In this document: piece by piece, positions 1 to 64,000 of the stretch
Numbering within the stretch: the first letter of the stretch is position 1
How the letters are laid out: each line of letters opens with the position of its first letter
Assembly: GCF_002878395.1 (NCBI RefSeq)
Contig: NC_061115.1
Coordinates: forward strand, 90,354,471 to 90,418,470
DNA from: Capsicum annuum
Taxonomy: Eukaryota; Streptophyta; Magnoliopsida; Solanales; Solanaceae
Direction: 5' to 3'
DNA length: 64,000 nucleotides
Notes under the pieces: model-generated
Database searches by the model: none
The model's input: the letters and a program-made list of their open reading frames with translations, nothing else
Told to the model about the DNA's origin: nothing
Position numbers and translations under genes: made by a program

Positions 1-2030
1 AGACAGTTAAGCTAGGATCACTTTAGAACTTTTCTTTAGCTTGTAATGTAGGCTTGGGGTTGGTATGATACGCAAGGATATTTAAAGTGACTAACCCTCC
101 TTGGTACTACACTATTTTTAGGGTCTCACTTATCAACCTTTACCTTATTTCTCCCTTTCTTGATTAAAGCATATTCAAGTTGGGTGCAGTTTTTATTCAT
201 TTTCTTTTTTCACAACTTTTCTTTTGTCATTCTTTTTCTACCATACCCAGCCCTGCATATTTTTTTATTTTCTTATTACCCTTATTCATACTCACTTTAC
301 ATCACGCACCCCTATGATAGCCACCCTCAACTTAGGCTATTTGCCTAAGTCAAAGTGCATAATATCCAAAGAGGACTAGGGCCAAAATAGGTTCATTATG
401 ATACAAATAGGAAAGTGATAGGTATAATAAAAAGAATAGGAAATCAGTCTCAAAATCAGGATCAAGGGATATTATTCACATATGGAAGGTCATTTAGGCT
501 AAAAGGGGACTAATGTCAACAACAACCTATGATCCTTTCCTAATCGCTATCCTACAACCAAGGCAAGACCAACCAAGCAAGTTTTGGATTTAACACCCAA
601 CGAGAAGTAGGTAGTATCTCATACACACATGGCACAAAGGTACAACACAAGCTGCTACCCATCCAGTTCATGCAATTATTTAGTAATGGTTATCATGTCA
701 CTAGTACTAATACCATAACAAGATACACAGTGGTCACACATAAATGTATATCACACAGTTATAAAATAGACCATTGGAGAGGTGTTCAAAAATCATTAAA
801 AATATGTTAACTATCTAAGGTACTTGTTTTCCTCCAGTTAACCACAACACATCACAAAACAAACACAATACGCCTAAACATGCCGGCTCTACTAGGAACA
901 AGACTCCAAGGAAAAGAGGCACGACAACAAAAACCCCAAGAGGACATCAACACCCATAAGTAGCCCTACCCTCAACTTAAAATCATGTAATGTCCCCAAT
1001 GCCTCAAATTAAAACAAGAGAGTTAGAAACATACCTATGGCACCATGGGTGCGAAGATATGATATCAATCACATGATACGAATTCAAATAACAAAATACC
1101 TTGGGTTGCCTCCTAAGCAGCACCTGATTAATGTCGCGGCATGACCCAACTCAGTTTTTTCCTACACCTTAAGGATATGAATTTCACCCCCAACTTAGAG
1201 TCCATTTTCTTGCCTCGATCTTAAGGGATGGTACAAAAATTAAGAAGTCGAGTAATGGATTGAGCGTGGTAAACCACTCGGCCTTAAAGTGAGGTGAGTT
1301 TTTATGTTGCTTATCAAGTGTAAAATAAAGAATGTAGGATTATTATTCCTCATCTTCACACTCTTCTACTATTTTAGATGATTCCACAGACAAGATATCA
1401 TCTAAAAATAACGTGGAAAGATGTTTCGAGCGAGGCCCAACTAATTCTACTTTAAAATTTACACTATCTACTACACACTTACTTTTATTCACCTTCTCAA
1501 TGTCAGTCTCAAGATCAAGATGACAATCGAGTGGTTGCGATTCTTAAGTTTTCTCCTCAAATTGGCTAATGCCCTCCTCATATTATTCTTTGTTTAGCCA
1601 TTGTAAACATGGTGGGAGTGGTAACTCCTCTAGCTCTGCCCACAGCTATTCTTGATTCTCTAAAATTCATTTCATCAATTTGTTTGCTTGAATTATGACA
1701 ACACACATATCTTCAGTATGATCACTTTGACCACAAGCCAAACACCAAGTTACAGTAAGTAGGACAGTATCCGCATCATATTGTGAAGGTCCAGTCCATG
1801 CACTTCTAGGTAAATGTGGACAACAAGACTCAAAATATTGTCCCCCACAATAATAGCAAGAATCATCACAAGAATTGTCATCACTTAAAAAACCATCTAT
1901 CCAGGCTGACATCTCAAGAAAGGTGTGATAAAAATAAAAGAAAATAAAAAATAAACTAAACAAATATTTTCAAGTTTGAAATCAAGAAAGTAGACTAAAA
2001 TTTCAAACCAACTCAATACGTTAAATTGTT
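1..2030 (-). mobile_element. Element A internal region: Athila/Tat-like Ty3/gypsy, non-autonomous
   Basis: Read on the minus strand, the stretch runs from a primer binding site near 2047 through a short ORF (1912 to about 1140) into a long 3' untranslated region that leaves the window at position 1. The 3' part (1-360) matches the 3' region of element F near 35940-36330: both carry 'ctcaactta' and 'tgcctaagtcaaagtgcat' at the same spacing, followed by 'ggactagggccaaaatagg'. The tail around 1085-1140 holds the GGTTGCCTCC motif and 'atgtcgcggca', which also occur in F at 39995-40035. No reverse transcriptase or integrase is visible, so this looks like a derivative relying on other elements. The 3' LTR lies outside the window. 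Lineage assignment rests on the tRNA-Asp primer site and these motifs. Confidence 0.7.
1140..1963 (-). pseudogene. Small zinc-knuckle ORF of element A
   Basis: A 98-codon minus-strand ORF (1963-1667) is open. The likely start is the internal Met at 1912 (MSAWIDGF...), because the upstream part is only Phe/Tyr-rich leader. It contains a canonical CCHC knuckle, CLACGQSDHTEDMC (residues 74-87 of the open frame, C-x2-C-x4-H-x4-C), and an earlier degenerate one, CYYCGGQYFESCC, with Phe where His is expected. The same reading continues past a stop with Glu-rich segments (ELEELPLPP; VEECEDEE) to about 1140. Retroviral-type knuckles bind nucleic acid, so a Gag- or nucleocapsid-like packaging role is plausible. 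No Gag core domain is recognisable. It lies directly 3' of the primer site, where gag is expected. Confidence 0.5.
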
Positions 2031-2047
2031 CCCCGGCAACGGTGCTA
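2031..2047 (-). promoter_or_regulatory. Primer binding site, tRNA-Asp type (element A)
   Basis: The minus strand reads TAGCACCGTTGCCGGGG, complementary to the 3' end of tRNA-Asp (TGGCGCCGTTGCCGGGG expected) with two transition differences. It lies four bases inside the LTR edge at 2052. Athila/Tat lineages commonly use tRNA-Asp. This fixes the element's orientation as minus. Confidence 0.8.
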
Positions 2048-2051
2048 TTTT

Positions 2052-3449
2052 TGATAACGCTCAAACTACACCTCTCTAATGAGAATGTAAGTGATCGTTG
2101 ACAATATATAACCCAACTAGGTTGGGGTAGAATATCACAGAGAATATAGTGTAAACTTAAGTTGTTTGCGATTTAATCAACTGATAGTTAGATGTTTCCT
2201 AAAATTCGAGTTTTGGAGATTAGCCAATAATTGTTGGTCACTTTAGTTTTAGTGTTTGTAATCAAGAGTTTATGGTAAAACAGAATTGTGTTCACTATGG
2301 GTTGACAGATGCTAATAGTGATTCAAGATTCTCACAGTAGGTAGGACAATAAATTATCTGTATCTAAGTTATGCCTAAATGTCTCTCGACCTACTTAAGC
2401 ATTTAATTACCTAATCCTCTCAGACTTAGGGAATTTATATTTATGAACCAAACTTCACCTCAGGTTAATCAACCTCGTTACAACGTCAATTATTAAATGG
2501 AAGTTTAGTGTTTCCAAGTCCTTATCAATAATTCACTTCCTACTATATTTGATTTCTTATCTCAAGCAAATTAAAGCAGCTGTTATCTATCATTTGCAAC
2601 AAATAGACAATAATTAAAACCTCAGAATTATCTAGGAGTCCTATTACCTTTAGAATCTTAAACACTTAGTATCTTACCAAGACCTAACCCATAGATCCCA
2701 TAATTCGGGTTAAAGATATTTAGCCACTCATAATGTAATAATCGAAACAACTAGATGTATTCATAATTTGAAAGATGAACTTCCCATAAAATAAATAGTA
2801 ACTAGTGATTCTCAGATTAGATTACAATAGAAATTCCAAAATATTGATGAAAATCTCTTCAAAGTTAATTGTATTTCAAGCCAAGAAACTAGAGAGAAAA
2901 GTAACAATATACGTATGTCCCAAAACAGGTTCCCTTTTTCTTAGAAAACCTAAAAATATGCTTTAAATAGTTCATCCTAATTATGGAAACAAAAGCACAG
3001 AGTTCATAAATTTCTCGGATTAGATGACGATATTCGTGACACTTTATCAGCAGTCTGACGACTTACCACAAATGTCATCAGCTCCTTCTTTAATTTTAGC
3101 ACTTCCTGCTTAAGGTTGACAATGAAACCTGATCACTTGTCAACTCTTTGATGACTTATCAAGAAATATCATCACAACTTTTAGCTGAGGTCCATTCTCT
3201 GTCTAAGGCTGATGGTATCTCTGATAACTTATCACATGGGTTATAGTTGGTGCTTTCATAACCTGACAAATTGGGCCATGACAAGAATCTTTTTTTAGCT
3301 GGTTACTCCAGATGGTTTATAAAGGGATTTCCTCTATTGCTTCTTCTATGTCCAGATTTACTCAAAATAAAGTCAAGTTTTAATGGTTCGATTCTTATGA
3401 GAGGATTTTTTAGGAGTTGAAGACTCGAGTCATATCCGCTCTAGTTTTG
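2052..3449 (-). repeat. 5' LTR of element A
   Basis: The plus-strand edge TGATAACGCTCAA is the reverse complement of the TTGAGCGTTATCA end of solo LTR L (54112), so both are the 3' edge of related LTRs. A TATA-like CTATTTAAAG lies on the minus strand at 2961-2970. Palindromic TGACGAC/TGATA...TATCA units lie upstream of it (3023-3230). The far edge is uncertain: the next recognisable boundary is the gypsy LTR starting at 3450, so A's LTR may be cut there. Confidence 0.6.
3023..3230. repeat. Palindromic TGACG/TGATA-TATCA unit block in the LTR of A
   Basis: At least three short near-palindromic units occur: one from 3023 ending in 'gtcatca' near 3080, TGATGACTTATCA near 3149, and TGATAACTTATCA near 3221. 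On the minus strand they lie about 60-270 bases upstream of the TATA-like box. Similar blocks are present in elements E and F. Confidence 0.65.
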
Positions 3450-4280
3450 TGTAAGACCCCGTATAATTTCAAAAAATTTATTTTTCACCTTTCCATGTGT
3501 GTAATGTCAATTTTTGACTTAAACTATGTTAAACAATATTAAAAGGGTGTTTTGGAAAAGTTTTTTAATTTGTGAAAGGGGTTCAGGACTATTTTAGAAC
3601 TCTGAGGCAGTAAACCTCCATGATAATGGCGTGCCATGCCACTTAGCCTCTGCTATAAGGGCGTGGCGTAGAGGCAATGCTCCTCGATAGTGATGTGCCA
3701 TGTCTCTATGTATTTTTCACCAAGTTTTTATTTTTTCACTTGGGGTGAGGGGATTTTGGTCCTTTTAACCCTTGCACAACTTTTAAACATAAAATAAACT
3801 CATTTTCTTTAGTTTTGAAAGATCTAAGTCCATTTTTTCCTCATTAACTCCTAACCAAAGAAAACTCAATTGTTTTATAGAGAATTCATTATTCAAGATC
3901 CAAACTTCAAATTCCTTTCAACTTTTTGTATATTTCAGGCATATATCTTTTTCCTTAACTTGAATTTTACATTATGGCATATGTTTAATCATTATTTATG
4001 TGATTTTAATTCTTGGGTTTGAAATTAGGTTGAGGACTTTTGATAGTTATTACTTGAATGGTATTTCCCATGATTTAAATGTGTTGTTTAAACTTTAATT
4101 ATCGGGTTTTGGGACTGAATGGGTGCATTGTTATGAGGATTGGAATGGGGAATATGATTTTCCCCAAATTAATGGATTTTTTCTTAATAATGTATTTAAC
4201 CTCAATCCACCTTTATGAGTTTGGTTTTGAATATGAAATGTGCATGATTTAACTTACTTTTGGAAAATTACATTTTAGTA
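3450..4280 (+). repeat. Partial 5' LTR of gypsy element B (chromovirus)
   Basis: It starts TGTAAGACCCC and aligns base by base, with scattered differences, to the start of the LTR at 7943 (up to about 8777). Shared strings include 'ttaaaagggtgttttgg', 'ggggtgagggg' and 'tatggcatat'. After 4280 the similarity ends abruptly and gag-like coding begins, so roughly the last 2 kb of this LTR and the primer site are deleted. Confidence 0.8.
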
Positions 4281-4317
4281 TAATCATGTTGGTTCTACTG
4301 TTAGTTCATCTGAGGTT

Positions 4318-4960
4318 ACTTGGGTTGGTAAGTTTATGATGTTTAATCCCCCAATCTTTATAGTCTCTAAGGTTGAGAAGGATTCTCTTGGATTTATTGA
4401 CGAAATGGAGAATATTTTTAGGGTTATTCATGCAATTGATTTGGAGGGTGTGGAGTTTACTACCTATTAGTTGAAAGATATGGCTTACTAGCGGTATGCA
4501 TAGTGGGAAGCGATGAGGGGTGATAATGCCGAGTTGGTGGTGTAGGAATAGTTTTTAGGTGGTTTTCTTTGTCACTTCTTTCATCAGGAGTTGAGAGAGG
4601 CTAAGACTGAAGAGTTTGTAAGCTTGAAATAGGGTAAGACAAGTGTTAATAAGTATGCTTTGAAGTTCCAGTAGTTGTCTCTGTTGTGCTCTAGAGTTAG
4701 TGTTTAATATGAGATCTAGAATGAAGAAGTTTGCTTCTAGTTTGTCCCGTGATTTGATATTGGAGTCTAAGTCTGCTATGTTAATAATGATATGGATATC
4801 TCCAGGCTGGTAAGGTTTATATGCAGTAGGTAGAGAATGAGAAAAAGAAGTAGGTAGAGATAGGAGAAAGATAAAATGAGAAATCTAGATATTTAGAGCA
4901 AGGTGCTAGTTAACAGAACAGTGGGAAAAATGGTAGTCAGTGGTCCAAGAAGAAGAATTT
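4318..4960 (+). pseudogene. gag: Gag relic of element B
   Basis: The frame carries the expected chromovirus Gag order: a KFMMFNPP-like entry, a helical core with KVEKDSLGFIDEMENIF, then REAKTEEFVSLK and KYALKFQ. These align by eye with the better preserved Gag of element C (11341-11900). Many TAG stops have replaced Trp or Gln codons, consistent with deamination of methylated cytosines. No zinc knuckle is recognisable. A clear pseudogene. Confidence 0.7.
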
Positions 4961-5339
4961 GGGAAATTGATATTCGATAGCTAGTTCTCCCTATCCTAGG
5001 CCTTCTATTGATCATCGTTTTTAGGCTAGCAGGGGTCCCAGAGCACATGGTGTCCAATCTCTCTTATCTATTTTATGGATAGCTTCACCATAGATATTGT
5101 GAGGAAAAGAGGAATTTGTGTTTCAATTATGATCAACCTAGTTATCTGCAGTGAAATTATCCTATAGCTAATGTTGTTATTGTAGCTAATAAGGTTTTTA
5201 TCGCTACTTCTTCAGTTCCTATACCTAAGGGCGCCACTTTAGCTACCAACACTGGTCGAAATCATCTCTATGCACATGCTACTTATCAGGAATCTACGGC
5301 ATCACCAGACGTTGTCACTGGTATATTACAGCTCTTTTC

Positions 5340-5755
5340 TGATGATGATTATTGTTTGCTTGATCCAGGTTCTACCCTATCTTATATGACTGTACACTTT
5401 GGTTTTGGCCCTGAAAATATTATCGACCCCTTTATTATTTCTACTATAATGGGTGATTATATTATTGCTAAAACACTCAATGGGTTATGTTGTGTGCATA
5501 TTTCATAGGGAGATATTAGTTGATTTGATATAACTTGATATGGAGGATTTGGATGTAATCTTAGGGATGGATTTGCTTCAGTCGTTCTATGCTTCTCTTG
5601 ATTGTAGGACCCAAAAGTCCAGTTTCTATTTTCCTAATGAACCGGTGATTGAAAGGAAGGAAAGTTCCTTAATTCCTAAAGAGAAGTTTATTTCTTATCT
5701 TAGAGATCAGAAATTAATTTCCCAAGGGTATCTATCTCATCTGGTTTGGGTTTAG
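5340..5755 (+). pseudogene. pol: Aspartic protease relic of element B
   Basis: LLDPGSTLSYM near 5355 matches the protease motif of element C (LLDPGSTLSYV at 12411). Both have Pro where retropepsins usually have Ser or Thr in the D-S/T-G triad, so this may be ancestral to this family rather than decay. A 71-codon open stretch (5540-5755) covers the C-terminal part up to the linker before reverse transcriptase. Frameshifts separate the two parts. Confidence 0.7.
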
Positions 5756-5779
5756 GATTCTAATTTTGAAAGTCCTTCT

Positions 5780-6540
5780 TTGCAATTTGTCCCTGTGGTT
5801 AATGAATTCTCTGAAGTTTTTCCTAATGATCTTCTTGGAATTCCTTCTGATAAGGAGATAGATTTTGGGATTGATCTTCTAATAGATACCCATCCTATTT
5901 CCATTCCTTCTTTTAGGATGGCTCCAACTGAACTAAAGGAACTGAAAGAGAAGTTAAAGGATCTTTTTAATAATGGTTTCATCTATCCTAGTGTTTCTCT
6001 ATGGAGTGCTTCTTTACTTTTTATGTGAAAGAAAGATGGGTCTCTTCAGATGTGTATAGACTATCGTTAGTTAAATAAGGTTACAATGAAAAATAAGTAT
6101 CCTCTTTATAGGATTGATGATCTTTTTGACCAACTTCAGGATGCTAGGTATTTCTTTAAGATTTATCTTCGTTCGGGTTACCATTAGCTGAAAATTAGGG
6201 AGGTTGATATTTGTAAGACTACTTTCTGAACCTAGTATGGGCATTATAAGATTTTGGTTACATCATTTGGGTTAACTAATGCTCTAGCTGCTTTCATGAA
6301 TCTTATGAATCGGGTATTCAGATAGTTTCTAGATTTGGTTGTTAAAGTCTTCATTAATGAAAACTCTAAGAGTAAGGAGGATCATACAAATCACCTCTAA
6401 ATTATGTTGCAACCTTTTAAGGACTAGAGACTGTATGAGAAATTTTCTAAGTATGGATTTTAGTTAAGTGTTGTGACTTTTCTTGGACATATTATTTCTA
6501 GTAAGGGGATTAAGGTGGATCCATATGAAGTTGAGAAAGT
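5780..6540 (+). pseudogene. pol: Reverse transcriptase relic of element B, catalytic DD lost
   Basis: The start is open (5780-6028): [29 protein letters not shown] and FRMAP, the usual entry into Ty3/gypsy reverse transcriptase. It continues through KKDGS, CIDYR and SFGLTNA. At the active site, where element C reads [13 protein letters not shown] reads VFINENSKS, so both catalytic Asp residues are gone, apparently through a small in-frame deletion plus substitution. Later motifs FLGHIIS and KWPRP are kept. It cannot be active. Confidence 0.85.
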
Positions 6541-6985
6541 TAGGAAATGGCCTAGACCTATGACTCAAACTGACATTAGAGGCTTCTTGGGCTTGGCAGG
6601 TATCCTAAGAGGTTTATGAAGAGTTTCTCTTCTATTGGTGGTCCACTGATAAGGTTGACTAAGAAAAAGTTAAGTTAGATGCTTGTGAGAGTAGTTTTGA
6701 GAAGTTGAAGGATAAGTTGACTTTTGCACTAGTTTTGAACCTGCTCAAGGGTACTGATGGGTTTGTTGTGTATTGTGATGCATCCCGTATAGGAGCATGT
6801 TGTGTTTTAATGCAGCATGGTAAGGTTGTGGCCCATGCTCCCAGGCAGCTTAAGGTTCATGAGAGAAATTACTTAACTCACGATATATAGTTGGTGGCTA
6901 TTGTCTTTGCTTTGAAAATCTAGCGCCATTATCTGTATGTGTGCATGTCGATATTTAGTCAGACTATAAAAGCTTTTAGAATGTG
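6541..6985 (+). pseudogene. pol: RNase H relic of element B
   Basis: Recognisable segments are DIRGFLGLAG (connection domain), FVVYCDAS with the first catalytic Asp near 6775, [18 protein letters not shown], then VFALKI. A 61-codon piece (6705-6890) is open. After about 6985 the reading jumps to integrase core sequence, so the RNase H C-terminus and the integrase zinc-binding N-terminus are deleted compared with C. Confidence 0.75.
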
Positions 6986-7009
6986 TTTATTCAAAAGAAA
7001 TTGGGCACT

Positions 7010-7510
7010 CAAGTGAACCTTATCACCGTTTTTTACCCTCAAATAGATGGACAACTGAAGCATACTATTCAAATTTTTTAGGATACGCTAAGGGACTATG
7101 TGATTGATTATAAGGGTAGTTGGGTCGACCATTTACCACTTATTTAGTTTTCTTACAATAATAGATACTATTCTAGCATCCAAATAGCTCATTTTGAGGC
7201 TCTTTATGGTGGGAGGTGCCTGTTGGATGGTTTGAGGTGGGTGAGACTAGGTTGTTTAGTGCTGACTTAGTTCACTAAGCCATGGAGAAGGTTAAAGTGA
7301 TTAGAGAAAGACTTAAGACTACTTAAAGTCACCAAATGTCTTATGCATATGTGAGGTAAAGAAAGTTGGAGTTTGAGGTTGGTGATTAGGTATTCTTCAA
7401 GGTTTATCCTATGAAACGAGTCATGAGATTTGGGAAGAAGGGGAAGCTCAGTCCTCATTATGTTGGTCCATATCAAATTATATGGAGAATTAGAGATGTT
7501 TTTATGAGTT
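7010..7510 (+). pseudogene. pol: Integrase core and C-terminal relic of element B
   Basis: Segments TLRDYVIDYKGSWVDHLPLI, FSYNNRY and FEALYGGRC match the end of the Ty3/gypsy integrase core. The region that normally follows (capsule of basic residues, then GKLSPHYVGPY) is partly readable near 7440-7480. Stops are frequent. The first two catalytic Asp residues fall in the deleted part. Confidence 0.7.
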
Positions 7511-7514
7511 AGAT

Positions 7515-7814
7515 TTGTCAACAAATTTGACTTCTATTCATCCCATTTTTGATTTGTCTATGCTGAAAAAGTGTGTGGTTGACCCTTCTTTGATAGTGCC
7601 TGTTGAGAGTATTAGTGTTTCAGATTCCCTGTCTAATGAGAAAGTTCCAATTGAGATATTGGACAGGCAGGTTCGTAGATTGAGGACAAATGATGTAGCT
7701 TTGGTAAAGTTTCTTTTGAGAAACCAAAAGGTGGAAGAAGCTACATGGAAAGATGAGGAGGATATGAGAGCCAAGTACTCGTTCTTGTTTCCCACGTTAG
7801 ATGAAAATGCTTAA
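7515..7814 (+). pseudogene. pol: Integrase C-terminus and chromodomain, element B
   Basis: This 99-codon open stretch ends the polyprotein. It has FDLSMLKKCVVDPS, then VPIEILDRQVRRLRTNDVA, VKFLLRNQKVEEATWKDE and a short tail. That is the layout of the chromodomain-bearing C-terminus of Tekay/Del chromoviruses, where the domain steers integration to heterochromatin. The open frame has survived better than the rest of pol. It is followed by about 115 noncoding bases and the polypurine tract. Confidence 0.8.
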
Positions 7815-7930
7815 GGTATAATTTCCATTTGCCCTCTTATTGCATTCTAAATTTGTCCTTGGATTCTACCATATTAATTTTGTTATCGTGCTAAAAATAT
7901 CCTAACTCCCTATTTGGGGATGAATGATCC

Positions 7931-7942
7931 AAAGAGGGGTAA
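7931..7942 (+). promoter_or_regulatory. Polypurine tract of element B
   Basis: AAAGAGGGGTAA lies immediately before the LTR edge at 7943 and is the expected primer for plus-strand synthesis. It shows that the LTR at 7943 is B's 3' LTR. Confidence 0.8.
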
Positions 7943-10825
7943 TATTAGACCCCATAAAATTTCAACAAATCTATTTTTGACCCTTCCGAATGTGTAATGC
8001 CAATTTAACTTTAATGATGTTAAGGAATGTTAAAAGGGTGTTTTGGGGAAGTTTTGAATTTTCTAAAAGGGGTTTGGGACTATTTTGAAACTCTGAGGCA
8101 GTAAGCCTACATAAAAGTGGTGTGCCACTCCATGTAGACTTCGTGATAAGGGTGTGGCATGAGGCTAAGCTCTGCGATAATGACGTACCACACCGCTATG
8201 TATTTTCACTCAGTTTTTATTTTTTTTCACTTGGGGTGAAGGGCTTTTGCTCCTTTACCCTTTGTATGACTTTAAACATAAAATAAACCCCTTTCCTGTA
8301 GTTTTAAAAAAATCAAAGTCCATTCTTTTTTTCTTTAATCCCAACCCAAGAAACCTCAAGTGTTTTATAGAGAATTTATCATTCAAGCTCCAAACTTTGA
8401 ATTCTCTTTAATTTTTGTACATTTCAGGCATGTATCTTTTTCCCTAACTTGAATTTTATATTATGGCATATATTTAATCATTATTCATGTGATTTTAATT
8501 CATGAATTTGAAATTGGGTTGAGGAATTTTGATGGTTATTACTTGAATTAAATTTCCCATGGTTTAAATGTGTTGTTTATATATTAATTAACGGGTTTTG
8601 AGACTAAATGGGTGCATTGTTATGAGTATTGGAATGGGGAACATAGGTTTCCCCAAATGGATGGATTTTTGGTTTAATACTGGCATTAACCTCAACCCAC
8701 CTTTATGACTTTGGTTTTGAATATGGAATTTGCATGATTTAACTTACTTTTGGAATATTGCATTTCATTAAAGGTTAATGGATGATAAAAATAGTTTTGA
8801 AATGCCCTTGGTGGCAATGGTTTAGATTTTAAATGGAACTTGATAGTCTAATGGTTATATGGAATGGTTTGGTATGGTTGAATTAACTTGCAAGAATATT
8901 AGTATGACGATACCATGTTGGAAAATGCCTTAATAAAGTCTCCTTGGCTAAAGGTTGGTCTTATGCATAAATTATTTTAATTTGGGCATAAAGGGAATTG
9001 TGTAGCTCACCATGAAGGTGTAGTCCGAGGGAACTGACATTGATGGTTCAGACCCACATAGCCCGTGGGTCCATTTAGGATGGAGTGAGATACATAGTTC
9101 AGGCTAATTGAGCATATTACTCATACATTCACAACTCTCTCTAGGGTTCCATATTGATAATCCAAATAAATCAAGATTCAACCGTGGGGTTTCAAAAAAA
9201 ATTAGAGATTTGGAATCCCCAAGCCATGGGCATCAAGAAGCATCCTTTAAATTTCTAAATAGAGGTACGTGGGGTTTATCCTAACAAAACTACATGGTCT
9301 TTAAAACCATTAGAGCATGATTTTTAGATTTTTATGCATGAATTTCATAGAGGTTTTGGAATCTATGTTGTAAATTACGTACTCCAAATGTTTTAATGTT
9401 ACTATTGTTTTGAATTGTGGTCCTATCCCCTAAATTGATTTACATTTATATGTATAAGTATGGAATTTGAGATTTAAAATCATTGAGAGCATAAATTATG
9501 AACTCCCTCTCGTGAATTGAATTAAAGATTATGATTTTGTGATTTGAAAGATGTTTTCCTAATATTATAGCATTTGAGAATGATTTTAAATTTTTGAGAG
9601 GGTGTTTCTTGATATAAATATGTTCTCGTGTTTAATAGAAAGAATTGCATGTGAATTGAGAACTTTGACATGACCACCCTATGCTACTGAAATGCTTGAC
9701 AAAGATGAGTTCCTTGCATGTGTTTACAAGAAGTTTGAGAAAGAGTTTCTTTGAATTGAATTATTGAAATAGTGGTCCCAAAACTTGTGTTTGAAAATAG
9801 AGATTTACGATAGACTAATAATGGCTCAGAGATGTGACTTGCAAGTAAATGGTATGACGATACCATATGTATTTATGCCATAATAGAGTATATTTTCAGT
9901 TTATGTTTTCAAAGTATGTTTTCAGAGCATGTTTTCAGAGTATGTTTTCAGAGACTGCATGTTTTGATAGATTTTCAAAAAGGGGCTTAAAGAGGGTTAG
10001 GTCGTTACCCGAAGAAGGCGCGAGTTCAAGCAACTCTTAGCCTGAAACCATATTTTCCAATACAGGTAGATTATTATTGTACACTGGCGATGACCGTGTG
10101 GCATAGTAGATTCAGAGACTCGGACCCTTACGGCACACTTGGGTTGGGGGCTTCGCTGCTGAGTTATTGGTAGTTTCCATATAGCCCATGGAATTTTCTA
10201 GAGCTGTAGGGTATACCACCTAGCGCTGAAGTAACACAGATTTCTCAAAATTGAGATGGTTTTTACCGAGTCTTTAAAATGCCCATGTGAATTCTTACTA
10301 TATGATATGCTTATGAACTATTTTAAATTGCTCTTATATATGTTGATTTATAAATGATTATTTTGGATATGCTCTGCATACCAGTACATCTGTATTGACT
10401 ACCCTCCCCCTATCTCTCTAGTTCTGAGACTCAGTCTAGGGGTCCAAATTAGTAGTAGATAATTCAGACATCTGATCAAATTGTGCAGTAGTGATCCTTC
10501 TCTATTCCAGAAAGCCTGTCTTTTCAAATTATGTCACTTAATTAAGTTTTGGTCTACAGGGAGCCTTATCTCAGTTTCAGATAGTTGTCAGATTTTCATA
10601 TAGTAGAGATTTCGTAGAATGAGTCAGATGTTATTTAGATGTAGTTGATTTGCATTTCTATACTTATGTTGAATTCAGAATTGACCATGCTTTCGTAGAA
10701 GATTATGTTTACGCATGTTATTTTTTATATGAAAGTTATGCATGATTACCAGATAGAGAAGGGCGTTCTGGGCCTTCATGGTTCGAGATGTTCGTTACGG
10801 CCATTTCTTAGTTTGGGTCGTGACA
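7943..10825 (+). repeat. Long chromovirus LTR shared by elements B and C
   Basis: It starts TATTAGACCCC (ancestral TG changed to TA) and ends CGTGACA at 10825, about 2.9 kb, a length usual for Tekay/Del-type LTRs. It has B's polypurine tract on its left and a tRNA-Met primer site on its right at 10830. It is therefore both B's 3' LTR and C's 5' LTR. It contains a four-copy 13-bp repeat at 9902-9953. Confidence 0.85.
9902..9953 (+). repeat. 13-bp tandem repeat, 4 copies
   Basis: Four units of TATGTTTTCAGAG (first TATGTTTTCAAAG, third starting with C) run without a break inside the LTR. Confidence 0.9.
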
Positions 10826-10829
10826 AACA

Positions 10830-10841
10830 TGGTATCAAAGC
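10830..10841 (+). promoter_or_regulatory. Primer binding site, initiator tRNA-Met (element C)
   Basis: TGGTATCAAAGC differs by one base from the usual TGGTATCAGAGC. It lies four bases past the LTR end, as expected for a 5' LTR. Confidence 0.85.
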
Positions 10842-10974
10842 ATGATTCATGGTCCCAGGGTATCTGCGAAATCACGTCGGGCAGAGTCTTGTTTATGGGT
10901 GTGTAGCGTGCCATACTTATAAGCAGGAGGCTACTAGAAATTTAAGAATGTTCCTCTTCTTTGTGATTTAGTTC

Positions 10975-12045
10975 GTGCTTCAAAGTCTAATCTGTCCCCT
11001 AATCAATGACCTCTTGCTTTTCAAAAAACCAGTGGTGTCTCTTCGTCGCACCAACGTTAATACTCAGGATGATGAAGTCCATTCCACCCATGGGATACGG
11101 ACCCGTAATAGAGCTCATACCTCAGAACATGTTCCTATATTGGGAGTACCTCCTGTATCGACCAGTCCTCCCAGACCTCCCTGGATGGGGGCCAATCGCA
11201 CTCAGCCTCATGAAGGAGAGGTTTCTAATGCTGAATTCAGACAATCTATTCACATGCTTTCACAACTGGTATCCACACAGACTCAAAGGTCGGAGGATAC
11301 AAGGTCTGCATCTGTTACTTCTAAAGTTACTAGAGTGGGCTAGTTCATGAGAATGAACCCAGCCAAGTTCTCTGGCGCTAAGGTAGAAGAGGACCCGCAT
11401 GAGTTCGTGGATAAAATAGAGAAGATTTTCAAAGTAATGTATGTTGATCAGGTGGAGGGTGTTGTGCTAGAATAATACCAAGTAAAGAATGTAGTAAACC
11501 AATGGTACAATGAGTGGAAAGATACGAAGGGTGATAGTGCTGAGCCTATAGTTTGGGACAAATTTATGGAAGCTTTTCTTAACTGATTCCTTCCTTTAGA
11601 GATAAGAGAAGCTAAAGCAGAAGAGTTCATGAACCTTAAGCAGGGTAAGATGAGTGCTTAGGAGTATACTTTAAAGTTTAACCAATTGGCCTGTTATGCT
11701 CCTGAGATGAAGAGTAGTATGAGGGCCCGAATGAGGAAGTTTACTTTCGGCCTTTCAGATAATCTGGTGCTTGAGTGTCAGGGAGCTATGCTGAATAGGG
11801 ATATGGACTTTACTAGACTGTCAGTCCACATACAGCAAGTTGAGGAGAATAAGAAGAAGATATCCAAATCTAGGAAAAAGGACAGGTAGGCAAAGAGATC
11901 CAGAGTGATAGTCCAGAGTCATAGTCAGCAGCAGAGCAGTAATTGGGGCGGCAAATGGCAAAAGAAAAAGAATTGGCATAATGCACAGTCAGTAGCTAGT
12001 GCTCCAATGTACAGACCCACAGCTGATCAGCACACCTGAATTTCT
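10975..12045 (+). pseudogene. gag: Gag of element C
   Basis: One frame carries Gag throughout with about six stops. The ancestral start was probably at 11035, where GTG now precedes SLRRTN; related chromovirus Gags begin MPPRR or MPLRR. Next comes a Pro-rich linker, a Gag core from about 11341 (MRMNPAKFSGAKVEEDPHEF, then EAKAEEFMNLKQGKMS and LARYAPEM-like) and a basic tail (KKKISKSRKKDR). Open stretches are 10975-11343 and 11686-11889. The stops sit at positions of conserved Trp, Gln or Arg. A degraded zinc knuckle follows in another frame at 12118-12213. Confidence 0.8.
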
Positions 12046-12117
12046 AGTCTAGTCAGAGGCTGAGAATGTAGGGTACGTAGTCGCAGGAAAGTGTAGCCCA
12101 TACCTCTCGGTCCTATC

Positions 12118-12213
12118 CGCGCTGTGGGAGATGCAGAAAAAATCATCTAGAGAGATGTCAGCTTGGTACTTTGGTTTATTATTTATGTGGCCAGCTAGGC
12201 CATATCCTGAGAA
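12118..12213 (+). pseudogene. gag: Gag zinc-knuckle relic of element C
   Basis: In a shifted frame the strand reads CGRCRKNHLERC followed by YYLCGQLGHILRNC. The second is a CCHC knuckle whose first Cys has become Tyr. Both pieces match the double Cys motif of chromovirus Gag, also seen twice in element E. Confidence 0.65.
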
Positions 12214-12398
12214 ACTGTCTGGTAGCAAACAGTAATGTTGGAGGATCCAAGTTGCAGGTGAATTCATCTGCACCACCACCTCAGAAGAGTGCAACTTCAA
12301 CCGCCGAAATGGTCAGAACTGGTTTTATGCTTTGACCAATCACTAGGAGGTAGAGGCCTCACCATATATAGTCACCAGTACATTGTAAATCTTTTCTC

Positions 12399-13073
12399 GT
12401 GAAATGTATGTTGCTTGATCCTGGGTCTACCTTGTCTTATGTGACCCCATACATGGCTGTTGGTTTTGAGTTTGAGCCTAATGTGATTGCTAAACCTTTT
12501 TTGGTTTTCACCTCAGTGGGAGATTCTGTTATGGCTAGGAGGGTGTATAGAAATTGTGTTGTGTCTATTTTTAGTTGGGATACTGAGGAAGATCTCATAG
12601 AACTTGATATGGTTGATTTTGATGCCATCTTAAAGATGGAATGGCTCCATTCGTGCTATGCCACCTTGAATTGTAGGACCCAAAGAGTCACCTTTTCTTT
12701 TTTGAATGAGTCGGTGATAGAATGGGAGGGACATTCTCTATCACCTAGAGGGCATTTCAAAGGTTATCTCAGGGCCCTTAAACTTATTTCCAAAGGTTTG
12801 TTGTATTATCTTATTCGAGTTAAAGATTCTAGTGCCGAAAGTCTTTCTCTTCAGTCTATCCCGGTAGTGAATAAATTCTCGAAAGTCTTTCCAGATGATC
12901 TCCCAGGAATACTACCTAATAGGGAGATAGATTTTGGTATTGATTTATTGCCAGATACCCATCCTATTTCTATTCCACCATATAAGATGGCTCCTGCAGA
13001 GGTAAAAGAGTTAAAAGAACAACTAGCAGATCTTCTAGATAATGGTTTTATCTACCCCAGTGTGTCTTCTTGA
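12399..13073 (+). pseudogene. pol: Protease and start of reverse transcriptase, element C
   Basis: A 224-codon open frame. Residues about 5-11 hold the protease motif DPGSTLS, followed by a hydrophobic fold and the ILKMEWL segment near residue 78 (usually ILGMDWL). From about residue 150, [33 protein letters not shown] and KMAPAEVKELK open the reverse transcriptase. It stops at a TGA replacing Trp; the same frame continues with [13 protein letters not shown]. Confidence 0.85.
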
Positions 13074-13910
13074 GGTACACCTGTACTTTTCATGCAAAAG
13101 AAAGACGGTTCCATTCGTATGTGCATAGATTACCGCCAGCTAAATAAGGTCACGATTAAAAATAAATATCCCCTTCCTAGGATTGATGATCTTTTTTATC
13201 AACTTCAGGGTGCTAAATATTTTTAAAAGATAGACCTTCATTCGAGATATCACCAGTTGAAATTTAGAGAGTCAGATATTTCCAAAATAGCTTTCCAAAC
13301 CAGATACGACCATTATAAATTCTTAGTCATGTCCTTCGGGTTGACTAACACCCCTGCAGCTTTCATGGATCTAATAAATAGGGCTTTCCATCAGTTTCTG
13401 GATCTGTTTGTCATTGTATTCATTGATGACATTTTGGTATATTCTAAGAGCGAGGAGGACCATGCCAATAACCTCCTAATCATCCTTCAGACCCTTAAAG
13501 ATCATAAATTTTATGCAAAATTTTCTAAGTGTGAATTTCGGTTGAATGCTATTGTGTTCTTGGGGCATATTATGTCTAGTGAGGGTATTAAGGTTGATCC
13601 CCAAAAGATTGAGGTAGTAAGAAAATGGCCCAAACCCACGACTCCAACCGACATTCGAAGCTTCTTAGGTTTGGCGGGTTATTACAAAAGATTCGTTGAG
13701 AGTTTTTCTTCCATAGCTGCACCACTTACTAAGTTGACTCAGATAAAGGCGGAGTTTTTATGGTCTGACTCTTGTGAGAATAGCTTTGAGAAGTTGAAAG
13801 ACAAGTTGAATACTGCTCCTGTTCTGATGCTTTCGAAGGGTAAAGAAGGTTTTATTGTATACTATGATGCATCCCAAGTAAGACGGGTATGTACATATAC
13901 AGCATGGTAA
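13074..13910 (+). pseudogene. pol: Reverse transcriptase and start of RNase H, element C
   Basis: It carries the full Ty3/gypsy motif order: [41 protein letters not shown] (catalytic Asp pair intact, near 13420), [27 protein letters not shown] single stop near 13228 interrupts it; from 13257 a 217-codon stretch is open through the first RNase H Asp (YYDAS near 13862). A frameshift at about 13880 ends it. The best preserved polymerase in the window, still not functional. Confidence 0.9.
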
Positions 13911-14361
13911 GGTAGTGGCTTATGCATCTAGACAGTTGAAGGTGCATGAGCGGAACTACCCTTCTCATGGCTTAGAGTTAGCAGCTGTGGTTTTTGCACT
14001 TAAGATCTGGCAGCACTATTTATATGGGGTACACATTGATATATTTACTGACCACAAGAGTTTATAGTATGTTTTCTCACAGAAAGAATTAAATCTCAGG
14101 GAGAGGCGGTGGTTGGAACTTTTAAAAGACTATGACATGAGCCTGCACTATCATTTGGGCAAGGCGAATGTGGTAGCTGCCGCCCTTAGCAGGTTATCTA
14201 TGGGCAGTATTTCTCATATGAGGAAAGAAAAGAGGGAGATGGTGAAGGATATTTACCGACTTGCAAATCTAGGAGTGCGATTTTTAGATTCTGAAGATAG
14301 AGGAGTGGTTGTTTGTGAGATAGCTAAATCTTCCCTTTGTGCAGAAGTTAAAGAGAAGTAG
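13885..14361 (+). pseudogene. pol: RNase H and linker to integrase, element C
   Basis: After the frameshift the reading continues with [42 protein letters not shown] (catalytic Asp), [20 protein letters not shown] and AALSRLSM. The usual final motif is VADALSR; here the catalytic Asp reads Ala (VVAAALSR). Codons from 14113 to 14361 are open. Confidence 0.85.
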
Positions 14362-14415
14362 GTTGAAGATCTCATCTTGATGCAGATCAAGAAAGATGCA
14401 GGTCAATAAAAGGTA

Positions 14416-15165
14416 ATGCCATTTGAAATTGGTGGTGATGGTGTTTTGAGATACCAGGGTAGATTGTGTGTGCCAGATGTAGATGGTCTGAGGAAGAAAA
14501 TCCTTAACGAATATCATATGTCGAGGTATGTTCTTTACCCTAGCTATACTAAGATGTACCAGGATTTGAAAACCATTTATTGGTGGAATAATATGAAGCG
14601 TGATATGGCTAACTATGTTGCCAAATGTTTGAATTGTCAACAAGTTAAAGTGGAACATTTGAGTCCAGGTGGTTCTTCTCAAGAGATAGCTTTGCCTTTG
14701 TGTAAATGGTAGATGATTAATATGGACTTCACTACAGGACTTCTGAGGTCCCGAAACCAGTACGATTCCATTTGGGTGATTGTAGATAGGTTGACCTAGT
14801 TAGCTCACTTTCTACCTGTCAGGATAAATTATTTAGGAGAGGATTTTGCCAAGCTGTTCATTGCAGAAATAGTTCGTTTGCATGGGGAACCTGTGTCCAT
14901 CATATCTGACAGAGGTACACAGTTTTCTTCACAGTTGGAGATTGTTTTAAAAGGGTTTAGGTACCTAAGTGAATTTGAGCACGTCTTTCCACCCTCAAAC
15001 ATATGGGAAGGCTGAGCGCACCATCCAGATCCTTGATGATATGTTGAGGGCCTCGTGATTGATTTTAAAGGTAGTTGGGTAGAGCACTTGTCATTGATAG
15101 AGTTCGCATATAATAATAGTTTCCATTCCAGTATTAAGATGGAACCATTTGAGGGTTTGTTTTAC
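14416..15165 (+). pseudogene. pol: Integrase of element C, truncated
   Basis: The N-terminal zinc-binding part is open (14416-14712): EYHMSRYVLYPS keeps the first His, but the second (HPG in relatives) is Tyr; CLNCQQVKVEH keeps both Cys. The core follows with NMDFTTGL (first Asp), VSIISDRGTQFSS (second Asp) and FAYNNSFHSSIKMEPFEGL, broken by a stop at 14710 and frameshifts near 14990. It ends abruptly near 15165, before the chromodomain, 3' untranslated region and 3' LTR, at a perfect palindrome. Confidence 0.85.
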
Positions 15166-15205
15166 ACCACACCAAAATTGGCTTGTAATGTGGTGTAAAA
15201 CAAAC
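15155..15205. repeat. Perfect 17-bp inverted repeat at the truncation point of C
   Basis: The arm GTTTGTTTTACACCACA (15155-15171) is exactly complementary to 15189-15205, with a 17-base loop. An 11-base direct repeat, AGGGTTTGTTT, occurs at 15152 and again near 15220. The structure sits precisely where integrase similarity stops and element D begins. Confidence 0.9.
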
Positions 15206-16355
15206 ATGAAAGAAATATTGAAGGGTTTGTTTGAACATTTTAAGATTTAACAATTTTATCGTCTTTAGAATGTAATTTCAAAGCTAGAAGATGCTTAAGT
15301 TTAACCAAATGTGAGTAGGACTTGGGGTTAGGCCTTACTAGGTATGGGTTCATGTATGGGTATTTGGATACTTGTCCAAATTTAGCTAAAGGTCATGGGT
15401 AGGTTAGATTATGGATTTCTAGTGTTAAGTTTTCCATCAAACAAATTTCTCAACCAAACACCAAAATATCACAAATGGGTTCTTTTGAACACCTCAAAAG
15501 TGAAGAAATTTAAACAATCTATGGCCTCAATTAGTATCCTTATGTCTAAAATACACTATTAAATGAACTAATTCAAGTTATTGTTCACACCCATTCCTCA
15601 CCCAATATCCCCCTTCTCAAGGATGATAAGGGTTCAAAGGTAATTGGAGTTTGCAATCCCTATCTTAATTAAAACATAGAACAAATGTAAAACCCATATC
15701 AATTAGCTAATTAGAAAGACAAATAAATAAAACTCATACTCTAATCATAACCTATCCAAGCATAACCCCAAGATAAGAAATTAACTACGCATAGAGAGAG
15801 AAAGTAGAGATATACCCAAATTCGCATCAACATGATCAATTGAAACATAAGATAATACAATAATCAGGCTTTTGGTTCAATAAATGTTAAATTAAAACCA
15901 CTAATCTCTCACTTGAAAGTCACTCTAATGTTTCTAAACTTTAGAAAAGTACAAAAATGGTGGAAGTGAGCTGAAAAAACCCCCTTTGATCCAAAATTCA
16001 CAGTTGATTGAAATTATGAAAATACCACCACACTGGTGACTTGTATGCGTAGGCGACTGACTTGCATGTGTAGGTCACCATACAGATGCCACTGATTCTT
16101 CACATTTTTCACCTACGTGCGCACAGGTGCCTCAAGTGCATGCGTAGGTGGCCTCACGATGAGGCCAAGTGAACTTTTACATTCTGTTTCTCCCATTTTC
16201 AACCTCCAATTGACTCAAATGACTTGCTCAACTTCATTTCCACCCTTTACTTGCCCAAATGAGCATTACACATGATAAAAACCTCAAATAAATAGAAAAT
16301 AATGGTAATTCAAGCTTAAAAAGCATTAACAAGTAGTTAAATTGACAACTTATCA
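15206..16355 (-). repeat. Partial 3' LTR of element D (Athila/Tat-like)
   Basis: On the minus strand the LTR begins TGATAAGTTGTCAATT at 16355, directly after a purine-rich tract. The opposite edge is not seen; the sequence reaches the palindrome at 15205. It contains a block of four short palindromic units at 16030-16165. Confidence 0.6.
16030..16165. repeat. Block of four 22-23-bp palindromic units in the LTR of D
   Basis: Four units built on TGCATGCGTAGGT and its complement alternate in orientation, for example TGACTTGCATGTGTAGGTCA (near 16049) and CACCTACGTGCGCACAGGTG (near 16108). Several have TGAC...GTCA ends. The block lies 190-325 bases from the LTR start, a position like that of the TGACG blocks in A, E and F. 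Confidence 0.75.
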
Positions 16356-16368
16356 ACCCTCCAAACTT
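16356..16368 (-). promoter_or_regulatory. Polypurine tract of element D
   Basis: The minus strand reads AAGTTTGGAGGGT immediately before the LTR start at 16355. Confidence 0.7.
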
Positions 16369-17590
16369 AAACTGCCGTTTTTCCTCAAGTAATCAAGAAT
16401 AATCACAAGGAGATTGGGTATTATTGACTCAAAACTATCAAAAAGAAAGTTAAACAAGATATATAGGCTATCAAATCTCATGTAGATTCCTCAAACATGT
16501 TATGGAAAAAAAGTAAACCAAAATTTTTAAATTTGCATATTTCTACGAAACAAAGATGCAAGATAGTATCAAATGAAACTTTCAAATCATTAATGCTTCT
16601 CAAAAGGTGATAAAAAATCTTTAAATATTGTCTTAATTTTTAAAATGCAACTTACCTCTCTCATTTTCCAAATTGAGAGTAAGACATTACCATCAACCTA
16701 AAAGTATCGATGCCACTTACATGCAAGAGCCTATATCCACATGCATAAGACATTTCAATTCTTAAAGGAGATAAACTATTAAATGAATTCATACTCACTC
16801 TCATAAGGAAATTCAAGTACAATGAATTGAACCATAGGCTTGCCCATTGTGTTGTTCTCCACTAATGTAGACTCACCAAGATTAGAATCACCAATGTCTT
16901 ATGGGCTTAGGTGAAGGTTAAGGTGCGGGAAGGAATGTATGGATCTAGTGACTAGAAGACCTCCTCAAACACAATTATTTATCTCTTTTTACCCTAAAAT
17001 TTTCAAATTTTCCCACCTTATTCACCTTTAATTCTTTTCTTTCTTTCCCTTAACCATTAGCTTTATATTTTCCATACAAATCAACACGCCACTTTTTTTC
17101 TTCACTTATTTTGCTCTTATAAGATATGTTCTAACTTTAATCCCTTCAAGGCCCCTCATTTTCTAGTTTCACCTCAAGTTCTATGGGCTAGTCCATTTAA
17201 CTTTGTCATCAAGCATATCCCGTGTCTCTTAAGCACACATGATTAGACAACCTAACATACACCTTTTTAATTCATTCTAGCATATCATATTTTTCCCTCA
17301 AACTAAGAATTTAGATTACCCTTCAATAAATCTCAAATCAATCAACCCTCTAAACTTAGGTTGTTGCCTACATTTCTTTACTAAGAATCCTGAAAGGCAT
17401 TCAAGGAGGTTAGGTTCCAAAAGAGAGATTTTGAAAATGGTTTAGGTGTCATAGATTGGTTATTATTAAAAAAAGAAATAAAAATAGACAGGCTAAAAAA
17501 TGTTAACTATGGAACAATGTTAAGGTGCGAATTTAGCCATGTGACAGATCATAAATAACCTTGGGTCGTCCTCTAAACCAAGCTTGCCTA
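16369..17590 (-). mobile_element. 3' untranslated region of element D
   Basis: A non-coding, AT-rich stretch matching in layout the 3' regions of A (1-1080) and F (35519-36870): an 'ataggcttgccc' block near 16830, a pyrimidine-rich middle, and 'ctaaacttaggttgttgcct' near 17350. It ends with 'ccttgggtcgtcct' near 17560, the counterpart of GGTTGCCTCC in A and F, which marks the end of the coding part. Beyond about 17590 caulimovirid sequence begins. Confidence 0.6.
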
Positions 17591-17599
17591 TGATTGTAC

Positions 17600-17770
17600 T
17601 TTTAATACAGTTAGGAAAATTTTAGACTACACGTATGTACGAGAAACTACATGGTCGTGAAGCCGCCTATTATGTTGGAAAGTTTGGAGCTCTACTGCTA
17701 GCCACCTATCTATTGCAGCTGGTGGTCCTCCTTACTCCACTGCCTCCCCATCTATTTTTTCCATTTTGAT
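17600..17770 (-). other. 3' terminal region of caulimovirid copy 1
   Basis: After the end of the RNase H reading near 17745 the minus strand carries 'ggaccaccagctgc', 'aggtggctagcag' and 'aacataataggcgg'. A near-identical run follows the head-to-head junction on the plus strand at 22371-22475. In circular caulimovirid genomes this is the intergenic stretch upstream of the primer site. Confidence 0.7.
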
Positions 17771-19050
17771 CTGAAAGTCATTATGAATAAGGAAGAAGTT
17801 AAACTTCTTGATTCCATTCTTCACAGGAAGAATTTCCTTGAAGGTGGAATTATAATGTTGTTCTGCTTTTTTAACTTTCCACTTGTATGTCGACATACTT
17901 TTCGCTGGACGTCTTTTTTTTCCAGGAGAACTGCACTCTAATATTCATTGCTTGCATCAGTCTACAATATCATCTATCTATCTGATGAGATATGGGGTTT
18001 CTTGACATCACTAGAGATTCCCTTGATTTTATGGACTACATCATCCTGCTTTTTCCCTAAGCTGGAGCATTTTTCTTTAGCATATTTGTGAGTGGGGAGA
18101 TATAGGTAAAGACATCAGGGATAAAGTCTCTAACATACTTAATCACACTAAGAAATTACTGGAGCTACTTAACTAAAAAGTTAGTATCTGGAAACTTAAG
18201 GAATTCTAGGAAGATGTGAGGTCCTGGAGTGTAATACCTATGGTCAAAGTGCATTCCTAGAAAGTTAATCTTATCCCATACGAGGTTCATCTTTTTTTTC
18301 GAGAGCATTACTCCATGCTACTTTACTAGGTCATAGAATTGGAAGAGGAGGTCATGGTTCTCCTCTATAGTGTTGCTAAAGAGCAGTATGCCATTAATGT
18401 AGACTAATGATGCATGAAGTATGCGCTTGAATATTCTGATCATGGTATTTTAGAAGAGTGAAGAGATAGGTTTGAGTCCAAATAGCTTATCTTTTGACTG
18501 GTAGTGGTGTCGGGCATATGGAAGCCCATTTTGTCTCTATCTTTTGAGTGTATGCCTAACTGTTAGAATCCATATTTGAGGTTAAATTTGGAAAAGTGGG
18601 TGGCTTTTGCTAGGTGTGAGAAAAGGGCCAGCTTATTTGGAATAAGGAATTTATCATCTTAAAGGAAGTGGTTTAGGAGTTGGTAGTTTATGACTAGACA
18701 AATTTTTCCCCTTGTTTGTTCAGTGCGCTTGTTGACATAGAATGCTTCACAAGCCCACTGGGAATCTAATGGATCAATGAGCCCAAACTCTTGAACTTTA
18801 GCATATCCTTCTTTGCAAGATGAAGATGTTCGAGATTCATACTAAAATGACTTGCCTTTGTGGGATTAACATTTTCCCTCTTTCTGAATAGAAGTCTAAT
18901 GAAGAAGTCCTGGTTGAGCTATAAGGAATATTTGTTCTTCTCGAGGAACTCTTTGTGGAATTCTACATAAGATTCTTCTTTCACCTGAGGCTCCATCTTC
19001 ATTACTGGATTTTTATCTATAATTTAAAACAACCTAGGTATGGTGGAATA
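17745..19050 (-). pseudogene. Reverse transcriptase-RNase H relic of caulimovirid copy 1
   Basis: The minus strand carries caulimovirid polymerase features in order, with many stops. The active-site segment around 18387-18404 reads VYINGILLF; the family's YIDD has become YING, so both catalytic Asp are lost. Downstream are the thumb-like LSKKKMNLVWDKINFLG segment (near 18280) and FLSVIKYVRDFIPD. RNase H begins near 17990 and is badly eroded, ending around 17745. This enzyme would have copied the pregenomic RNA into DNA. Confidence 0.75.
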
Positions 19051-19319
19051 TTGCCTGAATCAACCTATGAAGGTTTTACCTTCCGTTAGAACAAGGAGAC
19101 GGTTCTTGAGATACTGGTAAATGTCGAAACTAGTGATCAGATCCTTCCCTGGTATGTTGGAGCCAAGAAGTTGTGTTTTGTAGAGTAAACCTGGGAAGAA
19201 TTTGATCATGATTGGCTACCTTGTGATCACCCTGGTTGTGAGGACTTCTCTTTTTGACGTTGTACCAAAATTCTAGCAGTGAGGAACCCATTGATCACCA
19301 GGGATAATGTCATGATTCA

Positions 19320-19430
19320 GTAGTTAGGCAGTTGCATCGGTGTCCATAAAGACAATGACCTGAAGGGGCATGTACTATCTTAATGGATATATCTTGAGTT
19401 TGACATAGGGTGTTTCCATCTTGGAGATCA
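19320..19430 (-). pseudogene. Aspartic protease relic of caulimovirid copy 1
   Basis: Around 19332-19362 the minus strand reads VFMDTDATA, where retropepsins have D-T/S-G-A. The Gly is replaced by Asp. It sits between the zinc-knuckle segment and reverse transcriptase, as expected for processing of the polyprotein. Confidence 0.55.
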
Positions 19431-19628
19431 TGTTGATTTTTTCCATGAGCATATTGATCTCATCCATCAGTTTTTCTAATCGATTAAATTCACCTTCACT
19501 GATGGGTGATGATATCTTCTCCAGGTAGTCATCGATAATAAGAGGCTGAGGTTGGCCGTCAATAAAGAGAGATAGAATGTCCTTGAGTGCTCCTGTGTCT
19601 GTGTTGCAAACATATTTAGGAATGCTAT

Positions 19629-20021
19629 CTAGATTAGAATGAAGAACCTCATCTTTAATTGGGAAATTATCAGCTTCAATTGCTTTTTCTGAGTACTAAT
19701 CCCCCTTTTTGCCTTTCTGGACTTAGGACATGTTTTTGCAAAGTGTCCTTTGTCATGGTAGATGAAGAACTTGGCTTTCCCTGGATCCTTCTTTCTAGGG
19801 AATATGGCATTGTTGCCATTCATCAGTTTCTTAACTGATCGTTTCTTCTTTCTGGCCTGCCTATAGTGTATGTATTTTTTATGCCTTGCCTGACATTTTG
19901 TGAGATGGGGAGACCCATATGGCTTAGTATCTAGATCAAAATAATTGGTGATAATCACGCCAGCGATTTCATCAGCCTCTGTAGTAGGAACAAGATCTGA
20001 ATTATTGTTTAAGATCATCAT
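19629..20021 (-). pseudogene. Coat-protein C-terminus with decayed zinc knuckle, copy 1
   Basis: A 130-codon open minus-strand frame. It has a strongly basic stretch (ARKKKRSVKK) followed by FFIYHDKGHFAKTCPKSRK, a CCHC knuckle in which the first two Cys have become Phe and Tyr while His and the last Cys remain. Coat proteins of Caulimoviridae end in such a basic region and RNA-binding knuckle. Copy 2 has the same arrangement at 25861-25930. Confidence 0.7.
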
Positions 20022-20183
20022 ATTTGCTGAATTAGCTAACTCAGGATGTCTTTTCTCTCCTTCTTCCTCTGGCTCGATGTCTTCAAAGAAATTAGGGGAA
20101 TTCAGATATTCCTCTACAAGGTCGTGATGGAATTGCTAAGGAGAATGATTCCTTGCTTCTACTGTATTGAACTTTGAGGTGGC

Positions 20184-20697
20184 CTATTCTGGTATAGGAG
20201 GATCATTGGTCCATAAGAATTTTGGACATGTGTGGTTGTCATCAAGGAGACTATGCTCGATGGATTCCCAATTCTTATCTAGTGGCACTTCATCTGGGAT
20301 AATAGCATCCAGCTCTATAAATAAGTTATCTTGTGGTGGAGCGATAGCCGTTGAGTTCATCATATTAGCATCATGCAGGGCCTTCATCCATTTGACCTGT
20401 CCTTGTATCCCTTCAAATTAGTGGCAGTCTACCATGGCTTCTTTCCTTTTCCATGAGTGTCTAGGAATGTCAGATCTTTACTCCTCTTCTTGAGTTAGTC
20501 TAAGTAGTCGAAGGTTGATGAAATTGATGGAGATGTGGAAAAGGGATGTGTAGCATTTTTGGTGATGTTGGAAGCACGACATATGTTGGGATATTTCGTA
20601 GATTCATGGTGTCGTACTTTAACAGGGTAATCTGTTCTTTAAGTGATGCCATTTCTCTTCTCTGCTGGTCAATGAAGGATAGTACTGAGGTGCCCAA
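20184..20697 (-). pseudogene. Polyprotein middle segment, copy 1, function unknown
   Basis: Two short open minus-strand stretches (20387-20184 and 20697-20500) lie between the Cys-rich segment and the coat region. The first is acidic (FIELDAIIPDEVPLDKNWE). The second has a helical, possibly coiled stretch (FIDQQRREMASLKEQITLLK), as seen in capsid-associated parts of caulimovirids. No domain is recognised. Confidence 0.4.
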
Positions 20698-20769
20698 CAG
20701 ACATGTTGCAGACTGGATAGCCTGTCTCCTTTCTTTAGTACCTCTATAAGTTTGGCATGGCCTGAATCC

Positions 20770-20924
20770 CAGTATCCATCATCATCACTTTTTGGGATGG
20801 CCACTTCACAATCTGCACAACTACAGTTGCTAATCCACGAGCAATGTCCCATGAAAGGACATTTGAACCAGTGTACATTGCATCCCTCGTGATTGAATTG
20901 TTGACCCAAATCATTATCTCTCAT
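20770..20924 (-). pseudogene. Cys-rich conserved segment of caulimovirid copy 1
   Basis: The minus strand reads WFKCPFMGHCSWISNCSCADC: Cys spaced C-x5-C-x5-C-x-C-x2-C after a QQFNHEGCNVH segment. Copy 2 has the same layout near 23610-23705 with one Cys replaced by Tyr. Conservation in two divergent copies suggests a metal-binding element of the polyprotein, located after the movement protein. I do not recognise a named domain. Confidence 0.55.
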
Positions 20925-21255
20925 GAATATTTCAAGTAAGAGTGAGACATATGCTAGGTTCGAGCTTTCTTCTTTTCAAATAAGTATTAAAGGGGATGAG
21001 CATGCTAATAGGAAAAGATGTCTGGTGAGGGGTCACTTCAGATAAAGTTCAGAGATGCAGAGAATAGAATCTCAACTTTTTATAATTGTTGACACATGTA
21101 TCTAGAATGACCTTGAGCAATTCTTTCCTAGACATTTACCTTGATATTTGTACACCAAGGATGGTTCTTTGGGTAGTGTTTATGACTAAGGATAAAGTGG
21201 TTTAGTCACCTGGCATGGATAGAGTGTTATCGTGGTTTTGCACTTGCCAAGCTAA

Positions 21256-21699
21256 TTAGTAATGTATGGCTCGACATAAGCTAGCATTTGGTATTTCCAG
21301 AATTTGGACTTGGATTTTTAGTGCCTCTATTAATCTTGGATCAGAAAGGGACATGGTAAGGTTTGGAATTAGAGTAACAACAAGTGTCCCAACATCAAGG
21401 ATAACATGTAGAGTACCCAGATTCATATTCTGGTATTTGCGAAATCTCGTATCAAAGAGAGAAAGACATTCCTTTAGTGGCTGGCCATTTTTTCCATGAT
21501 GCATCAACGGAACACGAATAGCACCAAAATGGATATGGGTATAACCATGGTTTCTCCACTCTTGTGGGAAGTTGTTTGGCATCTGTAGAGAGATGAAATG
21601 GCCATCTAGAGTCGTAAGGATATGTTGTTCAAGAGCTGGGGCAGCAAAGTATTCCTTAACTCCTTCTGGCCTATTCTGATGCAAAGAATCAATCTGCAT
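21256..21699 (-). pseudogene. Movement protein relic of caulimovirid copy 1
   Basis: An uninterrupted 147-codon frame with the conserved core of the viral movement protein family (30K/MP type): HGYTHIHFGAIRVPL, HGKNGQPL, SLFDTRFRKYQ, GTLVVTLIPN and MSLSDPRLIEALKIQVQI. Movement proteins open plasmodesmata for cell-to-cell spread. Position just after the leader fits the caulimovirid gene order. The true start probably lies upstream of 21699, because similar sequence in copy 2 continues upstream. This is the best preserved part of the copy. Confidence 0.85.
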
Positions 21700-22349
21700 C
21701 CATGGATTGCATGCTTTATTGATAAAGGCGGAGTAGGGTTTTGGTAGAAGTATATATATGGAGGATATATCTTGTTCAGGCTATATCACCTCTACTTTAA
21801 AGTGATTGTCATATTTACATGATAAAGTTTTATGAGGGGTTTGAAACATGGTTGGCTGAGGAAGAAACTTGTACGGATCGAACAATGTAGATGAAGCTGT
21901 AGAGAAAGACATATTTTTGTATTTTCTTGGCCTATAAAGACTCAATATATTTGTTCTACAGTTCTAAGGAAAAGACTCAATAAATTGTAAAATCTTTTTG
22001 TATTTTTGTTGACTGTAAGACTCAATTATTTGTCCTAAAGATCTAAGGATAGGACACAACAAATATAAATCTAAGAAAAGTAACTACGACTAGATTATGT
22101 ACAGGACACAGAATATGATAACTGGAAAACACTGACTCTGAAAATGGAAATACTATGATGGTAATATGTACAGGACTTTGGTGGTGATATTGGAAAGTAA
22201 AAACTATAAACGGATCTGAGGCTAACAGTGAAGATTGAGTAAAGAAAAGTAAAACTAACAAAAATAAAAATTTAAAGCTGGCTCACGTGTTTGCAATCAG
22301 TAGATGTGTATGCAAACTCCTACTTTCTCACTCCCTCTGGGAGTGGAGA
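21700..22349 (-). other. Leader of caulimovirid copy 1, with an 80-bp duplication
   Basis: Mostly noncoding between primer site and movement protein. An approximate tandem duplication of about 80 bases is visible at 21914-22070: 'tttttgtatttt' at 21914 and 21995, and 'aagactcaat' near 21938 and 22018. The part next to the movement protein (about 21680-21800) resembles copy 2 at 22640-22770. Confidence 0.6.
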
Positions 22350-22363
22350 TGGCTCTGATACCA
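22350..22363 (-). promoter_or_regulatory. Primer binding site, initiator tRNA-Met (caulimovirid copy 1)
   Basis: The minus strand reads TGGTATCAGAGCCA, a perfect 14-base complement to the 3' end of plant initiator tRNA-Met. In Caulimoviridae this site defines position 1 of the genome. The head-to-head junction with copy 2 is directly at its outer edge. Confidence 0.9.
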
Positions 22364-22768
22364 AATAGATAAGGAGGCAGCGAGGTAGGGGGACCACCGA
22401 TGGCAACAGCTAGGTAGCTAGCTACAAAAGTCTAAATTTCCCAACATGACAGGCGGTCTCACAGCTATGTCTTTATCCCTTTGGAAGAGAGAAAACAAGA
22501 GCAAGAGAGTTTAGCCAACAAATATCATTATTAAAAATATGAAAATATTACAAAAGGGGAGGATTTCGTCCAAGTTGAGAGTAAATCTCTAAGTAGAGTA
22601 AATATGTCACTTATTGTTACCAAAACATTGTCATCTAAATATTACTACCTATACAAAGTAGATGTGATACCACCAGAACAGAAAATATCATCAACACATC
22701 TACCTCTCCTAAATCCCTACTCTATCTTTTCAAAAAAGGCATGCAACCCATAACTGCAGATTTGTTCT
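22364..22768 (+). other. Terminal region and leader of caulimovirid copy 2
   Basis: 22371-22475 matches the minus strand of 17640-17760 (terminal region of copy 1). 22640-22768 matches the leader edge of copy 1 on the opposite strand ('ccctactc', 'aggcatgcaa', 'gcagatt'). No own primer site is visible, so the genome is permuted relative to copy 1. No ORF of note. Confidence 0.65.
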
Positions 22769-23215
22769 TTGGTACAAGAAAGATCGAAAGAAGTTAAAGA
22801 ATATGTTTCTACTTCAAAACTAGACCAACATCCTATTCTTGCTACTCAAGAGGAACGATTCATCACTTTACTAATGCTGAAAGATTTTCCACGACAGTGT
22901 AGAACCCAAGGCTTCACCCATATTCACTTCGATGCTTTAGGGTTGCGTTGACATATCATGGAAGAAAAAGCCAACTAGTAGTGGAACATCTTTCACTCTT
23001 TGATACTAGATACTACGAATACCAATACACCAACTTTGGAACTTCAAAAATCATAATGAACATTGGGACAGTCTTTGTCACTATATTCCCAACTTTAACA
23101 TATCCCTCTTCAATCCGTATCTGATAGAGGCATTAAAGTTCCATGTCTAGATTCTCAGAGCTCTGCAGGTCAGAGATGCCATCCAGGAAACTCTCTACTA
23201 CCAGGTAGCTTGGTG
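22769..23215 (+). pseudogene. Movement protein relic of caulimovirid copy 2
   Basis: The first 60 codons are open and include FTHIHFDALGLR, the counterpart of HIHFGAIR in copy 1. After a stop and one frameshift near 22955 the reading continues with LSLFDTRYYEYQY and IGTVFVTIFP. The family-defining DP motif region near 23110 is degraded. Same 30K-type movement protein as copy 1, more decayed. Confidence 0.75.
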
Positions 23216-23559
23216 AGTTCAGAATCGTTCTATAGATCTAACCTTCTAGGTGGCGAAGATGCTTTATTCCTAAGCATAGATGCCACTAATGGAACTACCC
23301 AGTATACTCAAATCCCAAGGTAAATCCCCAGAGATGAACTTGTGAAAGTACTCCTAGACTCATGGATCACAAACTATGGGACGTTGAGAGACCATCCTCA
23401 ACCTCTCTAGTCCACAAAACCAACCTTTTCTAGAAGGGAAGACAACACCGTCACGATCAGTTTCAACCACTCATGCCTAATAAAGCCTTCCAAAACTAGT
23501 TTCTCAATCAATATGTACCAACCTTCTAACGACCTTCTACTAGCAGGCGACTCAAAATT

Positions 23560-23720
23560 CCTACACTGGTTCTTAGGTAGCTGTATGGAAGAGCATGATT
23601 GGATACACTACTTCAATCATGACGGATGATATAATGTATGGTACAAATGTCCTTTCTTCGAATACTATTCATGGAAGATAAATTGTAGATGCCATATGTG
23701 CCAAGGAGATACCTCACCCA
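23560..23720 (+). pseudogene. Cys-rich conserved segment of caulimovirid copy 2
   Basis: It reads FNHDG, then WYKCPFFEYYSWKINCRCHMC. It aligns with the Cys-rich segment of copy 1, keeping four of the five Cys (the second is Tyr). Flanking residues HDWIHYFNHDG and the spacing to the movement protein are also shared. Confidence 0.55.
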
Positions 23721-24272
23721 CTCCACCACAAACTAAAACAACTCGAACCAAAGATAAATAGCCTACAACTAAACTGTTCATGATGTCTCACTCTAGCATC
23801 GGTCACTCAGATGATTTCCCACCAAACAAACCCTTTGAAAAGGATAACATGAACCACTCTCCAAAGATACCATCTAAAACTCTTATCATACTATTCAGAG
23901 AGAAGATACCCCTCAGCAACACTCAACTAGCAATCTAAAAATTCCATGTGCCGAAATAGGATTCTATCCAACATCAACCAAGCCATAAAGAATGTTCCTC
24001 ACTCCCAGAAAAAGTTGGCAAGGAAAGATGAAGGAAGGAATAAGAGAACATAACAAGCATCCTCTCAATATGACAGACTTATCTGCTAGTTGGAACTCAG
24101 TCTCCAATCTATGCAGTATGATATATGTTCGTCGGGCACTTCATTATCTCATTTTTTCAACCAGTAGCAAAAAGAAATGGCTTCTTTATAAGAACAAATC
24201 CAACAACTAAAACATGATGACTTTCAACCCCAGAGAACCCATAGCTCAATACCAAAGCCAACCTTATTCCCT

Positions 24273-24620
24273 ATGTCTCCACATGCATACTCTCCACCAA
24301 AGATGAGTGATATCTTTCCCACTCCCACCTCAAGCTACCATATACCTATATCACTAAGATCTCAAGATGAAAAAGAGTTTGACATTGCTAAGCATGCATG
24401 GGAAAGAAAAGTTGCCATCGCTACCAAAAGAAAAGACAATGAAACTCAAAAGCAATCCAAAAGAAAAATGGAACCCAACACAGAAAGAGGGACCATGATG
24501 ATTTTAGGCCACGACATCACCTTCCCAGATGACAATATGATAATCCATAAGCTAGAAATGCCATACGAGAATAAAGAATGGAATGCCTTCCTAAATAATG
24601 GCCTTTTAAATCATAAGTGA
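24273..24620 (+). pseudogene. Polyprotein middle segment, copy 2, function unknown
   Basis: A 115-codon open stretch: a Pro/Ser-rich start, then a Lys-rich segment (AWERKVAIATKRKDNETQKQ) and an acidic end (DITFPDDNMIIHKLEMPYENKEWN). It takes the place of the 20184-20697 segment of copy 1. No named domain is recognised. Confidence 0.4.
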
Positions 24621-24639
24621 GGGCCATCCCATTGTGATC

Positions 24640-25990
24640 TAGATGCAAATTCAGACCAGCTTATCCAAAATCTGTATGGTTTGAACATCAATGATGATAC
24701 AGTTCCATATCCACAAGCCACAACAGTCCTTGATCCTATAGAAGAGTCTCTAAAGTATAATTAACAGAACTAGGATATTGATCCCATTAGTCCTGCTTCA
24801 AGTAAAGTAGATTCCTTTAATACAGATGCACATTCTGAAACCAGCTATAACTTTCTAGCTAATGGATATGTGGAAGACAGTGAGAAGGCTATAAATACAC
24901 TAGAATACATTGAGGAAACTCCTAAATCCTTAATTAAATCTCTAGAAAAAACCAATTCACCGATATACATGAACTACTCCAAAGAACTGGAAGTCTCAAA
25001 AGTTGTCAATGACCAAGATAGGATGATGGACGATCCAATTCCATAAAGAAGGCCAAATCTAGGTACACCAGCAAAGAAAACCATGGGAACTAGATTTTAT
25101 ACCTTCACTCTCGACGATATTAAGATTTTAGTCTAGCCCTAGAGGATCCAGGACTTTTACACTTGGATAATGACAAAGAATCTAGCTGAACGGGAGAAAT
25201 ACATGATACTCTCAGAGTTCACATCTAGATTCTCTAGAATACTCATAGACTGGGGGAATACTCTTGGGATTTTCAATTAAAATACATATCTAACATACCA
25301 TACTTGCCTTTAACATCAGGATCTTGGAAGAGGTTTTCTACGAAGATGCAGGCTAATAATAAGAAAAACTTTGGTGACATCTCTTCGAGATGAAGTACCT
25401 ATCATTTGACAGAAATTTCATCAATTTCCACTTCCAGAAAATGGTAAAGATCTACTTAGAGTTGGCCAGAGATCCCAGCCTGAAGTAACCCTTTATACCA
25501 TCACTGCCAAAGATGCTAGAAGGCCACACAATGATGATTGTGGAGGAAAAGATCAAATCCATAATTATCCCATAAATAGGATACATCCGATAGTCCATCT
25601 TCCATTATTTGGACAACATATGCACAAAGAGGTTTATACTGAAGCAAATTATTTAGAATAATCCATCCTTTGATTTAGCCTACAATAAGGATGTCCTCGT
25701 CACCAAGTCTAGCTGCTCATGACCACGCAGCAAGATAGAATAAAATGGTAGCTGCTTTTTAGGAGGTTTAAACTGCCAAGGCCTTTCGGCAATAGGTGTA
25801 GGGTAATATGCCAAACCAGGTATTTCAGTTGAAGGATCCTAAATGATTACAAGAACAAGAATGATAGCTATTTCATCTATAAAAAGCCTAGTCACTTTGC
25901 CAGAAACTGTCTTCAAGCCAAGAAGTCGAAGGAATCTATCACCCTCTTTAAAGAAATTTCTAATCACAGAGGCATCTATCTCAGTAAAGA
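24640..25990 (+). pseudogene. Coat-protein region with decayed zinc knuckle, copy 2
   Basis: Read across several frameshifts, this contains an acidic stretch, then FYTWIMTKNLAEREKYMILSEF and a basic end with YFIYKKPSHFARNCLQAKKSK at about 25861-25930. The last is the CCHC knuckle with only His and the final Cys left, the same two early losses as in copy 1. Position and layout fit a caulimovirid coat protein. Confidence 0.55.
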
Positions 25991-26002
25991 AAATGACCTT
26001 GA

Positions 26003-26489
26003 ATGGGTCTTCTCACTAGAAGAATAGCTGATGAGGACACCTTCTTCTCCATAGATATTTATAAAGAATCAGGAGACATCTATACAGATGACCTCTACTT
26101 GATATCCAGTACCAAAGAAGGAAACCAAAAGCTGTCTAGTCATATACTAATGCACAACACAGTAGGAATTCTATCTTCTGGACCAATAGACTACCCTCCA
26201 GATCTGTTAAATCCGTATGTGGATCCCTTTGATCCATCTATCCTCTGAGAAAGAAGAACTTTCTATGATCTTCAAGAGTTTAGAAAGTATAGTGGATCCA
26301 TCCTAAAGTCGTTCGGAGTGCACCCAAAATATCATTTATGCCATGTGTTCATAGCGCTAGCCAATGACTTCCCGCAGAAACTCCAATGGTTATTGTAGTA
26401 TCTATGCCACTAACACTACATTCTCATGGAGTTTAAGTATGATACCTTTAGATATTTTGATCAAATCCAACCTGCTCAGAAGAGGTTCA
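26003..26489 (+). pseudogene. Downstream polyprotein remnant, copy 2
   Basis: An 81-codon open stretch (26003-26248) with an acidic N-terminus (IADEDTFFSIDIYKESGDIYTDD) and PIDYPPDLLNPYVDPFDPS. It follows the knuckle where the linker to protease would lie. The reading continues with stops until 26489, where the LTR of G starts. I do not recognise a domain; no protease motif is visible. Confidence 0.35.
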
Positions 26490-27417
26490 TGAAATTTAAG
26501 AAAGGGGTGAATTAAAAATTTTCTTCTACGAGTCGACTACTAACCCTTCACATTCGACTAGCTTGCAGATCAGAATACTTCATAAATAGATTAAATTCAA
26601 AATAGTTAATTAAGAAAGTAATAAGAATTAAAGTAGCAACACAAAGATTTATCATGGTTTGGCACATGAATGCAGTATTTACGTCCAGTCCCATTTGGTT
26701 TCAAAGTTTTCTTAGATCATTGAAAGTTTGGCTCAAGTACAATGATAGGAAATAAGTTTTGAAGACTTATTTTTCTCTTCAGATCTTATGACACAACTTC
26801 AGTTGATGTTACAAAGTTGACTCGATCCTAGTCTTTATATAACAATTGTTAACTAAAGTTACAGAGATTTGTAAAACTAAGAATGAGACACTTTGAATTT
26901 TCTCCTTGAAGTAATGTAAATAATGTCTGTCTTCGATCTTCTTCTTTTATAGTCTTTGGTTGTGCCTCTTCACAAGGAAACCTAAGAGATTTTTTCTTAA
27001 TCAAGTATTTAAATTAATTCCTTAATTGAGAAATGTAGATGTTCGATATGTCCATATGCATCTTTGGATAACGTCCATATCAAATATGTCCGTGATCTAA
27101 ATTTTCTTTTAGTCTTGATGGTCATGTGATAGTTGTGTCCTTCCTTCTTTCATTCAGATTCTGATTAATTTCTTGATTGATCTAATCTTCTGTATTTCTG
27201 GGATGTTGATTTTGTGTTTTTGGGATGGTGATTCTCCTTTCATTTTTGAGATATTTGATTAATTCTCTTTCCATGCTTGTTTGAGTTTTGTGATCTTCTT
27301 TTGATTGGATGTCCTTCTATTTCTAGAGCCAGCTTCCTTTATTAGTGGTATTCAATATCCTTCAAGGATCCATTTGTCAGTTTGTCATTATTAAAATATA
27401 TACTTTGGAGGCTAACA
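26490..27417 (-). repeat. 3' LTR of Sirevirus G
   Basis: On the minus strand it starts TGTTAGCCTCC at 27417 and ends CTTAAATTTCA at 26490 (928 bp). It matches the LTRs of element H in the R/U5 half: a conserved TATATAA box, 'cccaacactcaa'-type region and AGTCGACT near the end. The U3 half differs from H. It interrupts caulimovirid copy 2. The flanking five bases are GTTCA; the partner duplication is not in the window. Confidence 0.85.
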
Positions 27418-27433
27418 ATCTCCCCTTTTTTGA
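27418..27433 (-). promoter_or_regulatory. Polypurine tract of Sirevirus G
   Basis: The minus strand reads TCAAAAAAGGGGAGAT just before the 3' LTR. Sireviruses typically have a conserved AAAAAGGGGGAGAT-type tract here. Confidence 0.85.
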
Positions 27434-27700
27434 TAATGACAAACATGAGTAAATATCAGTTGACTTCCCCGTCAATCAGCTTGCTACCCCTGACTTTGTA
27501 AGCATTAGTCGACTTTGCTTTCCCTAACTTTGTAAGCATCAGTCGACTTTTCTCACCCTAATTTTTGAGCAATCTTTGTTGATTGAATTATCAATCACCT
27601 TTGTAAGTTGAAAGTCAACTTCTCCTAACTGATAGGTGCTTTCCTTTCTATCTTTCTCCTCCTTCTGGCATAATAAAAAAGAATAGCATGCAATAGAAAG
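27434..27700 (-). repeat. Repeated polypurine-like units upstream of the 3' LTR of G
   Basis: Two 34-base units (27491-27524 and 27525-27558) on the minus strand contain TGCTTACAAAGTTAGGG followed by 'aaagcaaagtcgac'. Element H has the matching 'ttacaaagttagggggagca' near 48974 and a second copy near 48890. Repeated polypurine-like motifs before the 3' LTR are a reported hallmark of Sireviruses. Confidence 0.7.
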
Positions 27701-28239
27701 AAAATAGTGCACACAGATAGAGCATTACATAATCCATATAGATAGTGGAAATAGATAACTATGGATAGTCATAACTAAGCATAGCAAAGGAATTTTTCAG
27801 ATAGTAAAAATTATCTTTACAACCCAAAAGCATATGGGATAGGACCCACTTTTGAAAGAAAAATTCACAATTCACCATTTTTCCAGAAAGTAGGTAAGAG
27901 TTCTATGGATGTTTCGAAAGAACTCGCCATAATATTTTTCAAAGTTCTTAGCAAAGGAAGAGTAGGAATTTTGAAAACAAACAACCAGATCATCATTCGA
28001 GGAAGAGACTTGGGATTTCAAGGAGTCTATGCGAGAGAGCACTCGAGAGAATAACTTGACTCCTTCTTATTTGAGTCCATTAAGTCCCAGCCTGACCACA
28101 CTTATGTCAAAGCTTGTACTTTTACCAGGGTCCAAAAGCTTGGTAGTAGACTCTTGGAGTTGCATGATACCTTCCTCGATAGCCTTGAATCGCTACTTAA
28201 ATTCTTTTACTTCATCAAAGAGATAGAGGGGTTAGAGAC

Positions 28240-29228
28240 AGATTTACTTACCTCTAGAGGCTCATCCTTCGCATGGACAGACTCCTTCCTACACCACTCA
28301 TCTTCAGCAGGACATATACCAAGCTACTGAAAGTTCTAGAATCATAAGTTGCAGCAACTTCTATAGGGGGTAGGAGTAGAGATCGATGGAGTAGAACAAG
28401 ATGACCCGGGTGATAAGCAGTCTGTATGGGAAAATGGCCAAAGCATTGGCTTCCCTTACACTCTCAAGCATGTATTCCTGTATCCAAGTTGACCAATTTA
28501 TTTTGATCTTCTTGACCAAATAGTATAGCACAAAGACATCACGACAAGTGATATTGCTTAGAGAACCCTTTCTGGGAATAAGAGTGGTGGAAACAATATT
28601 GGCCATAATGTGATATTTGAAACAGAGAGACAAGGGACCAAAGTTGGTTGACAAAGAGTCAGAATCAAATAAAAACTTCTTGGCTTCCTTAAAGACCACT
28701 TCAAAGTCCTCAGTCCAGTTCTTGTTCATGAAGGGTACCACACCGGAGAACTTTGTGTTAAAAAAAGATTTTCAAATAGAAAGTCATTCAAGACAATTCT
28801 TGTGCCTAGTGCAAGAGTCTCAAATTCACCACTATCTGGGGAGAGTCAGAGATTAGCATAAAATATACGGACAGGGTCTTCATAGACAAGAAGTCCATAG
28901 AGGTGAAAAAGTAAGGACAGATCTTGAAATTTGAAGAAGTGATTAACTTTTAATAGGAATCTTTTGAAATATTAATATTCACGACGTGATAGGGAATGAT
29001 GGAGCAATTTTTATAGGAAAGGAATTTCTCTCTGTGAGAGTTTGTCTAGAATTGGTACATATTTTCTAGAGGGAAAGAGATAGAGGGATTAGGACGAGAT
29101 TTTTTAAAGGAGATGGGGCTAGAAGAGGGTCTTCATCTCTTTAGAAGAATAGACTCAGATGAGGACTCATCAGAGAATTTTAAAAGAAAAGTGGGACCAT
29201 CAGAGTAAATTCTAGAAACATTAGCCAT
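28240..29228 (-). pseudogene. Env-position ORF of Sirevirus G, putative plant transposon-protein type
   Basis: On the minus strand a reading starts at MANVSRIYSDGPTF (29228). It continues through frameshifts into a 126-codon open stretch (28741-28361) with MNKNWTEDFEVVFKEAKKFLFDSD, RKGSLSNITCRDVFVLYYLVKKIKINW and FPYRLLITRVI, then EVAATYDSRTFSS in another frame. It lies between pol and the 3' LTR, the env-like position of Sireviruses. Its R-D-V-F-V-L...I-N-W...F-P-Y-x-L-I-T-R layout resembles the D-R-A-I-L-V...F-G-E...Y-P-F-P-x-L-V-T-R part of element F's ORF2. Function unknown. Confidence 0.55.
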
Positions 29229-29735
29229 GAAGTGGGTTCTTGTCATGAGAGAGAGAAAGGTAAGATTTAAAAGAGGAGAGCGAGGTAGTAAGAGAGCCAG
29301 TTAAAAGAATATAGGAAGTCAACTGTTTGAAAGGGAATGGAATAGAGGAGTAAATATGTAACGCCCCGTAAAATCCTCTTCCACTATGAGCCTTAGAGAA
29401 TATTTGGTAAAGTGAAAATCCGAGTCAAAATCTTTTGAAAATATCCTCCCAAGTATGAAATACTTTGAAATCGTCTGGAAATCTATTTGAGCATGAATTA
29501 AGATCATAGAGGTCCCCTAACTTATGGACGAGTTGAAAACTTTCCTATCATTCAAGTTTTAGTGACCGTTAAAATTTGGTTCAACTTCAATCGACCATAA
29601 CTCATTTTATATTAAGAACTGGGTGGTTTTATTATATATCAAATGAAATATATTTTAATTATCTTTCCAACAATACAAATTTTTCCTAAATCCGATATCG
29701 AAGCAAATAGTTATGCCCATTTTACTCCAGCATGT

Positions 29736-29935
29736 CATGCTGAAAAATAGTGACGATGTTTCTGATGGGCTAGCATGTTTCTGACTCCTTTTTTGATGAC
29801 GATGTCACATTCTGATGACATTTCTGATGACATCGTCAGTTCTAGGCAGAAAATCAAGAATTTGGACCCCTTTTGTGATGACCATTCGTGACGGCCTATC
29901 ACGAACCTGGCGACCTATCACGGATGGCGTCAAGT
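29736..29935. repeat. Palindromic TGACG unit block upstream of the TATA box of E
   Basis: Several units: TGACGATGTTTCTGATGGGC, TGATGACGATGTCACA, TGATGACATCGTCAG, and 'cgtgacggcctatcacg'/'cgacctatcacggatggcgtca'. The block ends about 70 bases before the TATA box. A matching block is in the 3' LTR at 35056-35231. Confidence 0.8.
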
Positions 29936-30003
29936 ATATTTTTCCAGTAATTCAAGGGAGTTTTTGCAAGGGTATTTTGGTCATTTCCCACACTTTTTGA
30001 GCC

Positions 30004-30013
30004 TCTATAAATA
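30004..30013 (+). promoter_or_regulatory. TATA box of the LTR of E
   Basis: CTATAAATAT, followed about 30 bases later by a pyrimidine-rich ACACCCTAATT start-like region. It sits directly downstream of the palindromic block. Confidence 0.65.
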
Positions 30014-31060
30014 TGAGGAACCCTCATTCACACCCTAATTTAATCATTTTCTTTTTCAACTCTCTCAAGAGAGTATAACTAGGGTTTCAATCAAGAACCC
30101 TAATCTTCCATAAATCTTCAAGGTTTCTTCAAGAATCAAGTTCCTCATAGTGTGGGCTTAAAGAATTTATTTATTTCAAGTGTGGATAAAGTTTCAAGCA
30201 CTAAAGTTCAACCAATTTCAAAGGTTAAGGTATGTAGATGTTGATTCTTGGGTCCGTTTCATCCAAGAAGCTCAAGAACCCTTTTTATAACTAAAAGATT
30301 TTTATGTTTATGAGTTTTTAATGATTTGTATAAGTTGAAATGGATGTTTAATGTTTTTTTGAGTTTTGATTTATGTTTGCCTACAAAATTTATGAGCCTT
30401 GATCCTAGTACGTGGAATTCATGTGATAGACCCTCTTGAAGTTGTTTTTCCATGTGATGTGTTCATGACTTTTGGGTGTAAAATGGTTGAATAAATGAAG
30501 AACATTCCCCATAGGTTTGATAAAGATCTTAGGTGAAGCATAAGTGCCGCTATAGTATGTTGAATAGGAAACTCCAAATTGTGAGATAGTCCATGCATGC
30601 CTAGTGTTTGATAAAATGCCTTAGTGAGTGAAATATGCCAAGATAGCATGAAATCCCAAAGTAGGTGTAAAATTGGTCGTGTCTAGTGGTTGTTGAAAGA
30701 CCCTAGGGATCAAAGGAACAAGTCGAGATATAATGGTTGTAAATTCCACGATTTTATGCTCTTTGATATATGCTAAGCTTTTAATACATGTCAAGTGGTT
30801 AGCAAGTAAATAGTGGCATGTTAGTATGAAGTTTTCCCCCAAATCAAGTGATATCCAAATACATGACAAGACCGATATAGGTATGAAGTACTTGATGTAA
30901 GATGTCATTGAATGGGGTATAATCTAATAGCACATCTTCCCGAGTCTAGTATATGATGATGAATGGAGGTCTATGTTTCCTAAATTCTTAATGCGATGTC
31001 CTAAGAATATTGAGAGAGAAAGTATGTTGTGATTCCCAACTACTTGAAGTGATTCTTTAA

Positions 31061-31180
31061 CGATTGTGATAATACATGAATACTTGTAATGATGAATGAA
31101 TGCTTGTAATGATGAATGAATGATGGTAGTGATGAATGAATGACCGTGATAATGCATGAATTATTTGTGATAAAGAATGA
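31061..31180 (+). repeat. 20-bp minisatellite, 6 units, in the LTR of E
   Basis: Six consecutive 20-base units of the type TACTTGTAATGATGAATGAA. Units two to four are nearly identical and the outer ones are diverged. The period is exactly 20 throughout. Confidence 0.9.
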
Positions 31181-33030
31181 TTATGTCTTACTTTTGTGTT
31201 ATCAAGTCCTGGGGGTATTTATACCCAAAAATAGAGTTGTTTTCTAGAGCCTGTGTCAGTTTCTCAATAATTCCAATTGATCCATGATTCTCAGAACTCA
31301 GTGAACTATAGAACTCTATTTTCTCAGACAAGTGCAAAGCTCAATAAAGCTCGGTAATATCAGTTATCTCTGTAATCTCTGTATTGCTAGTAACCTAGCC
31401 TCAGACCAGTAATTAGCTCAGTTCTAATAGTATTTAAGTGATTCAATCCTAATCTCAGAAGTGATTCGAGTAATCCATTCAAGATCTATATCGTCAGCCA
31501 GATATCATGATTTGATATCTTTTCCATCAGATTCGAAAACAAGTGATCTCAGCGCAACTCAATTAGACCTTTTGAGTAATATGATTAGTGTCAGATTCAG
31601 TTCAGCCAGTGTTCAGTTGAGAATTCAATTCTGAGTCTTTCAGTTGGGAGTAGAAACTAGCACCGAGTGAGCTCAAGGATGGAATCTCACCTACTAGTAG
31701 AGGGTGTGATTCATAGAAGAAATCCTTGTGCTCTAGAACTACATAGCCAGCGTAGGTTGAGACATCACACCTGTTAGTTGAGGGTGGATGAGAGACATCA
31801 TACCTACTAGATAAGGATAGATGAGGTGGCTTGACCTGCTAGATGAAGGCTCCACCATTTTGGTTTGTGGACCTACTAAATGAGGGTCACATACAGTTGT
31901 CTTTACCAGTGGCATGGTAATGACACCCTTCCAACTGGGGCACAGGTTAGACCCCACCTATGGTAGGTCGGGGCATGTCGGTTAAGTGACTACTTCCCAC
32001 AGTTTTAGTTTTAGATTCAGTCTCAATTTTAGAATCAGTCTTCAGAAATCAAGACTATCAAATACAGCATCTATCATTATGAGGAACTCAGATAGTTCCA
32101 TTAATTTATGTACCATCCCATTAGATAGACTTGGTCTCACATACAGTTATTTGATATCATATTTAGAGATATGCCGTTAGATAGGCTTGATCACAGTATC
32201 AAATTTCTATTAAGTTTTTTGGTTATCATATTCAGATATAATCATATTTCTTATCATTAATAAATCTTCCAAAATCATCTGTTAAAAAGGTTGATCTCTA
32301 ATCCTGTCAGTTCAAAGTAGTAAGTCTAAGAATTCAGTCATTGATGTAAGCACATCCAGATCCTCAGTTATCAGTATCAGATGAGTCAGTGATTCAGTAT
32401 CTCATTGTCAGTAGAGAGTTCAGTCTACAGTAAAGTGGTATCTAAGTTTCAGTATCTAGAGTTACGATAATTGTGTTCATGTTCTGTGCATTCATGTATG
32501 TATTCTCATGTTGCATTTTCATGATTATTCAGTTTAGATATTGTGCATACATGAACCCTTGCATTAGCCTACCCTGTGTACATACTCGGTACATTTTTGT
32601 ACTGACGCATTTTCGCTATGGTGTTTTATTTGACACAATTGGTTCAGAGGCATAGGATCCAATTTATCCTCAACAGTTTGGTCCTAGTCAACAGCAGTAG
32701 TAGTGAGTCCTCTTCTTTTGAGGACGAGTCTCAGTTTACTACTATATTTTTAGACTTTGTTTATTTTTTATTGACGGATTTAGTTGGGGAAATATCTCAT
32801 CAACTCCACAGTTTAGACAGTTAGAGGCTTTTCAGACGGATGTATTAGTATTCAGTTTTTAGTTTTGAGTATGTATAGATGTGTTGAACCTTATGGCAAG
32901 TTTCCATTTTTTCTTCCAGATATTATGCAGTGTATATGTACAGATATCAAAAAATGGGTTAGCTTTTGATCCTTTGGGTCCATAAGCACTGTGTGATGTC
33001 TCGGGATGAGATCTCAGGGCGTTACAAATT

Positions 33031-33042
33031 TGGCATCAGAGC
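33031..33042 (+). promoter_or_regulatory. Primer binding site, tRNA-Met (element E)
   Basis: TGGCATCAGAGC, one mismatch from TGGTATCAGAGC, four bases after the LTR end. Confidence 0.85.
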
Positions 33043-33248
33043 CTAAGGTTCAATATTGTCCTAGGAAGTCTGAAAAGCCGTATCTAGTAGAGTCTTGTGC
33101 ATGGGTGTGTAGCGCGTCATATTTATGTACAAGAGGCTATAGGATGTACTTAGGAGTATTTTCCCTTCTTTTAGTATTCAGATCGTGTGTGTGAGCATGA
33201 GCTCAAGTTGATTCTCTATCTAATCCACTTGTTTCTTCTAAACAGAGT

Positions 33249-34019
33249 ATGCCTCCTCGCAGAGATTTTGTCCTTGAGGTAGATGACTAGCCCTCATAGC
33301 CAGTAGATCCTGAGAATGAGGGTGTGTCACATGTAGAGTTCAGAGCTGCATTCACAACCTTAGACCAGGCAATAGCTACTCAGAACAATTTGCAGAACGT
33401 TATCTTATCTAGACTTTTAGCTGACACTCAGCAGAATAAGGGGAGAGAGCGTAAGATGGATCAGAGGACTAGAACCAATAACTCTACACCAAGATTAAGG
33501 AGTAGAAACCGCTCCCAATTCCATCTGAGATCCTCACCACCAATTTTTCTATCAGTCCAGGCACCGGTACCTAAACCTAAGAATGCTAGTCGAGAGAGAG
33601 CATCAAGCTCTAAGTCACTAGGTTATGGGAAGAGTGTTCTTACCTACCCGTGTTGCGAAAAGTATGGTAGAAAGCACAGGGGTGTATGTAGAGCCGACAG
33701 TTGGGGGTGTTTTGGATGTGGTAGGCTAGGACACAAGTTGCGAGAGTGTAGAATACTACCTCATAGGGGTAGAGATTCATGCCAGCTGAAAGCCATTTCA
33801 AGTACTACTAGTGGTGTTCATACCCATCCGCATCATAGAGAGTGTGGAAGGAGCCACCAAGGTGTCTGTAGAGCCAGTAGCGATTTGTGTTTTGGGTGCG
33901 GTGAATCAGGCCATAGAATGCTAGAATGTAGAGTGCTAACTCAAAGGGGTAGACTTCAGGTGCTTCAGACTCGCCTTGATCAAAAAGGATTCCCTAAAAT
34001 AGACCCGGGTAAGTTATGA
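33249..34019 (+). pseudogene. gag: Gag-only ORF of element E with duplicated zinc-knuckle module
   Basis: The ancestral start is MPPRR at 33249, the usual chromovirus Gag start. Two TAG codons at 33288 and 33297 break the frame, after which 231 codons (33324-34019) are open. They encode a short helical N-terminus (EFRAAFTTLDQAIATQNN), a basic linker (about 40-100), then two copies of a Cys module: YPCCEKYGRKHRGVC plus CFGCGRLGHKLREC (110-142), and HRECGRSHQGVC plus CFGCGESGHRMLEC (170-202). The repeat period is 60 residues. Both CCHC knuckles are intact. The Gag core seen in element C is absent, as are all pol domains. Confidence 0.85.
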
Positions 34020-34660
34020 GCCCTTCTTCTTTATGATATACATTGTTAGGTCCTTTGCTTCAATTTTGAGCTTATATGTTAGCATGAGTCACGTATAAAT
34101 TTCAGATCTTGATCGGTCAATCATGACCCAATTGTAGGTGCCCCACGCACCGCCCCAATATTTCAGCAAAGTATGTTTAGTGGGACATAGAGCCCCAAGG
34201 GGGAGATACCCCATAGTATAATGATGTTGCATGCCATTAGATTCATCCATATGCATGTTCAGATCTTCTTTATGAAATTAGCATCAGTTGTCACTGCATT
34301 GTTAATCATTATTGCATTGTCAGTCATGCTTTCAAAAGTCAGTTTAGCCGGACATTCATGCATTAGATATGCACATTCAGTAGAAAGAGTTTAGCTTGTT
34401 AGCATGTGTTCAGTCGTGTATTCATGAGATCATCCCAGTTGTGAGTCCATGCATCAGATATGCATGTGTATTATGAGAATTCAGCTATGAGTATCATCAG
34501 TAGAGTATTCCATGCATCATATCTGCATGCCCAGTGTGAGAACTCTATATGTCAGTTGTTCCAGTTATGTAGTCCTGATCTGAGATGTTTCCATTTCTTG
34601 AGTAAGTTCTATTGATCCGTATCTCAGTCTATCAAGTGACATTCGAGGATGAATGTTCTC
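34020..34660 (+). mobile_element. Noncoding 3' internal region of element E
   Basis: No ORF. It carries repeated short strings, for example 'catgcatcagatatgcatg' near 34450 and 'catgcatcatatctgcatg' near 34512, and 'catgcattagatatgcac' near 34355, an irregular repeat on 'gcattagatatgca'. It ends with ATTCGAGGATGAATGTTCTC, a string commonly preceding the polypurine tract of chromoviruses. Confidence 0.6.
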
Positions 34661-34673
34661 AAGATGGAGATAA
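34661..34673 (+). promoter_or_regulatory. Polypurine tract of element E
   Basis: AAGATGGAGATAA abuts the 3' LTR start TGTAATGCCCC at 34674. Confidence 0.85.
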
Positions 34674-35231
34674 TGTAATGCCCCACAAAGTCCTCTTCCA
34701 GTCTGAGCCTTAGAGCGTATTTGGTAAAGCAAAAATTTGAGTCAAAATGTTTCAAAAATATCCTCCCAAGTATGAAATACTTTGAAATCATGTGGGAATC
34801 TATTTGAGCATGAATTAAGATCATAGAGGTCCCTTAACTTATGGACGACTTGAAAACTTTCCTATCGTTCAAGTTTTAGTGACTGTCAAAATTTGGGTCA
34901 AATTCAATCAACCATAACTCATTGTATATTAAGAACTGGGTCTATATATCAAATGAAATATCTTTGAATTATCTTTCCAACGATATGAATTTTTCCTAAA
35001 TCTGATATCGGAGCAAAGCGTTATGCTTATTTTACTCCAGCATGTCAAGTTGGAAAACGGTGACGACGTTTCTGACAGGCTATCACGTTTCTGACGCCCT
35101 TTTTGATGACATCATCGCATTCTGACAACATTTCTGATGACATTGTCAGCCCTGGGTAGAAAATCAAGAATTTGGACCCCTTTTGTAACGACTTTATCAC
35201 CCACTTGACGCCACATCACAGACGTCATCAG
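34674..35231 (+). repeat. Truncated 3' LTR of element E
   Basis: It aligns with the first 510 or so bases of the 5' LTR, then through a diverged palindromic block to about 35231. After that the sequence becomes the LTR of element F. The remaining 3.1 kb of the LTR and the target duplication are missing. Confidence 0.8.
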
Positions 35232-35505
35232 AACTACTTCTCAACTCCAATTCCCTTATTAAGGCTGACGCTTCTTCTGATAAGCTATCATAAGGCTAAC
35301 AACTTATCAGGAATATCATCAGCCATGTTTTCTTCTCTTTTTCTCAAATTTTCTAATCTATTGCTCCATTGTCATTTATTTTCATTCCTTCATCCTTTTA
35401 CTGCAATATCATGAGCAAACACATCAAAACAACAAGAGTTGCTTCAGAATTCACAATTATTTTGAGCTAAAAAGCATTAAATATGTTAGCTTTTTCTCAA
35501 CATCA
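35232..35505 (-). repeat. Partial 3' LTR of element F (Athila/Tat-like)
   Basis: On the minus strand it begins TGATGTTGAGAAAAAG at 35505, right after a polypurine tract. It carries palindromic units (TGATAAGCTATCA near 35279, then 'aacttatcaggaatatcatca'). It is cut at its inner side by the junction with E. Confidence 0.65.
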
Positions 35506-35518
35506 ACACCCTCAACTT
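35506..35518 (-). promoter_or_regulatory. Polypurine tract of element F
   Basis: The minus strand reads AAGTTGAGGGTGT just before the LTR start at 35505. Confidence 0.7.
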
Positions 35519-36870
35519 AAAACAATTGCTTGTACTCAAGCAACAAACTAACTAAGAGAATACAAAGAACATTCAGCAGTCGACATCTATTTTAGCTCAA
35601 AACTCAATTACCGCCTCCAAGGTCAACCAATTTAAACTACTGTATATCTTATTGAAAAGCAACAATGTAACACAAGGGATTCCCTCCATGGCATCAACTA
35701 AGTACCAATAATCATGCTTATATCAATATGACACTACCCAAATAAATAAGTCACTTAGCAACATACTAATGTGCCCTCACAATAAAGAATTTCCCCTTTT
35801 TATCTCACAATAGAAATCAAAGTATTAACATGGGGATCATTACAAAAATACTCACTCTCAGAATGAAGTTCAAACCAATCTATGACAAACACCATATGCT
35901 TGCCCTTATCTTCATTACCAAAGTGTCTAGACAGGTAAGCTAAGATCATTATAGGTCATTCTTAGGCTTGTAATATAGGCTAAGGGTTGATATGATATTA
36001 TACGGCATTTAGAGTGACTAACCTCCTTGGCACTACTTTAACTCGTGGGGTTTACTTATTAACTTATTTTTCTCTTCCTTTTTTTTTATTGATCACACAT
36101 TTAGAATGGGTGGTTCTTTCTTCCTATTCAAACAAATTTCTTTTCTTGCTCTTTTTCACCAACACCCAACTTTCTATTTTTTTCACTTATTCTTTTTCTT
36201 TTACTCTACCCTTTTTCATACCCAATTTACATCATGCACCCCCATGATAGCCACCCTCAACTTAGGTTGTTTGCCTAAGTCAAAGTGCATAGTGTCCAAG
36301 AAGGACTAGGGCCAAAATAGGTTCATTATGATCTAAAAGGGAAGGTGATAGGTATTATAAAAAGAAATGGTTAATTTAGGCTCAAAACAAGGATCACGTG
36401 GCAACATGTACACAGGGAAGGTCATTTTAGGTTAAAAAGTGACTCAATTCAAAAACGGCCAATGATACTTTCCTAACCCCTATCTTTCAACTAAGGTAAG
36501 ACGAACTGGGCAAGTTCTGGATTCGGCAATACAAAGGAAACTCAGTAGAGATCACACACACACAAGGCACACAAGCATTTCACTAGCTACTACCTATCTG
36601 GTTCATGCAATTGTTCAGCAGTGGTTATTAAGCACTAGATTAATGCCCTAACCGGATCCACACCCAGATGCAATTCACACAGTCATGCAAGACAAACCAT
36701 TGGAGAGATATTCAAAATCACAAGATAAGTTAACTACCTACAGTACTTGCACTACTCCTATTTAGTTACAGAATATACTACAAAAACATGCTACCCTACA
36801 CCTTTAACTTAAAATCAAAATAAAATAAAACTAAGGGCTAGGGTATACCTGGAGTTAATCAAGTCTCAAA
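35519..36870 (-). mobile_element. 3' untranslated region of element F
   Basis: Noncoding. It matches element A (1-800) over long runs: 'gcttgtaat.taggct', 'gagtgactaac.ctccttgg', 'atgatagccaccctcaactta', 'ggactagggccaaaataggttcattatgat'. It is more distantly similar to D. The pyrimidine-rich stretch 36030-36240 produces hydrophobic spurious ORFs on the plus strand. Confidence 0.75.
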
Positions 36871-36879
36871 TCACGGGTC

Positions 36880-38976
36880 CTTGACCCTACAGCAGTGTCA
36901 TCCTCATCAAGAGCTTCTCTCTGCTCTGGTGCAGCTGCTCTGCTAGACGAGGCTTCTATAGTCCTCGCTCGCAGTGCTTTGTCCCATTTCTAATTGTCCT
37001 CTAGGGACACTTGCGTTGCCTTTTTTAGATTTTCTTTCTCTTGTTTTGTTAGCTCATCATCTTCCTATAGTGTCTTCTCTTCCTTATTCTTCTTTTTCTT
37101 TGCATTTTTCTCGGCTTTTCTCTCATTCTCATCATCCTCTTGTCTCTTTCTCTTACCTTTTTTAGCTTCTTTGTTTTTCTTTTTTTTCTTTTTCACTGGC
37201 TCCGCAGTGAGATCAAGGATTGGGGTTTCATCCTTAGATTCTTCAGTTTCCTGCCCTGCAGGCATCATAAATTGGTGTTGCTGTAACACTACCACATCAT
37301 CCTTTAAATTATCTAGGGCCACTCTGAATTCAGTAAGATCTTCTCTAGTTAATTCCTGTGCCCTTGCATCAAAACAGTTTTCTAGATCCGCCACCCGTGC
37401 AGGCAATGTAGCAAAAGGCTCAAAGCAGCCTTAATTCTCTTATCTACAGTAATGGTAAATTGGTTGGCGAAGGCATGTAGTTGTATCTCACACTATTTGT
37501 CCTGTTTGGCCACTTTTCTAATATCAATCAGCTAGGCTGTAATTCCTGCTGGTGCTGTAGGAGCTGAAGGGCCTCGCTTATTTTTAGGTACTGAAGCTAC
37601 CTGTACTAAAGAGTTTGCTGGTGCAGCCTCAGAGTCTTGCAGCTCCACTTGAGGTACTAAACTCGGGCCTACAACTGATGGGTTTACCTCAACCCTCACC
37701 CTTCTATCAAGTATCAGCCTTGTCTAATTTTCATCATATCGGATAGGGTTGTGGGTCTTAGTGGAATACAGCGTATCATCAATCCTACTATTTTTGGTAC
37801 CCCTGCCTCTGTGCATAACCTAGTGACCAACTAAGGGAATGGGTAAGCGGTGTCAGACCTTGTTACCCAAATCTTGATCTTCTTAACAATGATCTCTCCA
37901 AAGTCCAGCTTAAGGTTGGCCAAAAAACATCCAACCAATATAGCTCGATCATCCCCAAGAATGTTATCTTCATCAGTTGGCATTAAATGGGTGTGTACAA
38001 CACCCCACCAAAACTTTGTCTCTTGAGTCAAAGAAGCTTTATAAATTCGCTCACTAGGTCTGGTCAGCCATAATCGATCTCCTTCCACTATTAGTGTAGC
38101 TAACCAAGGATGTTGGTTGTCCTTACTCTTCAGTCGATGGTAGAATGCGGGATTTGTGACCTAAGGAATGAAGTTGGGTCCATGTAGAAATCTATTGATA
38201 GTCGTGTCAGAAATATCTACATTTACCCCATGAACTGGAACTCCGATCAGCAAAGGTTGGTCTGTTGTGGTCTCTCAATTCTTGCACATACTCTCTATTC
38301 TAGCCTGGTAGTTTGCATAAAACTCCTGGACTAATGTAGGACAAAACGGCTTTCCTCCCTTAGCAGTCCATCCTACCCCATAGTTTTTGAACTTCTTCTC
38401 AACTGTAAGATACCCTGTCAATCCTATGGATGACTCTCTTTTCTGGAAAAATTGGCCGTCTGGCAGATCTTTTTTTGTTCTGATCATACCTTTGAGGAAG
38501 ATGTCCTCTGCTTCAGGGATCTGCCATCTAGAATTCTCTCGAACCTCAGGATTTTTGCATTTTATCAAATTTCCCCGAGCTGGTGGTTCCTTCTCAACTT
38601 GATTCTCAGCCGAGGGAGTTTCTGAGGATGGTTCCTCAGAATCAGATTTGTCAGACTCAGCATGTCCTTTCTCCGGTTCTTCAGATTCAGCCTTCTCAGA
38701 CTCAAGTTGTTCGGACTCATTTTGGTTAGAACCCTCTTGCTTAGAAAATTCACTCTCAGCTGGAGTTATCGTCTCAGTATCATCACTATCCTCTACCTCA
38801 ATGGGTTTAGGTGGAGGAGGTGCCTTTGGACTTAATTTTCTGTTCCACCTGAGCAGTGGTTCTTCATCTTCATAATCAGAGTCTTCATCAATGAGCTTTC
38901 AAACCACCTTGGGCTTGGTAGCTTTCTTTGGAGTGTTAGGATTTTTGCGTTTTGGTTCTACTTTAATGTTCCTATG
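36880..38976 (-). pseudogene. ORF2 of element F: putative plant transposon-protein domain with acidic N-terminus and basic C-terminus
   Basis: On the minus strand the reading starts near 38976 and has a few stops. Order: a Lys/Pro-rich start; an acidic Glu/Ser segment (38890-38590, with ESEQLESEKAESEEPEK); then IKCKNPEVREN, WQIPEAEDIFLKGMIRTKK and LVQEFYANYQARI (open 38568-38275); a second block (38088-37831) with FWWGVVHTHLMPTDEDN, DRAILVGCFLANLKLDFGE and SDTAYPFP. These two blocks match the plant domain annotated as putative plant transposon protein (Transposase_32 type). The C-terminal part (37406-37065) is helical with many Lys (KKKKKKNKEAKKGKRKR), nuclear-localisation-like. Known in gypsy elements in the env position; function not established. 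Confidence 0.7.
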
Positions 38977-39083
38977 ATATCAAGAAAACAATATTCAGTA
39001 CTCAGTATTAAGAACACATGCATTCCATTTGAATTCACTAACTTAAGAAAAAAAAAAGTCAAGACAGTGCATTATCAACATAC

Positions 39084-39235
39084 TGTGACGACATGGATAA
39101 TAAGGTGTCACAGTTATAATAGCCTATCAGCTTTGTCATCAGCTCTAAATAGACTGACTTTTCTTTTCTCAGGCTTGTGACGACATTCCTGATAAGGCGT
39201 CACATTTCTGATAGCCTATCAATGATGCCGTCAGT
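39084..39235. repeat. Palindromic unit block 1 in the spacer of F
   Basis: It runs from TGACGACATGG through 'taatagcctatcag' and 'tttgtcatcag', then from TGTGACGACATTCC through the exact palindrome TGATAGCCTATCA (39209-39221) to GATGCCGTCAG. Confidence 0.85.
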
Positions 39236-39732
39236 CTAGATTTTTGGCCCAACTCAGTTTTCATTCTTAATTTAGGGACCAAATTTTCTTTAGAATCACA
39301 TGGAGTTTTCACTCATTTAACTAGAGTTTTAATTTTTACAATTTAAGCACCATTTCAACCCTCATTTTTATTTTCATAGTAATGGTACAATCAACTTAAC
39401 TTATTCTTGCCACTAAAGAGAAGAGTGAAGATGAGCTTAAGAACATACGTGATGATCAACTTTGACTTGCTTATACGCAAGAGAGAAGAAAAGATGAGAG
39501 GTTGATTTTGAAGGTCTTTGCAATCCCACAACTATCAGGAAGGTGGTTTCCTTGTTCACTTGAGAGTATTTTGAAATGAAGTAAATATCCTAACTAAGGC
39601 AGGAAATAACAAAAGAAGAAAATAAAACTTAAATAAGGAAACTAAGAAAACCGGGAACTTGAAAGGTTTTGTATCTGGGTCGGGTCGAATTTTAACTAAT
39701 TTGGGCCCAGATTTTCAAAAACAGGGTAATGG

Positions 39733-39888
39733 CTGACGACAACTTATGATAAGCCGTCATAAATATGATAGCTTATCACGGGGGTCGTCATCCTTAACAG
39801 AGAATGTCACAACCTTTGGTCTTTCTGACGACATTGGTGATAAGCCATCACGGTTGTGATAGCCTATCACAAATATCATCAAGACCAC
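39733..39888. repeat. Palindromic unit block 2 in the spacer of F
   Basis: It runs CTGACGACAAC, TGATAAGCCGTCA, TGATAGCTTATCA (39766-39778), GGGTCGTCA; then CTGACGACATTGG, GTGATAAGCCATCAC, the perfect palindrome GTGATAGCCTATCAC (39856-39870) and ATATCATCA. Confidence 0.9.
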
Positions 39889-39959
39889 TTGGCTTGCTTT
39901 CTTCAGTTTTTACCTTGACCTTTTTGTACCCTTTTCAGTTCCTTCCGATTACTACCTAA

Positions 39960-40397
39960 ATGAATAAAAACAAAATGCATGAAAATAAAATTTTGGGTTG
40001 CCTCCCAATAGCGCCTGATTTAATGTCGCGGCACAACTTGGTCATCTTGACTACTCAAACTTCGTCAAGATACCGTATCGATAGCTCATTACCATTTTCC
40101 TGGAATACATCCACAATCAAGAAGATATTCATCTCCTCCAACTGCTTCATAGGAGGATGTATTTTGAATCTGGCCTCCCTTTTTCCATACTTGAACTTTA
40201 ACTTATTGAGCTCCATATCAACCTATACTCTTCCCGTGGCTAATAGTGATCTACCCAAAATGATGAGTACCTCAAAATCAACATCACAATTCAATATCAC
40301 AAAATCTACAGGCAGAATAAAGTTATCCACTTTTACCGGCACATTATGTAATATACCAACTAGTTGATTCACCGATCTATCTACCATCACAAGACAC
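39960..40397 (-). pseudogene. pol: Retropepsin-like protease C-terminus of element F
   Basis: On the minus strand the reading has MCLVMVDRSVNQLVGI and, with a few stops, FILPVDFVIL, FEVLIILGRPF-like and GRVIVDMEL segments, the usual second half of the Athila/Tat protease. The SCRDI tail and WEATQ (GGTTGCCTCCCA) end the frame near 39995. No reverse transcriptase follows; the next feature is the ORF2 spacer. The N-terminal half with the active-site Asp is cut off at about 40397 by element J. Confidence 0.65.
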
Positions 40398-40403
40398 ATC
40401 GAT

Positions 40404-41240
40404 GTGGCTCCATCTATTTTTTATGGTGAAAATTATCAATTATGGACTGTGAGAATGAAAACTTACTTAGAGGCTCTTGATCTATGGGAAACTGTGGAAG
40501 AGGATTATGAAATTAATTTGCTACCAAATAATCCCACTATAGCCCAAATCAAAAGTCACAAGGAAAATAAAATTAAGAAGTCCAAGGCGAAGAAAACTCT
40601 ATTTTCTTCTATTTCAATAACTATTTTTACAAGAATTATGTCTCTCATATCACCAAAAGAAATTTAGGATTATCTAAAAAAGAATATATTGGAAATGAAA
40701 GAATTCGATAAATGCAAGTACTGAATTTGATAAGAGAGTTCGAGTTGAACAGAATGAAAGACTCTGAGACAGTCAAAGGGTACTCAGACATATTACTTGG
40801 CATTGTCAACAAGGTAAGATTACTAGGCACTGAATATAAATATTGAAGAATTGTTGAAAAAATTCTTGTTAAAGTGCCTGAATGATATGAATCATGTATT
40901 TACCTTGAAAAATATACAAGATCTGTCCAAGATTACCTTAGCAAAATTGTTAAATTCTTCTCAGGCACTGGAACAAAGAAAACTTATGAGGCAAGATGGT
41001 ATAGTTTAAGGAGCCTTAGTAGCCAACCACAAAACTCAAAAAAGAGGTAAAAATTTAAACTATTACCCACCATGATAGAACTGTGAAAAAATGGGTCCTC
41101 CACTATATAGATGTTGGAAAAGGCCAGACACGAATTGGAACAAGTGCAATCAACTTTACCATGAAGCAGTTATTTGAGAAAGAAAATTTGAAACCATGAA
41201 GCAGATGAACGTATGGTTAATGAAGAAGAAGACCATCTTT
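40404..41240 (+). pseudogene. gag: Gag of copia element J
   Basis: The open start (40404-40667) has FYGENYQLWTVRMKTYLEALDLWE, the N-terminal signature of Ty1/copia UBN2-type Gag. The reading continues with stops through KVRLLGTE and LNSSQALEQRK-like segments to a degraded knuckle near 41100-41170 (RCWKRPDTNWNKCNQLYHEAVI). Confidence 0.75.
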
Positions 41241-41274
41241 TTGTTTCAACATATATCTAAGTAAGGTTTCAACA

Positions 41275-41600
41275 AATTATTGGTTGATTGATAGCGGTTA
41301 CACCAACCACATGACTTATAACAAGAGTTTATTTAAATAATTAATGCCTACTAAAATATCAAAAGTTAGGATCAGAAATAGTGACCAGATTTTTGTTGAA
41401 GGAAAAGGAATTATTGTCATCAAAACAAGTTCCGGTAATAAAGCAATTTCAGATATTCTTTATGTACCTTATATTAATGAAAACTTAATGAGTATTTGTC
41501 AGTTGGTATAAAAATGATACAAAGTACCCTTTGAGGATAAACATTGTTTCATCAATGATGGTGCTGGAAAAAAATTTTAAACACTAAGCTGAGAGGTAAA
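41275..41600 (+). pseudogene. pol: Protease of copia element J
   Basis: WLIDSGYTNHMTY near 41285 is the copia protease motif (usually DSGCTNHM) with the catalytic D-S-G intact. ILYVPYINENLMS and KVPFEDKHCFI follow, which close the domain. A stop occurs near 41508. Confidence 0.8.
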
Positions 41601-41618
41601 CATTTCGTATTTGATCTA

Positions 41619-42032
41619 ATGAAAGATGTTTCTCTAGATCATAAAAAAGATCATAGGCTGAAAAAATTAGAAGATGATCCTCTAATTGAAAAAGCACAAG
41701 CAATGTGTGAACCTCCTACGTTTAAAAAAGATTTTAATGTTCTTAAAGAAATTGAAGCAATGGAGGATTTATCTATGTTTCAGAAAAATAAAATGGGTAA
41801 ATTCAAATTTAAGATGAAAACGAAGCAGGAAGACATGCCAAAGGAATTTAATAGTCAAGGGATGCATTCAAGACAAGAAGTGAATTTAGTTAACTACAAG
41901 CCAAAAGATGAATGTGCAGATTTATTCGCAAGGTCACTTTCGGTTATCAAGTGTGGATATCCTAAGACAAAAAATCAAAATTTTACAGTTCTTAAAGAAA
42001 GGAGGAGTGTTAAAACTTGCTTTAAGGAATAA
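41619..42032 (+). CDS. 137-codon fusion ORF of J (protease tail joined to RNase H end)
   Basis: An uninterrupted, strongly charged ORF. Residues 1-9 continue the protease linker. Residues about 10-95 are Lys/Glu-rich and not recognised (DHRLKKLEDDPLIEKAQAM, FKKDFNVLKEIEAMEDLSMF). The C-terminus, KPKDECADLFARSLS, is the end of copia RNase H (usually DQVADIFTKPL). It runs through the polypurine tract and stops 25 bases into the LTR, as copia pol often does. It reads as the product of an internal deletion whose unknown middle may derive from Gag or a captured sequence. Whether it is expressed is unknown. Confidence 0.45.
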   Translation: MKDVSLDHKKDHRLKKLEDDPLIEKAQAMCEPPTFKKDFNVLKEIEAMEDLSMFQKNKMGKFKFKMKTKQEDMPKEFNSQGMHSRQEVNLVNYKPKDECADLFARSLSVIKCGYPKTKNQNFTVLKERRSVKTCFKE

Positions 42033-42293
42033 TGCACGTGATTTATTTTTTTATTTTTCTCCAACTTTTTTTACATACAACTCCTAGTCAAATTAGGATT
42101 TTTACTTTTGGTAGGAAACTAATTAGTTGATTGTGTTATTTTTGGTAGCAAATAGATTTTCATTTATGGTAAGTTTAATCTAATTTTTGTTGTAATAGCA
42201 CTATTTAAGTAGGAGTTGATGATCAATAAAATACACAGCTTTACAAAAAAACTTTTTGTGTTTTTCTCTAACTCATCTCTATTAAAACCAACA
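42008..42293 (+). repeat. 3' LTR of copia element J
   Basis: It starts TGTTAAAACTTGC after the purine tract AAAGAAAGGAGGAG (41994-42007) and ends ATTAAAACCAACA, with TGTT/AACA termini (286 bp). Short LTRs of this size fit small copia lineages. Confidence 0.7.
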
Positions 42294-42689
42294 CTCTTCT
42301 TTCTAGGTCTTAGTATATAATTAGTAGTTATGTTTTTAGCTTAAAATAAGTATTATGGGGCCTTGTCCCGATAGACATTATTTCTCAATTGTAGATAGTT
42401 TATGTTTTTTCAACTGACCCTCATGTCACTATATCTCTCATGTTCTACTTGTGTCTTCTGCACATGTTAGTAAAATGCTTATGCCACATGCTAGGTATGG
42501 GTTCACTCGAGTAAGCAATGGCAGCGAGTCCCAGTCACCCCCAGGACTATGCTCGGGGCATAACTGATTTAATCTTATCATAGATTTATTTTTGTTTATG
42601 TGACCTTATAGGTTAGGGTCTTTCGTATAAGCGGTTCTTGGGAACCAAGACTTCTCCTACTCATTTTAACACTATTTATCATAGAGCAT

Positions 42690-43009
42690 AAGTCTTACGA
42701 TGTTTAGTTTCAAAATTGGGAATTTTTAAGCCCTCCGATGTTTAATTTCATAATTGATGATCTTTAAGTCTCTTGATTTCTTTATTTTAGAATTGGGATA
42801 TTTTAATCCTTTGATGTTTAATTTAAGAAACAGAGATCTTTTAGTCTTCTAATTTTTTATTTTGGAATCTAGATCTTTTAGTCATCTGATGCTTAATGTT
42901 GAAATTGAGAATTTTTTAGTCATCTGATGTTTAATTTTGGAATCGCGGATGCTTTAGTCCTCCGATGTTTGATTTTAATGGGATGTTTTAGCCCATGATG
43001 TTTAACTTT
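42690..43009 (+). repeat. 38-bp tandem repeat array, about 8.4 copies
   Basis: Unit starts at 42690, 42728, 42766, 42805, 42843, 42880, 42918, 42956 and 42990. Each resembles AGTCCTCCGATGTTTAATTT followed by 'tggaattggggatcttt'. Units are diverged but the period is 37-39 except the last full one (34). Confidence 0.9.
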
Positions 43010-43722
43010 TCCTCTACAAAGTCAAAAAAACCATAATAAGAATTTTGAGACATAATAATAAGGAATTAAATCACCCTCACTTTCTGGAGAAGTGAAATGT
43101 ATAGAGCAACAATTATCACTTTACTCTAATTGAACAGTTTTCCTTTTTAGTACAGAGTCTCCCAAGAGATAAAATGAAAATATAGTTGTAGTTGTATCTG
43201 TATTGCCATCTTTACTAGTCAATCGATTAGCAGTTACAAGAATTTGATGGAATTTAGAAACTAAAGTTACCGAGAACTGCATCTGTGTTACCATCTTGAG
43301 TAGTTAGCCAATAACTTCAACTTCAGAATTTCATCATGTGAACCCCAACCCTTTGTTTGAACCAACTGAGAGCTCTGCTCCTGTTTTTGGGTCATTATCA
43401 AGCAATCCCCCATATTTTATTGTGTTTTTTTAGTTTCCAGGGTATTTTTTCTTGATTTGCCTTATAATGTAACTATCTTATCTCTCATCCCCCTAGTGTT
43501 TGGGTTTGAGCTAATGACGTCCTAAACACTACTACTTATTTTCACCTAGTGAAACGACATGCACATTTTAAATATCTAAATATGCTTGTTGCTAGAGCAC
43601 CATGAGGAATCACTCTATGATTTTCTTCTCTTCCACTTTAGCCGACTCATTAAAAACCTTGCCAGAAGAAACCATTTGGGACAAAAGCTAGTCAATAGGA
43701 AACCGAGTGCAGCACATATCAT

Positions 43723-43798
43723 TTAGAATTAGAATGATCTAATCAAAGTCTTGTTTTTACTTAGAATTAGAATGATCTAATCAAAGTCTTGTTTTTAC
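43723..43798 (+). repeat. Perfect 38-bp tandem duplication
   Basis: TTAGAATTAGAATGATCTAA followed by 'tcaaagtcttgtttttac' occurs twice back to back with no difference. Unrelated in sequence to the 38-bp array. Confidence 0.95.
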
Positions 43799-43987
43799 AA
43801 AATCATTTCCCAGAGTGGCTTTATATTTTTGGCTTCTTTGTTCAGGACGTTTGGAATGTTTACCGATTTCTTTCTCATATATGATCTTATTAAACCTTGC
43901 AAATTATTCCAGATTTTAGTGTCCATGAAGTTGTATCCTTTTGTTTGCCTGAATATTTACAAAAATGGCCTAACTCATGCCATTACT

Positions 43988-45055
43988 TGTTAGCATCCTA
44001 TATTTATGTTTTATATTTTTATAATGACAAACTAATAAGTGAACTTTGCAAGATCTCTAAAGATGGAAAGAGATCTCACATAAATGACATTGAAGATCTC
44101 AAATCATGGGAGGATATCTCACACAAGGCAAGGAATATTCTTCATAAGAATATCATGCTAAATATGGATCCACATCAAAGATATTGAAGATCCCTAATGA
44201 TAGAAAGAGATCTCATATAAAGGACACTGAAGTTATCAAATCATGGGAGGATACCTCACACAAGGCAAGGAATATTATTCATAAGAATGTCGTGCTAAAT
44301 ATGGAGCCACATTAAAAGTAACTTATCGCTTGAAAAGTCAACAAAAATCATATCAACTGAAAATTCCAATAGACAAGGCAATTGGATGTACCTCACGGCA
44401 AGATCAAGGAGAAGGAAGATCTCACTCCTGATATGGACATATCTGATATGGATATGTATAGATGTGAGACAGGAAAATCGCACCAAGTATGGACATATCA
44501 TAAGGTGCAAACTCCCTCAATCAAGGAATTAATTCAAATCCTTCATTGTGAAGAAATCTCTTGGGTTTCCTTATGAAGATCAGAAGTTGAAAATTGTAAA
44601 AGAGGAAGACTGAAGATGGACACGGGTTTATGCAACTTCAAGGAGAAAATTCAAAGTTTTTCTCTCTTACTCTTACAAGGCTTTGTAATATTTAGTTTAC
44701 AATTGTTATATAAGAGTAGGATCGAGTCAACTTTGTAATATAAACTGATGCTAAGTCATAAAATCTGAAAAGGAAAATAAGTCTTCAAAACTTGTTTTCT
44801 ATCATTTATTCGAGCCCAACACTCAACGATCTGCGGAAACTTTGAAACCCAAGGGAACTGGAAGTATGCACCATATTGGTGTTTTGAACCAAGATTAATC
44901 TTTATGTTATTACTTTATGTTCTGTTATTTATTTGCTTAGTTATTTTTAAGTATAATCTATTTGTGAAGTGCACTAATCTACAGTCGAGTCGACTGTGAG
45001 TAAGTACTCGATTCACAGAAAAATATCAATTTACCCCCCCTCCTCTTGAATTTTA
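43988..45055 (+). repeat. 5' LTR of Sirevirus H
   Basis: It starts TGTTAGCATCC and ends CTTGAATTTTA just before the primer site (1068 bp). TATATAA box at about 44708. A tandem duplication of 137 bases lies in U3 (44053-44326). It aligns along its length with 49064-50135; in one stretch I compared near the end, about one base in seven differs. Confidence 0.85.
44053..44326 (+). repeat. 137-bp tandem duplication in U3 of H
   Basis: The first unit starts ATCTCTAAAGATGGAAAGAG, the second (44190) ATCCCTAATGATAGAAAGAG, followed in both by 'atctca.ataaa.gaca.tgaag' and 'tcaaatcatgggaggata'. The same duplication is present in the 3' LTR (49130-49395), so it predates insertion. The LTR of G lacks it. 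Confidence 0.85.
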
Positions 45056-45057
45056 AT

Positions 45058-45069
45058 TAGTATCAGAGC
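45058..45069 (+). promoter_or_regulatory. Primer binding site, tRNA-Met (Sirevirus H)
   Basis: TAGTATCAGAGC, one transition away from TGGTATCAGAGC, two bases past the LTR end. Confidence 0.85.
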
Positions 45070-45118
45070 AAGGTCTCACCAACTACATTGCTTAACCATA
45101 AGTGAGCAAAGATCAGAT

Positions 45119-46665
45119 GGACAATTATCAAATTCCCGGTGCTCTTATCTAGGATGATCACTACTCTATAAGAACACCATACTTTAATGGAAAACATTAC
45201 TCTTACTGGAAAAACAGGTTCATAAATTTAGTCCAATCAAATGACTTTCAAGCCTGGGTTGCCATCCGAAAGGGTCCAAAGCCAATTTTGGTACTTAGAG
45301 AAGTCAAAGAACAAAGACAAGAAATCTAGCAATATTGACTTAGAAGACCTTGAAAGCTTTGAGGTCACTACAGAACAATAAGAGGTAATCTAAACTAATG
45401 CACATGCTATAAATTTACTTTTGTATGTAATTAGCGGAGAAGAATACAATAAGATATCAACTTGTGAAACCATAAAGGAAATGTGGGACAAATTGGAGGT
45501 AACGTATGAAGGAACCACCAAGGTCTAGAAGACAAAGATTATTGCTCTGGTCAATGAATATGAGTTATTCAGAATGAAAGAAAATGAGAACATTGAAACA
45601 ATGTCTGCCAAATTCAGTAAAATCATGTGCAAACGGAAATCACTGGGGATGATCTATCCATACAACTTACAAGTCTAGAAGCTGGTTCGAAGTGTCCCTA
45701 AGATTTGGGAAACTAAGGCTGCTATTATAGAAGACGGAGATCTTCACAACATGATATATGATAAACTATGAGGTAACCTTATTGCATATGAAAAAAATAT
45801 ATTAACAGGTACCACAAAGAGAAGAAAAAGAAACCAGTAGCCTTCAATGTTGCTACAACCGAAGAAGTGGACATTCTTGAAAAGGCCAACAGTGAAGAAA
45901 TGGCTCTCATAAATCGTGGAGTAAGGCAAATAATGAGATACAAATAGCAATTATCCCAAGGAACCAAGAATGATGATTCCAACAGAAATAATAAATGTTG
46001 TTTTATAGTAGAAAGCCTGGTCATTTCAAATAGAACTGTCTAGAATTAAAAAGGAGAACATCCATTCAGAACATAAATTTTGAATCTTGGAGTGATAAGG
46101 TTGAAATTGAATAAAAAATAGAGGCCGCCAATATATATTTCATGGCAACAGGTGGACCTAGCGAGGTAAGACAACACGACTATCAAAACTTTAATACTCT
46201 TGAATCCAACTTGGATATGATAATCGATGAGCTTCAAAAAGTCATAGATGAATATAATAAAATAGCTCAAGAAAAGAAGATTTGTGAAGCTCGATTTAAA
46301 CAAAAACTCAAAGAGGAACGTCGAAACTGTCAAATAGAAATAGAAGCATGTCAAATTGAAATTGACCTACTTCATGAAGAGCTTGATGATGCAAAAATAA
46401 TATTAAGCAGTCTTAGTACTTCCCCAAGCCATATTTTCTAACATCAAATTCATTCAAAAACTATTTGAGTTCCTCATCAAGGTTGTTTAAATTAACTAAA
46501 ACCACCTTCTCCTCTCGAGGACCCATTTGTTTTATCTATGGAAAGAGAGGTCAGAAATCCTACAGTTGCAGGCATAAGCCAAAAAGTGTGTGGATTTTTA
46601 TTCCCAAAGAAAGCATATCTAACCCACAAGGACCCAACACCGCTTGGGTACCTAAGCCGAATTAA
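45119..46665 (+). pseudogene. gag: Gag of Sirevirus H, with coiled coil and decayed knuckle
   Basis: It starts MDNYQIPGALI at 45119, then YFNGKHYSYWKNRF (copia Gag entry). The core is full of stops and shifts; VAFNVATTEEVDILEKANSEE is readable near 45837. A 99-codon open stretch (46142-46441) is a long charged helix (NLDMIIDELQKVIDEYNKIAQ ... ELDDAKIILSSL) with heptad-like spacing, the coiled coil known in Sirevirus Gag, which in related elements binds a dynein light chain. It ends with CFIYGKRGQKSYSC (46511), a knuckle with the second Cys and the His lost. Confidence 0.75.
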
Positions 46666-46699
46666 GCTTCTTGTTTTACAGGAACATGTCTGCAAAATC

Positions 46700-47461
46700 T
46701 ATTAAAAAAAAGGATTGATACTGAATGTTCTAAGAGTATAGCCAGAGAGAAAGGGATATCTTCTGTATTAAAAAACTATAAATGAAAAATCAATCAAATT
46801 CGATGAAAATGTTAGAGGCAATATCATCGGAGTCAGCTCAGTAAAGCTTAGTTCCTCATGTGAAGTTACTGAAGTGTATCTAGCAGACGGCCTCAAACAT
46901 AACCTACTCAACATCAGTCAGTCATGTGATGCTGGATTTGGAGTCTCCTTCAAATCTAAAAGTTTCTCAATCAAACACGACAAAAGAGACATATCTCTCA
47001 TTGGTGAACGTGTTGCTAATATTTATGTTTTAAACATTCTTAATTTTTCTACATTAACCTGCCTCACTTTGCAAGCTAATGATATTTGGTTGTGTTATAG
47101 AAAGCTTGGGCATGTGAGTATACATATTGTATTTGATAAATCTAATCACCCTCCTATGAGTTTTAGTATTGATAAAGAACAGGTGAGTGATCTACAATCT
47201 GGAGCCAATACTAGCACAACCTCTAAGCCATCGCAGGATAAGTTGACTATACCCCCTCAAGAGTCAACTCCTATAGCAAAAATAGTCAAACCCACTATTC
47301 TAAGAGAGTGGAAACACGATTCTAGCTATCCAAATAAATTTATCATCAAAAATCCAGATGATGGGATACAAACAAGAGTATCATTGAGAAAGCAAGCATC
47401 TATTGCCCTTATATCTCAAATTGAACCAAAAAAGACTGATGAGGCCCTCAAAGATGAATAA
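46700..47461 (+). pseudogene. pol: Protease to pre-integrase relic of H fused to the post-integrase linker
   Basis: The protease active site is lost; the expected DSGCSRHMTG reads DTECSKSIARE near 46716. The rest of the domain is open from 46874: YLADGLKHNLLNISQSCDAGF. At 47090 WLCYRKLGHVSI, the pre-integrase motif, is followed directly by IVFDKSNHPP, which belongs after integrase. The complete integrase catalytic core is thus missing, yet the frame stays open across the join to 47461. Confidence 0.8.
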
Positions 47462-47773
47462 TAGGTTAAAGAAATGAAGGAAGGATTAAACTAGTTTGAA
47501 CAAAATCAAGTTTGGACTTTCGTTGAAAGACCTAAGAACTGCTTAGTAATTGGAACTAGATGGGTCTACAGAAACAAATTGAATGAAGAAGGTAAGTTTA
47601 TTAGAAACAAAGCCAGACTTGCAGTTCAAGGCTACTCCCAACAAGAAGAATTTGAAATGAGTCTTATGGGAGAGCTCACATTCTTCTTGGGATTACAAAT
47701 CAAACAAACTCCCAAAGGTACCTTCATCAGTCAAGCTAAGTACACAAAGTTACTCATCAAAAATTTGGTATGA
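47462..47773 (+). pseudogene. pol: Reverse transcriptase relic of H with internal deletion
   Basis: The N-terminal part reads WVKEMKEGL, WTFVERPKN, IGTRWVYRNKLNEEGKFIRNKARLA and VQGYSQQE. It then jumps to EFEMSLMGELTFFLGLQIKQ, which in intact copia elements lies after the YVDD active site. The whole palm domain is absent. The join is in frame; the stretch from 47579 is open. Confidence 0.85.
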
Positions 47774-47869
47774 AAAAAAGGAAGGCCTATGGAACTCCGA
47801 TGAGCCCATCCATAATTCTTGATTCAGACTCGTATGGGAGGGATTTTAATTAAAAAATGTACATGATAA

Positions 47870-48640
47870 TGATTTGATCACTACTCTACTTGACCACCAG
47901 TCAACCAGACATCATGTTCAGTGTATGTAAGTGTGCTAGGTTCCAATCGACTCCCAGAGAGTCCTATCTGACTGCCATCAAAAGGATTATCTGATACATC
48001 ATAAGAACTCAAGACATTTGACAATGGTACCCTTACTCTTCCTATTTTAATTTAATTGGATATTCAGACGTTGACTTTGCACGTGATAAAAGTGATAGAT
48101 AAAGCACTAGTGAAATGTGTCAAATTCTTGGTGATGTCCTGATCTCATGGCACAACAAGAAGCAAACTTCATTTTCTCTTTCAACAACAGAAGCTGAATA
48201 CATAGCTTTTGGAAGTTGTGGTACTCAAATTTTATGGATTAGGCATCTGCCACTTGATTTTAATCTGTTCTTTGAATTTTTTTCCCAAATTGTATGATAA
48301 TACCAGTGCTATTAGCTTATCCAAGTACATTGTCCATCATTGTAAGGCCAAACACATTGATATTAAGCATTTTTTAAAATCACATAGAAAATGGTAATTT
48401 TTCGTTAACATTTGTTGACTCCAAAAATCAACTGGCAAATATTTTTACAAAACCCCTGTTAGAAGAAAGATTTTGTTAAAATCACATAGAAAATGGTAAT
48501 TTTTTGTTAACATTTGTTGACTCCAAAAATCAACTGGCAAATATTTTTACAAAACCCCTGTTAGAAGAAAGATTTTGTTACCTTAGAAAAAGACTTGGTA
48601 TTCTCAGTATTAATGAGTTATGAGTCTTATTTTGGACAAA
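47870..48640 (+). pseudogene. pol: RNase H of Sirevirus H with in-frame 102-bp duplication
   Basis: Readable pieces: PDIMFSVCKCARFQ-like, ISWHNKKQTSFSLSTTEAEYIA (48130-48210) and HHCKAKHIDIKHF. A 102-base segment covering the end of the domain (ending 'aacccctgttagaagaaag') is present twice in tandem at 48376-48579. The family's final TKPL motif occurs in both as TKPLLEERF. The sequence ends with LRKRLGILSINEL near 48620. Confidence 0.75.
48376..48579 (+). repeat. 102-bp tandem duplication, one mismatch
   Basis: Units 48376-48477 and 48478-48579 differ only at one base (TTTTCGTTAAC versus TTTTTGTTAAC). 102 is a multiple of three. Confidence 0.95.
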
Positions 48641-49063
48641 GATCTCTTTTACTTGTTCTAATTTTCTCGTTAGTTTTTAACCAAAAATTGATTTTCAAAG
48701 GGTGTCATGTCCCTTGTTTTTTATGGGTTGTAAAATGATTTTTAACATACTATCTGCCACACTGATTGTTTTTCCTTGTACTTGTTAGTTGATATATTAA
48801 ATCTCTGTTATCTATTGACTGCTTTTTTTACTGCTCAGTAGTTTTTTTATTATGCCAAAAAGGGGAGAAAGACAGGACCATCAGAAGTTCTTACAAGTCA
48901 GGAGGAGCAAATTGACTATCAATAAATAAGAATTGATTGATACTCAAGAAACTTGGAACAGCAGAAGTATTTACAAAGTTAGGGGGAGCAAGCCAACTAC
49001 TATGACAGACAGGGAAGTCAACTGATTTTTATGCTTGTCTGTCATTATCAAAATGGGAGAGAT
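48640..49063 (+). mobile_element. 3' untranslated region and polypurine tracts of H
   Basis: Noncoding. It holds 'ttatgccaaaaaggggaga' (48850), two purine-rich units near 48890 and 48974 (the latter AAGTTAGGGGGAGCAAG), and the tract AAAATGGGAGAGAT (49050-49063) at the LTR edge. There is no env-position ORF, unlike G. Confidence 0.75.
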
Positions 49064-50135
49064 TATTAGTCTCCTATATTTATGTTTTATATTTTAATAA
49101 TGATAAACAAATAAGTGAACTTTACAAAATCTCTAATAATGAAAATTGATCTCACATAAAGGATATTGAAGATCTCAAATCATGGAAGGATATCTCACAC
49201 AAGGAAAGAAATATTCCCCACATAAATATTATGCTAAATATGGAGCCACATCAAAGATATTGAAGATCCTTAATGATGGAAAGAGATCTCACATAAAGGA
49301 AATTGAAGATCTCAAATCATGGTAGGATATCTCACACAAGGCAAGGAATATTCTCCATAAGAATATCGTGCTAAATATGGAGCCACATCAAAAGTAGGAT
49401 ATCACTTGATAAGGAAACAAAAATCATTTCAACTGAAAATCCCAATAGACAAGACAATTAGATGCACCTTATGGCAAGATCAAGGAGAAGAAAGATCTCA
49501 CTTCTTACATGGACATATTTGATATAGATATGTATAGATGTGAGAAAGGAAAATTGCACCAAGTATGGACATACCATAAGGTGCAAACTCCCTCAATCAA
49601 GAAATCAATTCAACTCCTTGATTGAGAAGAAATCTCTTGGGTTTTATTATGAAGAGTAGCAGTTGAAGACTATAACAAAGGAAGGCTGAAGATGGACACG
49701 AGTTATGCAACTTCAAGGAGAAAATTTAAAGTGTCTCATTCTTAGTCTTACAAGGATTTCTAATGTTTAGTTTACAATTGTTATATAAAGAGTAGAATTG
49801 AGTCAACTTTATTATATTAACTAAATCTGTGTCATAAGATCTGAAGAGCATAATAAGTCTTCAGAACTTGTTTCGTATTATTGTACTCGAGCCCAACACT
49901 CAACAATCTAAGTAATCTTTGAAACCCAAGGGGACTGGAAGTAGGCACCTCATTGGTGTTCTGAACTAGGATAAATCTTTGTGTTATTACATTATGTGAT
50001 GTTATTTATTTTCTTAATTGTTTTTAAATCTAATCTATTTTTGAAGTGCACTAATCTGCAAGTGAGTCGACTGTAAAGAGTCAGTAGTCGACTCACAGAA
50101 AAATTATAATTCACTCAACCCCCCTTAAATTTCAT
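49064..50135 (+). repeat. 3' LTR of Sirevirus H
   Basis: It starts TATTAGTCTCC (TG changed to TA) and ends CCTTAAATTTCA (1072 bp). Flanks are TTACT (43983-43987) and TTATG (50136-50140), at best a decayed target duplication. Confidence 0.85.
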
Positions 50136-51104
50136 TATGATCACTAATAGAATTTTTAACTCAAAATTTTCATTTCATTCCTCAGTATTAATTTACATCT
50201 CATGTATATACACTACTTGATAAGTTATAGTCTTGTAGAGTCCATTAAGTGCTTTCAAAGATATGGCCTTAGTTCCCAAGTAGTCCATAGAAGTGTTAAG
50301 GCCAACATCTCCAGTGTTTGCATCATGGCATGATCTCATTTAAAATTTAATTTTAGCAGGACGAGAATTTTATACCTATTCATTTTAGGATGTCGTGATA
50401 CTCACCTATTTGAGTTCAGTGATAGTTCCACTTTGCTTTGGGCTATCTCCTTTATTTTAAGTTCCTCATGATATTGACTTTAGCCAAGCCACTTGAATTA
50501 ATCAATACATGCTTAGTCTTAAATTAACATATAAAAAAGTATTACCATAGCATTGTTAAGCGGATAATTTGAGGCATCTCCTGATCATGAAAACTATGAT
50601 CTACCTAGATTTATATACTCCATAAATATCTTCTACCATGATTACAATATTTATTAGATGTCGAGGGGGATAGGGCTTGGTCAGTTGCTTCCTTTTCTCA
50701 ACTTTCCTTCAATAGATTCTTTTGGCCCACTCATCTAGAAATTCTTTTAGGTGGATATTATTAATGAGTATTTCCACCTCTTCTCAAAGATTTCTACAGA
50801 TCCTAGTTCTATGCCTCAGAGACCAATACAAACAACACCAAAGGTTTTAATCCCTAGAGTTAGGGTTGGATCTTACAAACTTTGAGAATCAGGCCTCTTT
50901 GATATTCTGCATAGCAGAGACTATTCTTTGAGAATTTTAGGACTTCTTCGACCACGAATGCTGAGTTTGATAGATCACCTAGTTCCTCTCTTTGTAAACC
51001 CTTATAGAGTTCTTCTCCAAAACTAAGGTCTATTTTTTAATTAAAAAAGTTGGCTTGAAATGATTGTGCATCATACCCTTTGTATGTTTTGATTCTGACT
51101 CCCA
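50136..51104 (-). mobile_element. Host element K, middle part (gypsy gag-like)
   Basis: On the minus strand, from 51104 downward, short segments such as KGMMHNHFKP and LVLEKNSIRVYKERN can be read between stops. They join those at 58621-59640 if copia I is removed at its target duplication. No domain is clear enough for a firm name. Confidence 0.4.
51100..51104 (+). repeat. Target-site duplication of copia I, left
   Basis: TCCCA, identical to 58621-58625 on the other side of copia I. Confidence 0.9.
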
Positions 51105-51839
51105 TGTTGGGAAGGGAAAAGGAGCACTATCAAAGTGCCCGATAGGGTAGCAGCGGAAGAATACCTCTGTCTAAACTTTCTCTTTTAATTTGAACCAAGA
51201 GAATACAATAAAAATCAAGCACAATGGTAATATGTCAGTAAATAAATCAGCCTAATAAATATGACAAGATGAGAATAAAACTAAATAACAAAAGACACCA
51301 AATTTATGTAGAAAACCCTTAGATGTGAAGAGTAAAAACCATGGGACCCAAACCTCCACTATAATCACCAAGAGTTACAATATTGTTCTCCGAAATGGCC
51401 ATGAAACAAGTGCCAAACAACAAGAAATAATACATAAACTACAGCACCAAACACTATAGAAATAAAGAAGCAAAAGCACCAAAATGCAGCTGCTATTCAG
51501 GATGAAAAACAGGAGCTACAGGCTACTAAATTCAAATCCGTCAGTTCCTAATCAAGGATTGAGATGATAGGAACAAGTTTTCCAAAAATCAGCTCAATCA
51601 AACAAGAACCGAAGCAGGAATCTCAATTTGAAGTTGATAGCTATGGTTGAAAGTTTGGGCGAAAATCAACTTTATTTTTCTCTCGTTGACTGCTGAAAAC
51701 TCTCTTTTGCGATGATGAAACAAGACCTAAAAATATATATATATATTCCCCATAGTAATGAGCCTATGGTTAAAAGTGGGTTGGTCCATATAGGGCTTTA
51801 TTTATCTATGTTAGAAGGAAAAAGGCCCATATCCCAACA
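51105..51839 (-). repeat. 3' LTR of copia I
   Basis: On the plus strand it begins TGTTGGGAAGGG and ends TATCCCAACA (735 bp), with TGTTGGGA/TCCCAACA inverted ends. The polypurine tract lies at its right edge, so it is the 3' LTR of a minus-strand element. Confidence 0.9.
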
Positions 51840-51853
51840 ATTTTCCTCCTGCC
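51840..51853 (-). promoter_or_regulatory. Polypurine tract of copia I
   Basis: The minus strand reads GGCAGGAGGAAAAT, directly before the 3' LTR, as in Tnt1-like elements. Confidence 0.85.
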
Positions 51854-51897
51854 GACTATGTGGAGAAGACCGTCATCCCGACAATCATGCAACAATA

Positions 51898-52615
51898 CTA
51901 AAACTTTCCTATTGTCAAAGCTTTAGTCATCATATCAGAACCATTATCATCCATATAAATCTTCTTAGGTTCAACCAACTTGGAATCCAACACATCTCCA
52001 ATCCAATGATATCTAACATCAATGAGTTTAGACCGATCATGAAATATAAATTTCTCGCCAAGATGTATTGCACTTTGACTATCGCTATACAGCATATACC
52101 TCTCTTGAGCACAACCAATTTTCCTCAAGAATCTCATCATCTAAATTATTTTTTAAAAGCTTCAATGGCAGCAATAAGCTCAGCTTCTATAGTAGATAGA
52201 GCAACACACTTTTGCAGCCTAGATTCCCAAGACACAGCCCCCCTGCAAAAGTAACCAAATACCCTGAAGTAGACTTACGAGTATCAACATCACCGGCCAT
52301 GTCTGAATCAGTAAAACCATAAAAAATAGACTTCCATATACCAAAACACAAACTCAGACTAGAAACACCACAAAGATATCTCATAATACACTTTACAGTA
52401 TTTTTATGTTCTTCTTCCAAATTAGAAAGAATATGGCTAACAATACCGACAGCATGTGTAATATCTGGTCTTGTACAAACCATTGCATACATCTAGCTAC
52501 CAATGAAAAAAGTATAAGGGACTTTCTTCATATCTTCCTTCTTATCATCACTGGAAGGACACTGTTTCGTGCTTAATTTGAAGTGCATAGCTAAAGGTGT
52601 ACCAAAAACCTTAGC
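51898..52615 (-). pseudogene. pol: RNase H of copia I
   Basis: Minus-strand open stretches (52492-52187 and 52140-51898) carry YAMVCTRPDITHAVGIVS, KCIMRYLCGVSSL, FTDSDMAGDVDTRKSTSGY (first catalytic Asp), then YSDSQSAIHL (another catalytic Asp), HDRSKLIDVRYHWI and MMTKAL. This is the canonical order at the end of Ty1/copia pol. A frameshift separates the halves. Its upstream part is cut at 52616 by the solo LTR insertion. Confidence 0.85.
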
Positions 52616-52620
52616 CTTAT
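52616..52620 (+). repeat. Target-site duplication of solo LTR L, left
   Basis: CTTAT, identical to 54113-54117. Confidence 0.9.
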
Positions 52621-54112
52621 TGATGATAGGCGAAATTACGCGCCTATATCAATATATTTTGCCCATATTTTAGCCTAGTTTCGAGAACTAATTATCTATT
52701 TCGTACACTTTTAGTCCTTTTTCCTGTAAATGAGCTAACAAATGTGATTAGGAAAGTTTCAGGTATAAATGATGCAAAATACAGCAATTTATGGCTTACT
52801 TGACGCAAAAGAAAGCTCACAAACGAGATGGAAAGGAGCTGGACGCATAAAGGACTAAATCTGCTGCATGGAAAATCTGTCCCGGGCTAAAACAGCATTT
52901 CTGAAGACTTTGGGACTTACAGACACAAAGCTGGATTTTTGCCATAATACATTAACCTAGTGCAATTAGGTTATGTGTTTCATCATTCTATTTGGATTAT
53001 AATTTTGTAACCTTACCCTAGTACAATTGGGTCAAGGATTTCATTAGTATATTAGGATTTGGTTATTTATTTTATTAGTTTAGTAGGAGTAGGATAGGAG
53101 TATTATAAATACCCTATCATGTTAGAGATTTTAAAGAGGGGGGAGACATTCTGACAATTCATTCATCTCCTTACAATTAAGACATCTTCCTACAACCCAT
53201 TCTCAATTCTTCATTCTTCTACTCTTAAATTCCACAACAAGAGAATCGTTACTTGCTACGGAATCACTAAAACCACACGCCAAACACCTACTATTCACGC
53301 CATCCACCATGCAAAGCGTGATATCCTTCGCATTCATGGGTAACTAAATCTCTTAGTTGGGGTTATGGAAGCCGAATGAGTTACTATCTATAGCTATGAG
53401 TTTGTGAGTTCAAGACAAGTATATTGCTTATATCATTATTCTCTTCATCTTAAATCTACATTCTTTGCGGTTCAAACACAAGAACACGCCATTCTAACAT
53501 CTAACCTGTTCGAGAGAAAGGTTATTTGTCTAGAAAAGAAGACGCATAGACCAACGCCAGTCTAACATCTGACTTGTTCGAGAGAAAAGTTATTTGTCTG
53601 GAAAAGAGATAATGTCAAGGTAGTAGGACACCCTTTCCTATTAAAAAGCTAGTGCCGTACCTGGACTAACTTCTTGGAGAATTCGTACCGTTAGTCACGC
53701 TTTAAGCTCGAGAGAGTTAAAGTGAAATAGTCCTTGTTTAGGTCGAGAGACGCTTGGATTTACCATCGACTACAATTCTCTATAAGCAATTACATGTCAA
53801 GACTCTACACACTCATAGCCAATAGAGACGTATACCTCAGAAGGTGGACATAACCCCAACGCCTCAATTCTCATTGTTTACAACACACGTGACAATCTCT
53901 CTTTATTTTGCTATTTTCAGTTCTTACCTTCTTGTTTTGGTTACATACTACAATCCCCCCTTTCCTACGAGACTTGCACTAAAAGTCTAGTAATCTCTCT
54001 TGCTTGTTGGCCAAGCTATTCTCTGTGGGATCGATACCCAACCCAGGTTGGGTTCTATATTTGCTAACGACCGCTTTACACTCCCACGAGAGCTGTAGAT
54101 TGAGCGTTATCA
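52621..54112 (+). repeat. Solo LTR L, Athila/Tat-like gypsy, inside copia I
   Basis: It starts TGATGATAGGCG and ends GAGCGTTATCA (1492 bp) between two CTTAT copies. The end is homologous to the LTR edge of element A. Its TATA box is TATAAATA near 53107 on the plus strand. It contains a 7-bp stem, ATAGGCG...CGCCTAT, at the very start and a 68-bp duplication at 53486-53610. No internal sequence, primer site or second LTR is present, so LTR-LTR recombination removed the rest. Removing one CTTAT copy and the LTR restores the copia reading on both sides. Confidence 0.92.
53486..53610 (+). repeat. 68-bp imperfect tandem duplication in solo LTR L
   Basis: ACGCCATTCTAACATCTAAC at 53486 recurs as ACGCCAGTCTAACATCTGAC at 53554. 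Both are followed by 'tgttcgagagaaa.gttatttgtct.gaaaaga'. Confidence 0.9.
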
Positions 54113-54117
54113 CTTAT
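54113..54117 (+). repeat. Target-site duplication of solo LTR L, right
   Basis: CTTAT, matching 52616-52620. Confidence 0.9.
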
Positions 54118-55190
54118 CCATGTTAAACCTTCGAAGTATTTTCTGAATGTGCTTCTCTTATGATAACTATAACTTATTAGTCTTTCTATCATGGACAATC
54201 TGTATGCTAAGAATCTGTCTTGCTGGTCCTAAGTCTTTCATTGAAAAAGACTTACTCAACTCTTACTTCAACTTCTTAATCCTACAAGCATTATGACGAT
54301 CAACAGGCATGTCATCGACATAAAGAAACATAATAATAAAGTTACCATTAGAGAATTTTTGTACAAAAATACAATGGTGTAAAGTAGTCTGCTTGAAGCC
54401 CTGCTGACTCAAAAAGGAACCAAACTTCCTGTACTATTGTCTGGGATCTTGTTTTAAACCATATAAGCTCTTCTTTAATTGGCAAACATAATTCTCTCTT
54501 CCCTTGACTTCAAAACCTTTGGGTTTCTCTATATAATTTTTTCATCTAAGTCACTATGAAGAAAAGCAGTTTTAATATCTATTTGTTCAACCTCTACATC
54601 TAGACTTGCAACTAAGCTTAGAACCACACCAATGGATGACATCTTCATAACTGGAGAAAATATATCATCAAAATCAACCCCATTTTTTGGTTAAATACCT
54701 TCACAACTAATCTAGCCTTGTACCATGGAACTGGGTTACCATATTCATGTTTCACCTAAAAAATTCACCTATTTTTCAAAGCTTTTCTGTCTTTAGGCAG
54801 CTTAACCAAATCAAAGGTAGGATTATCATGCAAAGATTTAAACTCATCTTCTATAGCATCAACCTACTTTTCTTTTTCTTCACTTTTCATGGCCTTATCA
54901 AGACTCTTGAGTTCTCCCCATCAATCAAGAGTACATACTCACTGGGAGAATAACGAGATAAAGGTATTCTCACTTTGGTAGATCATTTGAGAGAACTCTC
55001 TAGAGCATCAATAATTGGTTGCTGATCAATTATATAAACTTGCATTGGAGTATCAACAACATCTTATTGGTCATTCTGAATAGGATTGCTATCTTCATTA
55101 TCAACTTGATTTTCATCATTATAAAGATTTTGTCCAGGAGCAGTTGTCAAAGGAACTATCAACATCAATTAGACTTTCACTACTCTGAGA
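54118..55190 (-). pseudogene. pol: Reverse transcriptase of copia I
   Basis: On the minus strand LRRFNMD at the edge of the insertion is the thumb region. The active site reads MFLYVDDMPVD near 54305-54330, so the catalytic YVDD is intact. Further upstream are KSLYGLKQ-like, LKTAFLHSDLDE-like and VKVFNQKMGLILMI-like segments with stops. Plus-strand ORFs here are shadows. Confidence 0.75.
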
Positions 55191-55191
55191 A

Positions 55192-55940
55192 TCAACCACT
55201 CAGCTTTATCAAAATCTTCAATTGTTTAGTTTTTAAATAACACAACACCACGGCTTCTAACAAGTTTCTTCTTAAATGGATCATAGAAATGATAGCTAAA
55301 TTCATCCTAACCATAACCAATAAAGATACATTGTCTAGTTTTAATATCCAACTTTGACCTTTTATTCTTAGGAACATACACAAAGGCTTTACACCCAAGG
55401 AATCTAATATGATCAGAAGAAATATTCTTATCATACCAAACCCTGTCAGGGACATCACCATCCAAAGCAACAGTAGGAGATAAATTGATAACATAAGTAG
55501 CAGTATTAAGTGCTTCTGCCCAAAAAGAATCTGGCAGCTTAGTATCTAAAAGCATACATCTAACCTTGTCAACTAGAGTTTTGTTCATCCTCTCTGCTAA
55601 ACCATTCAACTGAGGAATTTTTGGAGGAGTTTTCTATGCTGACTACCCTGGTCTCTGCAATTTCTATCAAAAGAACCAATATACTTACCACCATTATCTG
55701 AGTGGATGTATTTTAATTTCTTTCTATTTGTATCTCAATCAACGCCTGGAAATCTTTGAATACATCAAGTACTTGATCCTTGGACTTCAAAGAAAATACC
55801 TTGAGTTTGTGAGAATAATCATCAATAAAAGTCACAAAGTAAAGTGCACCACCATAAGACCTTTCTTTAAAAAAAACACAAATTTGAATGTACCAACTCC
55901 AGCAAATCAATCTTTCTTGAAGGCAGATGACTCTAAAAAG
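55192..55940 (-). pseudogene. pol: Integrase of copia I
   Basis: The core is readable: YGGALYFVTFIDDYSHKLKVF (55850-55790), SDNGGKY with the second catalytic Asp near 55690, and NGLAERMNKTLVDKVRCML (Glu residue, 55605). Then LPDSFWAEALNTATYVINLSP and FLGCKAFVYVPKNKRSKLD-type segments follow. The first catalytic Asp of the HSD-type motif is lost; the strand reads WYIQIC there. Two open stretches cover 55910-55713 and 55609-55307. Confidence 0.85.
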
Positions 55941-55950
55941 AAACTTTTTT

Positions 55951-56154
55951 CTATTTACCAGTTAAGAAATGAACACACTTCTTCAACTTTGCTTGTTTCA
56001 CTCCAGAAAGTAAATTTTTCTTAGCCAAACTATCAATCCCTTTCTCACTCATATGGATCAACCTTTTATGCCATAACTCTGATGAAGTATCATTCTCCAC
56101 AAAATTTACTGAGCTTCTAGAAGTGGAGCCCTGAAATACATACAAGTTAGACAA
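55951..56154 (-). pseudogene. pol: Pre-integrase zinc-binding region of copia I
   Basis: Open 67-codon stretch with SSELWHKRLIHMSEKGIDSL (first His pair of the HHCC motif; the second position is LIH as usual LGH) and KCVHFLTGK (Cys pair, second Cys replaced). Known as the GAG-pre-integrase domain of copia. Confidence 0.8.
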
Positions 56155-56163
56155 CTTGTCACC

Positions 56164-56583
56164 TTAAACCACAATCATCAAACCTCTAGTAAGCTTCCAC
56201 TGTCTAGCACCAAAGGTGTTAACATAACCCTCATCATCAACGTTTCCTATAGAAATCAAGTTCAGGCGAACATCTGGAGCATGCTTGACATTATTGAAAA
56301 CTAGTTTGGAGTCATTGATACTTTCCAAAAAAATAGTACCAATGTCAAGTACTTTAACTTCAACATTATTGCGCATTTTCAACATTCTAAAATTACTGAG
56401 AGTATAAGAAGAAAATAATTCCTTCTTTGATGTAACATGAGAAGTAGCATCAAAATCGACAAACCAGCTAGACTCATTACAAACAAGATTAATGGCATTA
56501 TCACCACAAGCAATAAGTAGATAATTATTAGCAATAACAGCAACATAATTTTCATTATTTCCTTCTTTCTTTGGTTGTCTCAT
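56164..56583 (-). pseudogene. pol: Protease of copia I
   Basis: A 139-codon open minus-strand stretch. WFVDFDATSHVTSKKELF is the Tnt1-type protease motif (usually DSGAS/T); here D-F-D-A, so the active-site triad is destroyed. FNNVKHAPDVRLNLISIG follows as expected. Confidence 0.85.
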
Positions 56584-56595
56584 ATCTCTCTTATG

Positions 56596-57342
56596 CTAGT
56601 AAAAATATTTTATGATATATCCCTTTTTGTTCCAATAGTCACATGTAACATTCTTGAATTTGGAATTCGATTTGCTTCTACTTTTATCTCTATTATTCAG
56701 ACCTTTGGACTTATTTCTCTCCCTCTCTTCAGTAACCAAAACATCACAGTATGAAGATGAAGAAGATAAGGCCTGAGATCTTCTCCTCATCTCTTCATTC
56801 AAGATACAACTCTTAACATATTCCATAGTTACAACACCATAGGGAGCAAAATTAGTCAAAGAAACTAGAAGAATTTCCCAAAAGTCTAGCAGAGTATTAA
56901 GAAGCCAAAGTCCCTGAATTTATTCATTGAACTTTACACCCATTCCAAACAGCTGGTCAAGGAAACCCTGAAAATTATTTATATGATCAGAAATAGGAGT
57001 GCCCTCTTTATACCTAATATTCATCAATTGATTAAGCATGAATAGCTTGTTATTTCCATTCTTTGAAGCATAAAATGTCTCAAGCTTGTGCCACAAACTT
57101 CTTGTATGTGTCTCATTCACAATATGATTTCTAACATTATTTTCAACCCATTGTCTAATATAGCCACAAACCTGTAGGTGCTCAAGTTCCCAATCCTTAT
57201 ATGCCATGGATTGAGGTTTAACAAACACAAACTCAGGTAAATGCATTTTCTTGACAAATAAAAGATCTTTCATCTTGCCTTTACAAGTATGATAATTTCT
57301 ACCATTCAAACACACTATATTGCTCATATTTTCCTCCATCAT
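56596..57342 (-). pseudogene. gag: Gag of copia I (Tnt1-like)
   Basis: It starts MMEENMSNIVCLNGRNYHTCKG at 57342, 28 bases after the primer site. The first 140 codons are open: MKDLLFVKKMH, LWHKLETFYASKNGNNKLFM, IRYKEGTPISDHINNFQ, the UBN2-type Gag. A second open stretch (56859-56596) has a Ser/Arg/Lys-rich linker and CDYWNKKGYIIKYF, a knuckle retaining only its first Cys. Confidence 0.85.
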
Positions 57343-57371
57343 TCATATTGACAATCAGAAACAACCTACTT

Positions 57372-57381
57372 TCTGATACCA
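57372..57381 (-). promoter_or_regulatory. Primer binding site, tRNA-Met (copia I)
   Basis: The minus strand reads TGGTATCAGA, four bases from the LTR edge at 57385. Confidence 0.8.
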
Positions 57382-57384
57382 CAT

Positions 57385-58620
57385 TGTTAGAAAAGGCAAG
57401 GTAACACTATCAAAGTGTCTGACGGGTAGCAGGGAAAGAATACGCAAGTCTAAACTTTCCCTTTCAATTTGAACCAAGAGGAGACAAGAAAATTCAAGCA
57501 CAATAGTAATATGATAGAAAATAAATCAACTGAATAAACTCAAGAATAATGGTAATATGACAGCAAATAAATCAACCGAATAAATATGACAAGACGAGAA
57601 TAAAGCCAATAACAAGAAACACCAAATTTATGTGGAAAATCCTTCGATATGAAGAGGAAAAACCATGGGACCAAAACCTCCACCATAATCATAATGAGTT
57701 ACAATATTGTTCTCTAAAATTTCCATCAAACAAGTTCCAAACAACAAGTACCAATACATAAACCACAACACCAAACATTAGAGAAATGAGAAGCAAAAGC
57801 ACCAAAATACAGTTGTTGTTCAGAGATAAAAAACGGGAGCTACAGACCACCAAATTCAATCCATTAGTTCCTAATCAAATATTAAGATAAGAGGAACAAG
57901 CTGTCCAAAAATTAGCTCAACAGGACAAGAAACGAAGCAGAAATCACAATTTAAAGTTGACAGTTGTGGTTGAAAATTTAGGCCAAAATCAATTTTTTTT
58001 TCTCTCTCTTTGACAACAAATAAATAAACCAAACAAAATGCGACAAGACAAAAATAAAACCAATCATATGAGACACTAAATTTACGTGGAAAACTTTGAT
58101 GTGAAGAGAAAAAAAACCATGGGACTAAAACATCCACTATAATTACCAAGAGTTATAATATTATTCTCCTAAATGGCCACTAGACAAGTTCCAAACAACA
58201 AGCAACAACACAACAAGATAGCGCCATAACTAGAGAATAAATAGAAGCAAAAAACACCAAAAATATAGTTGTTATTTAGGAATGAAAAACAGGAACTACA
58301 AGACACCAAATCCAAATCCATCAGTTCCTAATCAAATATTGAGATGAGATAAATAATTTTTAAAAAAATCATCTCAATCAAACAAGAAACTAAGTGAGAA
58401 TCACAATTTGAAGTTGATAGTTGTGGCTAAAATTTTTTATGCAAAAATCTGTACTGTTTTCTCTCTTTGGCTGCTGAAAAATTTCTTTGTGGATGATGAA
58501 ACAAGACCTAAAAAGATCTAAATATATACCCCATAGTAATGGTCCTGTAGGTAAAATTGGATTGGTCCATATTGGGCTTTATTTATCCACATAGAAAGGG
58601 AAAATGACCATATCCCAACA
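57385..58620 (-). repeat. 5' LTR of copia I, enlarged by internal duplication
   Basis: On the plus strand it begins TGTTAGAAAAGG and ends TATCCCAACA (1236 bp), against 735 bp for the 3' LTR. The excess is explained by a tandem duplication of about 466 bases (from about 57547 and again from about 58013) plus a smaller one of about 45 bases near 57500-57590. It is flanked on the right by TCCCA. Confidence 0.9.
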
Positions 58621-58625
58621 TCCCA
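58621..58625 (+). repeat. Target-site duplication of copia I, right
   Basis: TCCCA, matching 51100-51104. Confidence 0.9.
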
Positions 58626-59640
58626 TACCTTAGCCATTTTCTATCAGATTGTCGTAAATCATCTTCCACACGGATTTTTAACTCATACCGATTGTGTATA
58701 TCATCCTAAGTTGTAACTTCAAACTTTTGTTGAACTTTTCTTTAGCTTTAAATAGGCCAGTGAACTTTTTGGGTTAGACCCTTTGTGAATGCCTCTGCGA
58801 CTTTACAATCTGGCACCATTGGCAACAACATCCTTTCTCTCTTGAACCTCATAATGAAGTATCGGAGAAGCTTGGAATCACCTTGCTCAATTTTGAAGAT
58901 TTATGCTCTTATTGGCTATATCTTTGAGACTCTAGTATGTTCTTTGACAAAATCATCTGCAAGCAGATTAAAAGAGTAATAGTCTCTTTGTCTAATAAAG
59001 TGTATCAAACAAGAGTGCTACTTTAGACAGAGTTTCCCCAAACTTTTTGACCAAAACCTATTTGACCTCTTCCTTGGTCAGGTAATTCTCTTTTACAACT
59101 GTAATTTGCCAAGATATGATTATGTGGGCCGATGTTCCATCATATTTTTGTATATTAAGTATTCTATACCTCTTGAGAATGGAGTTTAGCATTATATATG
59201 CCTTATGTAAATTGACTCGGTGTTCCTGGGATATGGTTCATATGAGTATGCAACTTTATTAATCCCATTCGAAGTACCTTCTTTAACAATTCCATTATTA
59301 GCATCAAATATCAGAACTGACTATACATGTGATATTCCTATATTCTTTTGAGCGAGCCTTAACTTTGAGGTAGTCCCCTAAGTCTCTCTACAGTGAGAGT
59401 GTGTCTGATGGTGCTTGACCGCTCATTTCAGCATCATTGGAAGCCATTATGATCAACACCTTCTATAGCTCCCTAATCCTCGTGTCATGTGTAGTTATGT
59501 GATCCATTATTGATATTTGTTGAGCGATTAGAATTTGTAGAGCCTCTGACGTTGTCCAGGTCAAATTAGCTCTCATTCTTTTGTTGCCTCACTGCCTCAG
59601 TAACCCTTTTTCCTACGCCCCTTCTATGTTAGGTAGATCA
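58626..59640 (-). pseudogene. gag: Gypsy Gag relic of host element K
   Basis: On the minus strand scattered pieces fit a Tat-like Ty3/gypsy Gag: EALQILIAQQISIMDHITTHDTRIRELE near 59540-59460, NIQKYDGTSAHI near 59140 (usually KYDGTGDPxxH), EEVKQVLVKKFGETLS-like near 59060 and KRLLLF near 58985. Many stops. The joint reading across the copia I insertion supports one older element. Confidence 0.45.
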
Positions 59641-60225
59641 ATATTCTCTAGATCGACCTTAACTTTGTTAGACACTATGTAATGCTCCTCTTTAAGACCT
59701 ATCTAGTCTTAGGTATTTCCTGGAAGTTGCACATCAAAAGTTGGTGGAAAATTGACATTAAAAAATGGAGTTTTGAAACTTCGATAATGGGCCCACAGAA
59801 AAATCATGGGCTTTGTATTTACTGGGCAACTGCATTTTTGTTGTTTTGGTTCACTATTTCCATAAGTGATTCCCAGAAAACAAACATAATAAGAGACTAG
59901 AGTAATTAGTTAAACGAAACACACAAATGTCCTGGCTTTACGACGAGCGCCATATTTATGGAGAAGGAAAGAAATAGCAAATTAGGCTCATTAATTAGAA
60001 AACACATAGCAATTGTTTGCTAATTATCCTAAATAACATTATGTATATGTATTTGATGTGGATGACAGCATCAAATTAGGTAACAACTTGAGTTTAAAAA
60101 GATAAAATAATTTCAGCTTTTTTATATCACGTTTATCCAATTAATTAAAGATTAATTGAAGATTCTAATTATAAAAGTAGGAAGCTCTTTTTAATGAGTT
60201 TCAAAACTCAAAATAGATTTGAATG
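59641..60225. other. AT-rich stretch without recognised feature
   Basis: Probably the 5' untranslated or LTR part of K on the minus strand. I see no ORF, primer site or LTR edge I can support. Confidence 0.3.
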
Positions 60226-60799
60226 ATATATATATTTCTCTCTCTTCTTTTTTTCTTTCAGTTTTTTTCTTTCATTTTTTCATTTTTTTCATTTTTTTAG
60301 CTGCTTCGTTTTTTCTTTACACTCTTTTTAATATTTTTTTCTTTATTGTTTTGTTTTTTTCTTCTTTTTTGTTTTTTTCCATTTTTTTGTATTTTCTTAA
60401 TTGTTTCATTTTTTCTTCTTTTTTGTTTTTTTTTCTTTTTTCCCATTTTTCATTTATTTATATTTTTTTCTTGTTCTTTTTTGTTGTTTTATTTTATATT
60501 TATATTTTATATTTATTTGTATCAAACTATATATTTTAAATAAATTCATTATATCTATTTAAATAGTTTATTCATTAAATATGTGTAATTTATTACTTGT
60601 ATCTGAAAAACAAAATACAAAAAGAAAAACAAAAAAAATTGAAAAGAAAAAAATGGATAAAACCAATGAAGAAAAATACGAAAAAGTAAAGAGAAATAGA
60701 AGTTAGAAATAGGGTAGAGAAAAAAAATGAAAAAAGAAAATAGAAAAAAAAAGATGAAAAAATGAAAAAGAAAAAACAAAGAGAAAAAAAGGACTAGAG

Positions 60800-60848
<49 letters not shown>

Positions 60849-60850
60849 AC
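60226..60850. repeat. T-rich/A-rich imperfect fold-back with (AG)20
   Basis: 60237-60540 is almost all pyrimidine; 60606-60802 is almost all purine. They are arranged around an AT-rich, partly palindromic centre (TATTTAAATA near 60560). The left edge has TCTCTCTCTTC, mirrored by the AG run on the right. A transcript could fold into a long imperfect hairpin. Phe-rich ORFs here are artefacts. Confidence 0.6.
60803..60842 (+). repeat. (AG)20 microsatellite
   Basis: Twenty uninterrupted AG dinucleotides, followed by GGAGGG. Confidence 0.97.
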
Positions 60851-61245
60851 AGAAATATTGTTATTTTGCTATGTCATTTAATTTTTTGAAAGTGTTGCTA
60901 TTTTACTTAATTATGGACTTAAGTTTGCTAGTCTCTTACTTTTCTATTAACAATTAAATATGTTTGTAAATGATCTTTTAGATAGTAATGTAATGAAATA
61001 AATCGAATGAAATAGTAAAACTTGATTGATTGATGTCTCAGCTAGATCCAGAGAAGTTTAAGTGTAATCGGCCTCATATCCAAAAATGAGTTAGTATACG
61101 AAAGTTTGAGAGCAAAGACTTAGTGAAAAAATAGAAAACTTGAACTATAAGAAAATTAGTATGTCAACATGTGTTTTATTCAAAATTTAATTCTTTACAA
61201 ATGTGTCAAGACTGCTATTTATAGGTAACAAAGATAATATATCCA
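60851..61245. other. AT-rich stretch without recognised feature
   Basis: No ORF, repeat or element edge that I can support. Confidence 0.3.
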
Positions 61246-61501
61246 GTGGTGAATTTAGAATTTGTAGAACATGGGTGCAACATTAAAACGAAAGATGGAT
61301 AAAATGTATTAAGTGAAAATTGATCCCTAGACCTTTAGGTATATTCAAGTTAGATTTCAACCAAGCGAACAATTTAGCTTCTTGTAGCATGGATGCAAGC
61401 AAATAATGTTATACCAATTTTATGAAATATATACATAAAATACCTAATTATATAAAGAAACCACAGATTCATGTGCCTAAATTAAGACTTAAATTCGCCT
61501 C
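61246..61501. mobile_element. MITE-like element with imperfect terminal inverted repeats
   Basis: GTGGTGAATTTAGAATTT (61246-61263) faces AAGACTTAAATTCGCCTC (61484-61501), imperfectly inverted. The size (256 bp) and AT content fit a miniature inverted-repeat element. No clear target duplication. Confidence 0.35.
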
Positions 61502-61759
61502 TAATATTAACCAATAGAAATGCTCTATCTGAAAATACCATGTGTGTCAGTTAATATTCCTCTATAATTTGCAGGACCTCATATGGATGTGTTTGGTGTA
61601 TGTGGCACTTTGTCCTTCTATTTCATCATCGGGACCCAAGACTTTTACTGATTTTAGGCCATGAGTTTCCTCATTTTCTCCCATAAAGTTCATTTATCAA
61701 TATCTGTATCGAGCCAAGATTAGTCTAATCATCTGGTCTTTGATTCGGACACTCAATAA
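61502..61759. other. Intervening stretch without recognised feature
   Basis: Unique-looking AT-rich sequence between the MITE-like element and the MULE. Confidence 0.3.
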
Positions 61760-61768
61760 TAAATCCAT
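61760..61768 (+). repeat. 9-bp target-site duplication of the MULE, left
   Basis: TAAATCCAT; the right copy at 62912-62920 is TAAATTCAT. Confidence 0.75.
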
Positions 61769-62482
61769 GATCAAATCCATCAACAGCCCCCTAAACTTGG
61801 CACCATCTTTCACTTTGGCACCTCAAGTGAACGTTATTCACTTTTGGCACCTCAAATAGTCATAAAGTGTGTCACTTTGGTACATTTTACTGAATCGGCA
61901 AAGAGAGTGTATTACACTCGCTTTTAAGCGCATTTGAGGGGTATTTTCATAGTTTTTCATCTTTAAATTTTTTTAAAATTATTGAAAATCTCTATTGCCA
62001 AATCAGCAACAATTGGTCCAATGAATTAATGACACGTATTTTATTGAACAAATAATTACAAAAAAAATCCTCACATTGTCTTCTCCACACAACTTTTCTT
62101 TAACTTAACCTCCATTAATAGAGGTTGAATTTTTCAAGAATCAACGGAACACACTGACACACTAACAACAATTAATAAATACTCCTTCTCACTTAACTAA
62201 TCCTAAGTTTAGTAGTACTGATTGTCTGATTTGATTTCTAAATTATTACTGAGAAATTCAAATCAGCATCTTTGCTTAATATCTTAGTTTAATTGCTTTT
62301 ATGTTTGATTGCCTTTAAATTGTGGTTACTGCTTTTAGATTTTCTTATGATTTGTTGAGAACAAATACCTTTGCTTAATATCTTAGTTTTAAAAAAAACG
62401 TTGAGGAGAGGGGCGGGTGGGGGCAAATGGAGAAGATGAGATGACTTAGGTGGGGTTGGAGAGGGGTGGAGAAGATGACTTT

Positions 62483-62513
62483 GGGGTTTAGGGGTGGTGG
62501 GGTGGGGTGGGGG
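62483..62513 (+). other. Strong G-quadruplex motif inside the MULE
   Basis: Five runs of four or more G separated by loops of 4, 4, 1 and 1 bases, starting GGGGTTTAGGGG. It is preceded by another G-rich stretch from 62405. The purine-rich strand is the plus strand. Confidence 0.85.
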
Positions 62514-62606
62514 TTGTCTGCCAAATAAAATTAAATAATTTTATAATTATTTTGAAAAATGTCACGTGTCAGCAATTAATTGGTTCCTTTAATTTAATTG
62601 CGTATA

Positions 62607-62620
62607 TATATATATATATT
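62607..62620 (+). repeat. Short (TA)n microsatellite
   Basis: About seven TA units inside the MULE. Confidence 0.85.
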
Positions 62621-62920
62621 AATGAGCTGGATAATTATGTCATTAATTGCCATGTGTTTTGGCCTTTTTTAGAAAAAAAACTAATTGTGAATATAAATAA
62701 TGATGTGGCAATTTAAACGAGTTGGCACAAATCAATTGACAGTTTTATCCACGTTGGCAGCAAGTGAAACACAAGCATTAGTGCTGATATCGAAAGGTGC
62801 CAAAATGACACATTTTATGGTTATTTGAGGTGTCAAAAGTGCACAACGTCCACTTGAGGTGTCAAAATGAAAGATGGTGCCAAGTTTAGGAGGTCGTCGA
62901 TGGGTTTGGCCTAAATTCAT

Positions 62921-63420
62921 TATGGGTACTTTTTCTAGACCTTGTATACCACATCCTGATTCTGAATATTTTTATTTACATAAACTATTTTTCCACATAA
63001 TATGTAATTTCGAAATATATAGTGATTTATTCCCATCATCACTCAGTAAAAGGCCGTGGGAGGTTCGTGAAATTAGAAGCTCCGATTAACGAGTTAACTC
63101 ACTCGCTATTAGAAATTGGAGAATAAAAAGTGAAAAATAGGATATACGGTACAAACAAAAGGAAGAACACAGACGAAAATCATGTCTGTTCAATTTGCAC
63201 TTTATCAAGAATAGGATAAAGATAACGAAATTTGGACAAAATAGGTGCAACTTATAACTATCATTACACAAAATGCATCTGTATGATTTTCTTCTATATA
63301 TTAGTAAAGAAAATAATGGCAATTGAATTCCCGCTATAATCAAAATAAAGGAATAAAGAAAAATAAATCGAACTCTGATAAGTTTTCTTCTTTTGTTCAT
63401 TTTTGTATTTAAATAAAAAC
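62921..63420. other. AT-rich stretch without recognised feature
   Basis: A minus-strand ORF of 135 codons (63493-63086) is rich in Phe, Leu, Ile and Ser without recognisable motifs. I regard it as chance. Confidence 0.3.
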
Positions 63421-64000
63421 ATGGGTAATGGGTTAAATTTGACTTTGAACTATTAAATTTTTCTTTGAACGATGTTAAATAGAATAATGTCATCTATTAA
63501 TAGTTGCGGTCAAATATGTCACGCATTAAGATTTGAGGCCAAATATGTCCTCGTCGTTTGGGAACAAATTTGCCCTTTAAATTCTGTGAAATATTATAAC
63601 TTGATCTTTACTTTTAAATAATGAACGCTTAAAATTACTTTTAAATAATAAACACTTAAAATTTGGTAATTTCATGTGTCAGACGGTAGGATTAATTTTT
63701 TATAACAAAAGGTAAATTGACTCTTTCACATAGTTTATAAGCAAATTTGACCACTTCGCATAGTTAAAAGAGCAAATTTTATCCTTTCCCTAATTCTAAG
63801 TTTTTTACTTTAGTTTTTTTTCCCCTCTCTCTCTTCCTACTTCCAACACCCAAAGATGGTGGTGGAGGTGATGATTGCAATGATGGCGAGGAGAAACAAG
63901 GAGGGAATGTGCTAAACGACTTAAACATCCAATATAGAATATCATTTTTAGCCAAGTGTAAAGCTACATTAAGGATCAAAGGAGGAAGAAAGGGCAATTG
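63421..64000. mobile_element. Candidate second long-TIR repeat at the window edge
   Basis: It contains alternating 'gtcaaatatgtc', 'ccaaatatgtcc' and 'gcaaatttgaccac' strings, of the kind found in terminal repeats of long-TIR DNA elements in Solanaceae. A 27-base direct repeat, ACTTTTAAATAATGAACGCT at 63610 and its copy at 63637, lies inside. Only one end would be in the window. Confidence 0.3.

Follow-up and report, generated by a model that had tools for sequence, protein, structure and literature searches.

Why do retrotransposons of pepper (Capsicum annuum) from different lineages carry the same palindromic block in their long terminal repeats (LTRs)? The question arises from three elements, A, E and F, within a stretch of 64,000 nucleotides (hereafter the window), in which a preliminary description had noticed a run of short near-palindromes. 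The block was present in all six stretches for which it had been claimed, and its palindromic character was real; however, it is more regular than a run. It forms a 56-base unit of two-fold symmetry that holds six half-sites, TGAYR (+) or YRTCA (-), in the order + N7 + N3 - N6 + N3 - N7 -. The copies in the window are tandem repeats of this unit about 92 bases apart, with paired core starts at 39098/39190, 39747/39838 and 3037/3130. Similarity among them lies well above that of shuffled DNA: the 56-base pattern, at up to 3 mismatches in 30 letters, had five matches (3025, 35266, 39086, 39178 and 39826) versus none in 100 dinucleotide shuffles of the window. The 32-base core (20 letters) had seven matches at up to 1 mismatch versus none in 30 shuffles, and ten at up to 3 mismatches (shuffle mean 0.4, maximum 3). 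The weakest copies are those of E, with one unit at 1 mismatch (29889), one at 3 (35073), and half-sites in less regular order over the remainder of its stretch. The features are as follows.

3025-3080, minus strand: unit 1 of the A array, in an Athila-like LTR; 1 mismatch in 30 letters
3118-3173, minus strand: unit 2 of the A array; core at 3130, 1 mismatch in 20; 93 bases from unit 1
3210-3265, minus strand: unit 3 of the A array, degenerate; core at 3222, 4 mismatches in 20
29356-29882, plus strand: portion of the E 5' LTR copied in the 3' LTR (34673-35192, 86%)
29746-29935, plus strand: array within the 5' LTR of E, in U3; core of the best unit at 29889, 1 mismatch in 20
30006-30013, plus strand: E TATA box TATAAATA, 71 bases downstream of the array
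35061-35192, plus strand: array in the U3 of the E 3' LTR; core at 35073, 3 mismatches in 20; stops at the E/F junction
35182-35231, no strand assigned: fused E/F unit, junction at 35192/35194
35266-35321, minus strand: unit of F, within its truncated Athila-like LTR; 1 mismatch in 30
37834-38160, minus strand: piece of the F ORF for Transposase_32 (PF20167); with respect to the minus strand, the spacer arrays lie upstream of it
39086-39141, plus strand: unit in the post-pol spacer of F; 2 mismatches in 30
39178-39233, plus strand: unit in the same spacer, 92 bases past the 39086 unit; 0 mismatches
39735-39790, plus strand: unit in the same spacer; core at 39747, 0 mismatches in 20; left flank one base longer
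39791-39825, plus strand: linker joining two F spacer units, starting with TCCTTAACAGAGAA
39826-39881, plus strand: unit in the same spacer; 0 mismatches

The host elements had been called unrelated. This holds for E alone, which comes from another lineage, but not for A and F, which are 73% identical between 1-826 of A and 35929-36749 of F; the body of the A LTR is also about 83% identical to locus L034. F reads on the minus strand, as its Transposase_32 ORF indicates, and A probably does so too, judging from its kinship to loci L005 and L007 and from positions ~2029-2046, which we take to be the complement of the Athila primer-binding site. The array of the E 3' LTR and that of the F LTR are joined within one unit at the E/F junction. 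Only the window spans this junction among the 40 scored matches of 1,662 candidates; the fusion is therefore taken as local, and an amplified hybrid E/F family was rejected.

A pattern scan of the 3.21-Gb genome found the 32-base core, with a central gap of 2-9 allowed, at 40,191 places versus 5 for the reversed pattern, and TGAYR-N{3,11}-dyad at 70,740 + 60,581 versus 1,012 + 954. Among the matches listed, the core gap was exactly 6 (19-base spacing) in 49 of 50, while the gap from TGAYR to the dyad (100 rows) was 7 in 50, 8 in 17, 4 in 17 and other in 16, the gaps of 4 and other (33 rows) being partly overlapping reads and chance. The tandem period was mostly 91-94 bases (41 of 51 distances below 110 bases; 82-83 in five), with one to five units per array at the loci seen. 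In 95 units, TGACG occupied 92 of 139 outer sites, and the 369 inner sites included 162 TGATA and 106 TGACG; TGATAAG, with the GATAAG core of GATA/I-box sites, was frequent at inner sites, the same places being also occupied by TGACG, TGATG and TGACA. An array occurred in one (L012) of 20 random stretches totalling 200 kb, over which the half-site spectrum gave little signal; the lone pattern match in random stretch L026 was at chance level.

Hosts were assigned for the 31 leading clusters formed by the 49 gap-6 places among the matches listed. All 31 belonged to two Ty3 groups, in keeping with the proposed placement in retroelements: 16 were Tekay/Del-like, putative chromoviruses, and 15 Athila-like, the latter assigned by LTR-body matches to A and F and by the Transposase_32 ORF after pol. 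Domain matches in the Tekay-like group comprised RVT_1 and RNase H in L041, SH3_Tf2-1 in L030 (5e-26) and a weak Chromo match in L036 (19.4 bits versus a cut-off of 25.1). Twenty-nine of these clusters were judged to be LTRs and two lay in post-pol spacers; six LTR pairs were found (five of the six fetched match pairs, plus L005/L006). Locus L033 was rejected as a case of a Tekay array in an Athila element, being a Tekay-like LTR that adjoins an Athila-like element. A TATA box lay within 140 bases downstream of 19 of 25 arrays, a set that includes both LTRs of several elements, and at 50-100 bases in 16 of these 19; a TATA also lay upstream in 12 of the 25, the DNA being AT-rich. The E array is upstream of its TATA box as had been claimed, at 71-260 bases from 30006.

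This arrangement suggests that the block is probably a modular U3 transcription enhancer of Tekay/Del-like and Athila-like LTRs. A dimeric or tetrameric protein with sequence-specific DNA binding, most likely a host one, would find in each unit six half-sites at set distances. Arrays of one to five tandem units, in most cases with the TATA box 50-100 bases further downstream, would raise transcription of the element that carries them. The array might instead be bound by an element-encoded factor, or by a silencing or anti-silencing one, rather than by a host activator. Arrays in post-pol spacers near a Transposase_32-type ORF (F, L008, L048 and L051) would fit a self-encoded factor of Athila-like elements, as would the confinement of the array to two lineages among the 31 clusters. 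The ORF is evident in F (1.8e-19), falls below the cut-off of 45 in L008 (20.2 bits) and in L048 matches that of F (E = 1e-11); the spacer arrays of F and L008 are oriented opposite to the genes, a point against the enhancer reading. However, a Pfam search of three F pieces gave only Transposase_32, of unknown function, and no DNA-binding domain, and the array is also present in Tekay-like elements, so we regard this alternative as improbable.

Several known systems resemble the module in part. In the as-1 element, two TGACG sites start 12 bases from each other. The block likewise has TGACG half-sites, mainly at its outer sites, and the starts of its outer pair TGACG-N7-TGAYR are also separated by 12 bases. 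It differs from as-1/ocs in that the half-sites follow TGAYR, TGATA being frequent at the inner ones, in that the inner dyads read TGAYR-N3-YRTCA rather than TGACGTCA, and in having six sites per unit and tandem units. For TGA factors, PMC9360754 describes the TGACG pentamer as sufficient, TGACGTCA as a representative motif, and the spacing of tandem TGACG sites as important. A TGA-bZIP protein is one candidate factor for the array. Enhancer repeats in the U3 of LTR elements include the BII boxes of Tnt1, the retroviral 75-base repeats and the 21-base repeats of HTLV-1, and the block is similarly tandem and in U3. For the Tnt1 superfamily of Solanaceae, PMC1838419 describes U3 regions that evolve by modules. 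Whereas such modules vary within one superfamily, the block is common to two Ty3 lineages, keeps its internal geometry fixed and runs to tens of thousands of copies. VANDAL transposons have VANC proteins that bind clusters of motifs, and the block too consists of clustered short motifs in non-coding mobile-element DNA; however, its motif, element class and position all differ, and the analysis turned up no such protein. We found no description of this module in a literature search by title and abstract, most subscription papers lying outside the search. Word searches of PMC7076952, PMC12298681 and PMC3601003 gave no instance of the fragment "palindrom", and searches with twelve 13- to 15-mers gave few matches, none on plants.

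Sequence constraint bears on whether the regular spacing has any role. Between Athila elements, TGA/TCA letters were identical in 215 of 234 cases (92%) versus 224 of 338 spacer letters (66%; P = 1e-13), three of the 13 pairs sharing one unit; between Tekay-like elements the values were 168/180 (93%) and 219/260 (84%; P = 0.004). These P values treat letters as independent and, in every constraint comparison, TGA/TCA is favoured by finding units with the pattern itself. Within LTR pairs of one element, nine of the 12 being Tekay-like, TGA/TCA (206/216, 95%) and spacers (293/312, 94%) did not differ (P = 0.56), and the Y/R letters changed fast (112/144 identical). Decay of CpG as the only source of Y/R variety was rejected, TGATA seeming too common for simple decay. 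A neutral tandem repeat hitch-hiking in LTRs, its regular spacing a relic of duplication, would agree with the variation from one to five units and with neighbouring units often being close on the unit tree. Such a repeat is quite improbable, since TGA/TCA is kept between elements while spacers diverge and the 19-base spacing is exact in nearly all the matches listed, even though spacer identity is only about 35%.

A structural role is another possibility, with the palindromes forming hairpins or cruciforms in either RNA or single-stranded DNA. Compared with shuffles, four of five window units fold better as DNA (z -2.1 to -2.8; the fifth -0.06), spacer letters at mirror positions are complementary in 38% versus 18-28% at other offsets, and the nested pair of dyad 1 left arm and dyad 2 right arm leans to pairing (111 versus 96.2 expected, P = 0.017; z 1.88). 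However, the arms within dyads vary independently (Watson-Crick pairs 50 versus 49.5, 84 versus 90.4 and 82 versus 85.1), the other two nested pairs lend the fold no support (z -2.26 and -0.31), and the strongest association joins the two left arms (z 4.39), as in direct copies. Because the half-site arms do not covary, and the nested fold lacks consistent support despite some folding of units, this structural role was rejected as highly improbable.

The enhancer reading leaves the question of how two lineages came to share the module. The array-free LTR bodies of Athila-like and Tekay-like elements do not align, bar one nested insertion and one 31-base stretch (E = 0.001); the former, the long L012/L001 match, was rejected as cross-lineage kinship, since an Athila-like LTR appears to be nested there in a Tekay-like element. 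Both lineages nevertheless have a non-palindromic linker motif, which points the same way with respect to transcription in each. Its identity over 14 bases, for a motif picked by hand, was 59% in register versus 24% antisense and 20-35% in shifted registers, a value reached in none of 5000 column permutations. Single units also pair across lineages: Athila L047 is nearest to Tekay-like L039 (84% over 56 bases, 73% over 136). A tree of 59 units, built on 56 columns and subject to a long-branch warning, needs 10 lineage changes, at least four of them forced by starred branches; element-wise permutations gave 17 changes, and 10 or fewer in 3 of 300 runs. The nearest neighbour is in the same lineage for 52 of 67 units (44 of 5000 label permutations as high). 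Since units cluster by lineage, exchange was not frequent; and since spacer identity is equal within (35%) and between (34%) lineages, the case for it depends mainly on the linker and a few pairs.

Independent assembly in both lineages under one host factor would agree with this grouping and with spacers no closer between lineages than within, and is compatible with enhancer function. The common linker direction and cross-lineage pairs such as L047/L039 speak against it, and we judge it unlikely. The same six-site order, tandem period and linker direction make exchange more likely than independent origin, and the array was probably inherited mostly within lineages and sometimes exchanged, by recombination or template switching. 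The preliminary description had offered an enhancer cassette either exchanged or evolved repeatedly; its enhancer-like character and sharing between lineages stand, whereas repeated origin now seems the less likely route.

A bolder and rather doubtful extension is that the factor does not distinguish a methylated CG step from a TA step, each of which has methyl groups on both strands, and would thus still bind LTRs under heavy methylation; the module would further have passed repeatedly between lineages and helped both expand. With the gap fixed at 6, the first inner half-site is TGACG in 5,439 and TGATA in 22,261 places; subtraction from the total of about 40,191 cores at gap 2-9 leaves ~12,491 for TG and CA steps, an odds ratio of at least 3.1 by arithmetic. 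This CG/TA excess could also stem from family structure and from outer and inner sites being differently composed.

In Capsicum, PMC12298681 describes the expansion of the Tekay family as a probable main source of the difference in genome size. The module is noteworthy for its fixed geometry at about 40,000 places in two lineages whose LTRs otherwise do not align. Its strict spacing offers a sharp handle on which factor both lineages depend on, and the enhancer reading, if true, would mean that whole U3 enhancers are able to pass as units from one family to another.

The palindromic blocks of the window resolved into a single 56-base unit, symmetric about its centre, in which six half-sites follow the layout + N7 + N3 - N6 + N3 - N7 - (+, TGAYR; -, YRTCA), and copies of this unit were present in all six stretches in which the preliminary description had seen a shared block. 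The window, which contains several LTR pairs as well as nested retroelement pieces, yielded 5 matches to the full unit (at most 3 mismatches in 30 scored letters; none in 100 shuffles) and 7 to its inner 32-base core (at most 1 in 20; none in 30 shuffles), placing the similarity of the blocks above that of shuffled sequence. Across 95 units, the outer half-sites were mainly TGACG (92/139), and the inner ones were mixed (TGATA 162/369, TGACG 106/369). The units form tandem arrays: among 51 distances shorter than 110 bases, collected over all loci with one LTR per element, 41 measured 91-94 bases and 5 measured 82-83. When its gap was allowed to vary from 2 to 9 bases, the core occurred at 40,191 places in the 3.21-Gb genome, compared with 5 for the reversed pattern, and the exact word TGATAGCCTATCA occurred 1,979 + 2,020 times, against 10 + 13. 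Among the matches listed, the core gap was 6 in 49 of 50, the remaining match being AT-rich sequence with a gap of 9. The outer site also lay at a largely fixed distance: 50 of the 100 matches listed had gap 7 and 17 had gap 8, and those with gap 4 (17) or further gaps (16) are partly overlapping reads within arrays and partly chance. A random sample of 20 stretches of 10 kb contained one array (L012, five units), adjoining sequence that matches the LTR of E, the Tekay-like element of the window; the half-site spacing spectrum over these 200 kb showed little signal.

The 49 gap-6 places among the matches listed group into 31 clusters, all situated at the start of contig C1, and every one was examined (L001, L004-L006, L029-L040, L043, L044, L047, L048, L049-L059). 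Two Ty3 groups account for all 31, Tekay-like elements for 16 and Athila-like elements for 15, assignments that rest on alignment or on similarity to LTR bodies from which the array had been omitted; no cluster of this sample fell outside retroelements. The two group names, which probably apply, rest in part on Pfam domains, the chromodomain match falling under its cut-off. L045 and L046, from a separate match list outside this census, are also Tekay-like. Two of the Athila-like clusters (L048, L051) occupy post-pol spacers, and the other 29 clusters were judged to be LTRs. Five of six hit pairs chosen for LTR-like spacing were true LTR pairs (L029/30, L031/32, L035/36, L037/38, L039/40), the sixth, L033/34, being none; L005/L006 form another such pair and L007/L008 do not. 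A TATA lay downstream of 19 of 25 arrays, at no more than 140 bases (at 50-100 bases in 16), but a TATA also lay upstream of 12 of the 25. In L029-L040, several Tekay-like LTRs have in common a GGGTATTTTGGTCTTTT-like stretch, located downstream of the array and before the TATA, which is possibly another conserved promoter part. L001:1259-2695 is probably an Athila-like solo LTR that lies nested within a Tekay-like element; its flanks match L012 at 3861-4312 and at 4298-4511, two segments that overlap by 15 bases. Inside the Athila-like LTR of L004, a 242-base direct repeat (1763-2253; 84%) carries array units, a pattern suggestive of array growth through larger duplications.

In two Athila-like copies, F of the window (36900-40430) and L008 (1-2821), protease-like sequence, called from a reading of frames and with no Pfam domain named on the L008 piece, is followed within ~200 bases by spacer arrays and then by a Transposase_32-type ORF. 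Because the gap is so short, neither RT nor integrase lies between protease and arrays, whose direction is opposite to the genes; such copies possibly represent a non-autonomous subfamily. L048 combines post-pol sequence and arrays with an ORF that matches the one in F (27% over 165 residues, E = 1e-11). Its region between arrays and ORF (L048:400-1600) contains TATTTAAA and, after a leader-like stretch, AAGGTATG, an arrangement read by eye that resembles the one in the LTRs and could perhaps be an internal promoter for the ORF.

The preliminary description left open whether the block had been exchanged between families or had evolved repeatedly. With the array omitted, Tekay-like and Athila-like LTR bodies shared one long matching stretch, read as a nested insertion, and one 31-base stretch (E = 0.001). 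In both groups, however, the linker 3' of the unit in transcription direction starts about GCCTTAAnCAGARA, and identity over 14 bases averaged 59% in 13 Tekay-like and 11 Athila linkers, hand-picked, compared with 24% for the antisense reading and 20-35% when the register was shifted (0/5000 column permutations as high). For the spacers of F and L008, the linkers gave 49% in plus-strand reading and 26% reversed. A few unit pairs were close across lineages, among them L047 (Athila-like) and L039 (Tekay-like), with 84% over 56 bases and 73% over 136. No cross-lineage excess appeared in the spacer letters within units (35% within, 34% between lineages). The nearest neighbour came from the same lineage in 52 of 67 units (44/5000 permutations as high), and a tree of 59 units, built on few columns and carrying a long-branch warning, required 10 lineage changes, compared with 19.4 after row shuffling (0/500 as low) and 17.0 when labels were permuted element-wise (3/300 as low), its starred branches forcing at least 4. 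We conclude that the array would have been mostly inherited inside a lineage, with the linkers and the L047/L039 pair pointing to a few exchanges; convergence, by which it arose independently in both lineages, is less likely. At one place in the window, the E LTR copy ends at 35192 and Athila-like LTR similarity begins at 35194, two truncated LTRs of different lineages being fused head-to-head within one palindromic unit (35182-35231). This junction, spanned by the window only among 40 scored hits, shows that opposite-direction arrays of two lineages can be joined at the block, as a single event.

Comparison of corresponding units suggested constraint on the half-sites. Identical TGA/TCA letters exceeded identical spacer letters between different Athila-like elements (215/234 vs 224/338, 13 unit pairs; P = 1e-13) and different Tekay-like elements (168/180 vs 219/260, 10 pairs; P = 0.004) and were similar between two LTRs of one element (206/216 vs 293/312, 12 pairs, 9 of them Tekay-like; P = 0.56), although letters are not independent and unit finding used the pattern itself, which favours TGA/TCA in all three comparisons. 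In the same 12 pairs, only 112/144 Y and R letters were identical. These identities are what one would expect if selection acted before insertion and methylation drove decay afterwards. Arm pairing of Y/R letters within 50 distinct dyads (TGAYR-N3-YRTCA) showed no excess (50 vs 49.5 in shuffles). A set of 95 units drawn from 31 loci gave no excess for either dyad or for the outer pair. For a nested fold, one arm pair leaned positive (P = 0.017; z 1.88 in a second test), one was negative (z -2.26) and one went neither way (z -0.31). The two dyads resembled each other in their left arms (z 4.39), as expected of direct copies. Lacking consistent arm pairing, the half-sites therefore vary largely independently, which fits a predicted role as protein-binding sites. 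Candidate readers of the array include TGA-bZIP factors, to which TGACG half-sites and an outer distance of 12 bases would be suited, whereas its frequent TGATA and its dyads with N3 spacing suit them less well; TALE homeodomain factors, with TGAC/TGAT cores, are further candidates. The array probably serves these retroelements as a U3 enhancer, to which a dimeric host factor would bind.
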